Shown here: positions 1-26,899 of the stretch, piece after piece | Layout: the number at the start of each line of letters is the position of its first letter | Position numbering within the stretch: the stretch's first letter is position 1 | Position numbers and translations under genes: made by a program | Virus record (IMG/VR): IMGVR_UViG_3300044707_000421 | Span: 1 to 26,899 of that record | DNA from: a virus | Strand: one strand, 5' to 3' | DNA: 26,899 nucleotides | Notes under the pieces: model-generated | Database searches by the model: none | Seen by the model: the letters and a program-made list of their open reading frames with translations, nothing else | Told to the model about the DNA's origin: nothing

Positions 1-1
1 T

Positions 2-1090
2 CCGCTCGGCACCGATGGCTCCACCCCGCTGGCCGATGCTGCGAACTTCCGGCGCTACGGCATCGTGGTGGGCTACAACGGCGGCAACACCTCGCGCGTG
101 AGCGTGACGGGCAACGTCGTGCGTGATGTGGCCTACAGCGGCATCTACATCCAGGCCGCCTCGCTGCCTGCTGGCGATGTCAACGTGACGGGCAACAACG
201 TCACGCGCTGCGGCTTCGGCACGACGTACCCGTCAGACGCATCGCTGCGGTCGGGCATCCTGCTCATCGGGGGCGGCGGGGATACGGTGACCGGGAACGT
301 TGTCAACGACTGCGAGACGACCGGCATCAAGATCGCACCGAACTTCACCTACACCTACGCCGACCAGCCGCGCCAGGTGGTGGCAAACAACGTCGTGCGC
401 CGCACGCTGGGCAGCGGCATCCTGTTCACGAACAAGCCGCACGGCTACCTCATCACGGGCAACCGAGTCATCAACAGCACCGTATACAACATCTACTACG
501 AGACGACCACCTCTGATGGCGGGAACTGCCACTTCGTCGGCAACCACATCGACAGCGATGGCGCGGTGACGGGTGGCTTCGTGATCGACAACACGAACGG
601 CGGGACGCCTTGCGCCATCGTCGGGAACAAGATCAACGGCTTCGACAACACCACGAACAACGAATTCAACTCGGGCATCTGGTTCAAGGGCAAGGTACAC
701 ATCACGGACAACGTGATCACCAAGTTCCATCGCGGCGTCAACTGCGCCGACACGCTGGCCCGCGTCGTGGATCGTCAGTGCTCGGGCAACACGATCACGA
801 ACTGCGTGTTCGGCGTGAACTCGGCGGGCGCAGGGCCGTGGGTCGTGAGCGACAACCGCTTCGACACCGTGACCACGCATGTGAACGGGTCTGCATACCA
901 AGGCGTGCTGCTGGTCGGCCAGGGTCTGCCGGGCACCATTCACACGCAGGCCAACGCCGCGCCGACCACGGGAACTTGGGCAGTCGGTGACCATGTGATC
1001 CGGCAGAATCAAACAGTCGGCTCCGCAAAGGGTTGGTTCTGCACCGTCGCCGGCACCTCTGGCACCTGGGTCAGCGAGGGGAACCTGTGA
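2..1090 (+). CDS. Tail spike / tail fibre protein, right-handed beta-helix (5' partial)
   Basis: The reading frame is open from base 2, so the start lies before the window; at least 362 residues are present. The protein consists of short repeating units rich in the pattern V-x-G-N-x-V/I (VSVTGNVVRD, VNVTGNNVTR, DTVTGNVVND, YLITGNRVIN, VHITDNVITK), the signature of parallel beta-helix (pectate-lyase-like) rungs, which in tail spikes bind or cleave surface polysaccharide. The last 50 residues (TGTWAVGDHVIRQN then WFCTVAGTSGTW) resemble a small C-terminal domain common at the ends of phage fibres. It lies directly upstream of, and overlaps by one base with, the lysis genes, a usual late-operon order. 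The receptor and any enzymatic activity cannot be read from the sequence. Confidence 0.85.
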   Translation, partial: PLGTDGSTPLADAANFRRYGIVVGYNGGNTSRVSVTGNVVRDVAYSGIYIQAASLPAGDVNVTGNNVTRCGFGTTYPSDASLRSGILLIGGGGDTVTGNVVNDCETTGIKIAPNFTYTYADQPRQVVANNVVRRTLGSGILFTNKPHGYLITGNRVINSTVYNIYYETTTSDGGNCHFVGNHIDSDGAVTGGFVIDNTNGGTPCAIVGNKINGFDNTTNNEFNSGIWFKGKVHITDNVITKFHRGVNCADTLARVVDRQCSGNTITNCVFGVNSAGAGPWVVSDNRFDTVTTHVNGSAYQGVLLVGQGLPGTIHTQANAAPTTGTWAVGDHVIRQNQTVGSAKGWFCTVAGTSGTWVSEGNL

Positions 1091-1335
1091 TGCCGCGCGA
1101 CAAGCTGCTGCACCTGGGCCTGGGCGTCGTGTGGCTGTTCGCCGCCGCAACGAGCTACTGGGTGCTGCTGCTATGGGGCGTCGGGCCGTTCCTGGCCTAC
1201 AACACGACCGTCTTCGGCCTGCTGTACGAGGCCAACCAAGCGATCCGTAAAGAGGGCCAGCCCGAACTGCTGGACGCCGTTGCAACCGCTGCGCCTGGCT
1301 GGCTGGCGTGGCTCGCCCTGGAGGCCATGAAGTGA
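1090..1335 (+). CDS. Small membrane protein of the lysis cassette
   Basis: This 81-residue protein starts at an ATG that shares one base with the TGA of the tail-spike gene. It opens with PRDKLLHLGLG and runs into a long hydrophobic stretch (residues about 8-40, probably one or two membrane helices), then a polar segment containing YEANQAIR and a closing hydrophobic patch with DAVATAAPG. The pattern K-x2-H-x3-G near the N-terminus with D-A-V-A-T-x2-G near the C-terminus is familiar from small membrane proteins found in phage lysis regions. A holin or accessory lysis role is inferred from position between spike and endolysin; the exact function is unknown. Confidence 0.7.
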   Translation: MPRDKLLHLGLGVVWLFAAATSYWVLLLWGVGPFLAYNTTVFGLLYEANQAIRKEGQPELLDAVATAAPGWLAWLALEAMK

Positions 1336-1538
1336 ACGACATTGACCCCGTGAAGTTCGGCCTGCTGATCGGGCAGGTGCGAGCGCTTGAGTCTCAGGTC
1401 GAGGATCTGCAGAAGGACATGAAGGCGCTGCTGGAGCTCGCCAACCAAGGCAAGGGCGGCTTCTGGATGGGCATGACCATCGCGTCGATCTTCGGCGGCG
1501 TGGTGTCGTGGCTGGCCTCGCACATGGGTGGCAAATGA
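1332..1538 (+). CDS. Holin-like protein with coiled coil and one C-terminal membrane helix
   Basis: This 68-residue protein starts with GTG inside the preceding stop codon (GTGA overlap). Residues 10-40 form a heptad-rich segment (VRALESQVEDLQKDMKAL), a likely coiled coil, followed by a glycine-rich turn and one hydrophobic helix (FWMGMTIASIFGGVVSWLA). A coiled coil in front of a single C-terminal anchor is the layout of XhlA/hemolysin-type lysis accessory proteins and of several small phage proteins of unknown function. Placement immediately before the endolysin supports a lysis role. It could act as an antiholin or as partner of the three-helix protein at 1987; this cannot be told from the sequence. 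Confidence 0.7.
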   Translation: MNDIDPVKFGLLIGQVRALESQVEDLQKDMKALLELANQGKGGFWMGMTIASIFGGVVSWLASHMGGK

Positions 1539-1990
1539 TGACGTTCGCCCTGAGCCAGCGCAGCCTGAACAACCTGACAGGCGTGCAGCCGGCGCTGGTC
1601 GCTGTCGTCAAGCGGGCCATCCAGATCACGAAGGTGGACTTCGGCGTCATCGAGGGTGTTCGCACGCAGATGCGCCAGCAGGAGCTGGTGAACTCAGGCG
1701 CATCGCAAACGATGAACTCGCGCCATCTGACCGGCCACGCTGTCGATCTGATGGCCTACATCGGTGACCGGGCGTCGTGGGAACTGAACCTCTACGACGA
1801 CATCGCGGATGCTATGAAGGCCGCAGCCATCGAACTCGACACGCCCATCAAGTGGGGCGCGGCCTGGACGGTGCAGGATATCCGCAAGTGGCACGGCACG
1901 ATGGCGTCTGCCATGAACTCCTACATTGACGAGCGGCGCAAGGCGGGGCGTCGTCCGTTCATCGACGGCCCGCATTTCGAGCTACCATGA
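1535..1990 (+). CDS. Endolysin, M15-family zinc peptidase
   Basis: A 151-residue protein with the M15 metallopeptidase signature: SRHLTGHAVD at residues 62-71 matches S-x-H-x2-G-x-A-x-D, giving zinc ligands His64 and Asp71, and GPHFEL near the C-terminus supplies the third ligand His147. Family members cut peptide cross-links of peptidoglycan (D-Ala-D-Ala carboxypeptidase or L-Ala-D-Glu type) and serve many Gram-negative phages as endolysin. There is no signal peptide or wall-binding domain, so export would depend on holins, which flank it. Start: ATG at 1535 overlaps the previous stop; the very next codon is also ATG and could be used. Substrate specificity is not determined. Confidence 0.9.
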   Translation: MMTFALSQRSLNNLTGVQPALVAVVKRAIQITKVDFGVIEGVRTQMRQQELVNSGASQTMNSRHLTGHAVDLMAYIGDRASWELNLYDDIADAMKAAAIELDTPIKWGAAWTVQDIRKWHGTMASAMNSYIDERRKAGRRPFIDGPHFELP

Positions 1991-2388
1991 ACCCACTGAT
2001 CCTCGGCCCTCTCTTTGAGATGGGCAAGACGCTGCTTGACCGCTTCGTGCCAGACCCCGAGAAGAAGCGCGAGGCTGAGGCCGAGTTCCTGCGCATGGCG
2101 GCCGAGGGTGAACTCAAGCAGGTGATTGCGCAGCTCGAGATCAACGCCCGCGAGGCCACGCACGCAAGCGTGTTCGTCGCCGGCTGGCGGCCGGCGTTCG
2201 GGTGGTGTGGAGCGCTGGGGTTCCTCTACGCCACCATCGGCCAGCCGCTGCTGGCCTGGGGCGCTGCGATCAAGGGCTGGCCTGCGCCGCCTGCTTTGAA
2301 CCTCGATCTGCTGTGGGTCGTGGTTACCGGCCTGCTGGGGATCGGGGGCCTGCGCACGTTTGAGAAGACGAAGGGCGTGACGAAGTAG
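1987..2388 (+). CDS. Holin, three-transmembrane (GTA holin-3TM-like)
   Basis: This 133-residue protein begins in an ATGA overlap with the endolysin. Its first half is polar and charged (PDPEKKREAEAEFLRMA, then a helix ending in NAREATHAS); the second half has hydrophobic helices around residues 60-95 (VAGWRPAFGWCGALGFLYA, then a glycine/alanine-rich helix) and 106-126 (LDLLWVVVTGLLGIGGL). The phrase GWRPxFGW after an amphipathic charged helix is characteristic of the 3TM holin family found in phages and gene transfer agents. It would form the membrane lesion that releases the endolysin. It is the last gene of the late operon seen here and ends one base from a convergent gene. Confidence 0.85.
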   Translation: MNPLILGPLFEMGKTLLDRFVPDPEKKREAEAEFLRMAAEGELKQVIAQLEINAREATHASVFVAGWRPAFGWCGALGFLYATIGQPLLAWGAAIKGWPAPPALNLDLLWVVVTGLLGIGGLRTFEKTKGVTK

Positions 2389-2389
2389 G

Positions 2390-2581
2390 CTAGTGCCTCT
2401 CCTGCGGCAACCCCCGCAGCAGTTCCCGATACGCCACCAGCGCGCAGGTGACATCCTGCTGGCTGAAGTCGAGCAGCATCTGCAGGCGCTTGATCTCGGC
2501 GTCCTGCTCGCGCAGGCGCTCCTGCGAGTCGCGGGCGAACATGACGAGCGACTCTTTGCTCCAACTGTCGAAGTCGGCCAT
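2390..2581 (-). CDS. Hypothetical 63-residue protein, last gene of the early operon
   Basis: I do not recognise a function. The protein is mostly helical and charged (SLVMFARDSQERLREQDAEI, then RLQMLLDFSQQ), consistent with a short coiled coil, and has one cysteine. Start: ATG at 2581 shares one base with the TGA of the gene before it; longer in-frame extensions upstream encode low-complexity Arg/His-rich sequence typical of a wrong frame. Its TAG stop is one base away from the TAG of the convergent holin gene, with no obvious terminator between the two operons. Confidence 0.65.
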   Translation of the reverse strand: MADFDSWSKESLVMFARDSQERLREQDAEIKRLQMLLDFSQQDVTCALVAYRELLRGLPQERH

Positions 2582-2766
2582 CACAAGTTCCCCATCACCA
2601 GCAGCACCACGATGCACAGAGCGCAGATCGCGGTCACGGCCCGCAGGACATCGGTGGCGACGACCTTGAGCATGTCGTGCTCGGGCTCGTCGGGGATGCC
2701 GACTTCGGTGGCCGCTTCGGCCGCTTCGGGGTGGCGACCTTGCTGGTCGCAGCCTTTGGGAATCAT
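2581..2766 (-). CDS. Hypothetical 61-residue protein with one C-terminal membrane helix
   Basis: The N-terminal 40 residues are polar and acidic (EAAEAATEVGIPDEPEHDM); the C-terminus is a single hydrophobic helix (VLRAVTAICALCIVVLLVMG) ending almost at the stop. This suggests a tail-anchored inner-membrane protein facing the cytoplasm. Start ATG at 2766 lies in an ATGA overlap with the preceding gene. No family recognised. Such small membrane proteins in early phage operons are sometimes superinfection-exclusion or host-takeover factors, but nothing in the sequence shows that here. Confidence 0.65.
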   Translation of the reverse strand: MIPKGCDQQGRHPEAAEAATEVGIPDEPEHDMLKVVATDVLRAVTAICALCIVVLLVMGNL

Positions 2767-2984
2767 GTCTTCTCTCCTTCCGCCAATGCGATTGCGATGC
2801 AGGCGTTTTGCATAGCCAGTCCATATGTGCGCAAGTCCGGCGCAGCGGTTATGGCCTTCAGCGCCCCCAGCAGTTCTGGCGCAGCGGCGGCGAGTTTCCA
2901 ATCCTGCTCTGTGACAGGCCCGTCCAAATCCCAATCGCTGCTACCGACATAGACGGCCTTCCACGGCCCAGGTGTGTAACTCAT
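2763..2984 (-). CDS. Small phage protein of the TPGPW / AAPELL / AEGE type (copy 1)
   Basis: A 73-residue protein that starts SYTPGPWKAVYV, has the middle segment KLAAAAPELLGALKAI and ends in AIALAEGEKT. This three-part layout recurs in the protein at 4578-4850, and its C-terminal part recurs in the proteins at 4847-5242 and 5239-5478, so the operon carries a family of related genes. Proteins of this kind are very common in phages of Gram-negative bacteria and have no established function. ATG at 2984 overlaps the previous stop by four bases. Confidence 0.75.
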   Translation of the reverse strand: MSYTPGPWKAVYVGSSDWDLDGPVTEQDWKLAAAAPELLGALKAITAAPDLRTYGLAMQNACIAIALAEGEKT

Positions 2985-3223
2985 ACAGCCTCCTTGAACA
3001 ATTTCGCCTCTGGCCCGCACGGCCCATCCGGCAGCCTGGCGTCGATACAGTACCCTGACCCGTGCGCGCCGCCTTGGCGCAGCATCGTGCAGCGCAGGAT
3101 CGTCTCGCCTTCGTAGGGCCGGGTCAATAGGGCATTCCCGCAGCGTTGGCACTGCTCGCGCTGCTGCCACCACAGGGCCGTTGCCGGGTGGACTCGCAGG
3201 AACTCAGAACGAAGGGTTGCCAT
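2981..3223 (-). CDS. Hypothetical zinc-finger-like protein, 80 residues
   Basis: The protein contains four cysteines in two pairs or half-pairs: CQRC at residues 25-28, then Cys45 (ILRC) and Cys59 (GSGYC), a spacing compatible with one structural zinc site. The C-terminus is GPCGPEAKLFKEAV. Start chosen at ATG 3223 with GAAGAG just upstream; an in-frame ATG three codons earlier (3232) is possible. It overlaps the 3' end of the preceding gene by 20 bases. Function unknown; small zinc-binding proteins in early phage operons often bind nucleic acid or host proteins (inference only). Confidence 0.65.
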   Translation of the reverse strand: MATLRSEFLRVHPATALWWQQREQCQRCGNALLTRPYEGETILRCTMLRQGGAHGSGYCIDARLPDGPCGPEAKLFKEAV

Positions 3224-3614
3224 ACTCTTCATCCTCGTCTGGAAGCTGGATGCCGTGGCGGGCGAGGCGGTCGGCGGCTTGGGCGCGGATGGCGGCGGCA
3301 TAGTGACCTCCAGGCCGTATTTCTCCAAGCCAATCCCAGGCCCTCGACGGGTCGTCCTCACACACCCGCGCACACGCCTCGCGCTCCTCCTGCCGAGCCT
3401 GCTCGGCCATGGCGCAGAACTGCGAGGTCCGCTGGCCCTGGGCGCATTGACGCCAGCCGTCAGCGATCATGCGGTTGCGCTCGGCTGCGGCACCGGCCTC
3501 GTAGGCCAGCTTGAAGAAGCGTTCCAAACGATCCTCGATTGAAGTCGTGTGTACTTCGGGCCAGTTCCAACCAGCCACCAGCGCCATGCGGATGATGTCG
3601 TCTCTACTCAGCAT
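3204..3614 (-). CDS. Hypothetical phage protein, 136 residues
   Basis: The protein begins LSRDDIIRMALVAGW, contains a helical segment with FFKLAYEAGAAAERNR, the phrase EEREACARVCEDD and an AAAIRAQ helix. The combination of an EREACA-x-V-C-E motif and a following AAAIR segment is widespread in small early-region phage proteins, mostly as their C-terminal half, with no known activity. The end is acidic (LPDEDEEYGNPSF). ATG 3614 overlaps the preceding stop by seven bases. Confidence 0.7.
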   Translation of the reverse strand: MLSRDDIIRMALVAGWNWPEVHTTSIEDRLERFFKLAYEAGAAAERNRMIADGWRQCAQGQRTSQFCAMAEQARQEEREACARVCEDDPSRAWDWLGEIRPGGHYAAAIRAQAADRLARHGIQLPDEDEEYGNPSF

Positions 3615-3838
3615 GTGACCCTCATTTCAGGCCAAGGCTTGCACGGGCAAGTCATGTTGGTCGGCGCGTTGCCGCGTCCACAGGCGGGGCAGAGCCAGCC
3701 GGTTGGAGTGATGCCGATTGGGGTTGGCGCAGGGGTGATGGTCAGTGTTGGGCACCACGAAAGGTGCGACCCGGCAAACGCTCCGCAGGCGATGCAGTGC
3801 CTCGGGGGCTGGGCTGCGGTTGTGGGGGTGTCGGTCAT
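3608..3838 (-). CDS. Hypothetical double zinc-ribbon protein, 76 residues
   Basis: Two cysteine clusters are visible: CIACGAFAGSHLSWC near the N-terminus (C-x2-C ... C) and CPACGRGNAPTNMTCPC towards the C-terminus (C-x2-C-x9-C-x-C), separated by a Pro/Thr-rich linker. This is the layout of two small zinc ribbons joined by a flexible linker, a fold used for nucleic-acid or protein binding. No specific family recognised. Start ATG 3838 forms an ATGA overlap with the tiny gene upstream. Confidence 0.7.
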   Translation of the reverse strand: MTDTPTTAAQPPRHCIACGAFAGSHLSWCPTLTITPAPTPIGITPTGWLCPACGRGNAPTNMTCPCKPWPEMRVTC

Positions 3839-4005
3839 GTTCTACCCTTCCCGTCCACAAACTTGTCGATGGCGGCGGCTTCGTGCTCGTCGCACAGCCT
3901 CATACCCACCGAGAACCCCGAGACGATCTCGTTCCACACGTACCCCACCACGAGTGCTGGGTAGCCGAACAGCTCCATCACTAGCATGTGAACCACGTAC
4001 TTCAT
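3835..4005 (-). CDS. Hypothetical 56-residue protein
   Basis: A short gene that exactly fills the space between its neighbours: its ATG at 4005 lies in an ATGA overlap with the upstream gene, and its TGA in an ATGA overlap with the downstream one. The first half is hydrophobic (YVVHMLVMELFGYPALVVGY), possibly a membrane or core helix; the second half contains MRLCDEHEAAAIDKFVDGK. No function recognised. Perfect coupling on both sides is the main evidence that it is a real gene despite its length. Confidence 0.65.
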   Translation of the reverse strand: MKYVVHMLVMELFGYPALVVGYVWNEIVSGFSVGMRLCDEHEAAAIDKFVDGKGRT

Positions 4006-4283
4006 GTCTTGCTCCTTCCAATCTCAGCCGCAGCCCTGACGATTGCGCGGCGGGTGGCGGCGTAGGGGTCGTCTGAGTTGTCAAGCGAAAGACGACCGTC
4101 GCAATCACGTGCCGCGCCAATGGTCACTATCAAGTCCAACTTCACCGCCAGCCGCAGCGCATCCCCGTCGTCGGTGAGGGGGTTCCATTCCTTGTCTGGC
4201 CCATTCCATGTACTTTCCATCCACCATTGGCTTCCACGCCCCGCCGCTTTCGCAGCGAGTTCTAGTAACTCTCGGTCGCTCAT
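4002..4283 (-). CDS. Phage ABA-sandwich domain protein (DUF2591-like)
   Basis: A 93-residue protein starting SDRELLELAAKAAG, with WNPLTDDGDALRLAVKL in the middle and AATRRAIVRAAAEIGR near the C-terminus. The D-D-G-D-A-L-R-L-A-V phrase followed by a C-terminal AATRRAIVRAA helix is characteristic of the phage ABA-sandwich/DUF2591 family, common in early regions of phages of Proteobacteria. The biochemical role of the family is not established. Both ends are coupled to neighbours by ATGA overlaps. Confidence 0.8.
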   Translation of the reverse strand: MSDRELLELAAKAAGRGSQWWMESTWNGPDKEWNPLTDDGDALRLAVKLDLIVTIGAARDCDGRLSLDNSDDPYAATRRAIVRAAAEIGRSKT

Positions 4284-4375
4284 GGCTTGCTCCTCTCTTT
4301 GAGCATGGAGCGGGCCACGGCATACACATACACCGCATCCATTTCCGGGGTGAACTTTGGTGTGTGCTTGTTCAT
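4280..4375 (-). CDS. Very small hypothetical protein, 31 residues
   Basis: The predicted peptide begins NKHTPKFTPEMDAVYVYAVA and ends with a basic tail (RSMLKERSKP). The gene is recognised because it is linked to both neighbours by ATGA overlaps and keeps the operon free of gaps. Its opening resembles the SKHTPITLT start of the next upstream gene, so the two may share a leader or ancestry. Function unknown; alternatively the overlaps are kept only for translational coupling. Confidence 0.5.
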   Translation of the reverse strand: MNKHTPKFTPEMDAVYVYAVARSMLKERSKP

Positions 4376-4581
4376 TTGCGAACCTCCGTCGTCATCGTGG
4401 TCGGAGTGGCCTTCGACACGCGATACCGCTCGCGGCGCACAGGGTGTCCGGGCCTGCGCAGCAGCCAGTGCAGCGCACGACGCCACCAGCGCGTGTCGCG
4501 GGCGGAGACCGTGATCCAGTCGCCAACCTCCACGCCGTGTCCTGTCGCGGTGGTAAGCGTGATCGGTGTGTGCTTGCTCAT
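4372..4581 (-). CDS. Hypothetical basic protein, 69 residues
   Basis: The protein reads SKHTPITLTTATGHGVEVGD, then WITVSARDTRWWRRALHWLL and an arginine-rich stretch before a Thr-rich end. The GVEVGDWITV phrase looks like a small beta-barrel strand pair, and the WWRRALHWLL segment like an amphipathic basic helix. A nucleic-acid-binding role is conceivable but unproven. Start ATG 4581 and stop are both within ATGA overlaps. Confidence 0.65.
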   Translation of the reverse strand: MSKHTPITLTTATGHGVEVGDWITVSARDTRWWRRALHWLLRRPGHPVRRERYRVSKATPTTMTTEVRK

Positions 4582-4850
4582 GTCTTCTCTCCTTCCGCTT
4601 TGGCGATGGCGGCGCGGGCCTTCTCATGCAGATGCGGTACAACATCGCAGTGCAGACCATCGCTGAGAATTGCCTTCAACGCCTCCAGCAGTTCCGGCGC
4701 AGCGGCGATCAGGCTGGCTGACTCCTTCGTATACCCCCAGTCTTCGTAATCGAAAAGGATTTCAGGCCCGTCAACGCGGTACATGAACTTCCCACTAGAA
4801 CTTTTTCGTGGCCGATCAGAGATTTCCCACGGCCCCGGTGTGTGCCTCAT
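4578..4850 (-). CDS. Small phage protein of the TPGPW / AAPELL / AEGE type (copy 2)
   Basis: A 90-residue protein with the complete layout of the family: RHTPGPWEISDR at the N-terminus, ASLIAAAPELLEALKAIL in the middle and ARAAIAKAEGEKT at the end. Compared with the copy at 2763-2984 it has a longer central loop (YRVDGPEILFDYEDWGY). The family is abundant in phages of Gram-negative bacteria without known function. The start at ATG 4850 overlaps the previous stop; the upstream in-frame extension is Arg-rich and looks non-coding. Confidence 0.8.
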   Translation of the reverse strand: MRHTPGPWEISDRPRKSSSGKFMYRVDGPEILFDYEDWGYTKESASLIAAAPELLEALKAILSDGLHCDVVPHLHEKARAAIAKAEGEKT

Positions 4851-5242
4851 TTCGGTTCTCCTTCCGCCCGTGCGATGGCGGCGCGGGCCGCTTGCAGCGG
4901 CACATTGGTTTCGTGGCCCCAAGGCTCTGCGTAGTAGTAAATCGGGTAGACCTTGCGGAACTCTTTTTCCAAGTTCTTCAACGCCTCCAGCAGTTCCGGA
5001 TACAGCGCAGCGCGGCGAGCGGCTTCATCCTTGGCGGCTTGGGCTTCCTTGCTCGCAAGCTGTCGCGCCGCAAACTCCCTGTTCCACTCGGCGCTCCGAG
5101 CCTCCCGCTTCGCCCACACGGTGGGCGGGTGATGCGTCTTGCAGTACCACTTCCCAAGGTGTTCGTACTTGGCGTTGCGGTCGCAGGCGTATTGCGCAAA
5201 GACACTTCCGACCATGCGGCAGCACTTGTGTTGCTCGGTCAT
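4847..5242 (-). CDS. Hypothetical protein: N-terminal zinc-finger-like part plus AEGE-type tail
   Basis: A 131-residue protein that seems to be a fusion. Residues 1-40 contain cysteines and histidines (EQHKCCRMVG, then CDRNAKYEHLGKWYCKTHHP), compatible with a zinc site; residues 45-80 are a long charged helix (EAQAAKDEAARRA); residues 80-131 carry the operon's recurrent module (YPELLEALKNLEKEF ... AARAAIARAEGEPK). Thus the C-terminal module seen in copies at 2763, 4578 and 5239 is here attached to a different N-terminus. Function unknown. ATGA overlaps on both sides. Confidence 0.7.
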   Translation of the reverse strand: MTEQHKCCRMVGSVFAQYACDRNAKYEHLGKWYCKTHHPPTVWAKREARSAEWNREFAARQLASKEAQAAKDEAARRAALYPELLEALKNLEKEFRKVYPIYYYAEPWGHETNVPLQAARAAIARAEGEPK

Positions 5243-5478
5243 TTCGCTTCTCCTTCTGCTTTGGCGATGGCGGCGCGGGCGTACAACCCCATGCCTTCCC
5301 GTGTGCTTCCAGAATCCTGCGCGGCTAGGCTGATGCAGTGCAGTGCGTTCAACAGTTCCCCGTTCAGGCCATGCAAACGGCGCAGTTCGGCGGCGGCAAT
5401 ATCAGCGAAATCGTTGGCGTCTTCAAGCGGCGATGCCAGCGCATCAGCCAGCCGCAGGGCTTCGGGTTGTTTATTCAT
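5239..5478 (-). CDS. Small phage protein with AEGE-type tail (copy 4)
   Basis: A 79-residue protein: N-terminal NKQPEALRLADALASPLEDA, central AAAELRRLHGLNGELLNALH, and C-terminal YARAAIAKAEGEAK. It shares the C-terminal segment with the proteins at 2763, 4578 and 4847 but has a different front part, of the LADxLE type often found next to ELRRL helices in phage proteins. It has its own ribosome-binding site (AAGGAG about five bases before ATG 5478), unlike most neighbours which rely on overlap; this is the first gene downstream of the proposed cassette insertion. Confidence 0.75.
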   Translation of the reverse strand: MNKQPEALRLADALASPLEDANDFADIAAAELRRLHGLNGELLNALHCISLAAQDSGSTREGMGLYARAAIAKAEGEAK

Positions 5479-5523
5479 GTGTTCTCCTTGGTGTTGTGTG
5501 CCGCCAGTGCGGCCTATTTCACG

Positions 5524-5808
5524 TTAGGCCACAGCTTCATTCGTGGCGCCTTCCTCTTCCTCGGGCGGCGGCGGCTCCATGCCGTGCGGGCAATAGCGCA
5601 CGCAGTCAGCGTGCCCAGGCCCGCCCGGCTCGCCATAGTCGTACTCGCCGGTCTTCAGGTCCACGTACACCGCCTGTGAGCAGTTGTCCCAATCCAGCGG
5701 GCAGCGTCGGCCACCCTCGCTCTGCCACAGTCTCGCGCCGTGGCTCACCTGGCCTTCAGTGCCCGCCAGTTGCATTGCGGCATTTATCAGGTCGTTCAGT
5801 GCTTGCAT
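5524..5808 (-). CDS. Hypothetical cysteine-rich protein (94 residues) inside the putative cassette
   Basis: The protein starts QALNDLINAAMQLAGTEG, then LWQSEGGRRCPLDWDNCSQA, the segment VYVDLKTGEYDYGEPGGPGH and CVRYCPHGMEPPPPEEEEG. Four cysteines (CPLDWDNC and CVRYC) could bind metal. It has an upstream AGGAG near 5818 and ATG at 5808, leaving 93 bases to the preceding gene and 45 to the next one, unlike the rest of the operon. Its orientation matches the phage operon, so it can be expressed from the phage promoter. I know no function; the sequence style is also compatible with an ordinary small phage protein. Confidence 0.65.
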   Translation of the reverse strand: MQALNDLINAAMQLAGTEGQVSHGARLWQSEGGRRCPLDWDNCSQAVYVDLKTGEYDYGEPGGPGHADCVRYCPHGMEPPPPEEEEGATNEAVA

Positions 5809-5890
5809 GCTTTGCTCCTATCGCTTCGGAAACGGTGGCCTAACTGGTCGCTCAAGCGGACCGCCTTCGGCGGCCCGCTTAGCTCCAACG
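5524..5890. mobile_element. Putative integron gene cassette (367 bp) inserted in the phage operon
   Basis: The right end is the attC-like site at 5838-5896, whose cleavage point would be G5890^TTCGGC. The left end is G5523^TTAGGC (5523-5529), a perfect GTTRRRY core. If the segment 5524-5890 is circularised, its core becomes GTTAGGC, the exact complement of the attC outer box GCCTAAC at 5838-5844, as expected of a true cassette; the TTCGGC now following position 5890 would be host sequence at the insertion point. It contains one complete gene (5808-5524, minus strand) whose TAA stop uses the terminal TTA. The segment sits at the one place where the otherwise gapless chain of overlapping genes is interrupted. 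Odd point: the gene runs opposite to the usual orientation relative to attC. No integrase gene is in the window. Confidence 0.6.
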
Positions 5891-5896
5891 TTCGGC
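5838..5896 (+). repeat. attC-like integron recombination site (59 bp)
   Basis: Outer boxes GCCTAAC (5838-5844, fits RYYYAAC) and GTTCGGC (5890-5896, fits GTTRRRY except one base). Inner boxes GCTCAAGCG (5850-5858) and CGCTTAGC (5876-5883) are complementary apart from one additional base in the left box, the extrahelical base that gives attC its polarity. Between them is a short perfect hairpin, CCGCC-TTC-GGCGG. The length of 59 bases equals the classical '59-base element'. There is no T-run, which argues against an intrinsic terminator. The order of features fixes the polarity as the plus strand. Basis: seen in sequence; the attC architecture is established knowledge. Confidence 0.75.
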
Positions 5897-5901
5897 CTCT
5901 T

Positions 5902-6201
5902 TCAGCCAAAAGAGCGCCGCGCGTCCGCTTCGTTGTCGAACAGCCGGCATCCCCACACCGTCAGCCGCTTGGCGTCGAAGCCGCCCGGTTGTTCTTTCCA
6001 GCGCCCGCTGTCAACGCACGCTTTACGGCACGCCTCGGGCCATGTCTCAGCCTCAACCTTGCCCTCGAGTTTTGCGCCTGCGCTCTCTCCTGTGGCTCTA
6101 TAGCCTTCGCTCCAGACTTCCCAGGTCACAGTGTGCGTCGGGTGCTGCTCGTCAATGATCTCCAGGCGCTCCACGAAGCGCAGATTGTTTGTCGGGGTCA
6201 T
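5902..6201 (-). CDS. Hypothetical phage protein, 99 residues
   Basis: The protein begins TPTNNLRFVERLEII and continues with HTVTWEVWSEGYRATGES, EAETWPEACRKACVDSG and a C-terminal WGCRLFDNEADARRSFG. The NLRFVER opening is common among short phage proteins. It looks like a compact alpha/beta protein with three cysteines. Its TGA lies only five bases from the outer box of the attC-like element, but it falls outside the proposed cassette. ATG 6201 is in an ATGA overlap with the upstream gene. Function unknown. Confidence 0.7.
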   Translation of the reverse strand: MTPTNNLRFVERLEIIDEQHPTHTVTWEVWSEGYRATGESAGAKLEGKVEAETWPEACRKACVDSGRWKEQPGGFDAKRLTVWGCRLFDNEADARRSFG

Positions 6202-6641
6202 GTGTTTCGCTCCTTCAGCGCCTGCTCGATGGCGCGGGCGATTTCCCTCAGAGCGTCGGAGTCGTCACAGATCAGTAGCAGTTGCTCTTGGCGGGCAAGC
6301 TCGGCTAGTTCCTCCTCCGTCAGCGACACCCACTCGCGGCGGGGTGGGTGGGCGTAGAGGGGCATGCCAGCAACGCCGTCTCGCATCTGCTTGATGTAGC
6401 GGAACTCGGGATGTCGCCCAGTCGGCCAGATATAGCCAAACGGCTCCTGCTCCGGCTCCTGCTGCGCCAGCGCGGCGCGGAGGGCTTCCTCAAGATGAAG
6501 CACCGGCACATGCGCGAGAGTCACGGCCTCTCTCGTCGCTTTGTTCACCTTGTTGCCGAACGGCGGCACGGCCATCCATTGGCGCTTGAACTCTTGAACA
6601 TGCGCCAGCGCCTGCTGGGCGGCGGCTCTCAGATCATTCAT
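6198..6641 (-). CDS. Hypothetical phage protein, 147 residues
   Basis: Start ATG 6641 is supported by a strong GAAGGAGG site nine bases upstream; the longer open frame has no such site. The protein opens with a helix (NDLRAAAQQALAHVQEF), has EQEPFGYIWPTGRHPEF, then MPLYAHPPRREWVSLTEEEL and ends with AIARAIEQALKER-type helix (EIARAIEQALKERNT). The PLYxHPPRREWVxLTxEE phrase followed by an ARAIEQALK end is a recurring building block of small proteins in phages of Gram-negative hosts. No activity is known. Confidence 0.8.
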   Translation of the reverse strand: MNDLRAAAQQALAHVQEFKRQWMAVPPFGNKVNKATREAVTLAHVPVLHLEEALRAALAQQEPEQEPFGYIWPTGRHPEFRYIKQMRDGVAGMPLYAHPPRREWVSLTEEELAELARQEQLLLICDDSDALREIARAIEQALKERNT

Positions 6642-6826
6642 TCCCCCGCCTCCTTCAAATAACCCGTCAACCGCTTGATCTTGCTCTCGTAGTACCGGCA
6701 TAAGCCATCGGCATATTCCCTACTCGACTGCGCCGACAGCAGCCCGCGCTTGGCGTCCTCCAGCTCGCGGGCGGCGAGGACCAGGGCGGCGGGTGGCGAG
6801 AGCCAACGCTTCAAGGTTTCGATCAC
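6638..6826 (-). CDS. Hypothetical protein, 62 residues, GTG start
   Basis: The start is GTG at 6826, placed in a GTGA overlap with the upstream stop and seven bases after AAGGAGG; the upstream extension of the frame is low-complexity. The product (IETLKRWLSPPAALVLAARE, then a coiled-coil-like segment SREYADGLCRYYESKIKRL) is helical with one cysteine. Function not recognised. Confidence 0.65.
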   Translation of the reverse strand: MIETLKRWLSPPAALVLAARELEDAKRGLLSAQSSREYADGLCRYYESKIKRLTGYLKEAGE

Positions 6827-7017
6827 TTCGTCACCTCCTTCAGCAGTTCCATCCGCTCGCGCGCAGCGCGCAGGGCGCAATACCGCTGGTGCAGCCGCTC
6901 CACGAACGTCACGCGGCGCGGGCCGAATAGTTCGGCGTCGAGCATCGCCTTGACCTCATCCTCACTCAGCCGATGCAGCACGGCGTTGAGCGCGCGCCAG
7001 TTTGTTTGCCTTGTCAC
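6823..7017 (-). CDS. Hypothetical phage protein of the FVERLHQRY type, 64 residues
   Basis: The segment LSEDEVKAMLDAE followed by RRVTFVERLHQRYCALRAAR and ERMELLKEV is a pattern seen in many small phage proteins: a helix with E-x-V-x-x-M-L-D-x-E, then an LHQRY-x-x-LRAxRER helix. The role is unknown. Start: GTG at 7017 is preferred because AAAGGA stands six bases upstream; a TTG two codons earlier (7023) abuts the same site too closely. It overlaps the preceding gene by 56 bases, the longest overlap among the small genes. Confidence 0.7.
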   Translation of the reverse strand: MTRQTNWRALNAVLHRLSEDEVKAMLDAELFGPRRVTFVERLHQRYCALRAARERMELLKEVTK

Positions 7018-7150
7018 GGTCAATCCTTTCTTGCAATGTGTCCACAGCCCTCACCGCACGCGCCAGCGCCTTGTGCGCCGACCCATACGCCCGCTTGCAC
7101 AGCCGCAACTCGGCTCGGGCCACCTTCAACTTGTCCTGTAGCGTGTTCAT
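6962..7150 (-). CDS. Hypothetical basic helical protein, 62 residues
   Basis: The sequence is nearly all helix-forming and very basic (NTLQDKLKVARAELRLCKRA, AHKALARAVRAVDTLQERID, RDKANKLARAQRRAAS). It looks like a short coiled coil with a positively charged end and might bind nucleic acid or dimerise; neither is shown. ATG 7150 lies in an ATGA overlap with the helicase stop, so translation is probably coupled to the helicase. Confidence 0.65.
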   Translation of the reverse strand: MNTLQDKLKVARAELRLCKRAYGSAHKALARAVRAVDTLQERIDRDKANKLARAQRRAASAE

Positions 7151-8445
7151 TTCAGCGCCTCCAGCGCAAGTGATGCAAGACTACGCTTGTCTTGCAGAGA
7201 TGTCAAAATCTTTTTGTCAATGGTGTTGTCGGTCAGCAGCACATAGTTCCACACCTCTCGCGCCTGGCCGCTGCGGTGCAGCCGGCCGATGGCCTGCTCG
7301 TACAACTCCAGCGACCACGGCAGCGACAGCCACACCATGTGGTGCCCGCCGTGCTGCAGGTTCAGGCCGTGGCCGGCGCTGGCCGGGTGCGCCAGCAGCA
7401 CCTCGACCTTGCCGGCGTTCCATGCATCGATGGCCCCGGCCGTCTTGACCTCAACGGCCTGCGGCAAGCGGCGCAGCAACTCGTCGCGCTGCGCAACGTA
7501 CTGATACCAGACGATGGTCGGCGCGCGCTGGTTCTCGGCCAGCAAGTCTTCCAGCGCGTCGTACTTGTGCGATGACAGCAAACGCGCTTGGTCGCCGGTG
7601 TAGAGGAACCCAGCGGCAAGCTGCTGGAGCTTCTGCGTCACGACCGCCGCGCTCTCGGCCACCGCCGTCTCGTCGGGAAACTGCAGCACGAAGTTCTTGC
7701 GCATCTCCTCGTACTCGCGCATCTCCATCGTGAGCGGCACCTCGACCGTGTGCAGCGGCGGGAGCTTGTCCTTGTACTCGCCAGGCTCCAACAGGAACGT
7801 CCACGGCTTGACGCGCTTCATCACGCGCTCCAGCGACCCCGGCATGGCCTCCCACTCGGTGTGCGTGCCCCGCACACGCTGGAAGAAATACTGCTGCTGG
7901 AACGCGCCCTTGCTGCGGCCGAGCATGGTCTGGTCAACTATCTTGCACTGGCCGAAGACATCCTCCAGGCCGTTGCTGGTGAACGAGCCGGTCAGGCCCC
8001 AGCGCACCTCCATGTCCTTGATGACCTTCTCCAGCGCCTTGAACCGCTTGCCGCTGGGGTTCTTCAGCCGCGTGAGTTCGTCAAACACGACGCCGTTGAA
8101 CTCGCTCAGGTCGAGGTCGGCGGCCCACTGCAGGTTGTCGTAGTTCAGCACCACCGCGTCGGCGTCGCGGGCGTACAACGCCGCGATGCGCTGCGTGGGC
8201 GAGCCCACGGCCACGCGCACCTTGAGGTCGGGCGTCCACTTCGCGGCCTCGACTGGCCACACATGCTCGGCCACGCGCAGCGGCGCGAGCACCAGCCAGC
8301 GCGTGCTCTCGTTTTGCACCATGTCGCGCATGGCCGTGAGCGTGATTGCGGTCTTGCCCGCGCCGACCGGCGCCAGCACCAGCGCGCGGTCGTGCTCGTA
8401 GAGGAAGTCAGCGGCTTGGTTCTGGTACTCGCGCAATGAAAGCAT
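7147..8445 (-). CDS. SNF2-like superfamily 2 DNA helicase/translocase
   Basis: A 432-residue protein with the motor motifs of SF2 ATPases: Walker A APVGAGKT (25-32), motif Ia LVLAPLRV, Walker B-like FDELTRLKN (121-129, DELT in place of DEAH), motif III LTGSFTSN (151-158), and motif VI YEQAIGRLHRSGQ (382-394) in the SNF2 style. It is compact, with both RecA-like lobes and little else, as is typical for phage versions. These proteins translocate on double-stranded DNA and probably act in replication or recombination. Start ATG 8445 has AAGGAGG upstream and overlaps the VRR-NUC gene by 38 bases; helicase next to VRR-NUC is a known phage association. Confidence 0.93.
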   Translation of the reverse strand: MLSLREYQNQAADFLYEHDRALVLAPVGAGKTAITLTAMRDMVQNESTRWLVLAPLRVAEHVWPVEAAKWTPDLKVRVAVGSPTQRIAALYARDADAVVLNYDNLQWAADLDLSEFNGVVFDELTRLKNPSGKRFKALEKVIKDMEVRWGLTGSFTSNGLEDVFGQCKIVDQTMLGRSKGAFQQQYFFQRVRGTHTEWEAMPGSLERVMKRVKPWTFLLEPGEYKDKLPPLHTVEVPLTMEMREYEEMRKNFVLQFPDETAVAESAAVVTQKLQQLAAGFLYTGDQARLLSSHKYDALEDLLAENQRAPTIVWYQYVAQRDELLRRLPQAVEVKTAGAIDAWNAGKVEVLLAHPASAGHGLNLQHGGHHMVWLSLPWSLELYEQAIGRLHRSGQAREVWNYVLLTDNTIDKKILTSLQDKRSLASLALEALK

Positions 8446-8695
8446 CAACGTCCTCCTTAGACCACACGATTTCGTAGTCGCACCCCAGCCCCTTGATCTC
8501 GTCGAGGAAGACGCGCTGCAGCGGCGACAGCCGCCCGCCCATCTGCTTGACCTCAACGAACCAGATGCGCCCGCCTGGCAGCACGACGATGCGGTCGCTC
8601 ACGCCCCGGTGGGCGGGGCTCACGAACTTGTACGCCCGCCCGCCAGCGTCCTTGACGCGGCGAACGAGATAGGCTTCTATGTCTTTTTCCAGCAT
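8408..8695 (-). CDS. VRR-NUC domain nuclease
   Basis: A 95-residue stand-alone VRR-NUC protein (PD-(D/E)XK fold). Visible catalytic elements: GVSDRIVVLPGG with Asp34, FVEVK with Glu48 and Lys50, and GGRLSPLQ with Gln60. Members cut branched or flap DNA; phage versions usually sit beside an SNF2 helicase, as here, and probably process replication or recombination intermediates. It is the first gene of the minus-strand early operon. ATG 8695 has no clear ribosome-binding site, and the best promoter would start transcription on or next to the ATG. Confidence 0.92.
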   Translation of the reverse strand: MLEKDIEAYLVRRVKDAGGRAYKFVSPAHRGVSDRIVVLPGGRIWFVEVKQMGGRLSPLQRVFLDEIKGLGCDYEIVWSKEDVDAFIARVPEPSR

Positions 8696-8701
8696 GGCCC
8701 C

Positions 8702-8729
8702 ATCGTAACACGAAAAAACTTCTTGACAA
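8702..8729 (-). promoter_or_regulatory. Sigma-70-like promoter for the minus-strand early operon
   Basis: On the minus strand TTGTCA (8729-8724) is followed after 16 bases by TACGAT (8707-8702, four of six matches to TATAAT). The -35 box overlaps that of the opposite promoter because TTGACAA/TTGTCAA is almost self-complementary. The predicted start point is at or one to two bases from the VRR-NUC ATG at 8695. The -10 box is only moderate, so the call is less certain than for the plus-strand promoter. Confidence 0.5.
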
Positions 8730-8750
8730 GCCCCAGCGTAGGGCTATGAT
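8723..8750 (+). promoter_or_regulatory. Strong sigma-70 promoter for the replication operon
   Basis: A perfect TTGACA (8723-8728), a 16-base spacer and TATGAT (8745-8750, five of six). Transcription would begin near 8757, giving a leader of about 28 bases before the first gene at 8785. AGCCCC (8728-8733 region, just after the -35 box) and GGGGCT (8752-8757) form an inverted repeat bracketing the -10 box, a plausible operator, though no regulator is identifiable. Confidence 0.8.
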
Positions 8751-8784
8751 CGGGGCTCCATCAACTGAACTGGAGTCTTCTGAA

Positions 8785-8955
8785 ATGCAGACCATCAGCA
8801 TCCATCACGTCAAGAGCGTGGTCATCACGGAGCCCGCGACCAAGGGGCCGCCCGAGTGCCGCTACAACCACCAGCAGATCAAGCTGGTGTTGGAGAGCGG
8901 CGACATCATCGAGATCGACCTCTACGCCGACAAGCTGGAGAACCTCAATGGCTGA
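8785..8955 (+). CDS. Hypothetical protein, 56 residues, first gene of the replication operon
   Basis: The product (QTISIHHVKSVVITEPATKG, then a segment IKLVLESGDIIEIDLYADKL) looks like a small all-beta protein with alternating hydrophobic residues and an acidic character. It starts at ATG 8785, nine bases after GGAG, and overlaps the DUF2800 gene by eight bases. Position right behind the strongest promoter indicates early, abundant expression. I do not recognise a family; the longer upstream frame would begin before the predicted transcription start and is rejected. Confidence 0.7.
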   Translation: MQTISIHHVKSVVITEPATKGPPECRYNHQQIKLVLESGDIIEIDLYADKLENLNG

Positions 8956-10054
8956 ACATTCCAAGATCGTCGGCGGCTCGACCGCCGACCGCGTGATCGC
9001 CTGTCCCGGCAGCGTGGAACTGGTGCAGCGCATGCCGCCGCAGGTCGAGAACAAGTACATGGCCCAGGGCACCATGCTGCACGGCTGCATGGAAGACCTG
9101 CTGGCCGAGAACGGCGACATGGGCGACATCATCGCCAAGCACAATCTCGACGACGACCAGGCCGACAAGCTGCAGTTCTGCCTTGGCGCGCTGGACGAGA
9201 TCGACCCCGACCAGAAGATGACCTTCGTGCAGGAGGCGCAGGTCGGCTTTGCTGGCGTGCCGGAACTCGACGGCGTGTTCGGTCACGCCGACCTGATCGG
9301 CCGGCTGGGCGGGCGCGTCGTCGTGCTGGACTGGAAGTTCGGTGACGGCGTGATGGTCGAGGCCGAGGAGTCCGCGCAGGGCCTGTTCTACGCTGCTGCG
9401 GCCAAGCGCACGCTTGCGTGGGCCTTTGACGGTGCGGCCGAGGTCGAGATCGTCATCGTGCAGCCGCCGCACGTCCGGCGCTGGGTCACCACGGTGTCGC
9501 GCGTGGAAGAGTTTGAACGGCAGTTGATCGCCGCGGTCAAGACGGCCAGCCGCCCCGACGCGCCGCTGGCGATGGGCGACCATTGCCGCTGGTGCCAGGC
9601 CAAGCCGATATGCCCGCAGTACAACGGGGCTGTGGCCCGCGCCACGCACCGGGCGCTGGACACGCTCAACCCCGAGGAACTGGGCCAGGCGCTGGCGCTG
9701 GCCGAGAAGCTGGAAGACTTCATCGCAGAGGCGCGGGCGCTCGCGCAGCAGCGGCTTGAGAAAAGTCTGCCCGTGCCGGGGTATAAACTGGTAGCCAAGC
9801 AAGCGCGCCGGAAGTGGGTCAAGCCCGACGACGCGGCGGCGTGGCTCAAGCAGCAGGGTGTCGAGCCCTACACGCAGGAGATCCTCTCGCCGGCTCAGGC
9901 CGAGACGGCGTTGAAAAAGAGCAAGCTGGCATTGCCCGACGGTCTCGTCGTCGCAGTGTCGAGCGGCAACACCATCGCGCAGGAGTCCGACAAGCGGCCG
10001 GCCGTGGTGCTCATCGGGCAGCAACTCGTTGCAGCCCTTTCCAAACTGTCCTGA
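8948..10054 (+). CDS. DUF2800-type RecB-like nuclease (PD-(D/E)XK with cysteine cluster)
   Basis: A 368-residue protein with the pattern of RecB/AddB-like nucleases: His45 (GTMLHGCMEDLL), Asp115 (GHADLIG), and VVVLDWKFG with Asp128 and Lys130. Four cysteines, Cys19 (ACPGS) and CRWCQAKPIC (213, 216, 222), match the iron-sulphur cluster arrangement of this group. DUF2800 proteins occur in phage replication blocks together with polymerase, VRR-NUC and SNF2 helicase, just as in this window. Likely role: exonuclease in recombination-dependent replication; direct activity is inferred. It overlaps the small gene before it. Confidence 0.88.
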   Translation: MAEHSKIVGGSTADRVIACPGSVELVQRMPPQVENKYMAQGTMLHGCMEDLLAENGDMGDIIAKHNLDDDQADKLQFCLGALDEIDPDQKMTFVQEAQVGFAGVPELDGVFGHADLIGRLGGRVVVLDWKFGDGVMVEAEESAQGLFYAAAAKRTLAWAFDGAAEVEIVIVQPPHVRRWVTTVSRVEEFERQLIAAVKTASRPDAPLAMGDHCRWCQAKPICPQYNGAVARATHRALDTLNPEELGQALALAEKLEDFIAEARALAQQRLEKSLPVPGYKLVAKQARRKWVKPDDAAAWLKQQGVEPYTQEILSPAQAETALKKSKLALPDGLVVAVSSGNTIAQESDKRPAVVLIGQQLVAALSKLS

Positions 10055-10065
10055 AAGGTTCAATC

Positions 10066-10704
10066 GTGTCCAATCTGGTCGCATTCAAGTCCGCTGGCCT
10101 TCCGGCCGTCACGTCTCTCGCCACCGCGCTGCGCTCCGTCGCCCCCGACATCGCGGGCGGCGGCACCGTCATCCTCAAGATGGACCGCACGGGCCATTGG
10201 GTGTTCGGCGCGGATCAAGACGAGGTGGAGGACGGCAGCAAGTGGGCCGTCAATCCGTTCTCGTTCGTCCACGGGTTCATCGCGTGGGGTGAGGGCGAGG
10301 TGCTGGGCGAGAAGATGGTGCCCGTCACCCAGCCGCTGCCCGACATGGAGGCCGCGCCCCCCGGCGCGAAGAAGGGCTGGGAGCCGCAGGTCGGCTTCAG
10401 CCTCAAGTGCGTCAGCGGCGAGGACGCTGGCATGGACGCCCGCTACACCGTCACCAGCGTGGGCGGGCGGCGTGCGGTGCAGGCGCTGGCGGTGGAGATC
10501 GCCACGCAGGTCGATAAGGACCAGAGCAAGCCCGTGCCCGTGGTGACGCTCGGCAAGGATCACTACCAGCACAAGTCCTATGGCCGCATCTACACCCCTG
10601 TGTTTGACGTGGTGGAGTGGGTCGGCATGGAAGGCCCCGAGGCGCCTGAGCCCGCGGAGGCCGCGCAGCCCGAGCCCACGGGCCGCCGCCGTCGCGCGGC
10701 CTGA
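10066..10704 (+). CDS. Hypothetical replication-block protein (possible ssDNA-binding role)
   Basis: A 212-residue protein. GTG 10066 has AAAGG upstream, fits the coding frame and lies 11 bases after the DUF2800 stop. Recognisable segments are VILKMDRTGHWVFGADQDEV, WAVNPFSFVHGFIAWG, VGFSLKCVSG and a Pro/Glu/Ala-rich tail ending in RRRRAA. In comparable phage blocks the position between DUF2800 nuclease and DNA polymerase is taken by DUF2815, thought to bind single-stranded DNA; an analogous role is inferred from gene order and the beta-rich look only. I cannot name the family. An intrinsic terminator follows. Confidence 0.7.
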   Translation: MSNLVAFKSAGLPAVTSLATALRSVAPDIAGGGTVILKMDRTGHWVFGADQDEVEDGSKWAVNPFSFVHGFIAWGEGEVLGEKMVPVTQPLPDMEAAPPGAKKGWEPQVGFSLKCVSGEDAGMDARYTVTSVGGRRAVQALAVEIATQVDKDQSKPVPVVTLGKDHYQHKSYGRIYTPVFDVVEWVGMEGPEAPEPAEAAQPEPTGRRRRAA

Positions 10705-10721
10705 TCGTCAACTTGCATGGG

Positions 10722-10745
10722 ATGGGGGCTTCGGCCCCCATTTTT
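10722..10745 (+). terminator. Intrinsic terminator or attenuator between replication genes
   Basis: The stem ATGGGGGC (10722-10729) pairs perfectly with GCCCCCAT (10734-10741) around a UUCG tetraloop, followed by five T. This is a textbook rho-independent terminator. Unusually it ends only four bases before the probable GTG start of the DNA polymerase at 10750, so read-through is needed for polymerase expression, or a promoter exists within the preceding gene. It may act as an attenuator limiting polymerase synthesis. Confidence 0.9.
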
Positions 10746-10749
10746 GACT

Positions 10750-12726
10750 GTGACGATACTTTGGCTCGACTTCGAGACGCGCTCCCGCGTAGACCTCACG
10801 GTCGCGGGGGCGTACAACTACGCGCAGGACATGAGCACCGAGGTGCTGTGCATGTCTTACGCCTTTGACGACGAAGAGGTCGTGACGTGGACGCCCGCCC
10901 AACCGTTTCCCGAGCGCGTGCGGCAGCACACCGGCCAGATTCGCGCCCACAACGCCGCGTTTGAGCGGTTGATCTTCTGGTATGTGCTGCAGATCAACTT
11001 CGATCTGGAGCAGTTCTATTGCACCGCGGCGCAGGCTCGCGCGAACTGCGCGCCTGGCAGCCTAGAGGACGTGGGCCGGTTCGCTGGCGCGGGGATGCGC
11101 AAGGATCACCGCGGCGCGCAACTGATCCGGCTGCTGTCCATCCCGCAGGCCGATGGCACCTTCCGCGAGGACGCGGCGCTGATGGCCGAGATGGCGGCCT
11201 ACTGCGAGCAGGACGTGCGGGCCATGCGGGCGTTCAGTCAGGCCATGCGCGACCTGTCAGCCGACGAGCTGGCCGACTACCACGCCAACGAGCGTGTGAA
11301 CGACCGCGGCGTGCTGGTGGACGTGGCGCTATGCAAGGCTGCGCAGCAATATGCCGTCGAGGAACTGGACGCCATCCAAGCCGAGGTGCGCGAGATCACC
11401 GAGGGCGCTATCACCAGCGTGCGCAGCCCGCGCATGCGCGAGTGGGTCTGGGAGCGCGTCGGCCCCGAGGCGCGGCGCCTGATGACGGTTCACAAAGACG
11501 GCGAAGAAAAGCAGTCCATCGACAAATCCGTCCGTGCCGCGCTGCTGATTCTAGCCGAGGAAAACCCCGACGAGGTGCCGGCGCACGTCGCTGACGTGAT
11601 CCAGTGCGCCGATGACCTGTGGGCCAGCAGCGTGGCGAAGTTCAAGCGGCTGGAGGAACTGGCCGACGTGGAAGACCACCGGGTGCGCGGCGCGTTCGTC
11701 TTCGCGGGCGGCGCGGCCACCGGGCGGGCGTCCAGCTACGGGGCGCAAGTCCACAACTTCACCCGCAAGACCGCCAAAGACCCGCAGGCCGTGCGCCACG
11801 CGATGGTGCGCGGCCACCAGATCGTGCCGCAGTTCGGCAAGCGGGTAACCGACGTGCTGCGCGGCATGCTGCGGCCGTCGCTGATCCCGGCGCCTGGTCA
11901 CTCGTTCGTCGTGGCTGACTGGTCGGCCATCGAGGGCCGGGTCAACCCGTGGCTGGCGAAGTCGCCCGCGGGCGAGGCCAAACTGGACGCCTTCCGGCAG
12001 CGCCTGGACGCCTACATCGTCAACGCTGCTGCGACCTTTGGCCGCCCCTACGCCGACATCCTGGCCGGCTACGAGGACGAGGAGCCCGAGGCGACGGCGC
12101 AGCGCCAGCTTGGCAAGGTGCAGGAATTGGCCTGCGGCTTCGCGGGGAGCGTCGGCGCGTTCAACGCGATGGGCCGCGCCTACGGGGTCGTGCTGCCCGA
12201 GGCCGAGAGCCGGCGCATGGTCAACGCTTGGCGCCGCGCGAACCCGTGGGCGCCGGCGTTCTGGTCGGACCTTGAGCGGGCCTACATGGCCGCGATGCGC
12301 AGGCGCGGGCAGGAGTTCACCGCGGGCCGGATAACCTACCTGTTTGACGGGGTTCACCTCTGGTATGCGCTGCCGTCCGGGCGTATCCTCTGCTACCCCT
12401 ATGCGCGCCTGGACTCTGACGGTATCAGCTACGCCAAGGCCGCCTGGAAGCCTGCGGCCGACGCCAAGGAGTGGCCCCGAGCCCGCCTGTGGCCGGGGCT
12501 GGCGTGCGAGAACGTCACGCAGGCCACCGCGCACGATCTGCTGCGCGGCGCGCTGCGGGCTCTGCCCGAGGCCGTCCTGCATGTGCATGACGAAGTGGTC
12601 TGCGAGACGACCGACCCTGAGGGCACGACTGAACTGATGCGGCGCGTGATGACGACGCCGCCTGAGTGGGCGGCAGGTCTGCCGCTGGACATTGGCATCA
12701 AAACGATGGAGAGATACGGGAAATGA
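10750..12726 (+). CDS. Family A DNA polymerase with 3'-5' exonuclease domain
   Basis: A 658-residue phage DNA polymerase. The N-terminus has a DnaQ/RNase-H-like exonuclease: LDFET with Asp7 and Glu9, AHNAAFER (66-73), YCEQDVRAM with Asp155. The polymerase motifs follow: motif A VADWSAIEGR (Asp390, Glu395), motif B RQLGKVQELACGF (Arg452, Lys456) and motif C HVHDEVV (His613, Asp614, Glu615). It lacks the 5'-3' exonuclease of bacterial Pol I. Motif B departs from the usual K-x7-Y-G arrangement, having Phe-Ala instead of Tyr-Gly. Start is uncertain: GTG 10750 (ITILWLDFE-like beginning) fits the domain but has no ribosome-binding site; ATG 10717 and TTG 10744 are alternatives. It overlaps the next gene by ATGA. 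Confidence 0.93.
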   Translation: MTILWLDFETRSRVDLTVAGAYNYAQDMSTEVLCMSYAFDDEEVVTWTPAQPFPERVRQHTGQIRAHNAAFERLIFWYVLQINFDLEQFYCTAAQARANCAPGSLEDVGRFAGAGMRKDHRGAQLIRLLSIPQADGTFREDAALMAEMAAYCEQDVRAMRAFSQAMRDLSADELADYHANERVNDRGVLVDVALCKAAQQYAVEELDAIQAEVREITEGAITSVRSPRMREWVWERVGPEARRLMTVHKDGEEKQSIDKSVRAALLILAEENPDEVPAHVADVIQCADDLWASSVAKFKRLEELADVEDHRVRGAFVFAGGAATGRASSYGAQVHNFTRKTAKDPQAVRHAMVRGHQIVPQFGKRVTDVLRGMLRPSLIPAPGHSFVVADWSAIEGRVNPWLAKSPAGEAKLDAFRQRLDAYIVNAAATFGRPYADILAGYEDEEPEATAQRQLGKVQELACGFAGSVGAFNAMGRAYGVVLPEAESRRMVNAWRRANPWAPAFWSDLERAYMAAMRRRGQEFTAGRITYLFDGVHLWYALPSGRILCYPYARLDSDGISYAKAAWKPAADAKEWPRARLWPGLACENVTQATAHDLLRGALRALPEAVLHVHDEVVCETTDPEGTTELMRRVMTTPPEWAAGLPLDIGIKTMERYGK

Positions 12727-15038
12727 CAACGACAGCAGAGTTCATCGAGTGGCTGGCCGCGCTGGCCCCCGAGGGCGAGACGGCCTTGATCGTGCGGCAG
12801 ACCCCCCGGCGCGGGGAGGGCGGCGAGGTGCTGCTGCACCCCGATGGGGCCGTGAAGGCGACCTGGCCCGCGTTCCTGCCCACGCGGCGCGTGAAGGCCG
12901 ACGAGGCGTGGTTTGGCAATACGGCCAGCTTTGTGATCGACCGCTTCATCGAGGGCAAGCCGAGCGCCAGCGCGGCGAACTGCGAGTATGTGCTGGCGAT
13001 GATGCTGGACGACATCGGCACGAAGTCCAAAGAGCCGCCGCTGGCCCCGACATGGATCATGGAGACGAGCCCCGGCAACTATCAGTGGGGCTACGCCTTT
13101 GGCGAGCAGCCGACGAAGGCTGAGTATGCCGCCGCCATCGAGGCGATTGCCGAGGCGGGCTACACCGACCCCGGCGCGTGCAACCCCGTGCGCAACTTCC
13201 GGCTGCCCGGGTCGGTCAACCTCAAGCCCAACGCGGGCGCGTTCGCCGCGCGCCTGGTGGAATTCGACCGCAAGCGGGAATACTCGCTCGCGGAAATATG
13301 CGCTGCGATGAACGTTACGCCCAAGCCCGTGTCCAGCAGCGGGCCGAAGCCCGTGCGCCTGGCCGACGATGGGGCCGACGATGTGGCCGCCTGGCTGTCG
13401 AGCCGCGGGCTGGTGCTGTCGCGCCCGAATCCGCAGGGCTGGATGGGGGTTGTGTGCCCGAACGCCGCCTCGCACACCGACGGCAACCCCGAGGGCCGCT
13501 ATCTGCCTTCCGGCCGGTCGTTTTGCTGCCTGCACAGCCACTGCGTCGATCTGGACTCGTCGTGGTTCCTCGAGTGGGTGGCCGAGCAGGGCGGGCCGAA
13601 GCACACGCCTGGCCTGCGCGACGAACTGCTGCAGACCGCCATGCTGCAGACCATCGGCCGCCTGACGCCGCCGCCTGAGATGGCCGCCGAGGCCGCGCAG
13701 GCTCTGGCCGAGGTCGAGCGCCGCGAGGTCGGACGGGTCGAGAAGGCCGGCTGGTGGGACCGCTTCGCCTACCTGGTGGCCGATGACGCTTACTTTGATC
13801 TTGAGGAGCGCCGGCAACTGTCGCGCGGCAACTTCAACGCGATCTTTCGGCACATTAGCTGCCGGTCAATCCACGGCAAGAACCCGAAGATCGAGGCGTC
13901 AGTCTGCTACGACGAACACCGGCAGGCCAAGGGCGGCCGGGTGCTGCAGGGGGTCACCTACGCGGCCGGGGAGTCGGTTCTCGTCTCGCGCTCCGGGGAT
14001 GTCTACGGCAACCGCTGGCGCGACGCGCGGCCCGTGGCCGCCCCGGCGCCGGATGCTGACGTGGGGCGCTGGCTGGCGCACGCCGAGGCGCTGATACCCG
14101 ATGCGGCCGAGCGGGCGCATGTCCTGGATGTCATGGCCTACAAGCTCCAGAACTCCCGCATCAAAGTGAACCACGGCATCCTGCACGGGGGCACGCCTGG
14201 CGCGGGTAAGGATACCCTGTGGGCGCCGTTCTTCTGGGCCGTGGGGAAGTCCAACGTCTCGCTCGTTCGGAACGAGGAGATCACCAGCCAGTGGGGCTAC
14301 GCTTACGAGTCGGAAGTCCTTGTCCTGAACGAACTGCGCCAGACCGAGGCGCGGGATCGTCGGGCGCTCGAAAACACGCTCAAACCGATTTTGGCCGCCC
14401 CGCCAGAGACGATTCCGATTCAGAGGAAGGGCCTGCATCCCTACGATGCCCTGAACCGGCTGCTGGTGGTCGCCTTCACGAACGAGCGCGCGGCAATTAG
14501 CCTGCCCTCGGATGATCGCCGATGGTTCGTCACCTGGTCCGGTGGCGAGCCGATGGCGAAGGACGCCGCCGCCGCCCTATGGGCCTGGTACGCGGCCGGC
14601 GGGTATGAGGCCATCGCCGGCTGGCTGCTGGCGCGGGATGTTTCGGCGTTCCAACCTGGCGCGGCGCCGATGATGACGGAAGCTAAGGCCATCATGCTGC
14701 AGGCGGGCTTGTCGGGCTCCGAGGCGTGGATTGTCGAGCAGGCCACCTACCGCCTCGGCCCGTTCGCGCGGGGCGTGGTGGGCGGCCCGTGGCAGGGCCT
14801 TTGCGATACGCTCCAAGCCCTGGCCCCCGGGCATCTCAAGATCGTCGTGCCTGCGCTCTTCCACGGGCTCAGGGAGGCCGGCTGGCACGATATGGGCCGG
14901 GTTTACAGCGTGGATCACCCGACGAAGCGCCACGCCTACCGCGCGCCCGACTGGACGGGCTCTAAGAGCGACGCGCGCCGGCTGCTAGAGCTTCCTTCGC
15001 CCAGTAGCGCGGAGATTATTGCGCGCGTCAAGGGCTAG
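12723..15038 (+). CDS. Primase-helicase (RepB-like primase plus D5/DUF5906 SF3-type helicase)
   Basis: A 771-residue two-part replication protein. Residues about 60-200 resemble archaeo-eukaryotic/RepB-type primase, with LAMMLDDIG (Asp96, Asp97) and the conserved-looking RNFRLPGSVNLK. Residues 240-275 hold a Cys/His cluster (VCPNAASH ... FCCLHSHC) compatible with a zinc site. Residues 480-610 are the helicase: Walker A GGTPGAGKDT (489-498), Walker B-like VLVLNEL (532-538, Asn-Glu in place of Asp-Glu), and the sensor VVAFTNE (Asn587), as in DUF5906/virulence-associated-E-like proteins. It would open DNA and lay primers for the polymerase encoded just upstream. ATG 12723 overlaps the polymerase stop. 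Confidence 0.9.
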   Translation: MTTTAEFIEWLAALAPEGETALIVRQTPRRGEGGEVLLHPDGAVKATWPAFLPTRRVKADEAWFGNTASFVIDRFIEGKPSASAANCEYVLAMMLDDIGTKSKEPPLAPTWIMETSPGNYQWGYAFGEQPTKAEYAAAIEAIAEAGYTDPGACNPVRNFRLPGSVNLKPNAGAFAARLVEFDRKREYSLAEICAAMNVTPKPVSSSGPKPVRLADDGADDVAAWLSSRGLVLSRPNPQGWMGVVCPNAASHTDGNPEGRYLPSGRSFCCLHSHCVDLDSSWFLEWVAEQGGPKHTPGLRDELLQTAMLQTIGRLTPPPEMAAEAAQALAEVERREVGRVEKAGWWDRFAYLVADDAYFDLEERRQLSRGNFNAIFRHISCRSIHGKNPKIEASVCYDEHRQAKGGRVLQGVTYAAGESVLVSRSGDVYGNRWRDARPVAAPAPDADVGRWLAHAEALIPDAAERAHVLDVMAYKLQNSRIKVNHGILHGGTPGAGKDTLWAPFFWAVGKSNVSLVRNEEITSQWGYAYESEVLVLNELRQTEARDRRALENTLKPILAAPPETIPIQRKGLHPYDALNRLLVVAFTNERAAISLPSDDRRWFVTWSGGEPMAKDAAAALWAWYAAGGYEAIAGWLLARDVSAFQPGAAPMMTEAKAIMLQAGLSGSEAWIVEQATYRLGPFARGVVGGPWQGLCDTLQALAPGHLKIVVPALFHGLREAGWHDMGRVYSVDHPTKRHAYRAPDWTGSKSDARRLLELPSPSSAEIIARVKG

Positions 15039-15051
15039 GGGCCAAAAAGAA

Positions 15052-15078
15052 GGCCCGCCGGCTTGTGGCTGGCGGGCC
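15052..15078 (+). terminator. Stem-loop at the end of the replication operon
   Basis: GGCCCGCC (15052-15059) pairs with GGCGGGCC (15071-15078); the loop is 11 bases. It stands 13 bases after the primase-helicase stop and between converging operons, where a terminator is expected. There is no T-run on either strand, so it is not a classical intrinsic terminator; it may instead stabilise mRNA ends. The remaining 45 bases up to 15123 show nothing further. Confidence 0.5.
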
Positions 15079-15123
15079 TAAGCCGCGCAGGGCGCGGCGT
15101 TGGAGGAGATGACAACGCGGGGA

Positions 15124-15186
15124 TTATAAGTCGAGTGCGATGAGGATGCAAGCGGCGACAAGGGCCGCGAGAAGTGCCCAGATCAT
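15124..15186 (-). CDS. Possible 20-residue membrane peptide
   Basis: An ATG at 15186 forms an ATGA overlap with the TGA of the methyltransferase-like gene and opens a frame for IWALLAALVAACILIALDL ending in TAA. The peptide is one uninterrupted hydrophobic helix of membrane-spanning length. Coupling to the upstream stop and the clear hydrophobicity make translation plausible, but at this length chance cannot be excluded. A second tiny membrane protein is encoded at 16113-16208 in the same operon. Confidence 0.45.
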   Translation of the reverse strand: MIWALLAALVAACILIALDL

Positions 15187-15779
15187 AGGCTGCCCCACTG
15201 GTCGGCCATAGCGGCGGCGATGCCGCTGTAGGTTTCGCTGCGCAGCTTCCACCTGTCGGGGCTGGGGCTCAAGCGGTTCTGACCGCTGTCAGTCTGATTC
15301 CCCCATCGCTGGCGCCCGTTGACGATGCGCGGCGGCACCAGTTGCGTCGGGCGCAGGGGCGGGAGCCCCTTCAGCCATAGGCAGGTTTTCTTGCTGGCGT
15401 CATGCCCGAACTGATGTGGGCTGATTATCTGGTCGGGCTTGCGGATGCGCGACGAGATGATGCTCACGGGATTTTCCAGCGCGATGCGCGGGATCGGCGC
15501 GGCCAGCAGCAGGCGCACAAAATCCAGCGCATCCTCAGTCAGTTGCGGATCGCGCAACCCGCGCCGGGTCCAGTGCATGCCGCTCACGCTGAGATACTTG
15601 CACGGCGGGTGCGCGATCATCAAATCCCATCCCATCTCAAGCACGTCCCGCACGTCCCCCTGATAGTGCGGCCCCGGCGCGTCGGTCGGGAGCAAGTCGC
15701 ACGATAGGGCATCGTGCCCCTGTGCGATGAAGGCATCCCGCACGGCGCCGCTGTACTCGCAGGCGATTAGTACCCTCAT
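15183..15779 (-). CDS. DNA cytosine-methyltransferase-like protein
   Basis: A 198-residue protein with methyltransferase landmarks: RVLIACEYSGAVRDAF at the N-terminus (AdoMet-binding strand and helix), LMIAHPPCKYLSVSGMHW (residues about 57-74, containing the Pro-Cys of C5-methyltransferases) and RIALENPVS (ENP in place of the usual ENV). It is much shorter than complete cytosine methyltransferases and no target-recognition domain is obvious. The family is widespread in phages as an orphan enzyme, without a restriction partner, and probably modifies phage DNA or nucleotides. Start ATG 15779 overlaps the upstream stop (ATGA). Confidence 0.75.
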   Translation of the reverse strand: MRVLIACEYSGAVRDAFIAQGHDALSCDLLPTDAPGPHYQGDVRDVLEMGWDLMIAHPPCKYLSVSGMHWTRRGLRDPQLTEDALDFVRLLLAAPIPRIALENPVSIISSRIRKPDQIISPHQFGHDASKKTCLWLKGLPPLRPTQLVPPRIVNGRQRWGNQTDSGQNRLSPSPDRWKLRSETYSGIAAAMADQWGSL

Positions 15780-16111
15780 GCGCGCCACCATGCCGGGGCC
15801 GCGCGGCCGGGGCCAAAGGCGCGGGTGGTATCCGAAGGCACGTCCAAGCCCTCAAGATGCGCCAGCAGCTCGGGCAGGGTTTCAAATTCGACAGTCTCGC
15901 CCGAGCACTGCATATCGTCGTCGTGCGGGTGAAGCGTGAAGCGCGCGCCGTCGCCCTCGCGCTGCGCGGGGTCGGCATGGTCAACCCAAAGCGATAGCCC
16001 GTCGCGCGTCAGACGCGGACAGACATCGTGCCGGTACACGTCATCAGTGCCGAACCCGTGCGCGAGGATGTCGTCTGGAACGTCGATTGTCGGGAAGTCA
16101 GAATGCTGCAT
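15776..16111 (-). CDS. Hypothetical protein, 111 residues
   Basis: An acidic, histidine-rich protein (VPDDILAHGFGTDDVYRHDV, then LWVDHADPAQREGDGARFTL, HPHDDDMQCSGETVEFETL). It appears to be a small globular alpha/beta protein; the many His and Asp residues could bind metal. No family recognised. Start ATG 16111 is one base after the stop of the upstream small gene; a TTG four codons earlier is possible but would overlap that gene. Confidence 0.65.
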   Translation of the reverse strand: MQHSDFPTIDVPDDILAHGFGTDDVYRHDVCPRLTRDGLSLWVDHADPAQREGDGARFTLHPHDDDMQCSGETVEFETLPELLAHLEGLDVPSDTTRAFGPGRAAPAWWRA

Positions 16112-16112
16112 G

Positions 16113-16208
16113 TCAGGCTCCAAGATGGTAGAAAAGCACGAGCGCCAGCGCCGTGCCGATGGCGCATGCGAGGGCCACGTCGGGCCATGTGGTGCGGGGG
16201 CGGCTCAT
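16113..16208 (-). CDS. Small membrane protein, 31 residues
   Basis: The peptide begins SRPRTTWPDVALACAIGTAL and continues ALVLFYHLGA: a short basic front followed by one membrane helix. ATG 16208 is in an ATGA overlap with the upstream gene, and the stop is followed after one base by the next ATG, so it fills the gap in the operon exactly. Positive charges before the helix predict an N-in orientation. Function unknown. Confidence 0.6.
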   Translation of the reverse strand: MSRPRTTWPDVALACAIGTALALVLFYHLGA

Positions 16209-16525
16209 TCGTCCACCTCCACGCTATCGACGCCCGTATAGAAGGGCGCGGGGCGGTCGGGCAGGGGCGCGTACAGCGCGAGGTGGTCGACGTGTGACGG
16301 ATACGCGGGCAGCTTGCGCTGCTGGCTGTTGAGCTCGAAATACTGGCGCACATAGTCGGCTGTTGACATGGCCGGGTCCCATTTCGGGAATAGGCGTTTC
16401 TCACTGCGCGCCCAGCGCGTGCGCAGGGGCTTGAGCGCTGCTAGCTGCAGCGGCACGCTAGAGCCTGGCGCGAGGGTATATCGGGCGCGGGTTCCGTCGG
16501 GGTAGCGGGTTTCGATTGTGTGCAT
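16205..16525 (-). CDS. Hypothetical protein, 106 residues
   Basis: The N-terminus HTIETRYPDGTRARYTLAPG looks like a beta hairpin; the middle is basic (LRTRWARSEKRLFPKWDP), the C-terminus contains YVRQYFELNSQQRKLP and an acidic tail. No motif recognised. It is coupled by an ATGA overlap to the membrane peptide downstream and starts three bases after the preceding gene's stop. Confidence 0.65.
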   Translation of the reverse strand: MHTIETRYPDGTRARYTLAPGSSVPLQLAALKPLRTRWARSEKRLFPKWDPAMSTADYVRQYFELNSQQRKLPAYPSHVDHLALYAPLPDRPAPFYTGVDSVEVDE

Positions 16526-16528
16526 GGC

Positions 16529-16738
16529 TCAGGCTCCCTTGAGCATGCGGGCGCATGCTGCATCGTAGATTTCGCGGGCGTTTTCGCTCAGGGTTTCGAC
16601 GCTCAGGGACGGGCGCGGGCGGAAGCTGCGCGCGAGCTTGCACAAGCGCGCATACTCTCGGGACCATTGACCCCCGTGGCAATGGCTCAGGGCCAGATAG
16701 TAGGCCTCAGCGATGTCGAATCGGTCGAAGTAAGGCAT
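16529..16738 (-). CDS. Small phage protein of the YFDRFDIAEAYY type, 69 residues
   Basis: The N-terminal PYFDRFDIAEAYYLALSH, then GGQWSREYARLCKLARSFRP and PSLSVETLSENAREIYDA form a pattern I know from many short phage proteins (YFDRFDIxEAYY ... SREYA ... RPRPSL ... LSEN) of unknown function. Start: ATG 16738 is chosen because GGAG stands nine bases upstream, whereas the upstream in-frame ATG at 16747 directly touches that GGAG. Confidence 0.8.
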   Translation of the reverse strand: MPYFDRFDIAEAYYLALSHCHGGQWSREYARLCKLARSFRPRPSLSVETLSENAREIYDAACARMLKGA

Positions 16739-16750
16739 GGCTGTCATCTC

Positions 16751-17053
16751 CTATTGAACAACGACAAGGGCACCGCGGCCGCCGCTACGCTGGGCGCCGC
16801 ACCAGCCGGCGCCGATGCTGGCGACGCGGCCGTCGGTGATGCGCGCCTCGATGTACTGGATTTTGCAGGTGTATCGGTACGAGTTCGGCACGAACCCGGC
16901 CGCAGCGTAGACCCTCACGCGGTTTTGAGCGCGCGCGGCCTCGCGGAGGGCGATGCGCACGCGGGACCAGTCGCACGCGCGCTTTGTGGCGAGCGTTTCG
17001 GCGGGCAGGGAGGCGCGCAGCGCGCGCAATTGGGGGCGAAGGTGGAAAAGCAT
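16751..17053 (-). CDS. Hypothetical protein, 100 residues
   Basis: The front half is basic and helical (LFHLRPQLRALRASLPAETL, then RVRIALREAARAQNRVRVYA); the back half has strands (YTCKIQYIEARITDGRVASI) and a glycine-rich end. Start ATG 17053 is preferred over ATG 17059 because GAGAGG lies six bases before it. No family recognised. The same spacing of a GGAG or GAGG followed by ATGACA is seen at the neighbouring gene 16738. Confidence 0.65.
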   Translation of the reverse strand: MLFHLRPQLRALRASLPAETLATKRACDWSRVRIALREAARAQNRVRVYAAAGFVPNSYRYTCKIQYIEARITDGRVASIGAGWCGAQRSGGRGALVVVQ

Positions 17054-17059
17054 TGTCAT

Positions 17060-17187
17060 CCTCTCAGTAAGGCGCCGGCTCGGCCGGCAGGGGTGGACGT
17101 GGCGCGCGCACGGGGCGCGCGAGTGGGGGAAGGCAGGGGTAGTGCAAGGGCACGGGCGGGAAGGGCCACACGGGGCCCTTATGGGGC
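17060..17187 (-). other. Intergenic segment with three inverted repeats
   Basis: This 128-base gap in the operon contains GCCGGC-tcg-GCCGGC (17074-17088), a GCGCGC-rich inverted repeat around 17102-17121, and AAGGGCC-6 bases-GGCCCTT (17161-17180). None has a T-run. A 35-residue proline-rich frame (GTG 17171 to TGA 17064) crosses it, but it has no ribosome-binding site. The hairpins may pause transcription or shield mRNA ends. Confidence 0.5.
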
Positions 17188-17601
17188 TTAGTAGACACAG
17201 AGCCCCCGGGTGTAGTAGCTGTCGGCGCTGGCGCCGGCCGGCACGTCACCAGGGCGCAGGATGTAGAGCGCGGCGCCGCGCGGATCGGGCTGGATGTAGC
17301 TCCAGACGGGATCGGGCATGCGCGCGTTGCGCGCGCCGATGATGGCTTGCAAGCGCAGAAGCGCGCCCGTCTCCCGGTCGGACACGGGCCAGCGGCGCCC
17401 GCTATCCGCGCGCCAGTACGGGCGCCCGGTGGCATCGTCGCGCTCGATGCATCCGCCATCGATGCCGCATTCCAGCTCGTGCCAACGGCGCAAGGTGAGG
17501 CTGATGCGCCGCAGGCGCTCGGATTCGTCGGGCGTGAATCCGAGGGTGCAAAGGGCGTTTTCCTGCGCCGTGAGGCGCGCGGCTTCTTTCTTAGTGGGCA
17601 T
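17188..17601 (-). CDS. Hypothetical protein, 137 residues
   Basis: The protein starts PTKKEAARLTAQENALCTLG, continues FTPDESERLRRISLTLRRWH, ELECGIDGGCIERDDATGRP, and ends in GASADSYYTRGLCVY. The phrase LRRISxTLRRWHELECG is a recurring helical element in small phage proteins, followed by a short Cys-containing beta region (CGIDGGCIERD). It carries no catalytic motif I recognise. ATG 17601 is preceded by GGAGATTACG, a leader repeated before the gene at 17811. Confidence 0.7.
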   Translation of the reverse strand: MPTKKEAARLTAQENALCTLGFTPDESERLRRISLTLRRWHELECGIDGGCIERDDATGRPYWRADSGRRWPVSDRETGALLRLQAIIGARNARMPDPVWSYIQPDPRGAALYILRPGDVPAGASADSYYTRGLCVY

Positions 17602-17616
17602 GGCGTAATCTCCGGG

Positions 17617-17811
17617 TTAGGCTTCGAGGGTGACGGTAAACGCGAGGCGATCGCTAATGCGACCGTCTCGGTTCAGGTCGTCAATGAAAACCGAGAAGGC
17701 TTGCCTCATGGCAGGCTTATCGGTGCGGTACGCCGGCACGGCTGCGCAGCGGGCACGCCAGAAGGCGCGGAAGGCGCGGCGCACGTCACGGGCGCGGGTA
17801 ATCTGAATCAT
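17617..17811 (-). CDS. Small phage protein of the ARDVRRAF type, 64 residues
   Basis: The protein begins IQITRARDVRRAFRAFWRAR and ends with DDLNRDGRISDRLAFTVTL. The RARDVRRAF front and the closing D-G-x-I-S/T-x-x-L-A-x-x-V-T-L segment are familiar from short proteins in phages of Proteobacteria. The front helix is strongly basic, hinting at nucleic-acid contact. Start ATG 17811 follows TTGGAGATTACGACC; the longer frame lacks such support. Confidence 0.75.
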   Translation of the reverse strand: MIQITRARDVRRAFRAFWRARCAAVPAYRTDKPAMRQAFSVFIDDLNRDGRISDRLAFTVTLEA

Positions 17812-17830
17812 GGTCGTAATCTCCAAGGGG

Positions 17831-18085
17831 TTAGGCCAAATCGGTGCGCACGTGCATAGCGTCGCCGTGCGCGTCATCGTCCCATTCGGTGATAAAGGCG
17901 CAGGTGGCGCCGCTGCGGGAATCGTAGCGATCGCATCCGACCGAACGGAACCCGAGGCCGGATTCCCGGTTGATCCGAATGAGGGCGCCGCGCGGCGATG
18001 ACGCGCGCACCTTGTGCCGCGTCACCCATGAGTAGTTAGCCTCGCCGCCGAAAGTGTCGGTAATCTCAACGAAATAGTGGGTCAT
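17831..18085 (-). CDS. Small phage protein of the EDTFGGEANYSWV type, 84 residues
   Basis: The first half, THYFVEITDTFGGEANYSWV followed by TRHKVRASSPRGALIRINRE, is a pattern found in many small phage proteins; the second half (CDRYDSRSGATCAFITEWDD) looks like a beta hairpin with two cysteines. It is probably a compact alpha/beta protein. Function unknown. Start ATG 18085 has GGAGAGAG upstream. A 77-base intergenic stretch with a strong hairpin (18131-18151, AGGCGCCC/GGGCGCCT) precedes it. Confidence 0.75.
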   Translation of the reverse strand: MTHYFVEITDTFGGEANYSWVTRHKVRASSPRGALIRINRESGLGFRSVGCDRYDSRSGATCAFITEWDDDAHGDAMHVRTDLA

Positions 18086-18162
18086 GGTTCTCTCTCCATG
18101 TAGTGTGGGCTTGGCGCTGGTGCACCCCATAGGCGCCCGCACGGGGCGCCTAGGCGGGTGGA

Positions 18163-18360
18163 TCAGGCTTGGCGAACGGTTTCGATCCAGCGCAACACGT
18201 CGGCCGTAGCGATCCAATCCTTTCGTGCGCCGTCCACGTCCAAGCCTTGAAACTTGGTCGATAGCAAGTGTTGACGCAACCATTCGATTTCATGCGCGAT
18301 AGTCTCAAGGCGCGAGGCGCGATCGGCGCAGATGCTTTCGAGGGTCTTGATGTAGTTCAT
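18163..18360 (-). CDS. Small phage protein of the KDWIATADVLRW type, 65 residues
   Basis: The sequence is NYIKTLESICADRASRLETI, then a helix IEWLRQHLLSTKFQG, then ARKDWIATADVLRWIETV. The coiled-coil front with a C-terminal K-D-W-I-A-T-x-D-V segment is known from short phage proteins without assigned function. Start ATG 18360 follows GGAG by about eight bases. Upstream lies the perfect inverted repeat GCGCGCCC/GGGCGCGC (18380-18397). Confidence 0.75.
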   Translation of the reverse strand: MNYIKTLESICADRASRLETIAHEIEWLRQHLLSTKFQGLDVDGARKDWIATADVLRWIETVRQA

Positions 18361-18407
18361 GCTGTCAGTCTCCAATGATGCGCGCCCGTGGGCGCGCGGG
18401 CTGAGGG

Positions 18408-18635
18408 TTAGCGGGTGACGTACCGGCCGGCGTCATATTCGGCGAGCACGGCCGGGCCGATGGTGTTCGGCGTGGCATCGAACCCGAACACCGTAACGGT
18501 GCCGCTGATACCGCGCGCGGCGTCAACGAACGTCGCGGGCACGTCGGCCATGACGTCATCGGTGGGCGCGAACGTGATCTCAAGGACTTGAGCGGCGCCG
18601 TAGTCGCGGCCGGTACGATAGGTTACGGTGTTCAT
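18408..18635 (-). CDS. Hypothetical protein, 75 residues, first gene of the second minus-strand operon
   Basis: The product (NTVTYRTGRDYGAAQVLEIT, FAPTDDVMADVPATFVDAAR, VTVFGFDATPNTIGPAVLAE, YDAGRYVTR) looks like a small beta-rich protein. Low arginine content and an acidic character separate it from the basic genes downstream. ATG 18635 has only a weak purine-rich stretch upstream. I recognise the general style of an early phage protein but no function. Confidence 0.7.
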   Translation of the reverse strand: MNTVTYRTGRDYGAAQVLEITFAPTDDVMADVPATFVDAARGISGTVTVFGFDATPNTIGPAVLAEYDAGRYVTR

Positions 18636-18801
18636 ATCGTTGCGAGAGTAAAGAGTTAAGGGGAGCCCGGACTGTAAAGCATTGTCGGTACCCGAGTGAA
18701 GTGTAAGGGCTTAGCCCGGTTTTCTAGCACCTACGCTAGACGCGCAGCTAGGTGCCGCCCGTGTCGCGGCCGACCGAGGGGGTTAGGTACTTTAGGTAGT
18801 C

Positions 18802-18828
18802 TATCTATCACCCTTTGACTGATAGATA
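18802..18828. promoter_or_regulatory. Operator-like inverted repeat
   Basis: TATCTATCA (18802-18810) and TGATAGATA (18820-18828) are perfect reverse complements separated by nine bases. Centre-to-centre spacing of about 18 bases (nearly two helical turns) suits a dimeric helix-turn-helix regulator. It lies at the predicted start of minus-strand transcription. No regulator gene is recognised in the window. Confidence 0.55.
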
Positions 18829-18855
18829 AATATAAGTAGGGGCTTATATAAGCAA
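18829..18855 (-). promoter_or_regulatory. Candidate promoter of the second minus-strand operon
   Basis: On the minus strand TTGCTT (18855-18850) is followed after 15 bases by TATATT (18834-18829, five of six matches). The spacer is short by two bases, so the call is tentative. The predicted start at about 18822 falls in the operator-like inverted repeat, and the -35 side overlaps the 12-base palindrome GCTTATATAAGC (18842-18853). This would leave a leader of nearly 190 bases before 18635. Confidence 0.35.
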
Positions 18856-18972
18856 ATAGGGGTAGAGCGATTTTGTTTCGATAGCCTAAGCGCCTATATG
18901 ACCTATCAGCCCCGAGCCCCCCACACCCGCGCCAGGTGCCCCCAGTATGCGGGCTAGGCGTACCCGGCCCGA

Positions 18973-19100
18973 TAGCCTAGAGCGCCTAGCCCCATGCTAC
19001 CCGGCCTGCCGGCCCGGTATGCATAGCCTAGACAGCCTAGAGCGCCTAGATGGGGGCCACCGGCTGCCAGCCGGTAGCCTAGAGCGCCTAGGCTGCCTAG
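18973..19100. repeat. Three clusters of phased GCCTAG nonamers, 51-bp period
   Basis: TAGCCTAGAGCGCCTAG occurs at 18973-18989 and 19075-19091, and CAGCCTAGAGCGCCTAG at 19033-19049 preceded by TAGCCTAGA at 19024. The basic unit is nine bases, xxGCCTAGx. CTAG tetramers stand at 18977, 18986 / 19028, 19037, 19046 / 19079, 19088, 19097: exactly nine bases apart within clusters, and clusters start exactly 51 bases apart. An ACCGGCTG-c-CAGCCGGT palindrome (19059-19075) lies between the last two clusters. The arrangement resembles iterons or a multi-site protein-binding array. Confidence 0.85.
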
Positions 19101-19140
19101 CAGCTGGCGGGGGGCCAGGGCTGCAGGCGGGCGCCCAGGC

Positions 19141-19166
19141 GGGGCCGGGGGGTGGGGGGCGGGGGG
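19141..19166 (+). other. G-quadruplex motif upstream of the small terminase gene
   Basis: Four G-runs on the plus strand: 19141-19144 (4), 19147-19152 (6), 19154-19159 (6) and 19161-19166 (6), with loops CC, T and C. Very short loops and long runs predict a very stable quadruplex in single-stranded DNA. It lies about 70 bases before the terminase promoter -10 box. Confidence 0.75.
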
Positions 19167-19215
19167 TACCCATCGACGCGGCTGGGGCAGGTGTCAAAAA
19201 CGGAGGTGCCACAAC

Positions 19216-19231
19216 CAAAAAATATTTTTTG
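19216..19231. repeat. Perfect 16-bp A/T palindrome
   Basis: CAAAAAATATTTTTTG reads the same on both strands. It stands immediately upstream of the -35 region of the terminase promoter and could work as an UP-like element, a bent-DNA site or an operator. It is not a terminator, because the arms are A/T only. Confidence 0.6.
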
Positions 19232-19234
19232 CAA

Positions 19235-19263
19235 GTGCAAACGACATTCCATTGCCGTATACT
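19235..19263 (+). promoter_or_regulatory. Candidate late promoter of the terminase operon
   Basis: TATACT (19258-19263) is a good -10 box; the best-spaced -35 is GTGCAA (19235-19240, spacer 17), a weak match, so an activator or the A/T palindrome upstream may help. The predicted start is at about 19270, two bases before the ATG at 19272. Confidence 0.55.
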
Positions 19264-19271
19264 CCGCGGCC

Positions 19272-19754
19272 ATGTTCAAAAGCTTGCCGCTCACGACCCG
19301 AGATGTGCGCGCGACTGAGGCGGTGCTGAACCGCATCTACGACGCTGCGCGGCTAGGGCTCAAGGGGGACGCACTGGCGCTGGCAAGCGGGCTGCTGCCG
19401 GCCGAGTACCGGCGTTTGCGCGAACTGGACCCGATTGCCGACCTGGCCGAGCAGAAAGGGCGCGCGGACGGCGAGATGGCCCTGTCCAAGAAGTTGCACG
19501 AGGCGGCCGAGATGGGCGACGCCAAGGCGGCGCTGGAAATCCTCAAGCACGCCCACGGTTGGGTGGCCAAGCAGCAGGTGCAGATCGACGTGGCGCAGCA
19601 GATCAGCATCACGGCGGCGCTGGAGGCGGCGCAACGGCGCGTGAGTGAAGTGATAGAACTGGAGACGCAGGATGCAAGAGCCACGCTTCTCAGCAGCCCA
19701 AGAGCAGAGCCTGATGGCCAAGCTCTGGTCGCCCGAGATAGCCAACGATCCTGA
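19272..19754 (+). CDS. terS: Terminase small subunit
   Basis: A 160-residue protein. The N-terminal half contains RATEAVLNRIYDAARLG and the basic helices of a putative DNA-binding domain; the second half has EMALSKKLHEAAEMGDAKAA, LEILKHAHGWVAKQ and a helical oligomerisation segment (DVAQQISITAALEAAQRRV). The AL-x-x-LEx-x-x-x-GW segment followed by QVQIDVAQQIS resembles phage small terminases, and the gene directly precedes and overlaps the large subunit. It would recognise phage DNA for packaging, possibly at the repeats upstream. The ATG has no ribosome-binding site and lies next to the predicted transcription start. Confidence 0.85.
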   Translation: MFKSLPLTTRDVRATEAVLNRIYDAARLGLKGDALALASGLLPAEYRRLRELDPIADLAEQKGRADGEMALSKKLHEAAEMGDAKAALEILKHAHGWVAKQQVQIDVAQQISITAALEAAQRRVSEVIELETQDARATLLSSPRAEPDGQALVARDSQRS

Positions 19755-21204
19755 GAAGTTCGTCCTGTTCGTCTTCCCTTGGGGGGAAGCCGGCACGCCG
19801 CTGGCCAAGTACAAAGGCCCGCGCGCCTGGCAGCGCAAGGTGCTGCGCGACATCCGCGACCACATCGCGCGCAACGACTACGCGGCTGCGTATGAGGTGC
19901 TGCGCATGGCCATCGCCTCGGGCCGGGGCATCGGCAAGTCGGCGCTGGTGTCGTGGCTGGTGCTGTGGATGCTCACCACGCGAATAGGCGCGAGTGTGCT
20001 AATCAGCGCCAACAGCGAGGCGCAGCTACGCTCGATCACTTGGGCCGAAATCACCAAGTGGCTGGCGATGCTCATCAGCAGCCACTGGTGGGAGATAAGC
20101 GCCACGCGGATCACCCCGGCCAAGTGGTTGAGCGAAATCGTGGAGCGCGATCTGCGCAAGGGCACGCGGTACTGGGGCGCGGAGGGGCGGCTGTGGTCGG
20201 AAGAGAACCCGGACGCCTACGCGGGCCTGCACAACGCAGACGGCGTGCTGCTGATCTTTGACGAGGCCAGCGGCATACCGGACGTGATATGGGACGTTAG
20301 CCAGGGCTTTTGGACGGAGAACACGCCCAACCGCTTCTGGCTGGCGTTCAGCAACCCGCGGCGGGCGCAGGGGTACTTCTACGAATGCTTCCACGCCAAG
20401 CGGGATTTCTGGACGACGCAGCAGATCGACTCGCGCACGGTGGAGGACACCGACAAGGCGGTCTACGAGCAGATCATCGCGGAGTACGGCGAGGACAGCC
20501 CGCAGGCCAGGATCGAGGTCTACGGGCAGTTTCCCACAACGGACGACGACCAGTTCATCCCCCAGAGCCTGGTGGCCGAGGCGATGGCCAGAGAGCCGTG
20601 GCGCGACCAGAGCGCGCCCATCGTCATCGGCGTGGACCCGGCGCGCTCGGGCGCGGACAGCACGGTCATAGCCGTGCGGCAGGGGCGCAATATCATCACT
20701 TTGAGGCGCTACCGGGGCGACGACACCATGACGGTCGTCGGGCACGTCATCCAGGCCATCGAGGAGTTCCGGCCGGCGCTGACGATGATCGACGAGGGTG
20801 GGCTGGGCTACGGCATCCTTGACCGTCTGACCGAACAGCGGTATAAGGTGCGCGGCGTGAACTTCGGCTGGAAGTCCACGAAGCCCGTCATGTGGGGCAA
20901 CAGGCGCGCGGAGCTATGGGGCGCGCTCAAGGACTGGCTCAAGACCGCCAGCCTGCCACAGGACAAGCAGCTTCGGGACGACCTGACCGGCCCGCGCACC
21001 AAGCCCGACTCGTCGGGCAAGATCTTTCTGGAGTCGAAGAAGGACATGAAGGCCCGTGGGCTGGCGTCCCCTGACGCCGCAGACGCCATCGCCGTGACGT
21101 TCGCGTTCCCGGTGAGCAGCGACGTTGGCAGCGCCTTCTTCGGCACGGTTTCCAAGTTCTCCGCGCTGCCGACCCGCCACCACTGGTCCGCTGCCGGCCA
21201 CTGA
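19672..21204 (+). CDS. terL: Terminase large subunit (ATPase-nuclease)
   Basis: A 510-residue packaging motor. ATPase: Walker A-like SGRGIGKS (83-90) and Walker B LLIFDEAS (193-200), with the coupling segment LAFSNPRR. Nuclease (RNase-H fold): IGVDPARSG with Asp322, TMIDEGG with Asp374 and SPDAADA with Asp468/Asp471. All catalytic acidic residues are present. It pumps DNA into proheads and cuts it with TerS help. Using ATG 19672 it overlaps terS by 83 bases; ATG 19714 (AKLWSPEIAND start) is an alternative giving a 41-base overlap. The portal gene follows after eight bases. Confidence 0.95.
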   Translation: MQEPRFSAAQEQSLMAKLWSPEIANDPEKFVLFVFPWGEAGTPLAKYKGPRAWQRKVLRDIRDHIARNDYAAAYEVLRMAIASGRGIGKSALVSWLVLWMLTTRIGASVLISANSEAQLRSITWAEITKWLAMLISSHWWEISATRITPAKWLSEIVERDLRKGTRYWGAEGRLWSEENPDAYAGLHNADGVLLIFDEASGIPDVIWDVSQGFWTENTPNRFWLAFSNPRRAQGYFYECFHAKRDFWTTQQIDSRTVEDTDKAVYEQIIAEYGEDSPQARIEVYGQFPTTDDDQFIPQSLVAEAMAREPWRDQSAPIVIGVDPARSGADSTVIAVRQGRNIITLRRYRGDDTMTVVGHVIQAIEEFRPALTMIDEGGLGYGILDRLTEQRYKVRGVNFGWKSTKPVMWGNRRAELWGALKDWLKTASLPQDKQLRDDLTGPRTKPDSSGKIFLESKKDMKARGLASPDAADAIAVTFAFPVSSDVGSAFFGTVSKFSALPTRHHWSAAGH

Positions 21205-21212
21205 GGCACATC

Positions 21213-23258
21213 ATGGCACGACCAACCACTCAGCAACGACTGGCCGACGTACACCAGGAGGCGATGCGCGAGTTCGACAACATCCAGTCGGCCTTGCGCG
21301 ACGAGCGGCTGCAGTGCCTGCAGGACCGCCGGTTCTACAGCATCGCCGGAGCCCAGTGGGAAGGGCCGTTGGGCGCGCAGTTTGAGAACAAGCCCAAGAT
21401 GGAGGTCAACAAGATCGCGCTGGCCGTCCAGCGCATTTTCTCCGAGTACCGGTCGAACCGCGTCACCGTGGACTTCGTGTCCAAGGAGGGCAAGGAGTAC
21501 GACAGCCTTGCCGACGCCTGCGACCAGTTGTTCCGGGCCGACGAACAGGACTCCAACGCCGAGGAGGCATACGACAACGCCTTCGAGGAGGCGGTGGGCG
21601 GCGGGTTCGGCGCGTTCCGGCTGCGCACGGTCTACGAGAACGAAGAGGACGACGAGGACGAGAAGCAGCGCGTCAGGATCGAGCCGATCTTCGACGCGGA
21701 CAGCAGCGTGTTCTTCGACCTCCAGGCCAAGCGCCAGGACAAGGCCGACGCGACGAAGTGCTTCGTGCTGACCAGCATGACCCGCGACGCCTACAAGGCC
21801 GAGTACGGCGACGACCCGGCGACGTGGCCCAAGGAGATCCACCAGTACGAGTTCGACTGGCTGACGCCCGACGTGGTGTACGTCGCGGAATACTACTGCG
21901 TCGAGATGGTGCCCGACACCGTGCGCGTCTTCAGGAGCCTCGACGGCGAGGAGGAGCGGTACCGGGACAGCGAACTCGACGACGAGAAGCTGTCCGAACT
22001 GACCGCCATCGGCAGCGTCGAGGTGCGTCAGAAGCGCATCAAGGTGCGCAAGGTGCACAAGTACGTCCTCAGCGGCGCGAAGGTGCTGGAGGACTCGGGC
22101 TACATCGTCGGCAAGCACATCCCGATCATTCCGGTCTACGGTAAGCGGTGGTTCGTGGACAACGTGGAGCGGTGCTGCGGCCATGTGCGCCTGGCCAAGG
22201 ACGCGCAGCGGCTCAAGAACATGCAGTTGTCCAAGATGGCCGAGATCGCCGCTCTGTCGAGCGTCGAGAAGCCCATTCTGACCCCCGAGCAGGTCGCCGG
22301 CCACCAGGTGATGTGGCAGGACGACAACCTGCGCAACTACCCGTACCTGCTGATCAACCCGATCAGCGGCCCGGACGGCTCCACGCAGGTCGCGGGGCCG
22401 GTGGCGTACACCAAGAGCCCGAATCTGCCGCCCGCGATGGCCGCGCTGCTGCAGATCACCGACGTGGACATCAAGGAGGTCTTGGGCAACCAGGAGCAGG
22501 GCGACAAGATCGTCGCCAACGTCAGCGGCAAGGCCGTGCAGATGGTCCAGCAGCGGCTGGACATGCAGTCGTTCATCTACGTCTCGAACTACGCCAAGGC
22601 CAAGCGCCGCTGCGGCGAGGTGTGGCTGTCGATGGCCAAGGAGACATACGTCGAGCCGGGGCGCAAGATGAAGGGCCTCGGGTCGCAGAACGAGGTTGGC
22701 TCCATCGAACTGATGAAGCCGATGGTGAGCGACGAGGGCGAACTGGAGTACGAGAACGATCTGAGCGAGGCCGAGTTCGACCTCGCCGTCGAGATCGGGC
22801 CGTCGTTCCGCAGCCAGCGCGAGTCCATCGTGCAGTCGCTGACCGGCCTGATCGCCATCACCCAAGACCCGCAGACGCAATCGGTGCTGCAGGCGATGGT
22901 CATCCTCAACATGGAGGGTGAGGGGCTGGAGCAGACGCGCGAGTACTTCCGGCGCAAGCTGGTGGACATGGGTGCGCTGGAGCCCGAAGAGAAGGACATG
23001 GAGCGCCTGCAGGCCGCCGCGCAGCAGCAAGACCCGAACAACACGCTGCTCCAGGCTGCGGCCGAGGAGGCGCTGGCCAAGGCGGCCAAGGCTCGGGCAG
23101 AGGTGGTCAAGACTGGCGCTGAGAGCGAACTCACGCAGGCCAAGACGATGGAAACGCTGTCCAAGATCGAGAGCGCCCAAGTCAAGGACACGCTCGCGGT
23201 CATGGACACGCTGGCGGCACAGCAGCCGCCCGTCACGCCGCCGCGACCTGAACTCTGA
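21213..23258 (+). CDS. Portal protein, P22 type
   Basis: A 681-residue protein with the look of P22-like portals: the N-terminal RDERLQCLQDRRFYSIAGAQW region, EVNKIALAVQRIFSEYRSNR, the long middle with IIPVYGKRWFVDNVERCCGH, and a C-terminal highly helical, Ala/Glu/Lys-rich barrel (AAEEALAKAAKARAEVVKTG). Twelve copies would form the ring at one capsid vertex through which DNA enters and to which the tail attaches. Placement after the large terminase and before scaffold and coat is canonical. Its size is in the upper range for portals, as usual for the P22 group with C-terminal extensions. Confidence 0.93.
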   Translation: MARPTTQQRLADVHQEAMREFDNIQSALRDERLQCLQDRRFYSIAGAQWEGPLGAQFENKPKMEVNKIALAVQRIFSEYRSNRVTVDFVSKEGKEYDSLADACDQLFRADEQDSNAEEAYDNAFEEAVGGGFGAFRLRTVYENEEDDEDEKQRVRIEPIFDADSSVFFDLQAKRQDKADATKCFVLTSMTRDAYKAEYGDDPATWPKEIHQYEFDWLTPDVVYVAEYYCVEMVPDTVRVFRSLDGEEERYRDSELDDEKLSELTAIGSVEVRQKRIKVRKVHKYVLSGAKVLEDSGYIVGKHIPIIPVYGKRWFVDNVERCCGHVRLAKDAQRLKNMQLSKMAEIAALSSVEKPILTPEQVAGHQVMWQDDNLRNYPYLLINPISGPDGSTQVAGPVAYTKSPNLPPAMAALLQITDVDIKEVLGNQEQGDKIVANVSGKAVQMVQQRLDMQSFIYVSNYAKAKRRCGEVWLSMAKETYVEPGRKMKGLGSQNEVGSIELMKPMVSDEGELEYENDLSEAEFDLAVEIGPSFRSQRESIVQSLTGLIAITQDPQTQSVLQAMVILNMEGEGLEQTREYFRRKLVDMGALEPEEKDMERLQAAAQQQDPNNTLLQAAAEEALAKAAKARAEVVKTGAESELTQAKTMETLSKIESAQVKDTLAVMDTLAAQQPPVTPPRPEL

Positions 23259-23314
23259 ATCGGCACGGTGCCGAACGGTTGCCGGCTGACCGCATCAGCC
23301 GAGAGGGAAGACGG

Positions 23315-24232
23315 ATGGGAATCAGGATCGAAGTAACGCAGCCCGATGGCACGCAAGAGGTGCACGACGGGAACGAGGACAACACGCCCGAGGACGAGGG
23401 CGAACAGGTTGCGGCGGCTCAGGGCGCACCAGACACGCCTGACCCGTCTCCCCAGGCTGATGCCCCTGCAGCCGCCGCACCTGAACCCGACGAGGTGACG
23501 GTCAGCATTGGAGACGACGCCCCGCCAGCCGAGGACGAGGAACGCGCCGCCCCCGAGTGGGTGCGCGACCTGCGCAAGCAGCACCGCGAACTGCAGAAGA
23601 AGGTGCGCGAGTACGAGGCGAAGGAGCAGGCAGCACCGGCAGGCCCGAAGCCGGTCGGCCCGAAGCCCAAGCTCGAAGACCACGACTACGACACCGACCG
23701 ATATGAGACGGCGCTGGAGTCGTGGTACGCCCAGAAGGCCACGGCCGACAAGGCCGAGCGCGAGGCCCAGCGCCAGGCCGAGGAGGCGCAGAAGGCGTGG
23801 CAGGCCAAGCTCGACGGTTACGGCAAGGCCAAGTCCGACCTGAAGGTGCGCGACTACGACGAGGCCGAGCACACGGTGATGGAGACGCTGAACGTCACGC
23901 AGCAGGGGGTCGTGTTGCAGGGCGCGGAGAACCCCGCGCTCGTGGTCTACGCGCTGGGCAAGAACCTCAAGCGCGCCAAGGAACTCGCCGCGATCACCGA
24001 CCCCGTGCGGTTCGCGTTTGCCGTTGCAAAACTGGAGGCACAATTGAAGGTCACCCCCCGCACCAAGCCCCCCGCGCCCGAGCGCAGCCTGCCTGCCGGC
24101 ACCGCACCCGTCAGTGGCGGGTCAGATACGACGCTGGAGCGGCTGCGCGAGGAGGCGTCCCGCACGGGCGACATGACGAAGGTCGTGGCGTACAAACGGC
24201 AGTTGGCGGCGAAGGCGCAGGCGAGGGCTTGA
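23315..24232 (+). CDS. Scaffold protein
   Basis: A 305-residue protein, highly charged and helical: an acidic, low-complexity front (NEDNTPEDEGEQVAAA), a Pro/Ala linker, long coiled-coil-like segments (LRKQHRELQKKVREYEAKEQ, then AEREAQRQAEEAQKAWQAKL) and a basic C-terminal helix (EASRTGDMTKVVAYKRQL). Such composition and the place between portal and coat are typical of capsid scaffolds, whose basic C-terminal helix binds coat protein. Start ATG 23315 follows GAGGGAAG. Its stop codon lies inside the coat promoter. Sequence similarity was not tested, so the assignment rests on composition and order. Confidence 0.85.
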   Translation: MGIRIEVTQPDGTQEVHDGNEDNTPEDEGEQVAAAQGAPDTPDPSPQADAPAAAAPEPDEVTVSIGDDAPPAEDEERAAPEWVRDLRKQHRELQKKVREYEAKEQAAPAGPKPVGPKPKLEDHDYDTDRYETALESWYAQKATADKAEREAQRQAEEAQKAWQAKLDGYGKAKSDLKVRDYDEAEHTVMETLNVTQQGVVLQGAENPALVVYALGKNLKRAKELAAITDPVRFAFAVAKLEAQLKVTPRTKPPAPERSLPAGTAPVSGGSDTTLERLREEASRTGDMTKVVAYKRQLAAKAQARA

Positions 24233-24256
24233 CGAACCCACGGGCCGTGTTATATT
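24229..24256 (+). promoter_or_regulatory. Sigma-70 promoter of the coat gene
   Basis: TTGACG (24229-24234), a 16-base spacer and TATATT (24251-24256) form a strong consensus-like promoter at the very end of the scaffold gene; the scaffold TGA is part of the -35 box. GGGCCG (24242-24247) and CGGCCC (24257-24262) form an inverted repeat centred on the -10 box, a possible operator. Extra transcription of coat protein, needed in hundreds of copies, makes sense. Confidence 0.8.
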
Positions 24257-24262
24257 CGGCCC

Positions 24263-24397
24263 AATCGCACCGGGTTTCGCCAGCCCTCAAGTGGCAGTAG
24301 CGACCAGATCACGAGTGGCCGCCCGACTCCGACCGGGTGAGTAAGCAGGCGCGGCAGTAGCCGCAATCGTTCACTCATTCCGAATCAGGAGCCACCA
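24263..24397 (+). promoter_or_regulatory. Long, probably structured 5' leader of the coat mRNA
   Basis: About 135 bases lie between the predicted transcription start and the coat ATG. GGCAGTAGC occurs twice (about 24293 and 24352); the second copy is in a hairpin GCGGC-AGTA-GCCGC. A good AGGAG site precedes ATG 24398. No open frame of note. It may stabilise the message or control translation. Confidence 0.45.
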
Positions 24398-25660
24398 ATG
24401 GCCAACGCCTTCTCAAAGGAAGAGCGCGTCGCGTTTGAAGACCTGCTTGCAGGCTTCCAAGACGCCCTCGTACTGTCCCGCAACGTCTCGATCTACAACA
24501 CGGATCAGACGATGATGGAGCGGACCAACAACGTCATCTGGCGTCCGATGCCCTACATCGCTGTGTCGTACAACGGCACGGACATGACGGGCAACTTCGA
24601 CGACTACACCCAGCTCACCGTTCCCGCGACCATCGGCTACCAGAAGTCGGTGCCGTGGATCATGTCGGCCACCGAGCTGCGTGATGCGCTGCAAGAGGGT
24701 CGCCTTGGCGATGCCGCCAAGCAGAAACTCGCCTCGGACATCAACGTCGCCGTGCTGACCGTCGCAGGCCAGCAGGGGACGCTGGCGATCAAGCGTTCGG
24801 CCGCCACTGGCTTCGATGATGTGGCGCTTGTCGAAGCGGTGATGAACGAGACGGGCGTTCCGATGGACAGCCGGTATCTCGCGCTCTCGACGCGCGACTA
24901 CAACGGCATGGCCAGCGACCTGAGCAAGGCGTCCCGTTCGTTCGGCAACGAGATCAGCGACAGCGCGCTGCGTCGGGCGTTCGTGGGCCAGATCGCTTCG
25001 TTCGAGACGTACAAGCTGGACTACGCCCAGCGCAAGGCTGCTGCGGCGGGTGCTGGCATCCAGATCAACACGACGGCAGCGGGCGGGAACTACTACACCC
25101 CGAAGGCCACCTCGACCTCGGCCACGGGCGAGACGAGCAACGTGGACAATCGCTTCCAGACGGTGACGGTCAACTCGACCACGAGCATCGCGGTGGGCGA
25201 CTCGTTCACGATTGCCAACGTCAACGCCGTGCACATGATCACCAAGGAAGACACGGGCCAGCCCAAGACCTTCCGCGTGATCGCCGTGCCGTCGGCCACG
25301 ACGCTCGTGATCAGCCCCCCGCTGATCCCGGCGCAGGCCGGTGTCGATTCGACCGCGCAGTACCAGAACTGCCGGATCACTTCGACCTCGGCAACCGCCG
25401 CGATCACGTTCCTGAACACGACGGCCTCGTACCTGAACTGTTTCTGGCACAAGGACGCCATCGAGCTTTTGCCGGGTCGCTATGCGGTGCCGACAGATGC
25501 CGGTGCGGCCGTGATGCGCGCGAGCACGGATCAGGGTATCGAACTGGTCATGACGAAGCAGTACGACATCAACAACATGAAGACCAAGTACCGATTGGAC
25601 TGCCTCTTCGGTGTGGTGTGCAAGCAGCCCGAAATGGCTGGCGTGCTGATGTTCAACTGA
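24398..25660 (+). CDS. Major capsid (coat) protein, P22 coat type
   Basis: A 420-residue protein with features of P22 gp5-like coats: an N-terminal helix with VAFEDLLAGFQDALVLSRNV, VIWRPMPYIAVSYNGTDMTG, the conserved-looking VPATIGYQKSVPWIMSATEL and, in the middle, an inserted beta-rich domain (residues about 225-330, Thr/Ser-rich, including VTVNSTTSIAVGDSFTIANV). The C-terminus contains YDINNMKTKYRLDCLFGVVC, the usual coat-protein end. It builds the icosahedral shell with the scaffold upstream. It has its own promoter and leader, and a close-by structural gene follows after 19 bases. Confidence 0.93.
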   Translation: MANAFSKEERVAFEDLLAGFQDALVLSRNVSIYNTDQTMMERTNNVIWRPMPYIAVSYNGTDMTGNFDDYTQLTVPATIGYQKSVPWIMSATELRDALQEGRLGDAAKQKLASDINVAVLTVAGQQGTLAIKRSAATGFDDVALVEAVMNETGVPMDSRYLALSTRDYNGMASDLSKASRSFGNEISDSALRRAFVGQIASFETYKLDYAQRKAAAAGAGIQINTTAAGGNYYTPKATSTSATGETSNVDNRFQTVTVNSTTSIAVGDSFTIANVNAVHMITKEDTGQPKTFRVIAVPSATTLVISPPLIPAQAGVDSTAQYQNCRITSTSATAAITFLNTTASYLNCFWHKDAIELLPGRYAVPTDAGAAVMRASTDQGIELVMTKQYDINNMKTKYRLDCLFGVVCKQPEMAGVLMFN

Positions 25661-25679
25661 GCCACCAGGAGCAACCGAA

Positions 25680-26582
25680 ATGGCACAGCAAATTGTTTTC
25701 CCCTACGGCGAGGTTCAAGTCTCGCTGACTGCCACCCAAGCAATTGCGGTGCGCACCACGGGTCCGGGCAATCCGGCGTCTGTCTACCGGCAGGCTGGCT
25801 TCCCGAACTACCCGAACTCGTACACCTTGCTCGGCACCGTGTCCGACGAGGAGAAGAGCTTCGGGCCGTTCACGGGCGGCGGCGTGATCAAGATCGAAGC
25901 CGGCCCGAATCAGGTGTTCTACAACGTCGACGCGAACCCGATGGGCGCGGTCGTGTTCGGTGCGCCCATCGGCACCCCGTCGTTCTTCGGCTACTTCACG
26001 GACTTCGTGGAGTACGACAGCAACACCTGGACGATCACCGAGACGGGCTCGGGCACCGACCTGTCGGGCGACGAAGTGGGAGGCACGCTGGTGCTGACCA
26101 ACGCGGCGGCCGACAACGACAAGCACGCCTTGCAGCTCGGCAAGACCAACGGCGAGTGCTTCAAGTTCACGGGTGGCAAGGCGCTGTGGTTCGACGCTCG
26201 GTTCAAGGTGGACAACGTGCTGGCCGACACCATGATCGGACTGTACGTCACGGACACCGACCCCGAGGGTGGCGTGTCGGATGGCGTGTACTTCCGCCGC
26301 CTGACCACCGCCACCGCGCTGAACCTCGTCATCGAGGCGTCTTCGACCGAGACGGTGGTGACGACCGGCATCGTGATGGCCAACGACACCTACGTGAACG
26401 TCGGCTTCTACTACGATGGCGCGAAGCTGTTCTACACCCAGAACCGCCAGATCATCGGTGAGGCGACCTCGCTGGCCAACCTGCCGACCGGCGAACTGCG
26501 CCTGTCCCTGCTGGTGCAGAACGGCACGGCGGTGGCGCGGTCGATGACGGTGGACTGGGTCGGCGCTCACCAGCAGCGTTGA
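25680..26582 (+). CDS. Capsid-associated structural protein with lectin-like beta domain
   Basis: A 300-residue protein, almost entirely beta strands. The first 90 residues (QQIVFPYGEVQVSLTATQAI, YTLLGTVSDEEKSFGPFTGG) resemble a small decoration-type domain; residues about 100-295 have the strand order of a concanavalin/LamG-like sandwich (GKALWFDARFKVDNVL, MIGLYVTDTDPEGG, YVNVGFYYDGAKLFYTQN, ELRLSLLVQNGTA). It follows the coat gene directly and is ended by a terminator, so high expression with the coat is likely: a head decoration or surface-binding protein. The carbohydrate-binding role is inferred from fold only. Confidence 0.75.
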   Translation: MAQQIVFPYGEVQVSLTATQAIAVRTTGPGNPASVYRQAGFPNYPNSYTLLGTVSDEEKSFGPFTGGGVIKIEAGPNQVFYNVDANPMGAVVFGAPIGTPSFFGYFTDFVEYDSNTWTITETGSGTDLSGDEVGGTLVLTNAAADNDKHALQLGKTNGECFKFTGGKALWFDARFKVDNVLADTMIGLYVTDTDPEGGVSDGVYFRRLTTATALNLVIEASSTETVVTTGIVMANDTYVNVGFYYDGAKLFYTQNRQIIGEATSLANLPTGELRLSLLVQNGTAVARSMTVDWVGAHQQR

Positions 26583-26594
26583 TAGGCGCGAGTT

Positions 26595-26642
26595 AAACGC
26601 GGGCGGTATGGGTTGGGGGCTCCCGGCCGCCGCCCGCGTTTT
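26595..26642 (+). terminator. Intrinsic terminator after the capsid genes
   Basis: AAACGCGGGCGG (26595-26606) is perfectly complementary to CCGCCCGCGTTT (26630-26641), followed by T. A 12-base-pair GC-rich stem ending in T4 is strong despite the 23-base loop. It would end the coat transcript; the small gene downstream would need read-through. Confidence 0.8.
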
Positions 26643-26659
26643 CACATCTGGAGACTGAG

Positions 26660-26839
26660 ATGCCGATGAAAAAGGGTTACTCGCAGAAGTCGATCAGTGC
26701 CAACGTCTCCAAGGAGATGAGCTCCGGCAAGCCGCAGAAGCAGGCCGTGGCCATCGCGCTGAACACGGCTCGCACGGCGGCCATGAAGGCCGGCAAGCCA
26801 AGCAAAGGCCCAGGCCCTGCACCGAAGGGCAAGAAGTGA
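26660..26839 (+). CDS. Small basic protein, DUF6496-like, 59 residues
   Basis: The protein begins PMKKGYSQKSISANVSKEM, then SSGKPQKQAVAIALNTARTA and a Lys/Pro/Gly-rich tail. The pattern K-K-G-x-S-x-K-x-I-S-x-N-x-x-x-E followed by GKPQKQAVAIAL-x-x-AR is characteristic of small phage proteins grouped as DUF6496. It is strongly basic and may be packaged with or bind DNA; no function is established. ATG 26660 has GGAG ten bases upstream and lies just behind the terminator. Confidence 0.85.
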   Translation: MPMKKGYSQKSISANVSKEMSSGKPQKQAVAIALNTARTAAMKAGKPSKGPGPAPKGKK

Positions 26840-26899
26840 AGAAGCCTGCAGGCCTGTACGCCAACATCAACGCCAAGCGCGAGCGCATCGCTGCTGGCA
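26836..26899 (+). CDS. Hypothetical small phage protein, DUF6321-like (3' partial)
   Basis: A frame opens with GTG inside the previous stop codon (GTGA overlap) and continues to the window end: KKPAGLYANINAKRERIAAG. The opening K-K-P-x-G-L-Y-A-N-I-x-A-K-R-x-R-I is familiar from small proteins encoded right after DUF6496-like genes in head regions of phages. Only about 20 residues are visible, so length and function remain open. Confidence 0.75.
   Translation, partial: MKKPAGLYANINAKRERIAAG

Follow-up and report, generated by a model that had tools for sequence, protein, structure and literature searches.

We identified an integron gene cassette (positions 5524-5890) in a phage early operon, where it occupies a G|TT site at the downstream end. 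Very probably it is a genuine cassette and belongs to a pool in circulation between phages, for which phage integrons provide the machinery. The identity of the attC site, the empty site, the cassette boundaries, the cassettes shared between contigs, the inversion of their genes and a separate branch of integron integrases (IntI) are all read from sequence.

The window (the whole stretch of DNA that was analyzed, 26,899 bases) is the entire IMG/VR virus record IMGVR_UViG_3300044707_000421. PHROGs matches in the window include, on the plus strand, the terminase large subunit (19672-21204; phrog_2, 2.5e-42), the portal protein (21213-23258; phrog_156, 2.2e-137) and the major head protein (24398-25660; phrog_283, 6.2e-77), together with DNA polymerase, primase, helicase, exonuclease and holin, a set that marks the record as a tailed phage. 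A search of the whole record for a tyrosine recombinase or IntI found none, and the intI gene that would lie near the cassette in a complete integron is absent from it. One 35-residue match (E 0.049, from two near-identical queries) was considered as a decayed IntI and taken as chance. No similar DNA was found in collections of named phages and plasmids.

The cassette, its attC site and its flanks

The attC site lies at 5838-5896 on the plus strand, with outer boxes at 5838-5844 and 5890-5896. Its architecture is that described in a first-pass annotation of this DNA, with outer and inner boxes, spacers, a left inner box that is one base longer and a central hairpin, and a scan of the window for this architecture returned the single site. 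The right outer box, GTTCGGC, is one base off the usual GTTRRRY, and the outer boxes therefore pair at six of seven positions. The left junction, GTTAGGC, is present at 5523-5529 as annotated, and circularization would restore pairing at all seven.

The annotation had proposed scoring the site with an attC covariance model and folding its bottom strand. Our model, R1, was drawn from 20 stretches around TIGR02249 integrase genes in genomes that belong to the same order as Pseudothauera rhizosphaerae; of 150 genomes sampled from this order, 63 carry an integrase gene of this type. It was trained on 30 short attCs from the cassette side of bacterial intI, with zero phage sequence, and the training alignment shows strong pair covariation. 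Applied to its source loci, R1 found 128 sites in 19 of the 20, all on the strand pointing away from intI; 30 of these are the training sites, and it is the remaining sites that back the model's sense of direction. R1 scores 5838-5896 at 54.9 bits (E 2.8e-12), and the next-best score anywhere in the window is 11.1 bits. Folded as single-stranded DNA, the bottom strand reaches -20.6 kcal/mol (z -5.0) and the top strand -17.5 kcal/mol (z -3.6). A chance hairpin is ruled out by these z-scores and the R1 score; the shuffled control of our pattern scan gave 2 matches in 292,685 bases. An Rfam search with the region found no match up to E 1. Judged by sequence and predicted fold, 5838-5896 is an attC site, and its recombination by IntI is predicted. 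By R1 it is the only attC in the window, where a CALIN has at least two.

The cassette carries a gene for a 94-residue protein (5524-5808, minus strand), preceded by a leader that also lies within the cassette (5809-5837, minus strand). The reading frame closes at the terminal TTA of the cassette and is parted from its neighbors by spacers of 93 and 45 bases, both as annotated. It is co-directional with the phage operon and opposite to the attC, where a gene running in the attC direction is typical of cassettes, though not strictly required. Long invariant blocks across eight aligned homologues indicate that the frame is a real gene. The protein has no match in Pfam, and its predicted structure is of low confidence (mean pLDDT 67). 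The attC and leader together (5802-5895) match an IntI-bearing viral locus, L287, at 83% over 94 bases.

Both boundaries of the cassette, a unit between two G|TT cuts in the plus (attC) orientation, are marked by an empty site and by matches confined to the cassette. The empty site, which the annotation had predicted as a direct joining of base 5523 to base 5891, was found in L161, a 4.5-kb viral contig that shares 240 bases with the window at 96.7% identity and is among 29 viral loci with relatives of the 99-residue protein encoded next to the cassette (5902-6201, minus strand). Aligned with the window after removal of 5524-5890, L161 is identical at 132 of 140 bases, and near the cut only position 5893, adjoining the junction, differs. 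In L161 the end of the 99-residue gene runs straight into the leader of the 79-residue gene that lies on the other side of the insertion in the window (5239-5478, minus strand). Here an attC-like site (25.7 bits, E 6.2e-4) immediately precedes the 99-residue homologue, so that the gene looks like a cassette itself. The 94-residue cassette may thus have entered between the 99-residue cassette and backbone DNA of the phage, on the side expected to hold attI. Another contig, L002, has the same insertion, with 99.7% identity over 1757 bases. Two further contigs were rejected as clean empty sites: L014, and L015, which is without the cassette and also without the 99-residue gene despite 94% helicase identity to the window.

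The backbone flank of the insertion (5479-5523, minus strand) resembles, weakly and post hoc, the attI-like motif that is described below for phages with IntI. It scores -2.06 against 14.5-37.3 in the 19 training sites, and 12 of 1418 null sites score as high. A search with the attI-like profile across the window found no match.

Homologues of the 94-residue protein occur in ten viral loci and a distant eleventh. Six of these (L003-L008) match window positions 4501-7200 in the cassette and its attC only, with 81.5-87.4% DNA identity over 356-369 bases (L003, L004 and L005 give identical matches); the cassette alone is common to the window and these loci, a unit between different flanks. The annotation had suggested searching for the protein among integron cassettes, and homologues do lie inside the attC arrays of L003, L006, L007 and L009, each with several attCs. 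R1 found no attC near the homologues in L010 and L011, and no homologue was found in named phages. The family is rare in bacteria, with two loci in one search and two of 399 sampled genomes in another, one genome being common to both. One bacterial locus, L074 of Pseudothauera rhizosphaerae (6705-9466), contains the homologue and three attCs adjoining a Phage_integrase gene. The genome of this isolate also has an intact IntI elsewhere and a truncated one, and the strain is a possible laboratory system. In L075 (Variovorax), which likewise has a homologue, R1 found no attC.

The region of small genes in the window also contains direct repeats at gene ends, one family of 49 bases (2756-2804, 4571-4619, 4840-4888 and 5232-5280) and one of 39 bases (2851-2889, 4669-4707 and 4971-5009), so that several different small proteins have a similar C-terminal end. 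Copies are found in related contigs as well, and the repeats are possibly a second, homology-based route of gene swapping. The locus L166 has many short repeats at 3150-3690 that match window positions 6440-6480, in or near a 167-residue gene.

Inverted cassettes in viral contigs

Viral contigs in IMG/VR were searched with a pattern made from a single attC end, which matched 44 stretches. R1 was run on 38 of these, the other six lying in contigs already covered, and gave 166 matches (E up to 0.02); another 34 loci, several of them empty or overlapping the first set, gave 106 matches (E up to 0.1). We scored gene direction by codon usage in 38 array loci (37 viral plus L074) with 197 attCs and 143 non-redundant intervals, leaving out 15 viral near-duplicates and intervals outside 90-1500 bases (one viral, seven bacterial).

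Confident calls placed the gene opposite to the attC in 103 viral intervals and in the same direction in 3, with 20 unsure opposite, 16 unsure same and 1 without an ORF. With a codon model taken from bacterial genes, 82 viral intervals are called opposite and 4 same, another 38 and 18 are unsure, and 1 has no ORF. The 102 bacterial control intervals, in contrast, gave 23 confident calls in the same direction and 5 opposite, with 48 unsure same, 25 unsure opposite and 1 without an ORF. Simply taking the longest ORF gives 72 opposite, 19 same, 57 ties and 1 without an ORF in the viral intervals, and 72 same, 12 opposite, 17 ties and 1 without an ORF in the bacterial ones. The opposite direction of the gene in the window, which the annotation reported as odd, is therefore correct as a description but not odd, as inversion is the rule in phages. 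Similarly, what had been seen as a lone captured cassette is genuine as a cassette but belongs with many other inverted phage cassettes and is no one-off acquisition from an integron of bacteria.

Upstream of the arrays, genes lie for the most part on the strand of the cassette genes in all 29 loci with data (9 of the 38 loci are without data, and some contigs are near-copies), which places the cassettes downstream in an operon. Eight further array records encode phage proteins: a portal and a major head protein (G005), a major head protein (G006 and G035), a tape measure and a terminase (G023), a tail protein (G024), a terminase (G030 and G042) and a tape measure (G026). The phrog_2 terminase was found in 15 of 41 records and the phrog_15 terminase in 1 of 23.

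The inverted cassettes contain 152 confident ORFs with a median length of 96 residues. Among 50 of these, mainly the longest, Pfam families include DNA methylase (5), the PAPS reductase domain (3) and DHHA1 (3), with single matches to RNA ligase, Mom, D12 methylase, DUF5131 and DUF1643. PHROGs agree with Pfam on the same 50 ORFs, and the leading PADLOC matches are type II methyltransferases (5 members). These few family matches suggest that some cassette genes may be used in counter-defence.

Several cassettes are shared by contigs that otherwise differ. L007 and L152 share 472 bases at 99.6% identity, which starts at a G|TT cut and stops a few bases past the next; elsewhere the two records have six common stretches of 181-925 bases at 67-88%. 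Compared at the level of the loci, L003 shares 394 bases at 99.5% with L019 and L027, likewise bounded by cuts, plus a further stretch (97%) whose order differs. Some cassettes also occur both in IntI-bearing records and in others where no IntI was found (L143 and L287, 564 bases at 95.0%; L150 and L242, 473 bases at 94.7%); each match starts at a cut in the locus that has IntI. The 51 shared segments have 204 ends in all, of which 40 fall no more than 12 bases from a cut, compared with 5% for random positions, a clear excess, though most matches are partial.

Integron integrases encoded by phages

Full-length integron integrases above the curated cut-off were found in three of 41 viral records (G016, G025 and G027), and a marginal match in a fourth (G008). 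Any member of the Phage_integrase family is present in seven of 43 records. The G025 record has, besides IntI, a separate phage integrase and head, tape-measure and tail-fibre proteins, and G016 has a terminase and a tape measure. In G027 a ParB-like protein was all that was seen, so that its phage nature is less sure. In G026 (18420-18620; locus L198, with the start of its array also in L041) a short intI relic lies beside a phage attC array, as if the integrase had been lost.

Searching with the three integrases gave 117 viral relatives, of which 79-80 loci were kept. R1 found attCs in 44 of 79 IntI-bearing viral loci, and 168 of 169 matches have the canonical direction relative to intI. The attC stems of these loci covary strongly in an alignment that was fitted to the model. 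Cassette genes in these loci are again inverted, with 59 confident calls opposite, 2 same, 20 unsure each way and 5 without an ORF, after 17 near-duplicates and intervals outside 90-1500 bases were left out; four loci of the 38-locus array set come from IntI-bearing contigs and are common to both sets. The longest-ORF rule shows a weaker contrast here (42 opposite, 21 same, 37 ties and 6 without an ORF).

A recurring motif, present by pattern in 19 of 27 loci, occupies the gap that separates intI from the last cassette, and we call it attI-like from its position only. When its profile was run on arrays without IntI, the best match was in L028 (13.6 bits, E 0.032) and the others scored no higher than shuffled sequence (best 10.2 bits).

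In a first tree of 115 IntI rows (reduced from 137 by removing rows at 93% identity or more, after one viral IntI that was too short had been taken out), 31 viral rows form one branch without any of the 58 bacterial rows (SH-aLRT 99); 26 other viral rows fall outside it. A second tree of 87 rows, from which 23 distant viral and 7 distant bacterial rows had been removed and to which 2 had been added, recovers the same 31 viral rows with L346 (support 100/99), and class 1 IntI1 groups with the bacterial rows. L346 comes from a genome of the order of P. rhizosphaerae and contains, in a row, attCs, genes that are mostly inverted and include a Dam-type methylase, IntI and Phage_integrase, a layout that we regard as a prophage-like edge. 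Among the best 30 bacterial matches to the phage integrases with loci opened, L346 alone is closer to this branch than to bacterial rows. Because the viral rows were selected for similarity to phage IntIs, broader sampling may show the branch to be less exclusive. Three viral integrases off the main phage branch (L278, L296 and L310) are each accompanied by one confident inverted cassette, and inversion may therefore have arisen or spread more than once.

The collection of 50,697 named phage records gave nine IntI matches, all below 60% identity. Virus Rctr41k (KX853513), from an enrichment culture, has at 4668-5639 a gene with the annotation xerD, which shows 46.6% identity to a phage IntI over 87% of its length. 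R1 gave no match on phage TJE1 (L315), whose attC type the model does not reach.

A proposed phage form of the integron and its relation to known systems

We propose that a phage-encoded integron would consist of intI, an adjoining attI-like site and an attC array, serving a pool of cassettes among phages. As the cassette genes run opposite to the attCs, the phage operon can read through them, and into intI where present, with no need of a Pc promoter; the operon would thus transcribe both cassettes and integrase. IntI is expected to act on the attC bottom strand, which here is the sense strand of the operon, and new cassettes would enter on the attI side, at the operon end furthest from the promoter. 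The window record has no integrase of its own, and we infer that a helper IntI acted in trans, encoded by the host, by a prophage or by a co-infecting phage.

Several observations count against this explanation: the window has no IntI or clear attI, the empty-site cut has a mismatch beside it, and L015, L010 and L011 are as described above. To these are added the 16 unsure viral intervals in the attC direction, the weaker longest-ORF contrast in IntI loci, the limited share of segment ends that lie near a cut and the 26 off-branch IntI rows.

The cassette could instead be a single capture from a bacterial chromosome through a host IntI acting at a secondary site, its reversed gene being accidental. 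We consider this unlikely. Such a source would be at hand, given intI in 63 of the 150 genomes sampled from the order, and the window attC is close to bacterial attCs by R1; some bacterial cassettes are indeed reversed (5 of 28 confident calls). However, one capture does not account for the same cassette in several viral contigs with different flanks or for inversion as a rule in phage cassettes, and the 94-residue family was found in just two of 399 bacterial genomes, with one locus beside a phage integrase and three attCs. It is very improbable that the hairpins are transcription or RNA elements that resemble attC without being recombination sites. They do lie between operon genes, and the window record has no integrase, but their sequence, boxes and bulge fit a model made from bacterial attCs, shared segments start and stop at G|TT, three of 41 records have a full-length IntI, and an empty site exists. 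Least credible of all is an artefact of assembly or binning that joined bacterial integron DNA to phage contigs. The records are metagenome contigs, many of them fragments, and just 15 of 41 contain the phrog_2 terminase. Yet L002 repeats the insertion at near identity, head, tail or packaging proteins occur in eight further array records and two IntI-bearing ones, bacterial integrons would not supply the inverted polarity, and two bacterial genomes (L074 and L346) have the layout beside a phage integrase gene.

Beyond the cassette pool, we think it reasonably probable that phages have an integron class of their own, with a separate IntI branch, an attI-like site and turned cassettes. It would be a shared platform for small genes, some of them DNA-modifying, used in trans by phages without an integrase. 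With the polarity turned, a phage cassette in a bacterial integron would be antisense to Pc, and a bacterial cassette in a phage operon would be antisense as well, so that both pools would be largely insulated from each other. Integrons are known as bacterial devices for gene capture; a version adapted to phages would mean that phages trade ready-made genes by site-specific recombination, besides homologous and illegitimate recombination, and the traded genes would perhaps include counter-defence genes. The inverted polarity offers a simple diagnostic and a testable idea for the separation of phage and bacterial cassette pools.

The annotation considered a lone cassette in a phage operon remarkable. 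The attC is real, but integron parts in phages had already been described: among 10,705 phage genomes, Qi et al. 2023 found 17 attC clusters, three complete integrons and an integrase that had no cassettes, and five of six phage attCs tested recombined with attI1 through IntI1 (PMC9892861). Our loci resemble these integrons and CALINs in having attCs in phages, with and without intI. That study required at least two attCs per cluster, whereas the window has one, and its complete integrons are from Vibrio, P1 and Shewanella phages, with integrases less than 60% identical to that of G025. Neither genes inverted against attC nor an IntI branch specific to phages is described in the available sections of the study (PMC9892861). 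The portions available of PMC11014356, PMC9668308 and PMC11551772 contain nothing like a phage-specific inverted integron, and no report of one was found in the open-access literature, a scope that excludes preprints and most subscription papers. The attC clusters in phages are thus known (PMC9892861), and the inverted, phage-specific form is apparently new, as far as we found.

Sedentary chromosomal integrons in the order of P. rhizosphaerae are similar to the phage ones in attC architecture, in their TIGR02249 IntI and in the divergent placement of intI and attC. However, their cassette genes run with the attC (23 against 5 confident calls), and those of phages run against it. The integrons of Treponema, in the sections available of PMC3607928, are like the phage ones in that intI and the cassette genes are co-directional. 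The two differ in what has been turned: in Treponema it is intI that is turned towards attI, whereas in phages intI and attC keep the canonical arrangement and the cassette genes are turned.

Follow-up and report, generated by a model that had tools for sequence, protein, structure and literature searches.

Organization of the intergenic region upstream of terS

The window (the whole stretch of DNA analysed here, a 26.9-kb virus record) comes from a P22-like podovirus with genes for the portal (phrog_156), the coat (phrog_283) and the large terminase subunit (phrog_2). Between a leftward gene (18408-18635) and the small terminase gene terS (start at 19272) lies an intergenic stretch of about 632-636 bp, occupied by an array of short direct repeats and its left extension. 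The features considered below are the following, with coordinates in the window, strand, and the basis of each assignment in parentheses.

12726..15038, plus strand: primase-helicase, 770 aa, with a RepB'-like primase domain, an SF3/D5-like helicase and a C-terminal domain (domain and fold matches, motif covariation)
18724..18751, no strand: left block with three CTAG spaced exactly 12 bp apart, CTAGCACCTACGCTAGACGCGCAGCTAG, in part inverted, CTAGCACCTA / TAGGTGCC (sequence)
18784..18800, minus strand: inverted unit pair TAGGTACTTTAGGTAG, TAGG at 18784 and 18793, 9 bp apart, bordering the AT-rich island on the left (sequence)
18785..18880, no strand: AT-rich island, 36.5% GC, candidate DNA-unwinding element (composition)
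18884..18906, plus strand: island-proximal unit cluster, CCTA at 18885, 18893 and 18902 (sequence)
18954..18960, minus strand: lone CTAGGCG, inverted unit (sequence; TAGGCG retained at the same place in relatives)
18975..18989, plus strand: putative iteron cluster 1, GCCTAGAGCGCCTAG, 2 units (sequence; 0 of 20,000 shuffles)
19026..19049, plus strand: putative iteron cluster 2, GCCTAGACAGCCTAGAGCGCCTAG, 3 units (sequence; shuffles)
19077..19100, plus strand: putative iteron cluster 3, GCCTAGAGCGCCTAGGCTGCCTAG, 3 units (sequence; only in the closest relatives)
19150..19235, plus strand: G-rich box ending ACGGAGG..C.CAA....TTTTTT, from about 130 to about 50 bp ahead of terS (conservation)
19258..19263, plus strand: TATACT, resembling a -10 hexamer, 8 bp ahead of the terS ATG (sequence; conserved in relatives)
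19272..19754, plus strand: terS, small terminase subunit, 160 aa (position and weak fold match)
19672..21204, plus strand: terL, large terminase subunit, 510 aa (phrog_2)

The hexamer GCCTAG occurs eight times upstream of terS, at 18975 and 18984, at 19026, 19035 and 19044, and at 19077, 19086 and 19095. The CTAG tetramers in these units, each preceded by GC, start at 18977 and 18986, at 19028, 19037 and 19046, and at 19079, 19088 and 19097. The step is 9 bp inside the clusters and exactly 51 bp from cluster start to cluster start. The initial annotation had reported this pattern upstream of the terminase, and all its positions were confirmed. The spacing is far beyond chance: among 20,000 dinucleotide-preserving shuffles of 18900-19150, none had at least five CTAG pairs at 9 bp or at least five at 51 bp (the maximum was three each). 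The CTAG count alone is unexceptional for the local composition of 18900-19150 (1,389 of 20,000 shuffles). The tetramer is rare in the window as a whole, as had also been claimed, with 26 observed versus 44 expected, and 12 of these 26 fall in the 632-bp intergenic region (18640-19271).

The whole feature exceeds what was initially described, as extra units and an AT-rich island are found to the left of the array. The 60-mer with the lowest GC content of the window lies at 18791-18850 (31.7% GC; window 65%). The CTAG triplet of the left block is retained at 11-12 bp in ten relatives (L001-L008, L016, L019), and the inverted pair has a conserved counterpart of TAGG/TATAGG repeats. Direct repeats beside an AT-rich island are the textbook layout of an iteron origin. 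Here, both the window and the wider family show a single short motif directly repeated with nearly constant phasing, and the adjacent AT-rich element is found in the window and in 47 relatives (mean 25% GC).

The terS product was modeled with an N-terminal helix-turn-helix. Its resemblance to Sf6 TerS is weak and below the safe level (Z 6.5, rmsd 5.1, 84 residues aligned), and TerS has no Pfam or PHROG match. Given the position of TATACT 8 bp before the ATG, the mRNA of the late operon may have little or no leader. Two further observations concern the region to the left. At 15183-15791, on the minus strand, the window carries a DNA-methyltransferase-like gene (phrog_757) with a patchy distribution in relatives. 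At 18089-18173, apparently between two small leftward genes, a block of about 85 bp is 96-99% identical in L160 and L161 despite diverged flanks; short conserved blocks like this one occur at comparable places in other pairs, and it is possible that it represents an RNA or promoter element.

Shared architecture and turnover of the motif

Relatives whose TerS is 72-86% identical have the array at the same place, and the 9- and 51-bp steps are preserved. Single units have decayed in these relatives, with CCTAG turned into CATAG or CCTAT; only the closest of them have the third cluster. Near the position of that cluster, tandem repeats (GGCAGAC, GGCAGGC, GTGCTGATCGTCA and similar words) stand between the array and the G-rich box in L005-L009, L013, L101, L104 and L018. 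In L010-L012 an inserted gene, homing-endonuclease-like by reading, separates the array from terS, and therefore close adjacency to terS seems unnecessary. An annotated homing endonuclease was also seen between array and terS in another relative (L156:10712-11158).

For a family-wide survey, we took 180 relatives that have a TerS homologue and sufficient sequence before it, and scanned the 700 bp upstream of terS for three or more clusters in which a word recurs every 8-11 bp, with 20 shuffles per region as the control. Such clusters were found in 54 of the 180 relatives versus none of the 3,600 shuffled regions; in part of the 180 the array is weak or absent. The common architecture consists of pairs or triplets of a unit of about 9 bp; the clusters are about 40-50 bp apart and have a low-GC island on their left. 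Relative to this AT-rich island, 350 of the 354 forward paired sites in 47 strong arrays are on the right, and 60 of the 107 inverted sites are on the left. The mean GC content of the island in these arrays is 25% versus 57%, a mean reached by none of the control stretches. Paired sites occur only upstream of terS in most strong-array genomes; in weak-array genomes this test has no power. The comparison of relatives thus supports the initial proposals of a protein-binding array and of an iteron-type origin beside an AT-rich island.

Within this architecture the motif itself changes. The classes found across relatives include GCCTAG, TGCCTACC, TGACCCAT, TGTCCACA, TTGCTGACA, TTGCCAACA, TGACTCACA, TACCCCACG and others. 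An alignment of 101 units yields a loose common unit, approximately A-T-[TG]-[GA]-[CT]-C-[CT]-A-C-A, which is imperfect for some classes. This suggests that the classes are variants of one ancestral unit and not unrelated repeats. The recurrence of the array beside the same terminase, which the initial annotation had put forward as a check, gave a divided answer: the architecture is kept, and the motif differs in some relatives with identical TerS.

Several array-like patterns were set aside. A second array in G011 is a tandem repeat just downstream of the primase gene of that genome and no origin array. Several of the matches found without TerS (L238-L241, L246, L250, L251, L255, L260) are long 9-bp tandem repeats. 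Rhodoferax phage P26218 was considered as a possible cultured relative and rejected, its genome layout being different. Some relatives come from MAG contigs binned with Burkholderiales among others, which is weak evidence for the host. In L101, L102, L104, L061 and others, there is a leftward gene of about 215 aa (MKITIDHSIIKALLICAAK...), some 0.9-2 kb to the left of terS, whose product in some relatives has the look of a sliding-clamp-type protein; the window showed no such gene.

The motif follows the primase-helicase

Motif similarity was compared with protein similarity in 53 genomes (1,255 pairs). The pairs are not independent, so the figures rank the candidates and are no probabilities: rho with the motif is 0.43 for the primase-helicase (bootstrap 0.26-0.57), 0.32 for an SSB-like protein, 0.24 for TerL, 0.20 for TerS and 0.18 for the polymerase. 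After mutual correction, the partial rank correlation of the primase-helicase is 0.355, as high as in none of 500 permutations; the others drop to 0.13 for TerL (8 of 500 permutations), 0.04 for TerS (125 of 500) and 0.02 for the polymerase. No gene family present in at least 50 genomes beats the primase-helicase in the family-wide covariation. Class-specific genes were also considered as the reader and discarded, the matches being antisense or short ORFs inside the array.

TerS was rejected as the reader of the array on the basis of the covariation. Motifs are unrelated in phages whose TerS proteins are 98-100% identical (L078/L104 and L026/L028/L030); L078 and L104 have an identical TerS and arrays of TGACCCAT and TACCCCACG, respectively. 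Different motifs beside the same TerS contradict the idea that TerS reads the units. One recombinant clade with TerS 93-100% identical indicates where the specificity may reside. Between its TTGCTGACA phages (L025-L027, L029) and its GGGTACA-type phages, the N-terminal half of the primase-helicase is 86-97% identical, whereas the C-terminal half is only 64-65% identical across the groups and 91-100% identical within them. The motif changes exactly where the C-terminal half changes, while the N-terminal half and TerS do not. Among pairs with TerS at least 80% identical, the AUC for sharing the same motif is 0.82 for the C-terminal half, 0.63 for the N-terminal half and 0.45 for TerS. Over all pairs, however, the two halves are about equally good predictors of the motif, and the claim for the C-terminal half therefore rests mainly on the recombinant clade and the TerS-similar pairs.

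There are two exceptions to this co-evolution of specificity with the putative initiator. The primase-helicases of L101 and L104 are 96-100% identical beyond the first 50 residues, and their arrays are of TGACCCAT and CTACCCCACG. These motifs share an ACCC core, and the discordance may represent a small shift or the contribution of a second protein. In addition, L242 has the GCCTAG motif with a primase-helicase only 59% identical.

The primase-helicase as the proposed reader

RepB_primase and DUF5906 score above the cut-off in the primase-helicase. The protein unites a primase domain with an SF3/D5-type helicase domain in one chain, as initiators of the P4 alpha and SaPI Rep type do. The AlphaFold model has a mean pLDDT of 81 and a pTM of 0.45, so that the packing of the domains is uncertain. 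Residues 338-741 match the helicase regions of NrS-1 PrimPol (Z 25.2, rmsd 5.6, 370 residues), the SaPI5 primase-helicase 7ola (Z 17.1, rmsd 5.6, 345 residues) and PriRep1 with dsDNA, 7pds (Z 13); further helicase matches are D5/E5, AAV Rep and papillomavirus E1. The N-terminal domain matches RepB' and S-2L PrimPol, with Z 12 for the RSF1010 RepB' primase (3h20/3h25). By these model comparisons, the fold relatives are SF3-type self-loading initiators. In residues 652-755 the order of helices and strands fits a winged helix, and in the whole-protein model the alignment with 7ola reaches residue 759. Several genes separate the primase-helicase gene from the array, which starts 3.7 kb further on.

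Replication, packaging or transcription

Because the motif follows the primase-helicase, including the switch of its C-terminal half, and not TerS, we consider it probable that the array consists of replication-origin iterons recognised by the phage's SF3 primase-helicase and is not a pac or cosB site. The pac/cosB sites of P22, SPP1, P1 and lambda contain a repeated short motif near terS, and the array resembles them in this respect; unlike them, its motif lacks covariation with TerS. According to the packaging reading, which the initial annotation had offered for the small terminase, the units would be TerS-binding sites (pac or cosB-like) with terminase cutting nearby. The array adjoins terS in nearly all relatives, the P22-like head suggests headful packaging from a pac site, and L253, whose TerL is only 33% identical, has a GCCTAG array beside a TerS that is 57% identical. 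Moreover, three near-complete linear contigs, G020 (L060), G025 (L105) and G027 (L110), end 105-733 bp upstream of terS; these may be termini made by packaging or places where assembly broke off at the array repeats, and circular assemblies break at scattered places. Against these points, the unrelated motifs beside nearly identical TerS proteins, the negligible partial correlation and low AUC of TerS, and the homing-endonuclease-like genes parting the array from terS in L010-L012 make packaging an improbable function of the array. Blast blocks point in the same direction: recombination exchanges the array but leaves terS and the preceding 150 bp or so in place. The retained part contains the G-rich box, which is conserved across motif classes. 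In TerS-similar pairs with different motifs, the box is covered in 74% and the array in 36%. The G-rich box appears to travel with terS independently of the array and would be a better pac/cos candidate than the array.

The units could also be operators of a phage regulator of variable specificity, such as a late activator or an immunity-type repressor, located where the promoters of the leftward operon (15183-18635) and of the late operon diverge. Genes diverge around the region, the spacer is AT-rich, and divergent specificity is typical of immunity regions. But in most strong-array genomes other promoters lack the paired sites, which is not expected of operators or stoperators, no candidate regulator gene was found to switch with the motif, and the array persists where a homing-type gene is inserted before terS. 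With the motif tracking the primase-helicase instead, we regard transcriptional control as very unlikely. Still another reading keeps the origin and assigns it to a different protein, either a host initiator such as DnaA or a phage protein linked to the primase-helicase. The DnaA box is TTATCCACA, and one motif class, TTGTCCACA (L033, L039, L045, L054, L069, L171-L173 and others), is one base off it; the L101/L104 discordance and a DnaA domain IV-like protein encoded by MW202483 also fit such a reader. However, most motif classes are unlike DnaA boxes. A phage protein with a DnaA-type HTH was rejected as the reader, being seen only in MW202483 among 24 records, with the Bac_DnaA_C protein absent from the other 23 searched. 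As none of the widespread gene families follows the motif more closely than the primase-helicase does, another reader seems highly improbable.

Cumulative GC skew, an initially suggested check for an origin, was computed and gave no support at the array. The detrended minimum lies about -9.4 kb from terS in most near-complete relatives (about 9-10 kb in the window), close to the switch in gene orientation, and gene orientation confounds GC skew as an origin indicator.

A putative iteron origin and its relation to known systems

The array, its spacing, the island, the family-wide architecture, the turnover of the motif and its covariation with the primase-helicase and not with TerS are computed observations. 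From these we infer that the primase-helicase binds the units, that the island melts and that replication starts here. The intergenic region at 18.72-19.10 kb would be the origin of replication of this phage. The GCCTAG units would serve as iterons, on which several copies of the primase-helicase could dock through the C-terminal half, and the spacing of the clusters by five helical turns would align the docked subunits along the same side of the helix. Hexamers might then assemble beside the AT-rich island (18.79-18.88 kb), which would melt and allow the SF3 helicase to load itself and prime synthesis.

Origins of this kind are known. SGI1 oriV is a tested example of an iteron origin (PMC7433901). 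The iteron origins of plasmids such as RSF1010, SGI1 and others likewise have direct repeats beside an AT-rich region, and the RepB' primase of RSF1010 is the fold relative of the N-terminal domain noted above. In contrast, the iterons of these plasmids are longer (17 bp in SGI1, PMC7433901) and their iteron-binding initiators are separate proteins. In P4 alpha, primase and helicase are fused as they are here, and a winged-helix domain binds the origin repeats (PMC4234260); the P4 primase is of the bacterial Toprim type, whereas the protein in the window has a RepB'-like domain.

One report describes SaPI Rep and SCCmec Cch2 as reading short iterons with a C-terminal domain (PMC7581432). The SaPI replicon, as presented there, has multiple short iterons and an SF3/D5-type self-loading helicase; in the window the reader is predicted, and its helicase half matches the SaPI5 protein (7ola, Z 17). 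However, the SaPI origin is directly downstream of rep, while the array here is 3.7 kb off, beside terS and in a P22-like podovirus, and its motif turns over within one phage family. Cch2 is similar in having a D5-type helicase, and its isolated C-terminal domain binds intergenic AAGTG direct repeats. It differs in that there are three repeats only and the element is a cellular mobile element and no phage; an AT-rich island with inverted arrays is not among the features described in the accessible text (PMC7581432).

No earlier description of these arrays was found in literature searches. What appears to be new is the place of the putative origin beside terS, far from the initiator gene, and how quickly its units change inside a single phage family; the kind of origin itself is known. 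A more tentative idea, which we think rather unlikely, is that the iteron sequence is a hypervariable identity tag. The C-terminal half of the primase-helicase and the iterons would then be swapped or rewritten as a set, next to an unchanging terminase, so that origin 'incompatibility groups' would exist among otherwise near-identical phages. Rival phages might drive such turnover, as might homing endonucleases or nucleases directed at the origin. By analogy, the ICP1 nuclease Odn is thought to drive iteron change in PLE (PMC8263062). Homing-endonuclease genes are often located at conserved sites, and those of L010-L012 and L156 could be connected with the turnover of the array.

Conclusions

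A likely replication origin of a widespread, almost uncultured family of P22-like podoviruses has been located by comparison alone. Repeats beside terS need not be a packaging site, and caution is needed in annotating them as such. The family offers a natural catalogue of about ten iteron types with matching SF3 primase-helicases, from which a DNA-recognition code for this helicase class could be derived. If the turnover of the motif is selected, it would represent an arms race over replication specificity among these phages.
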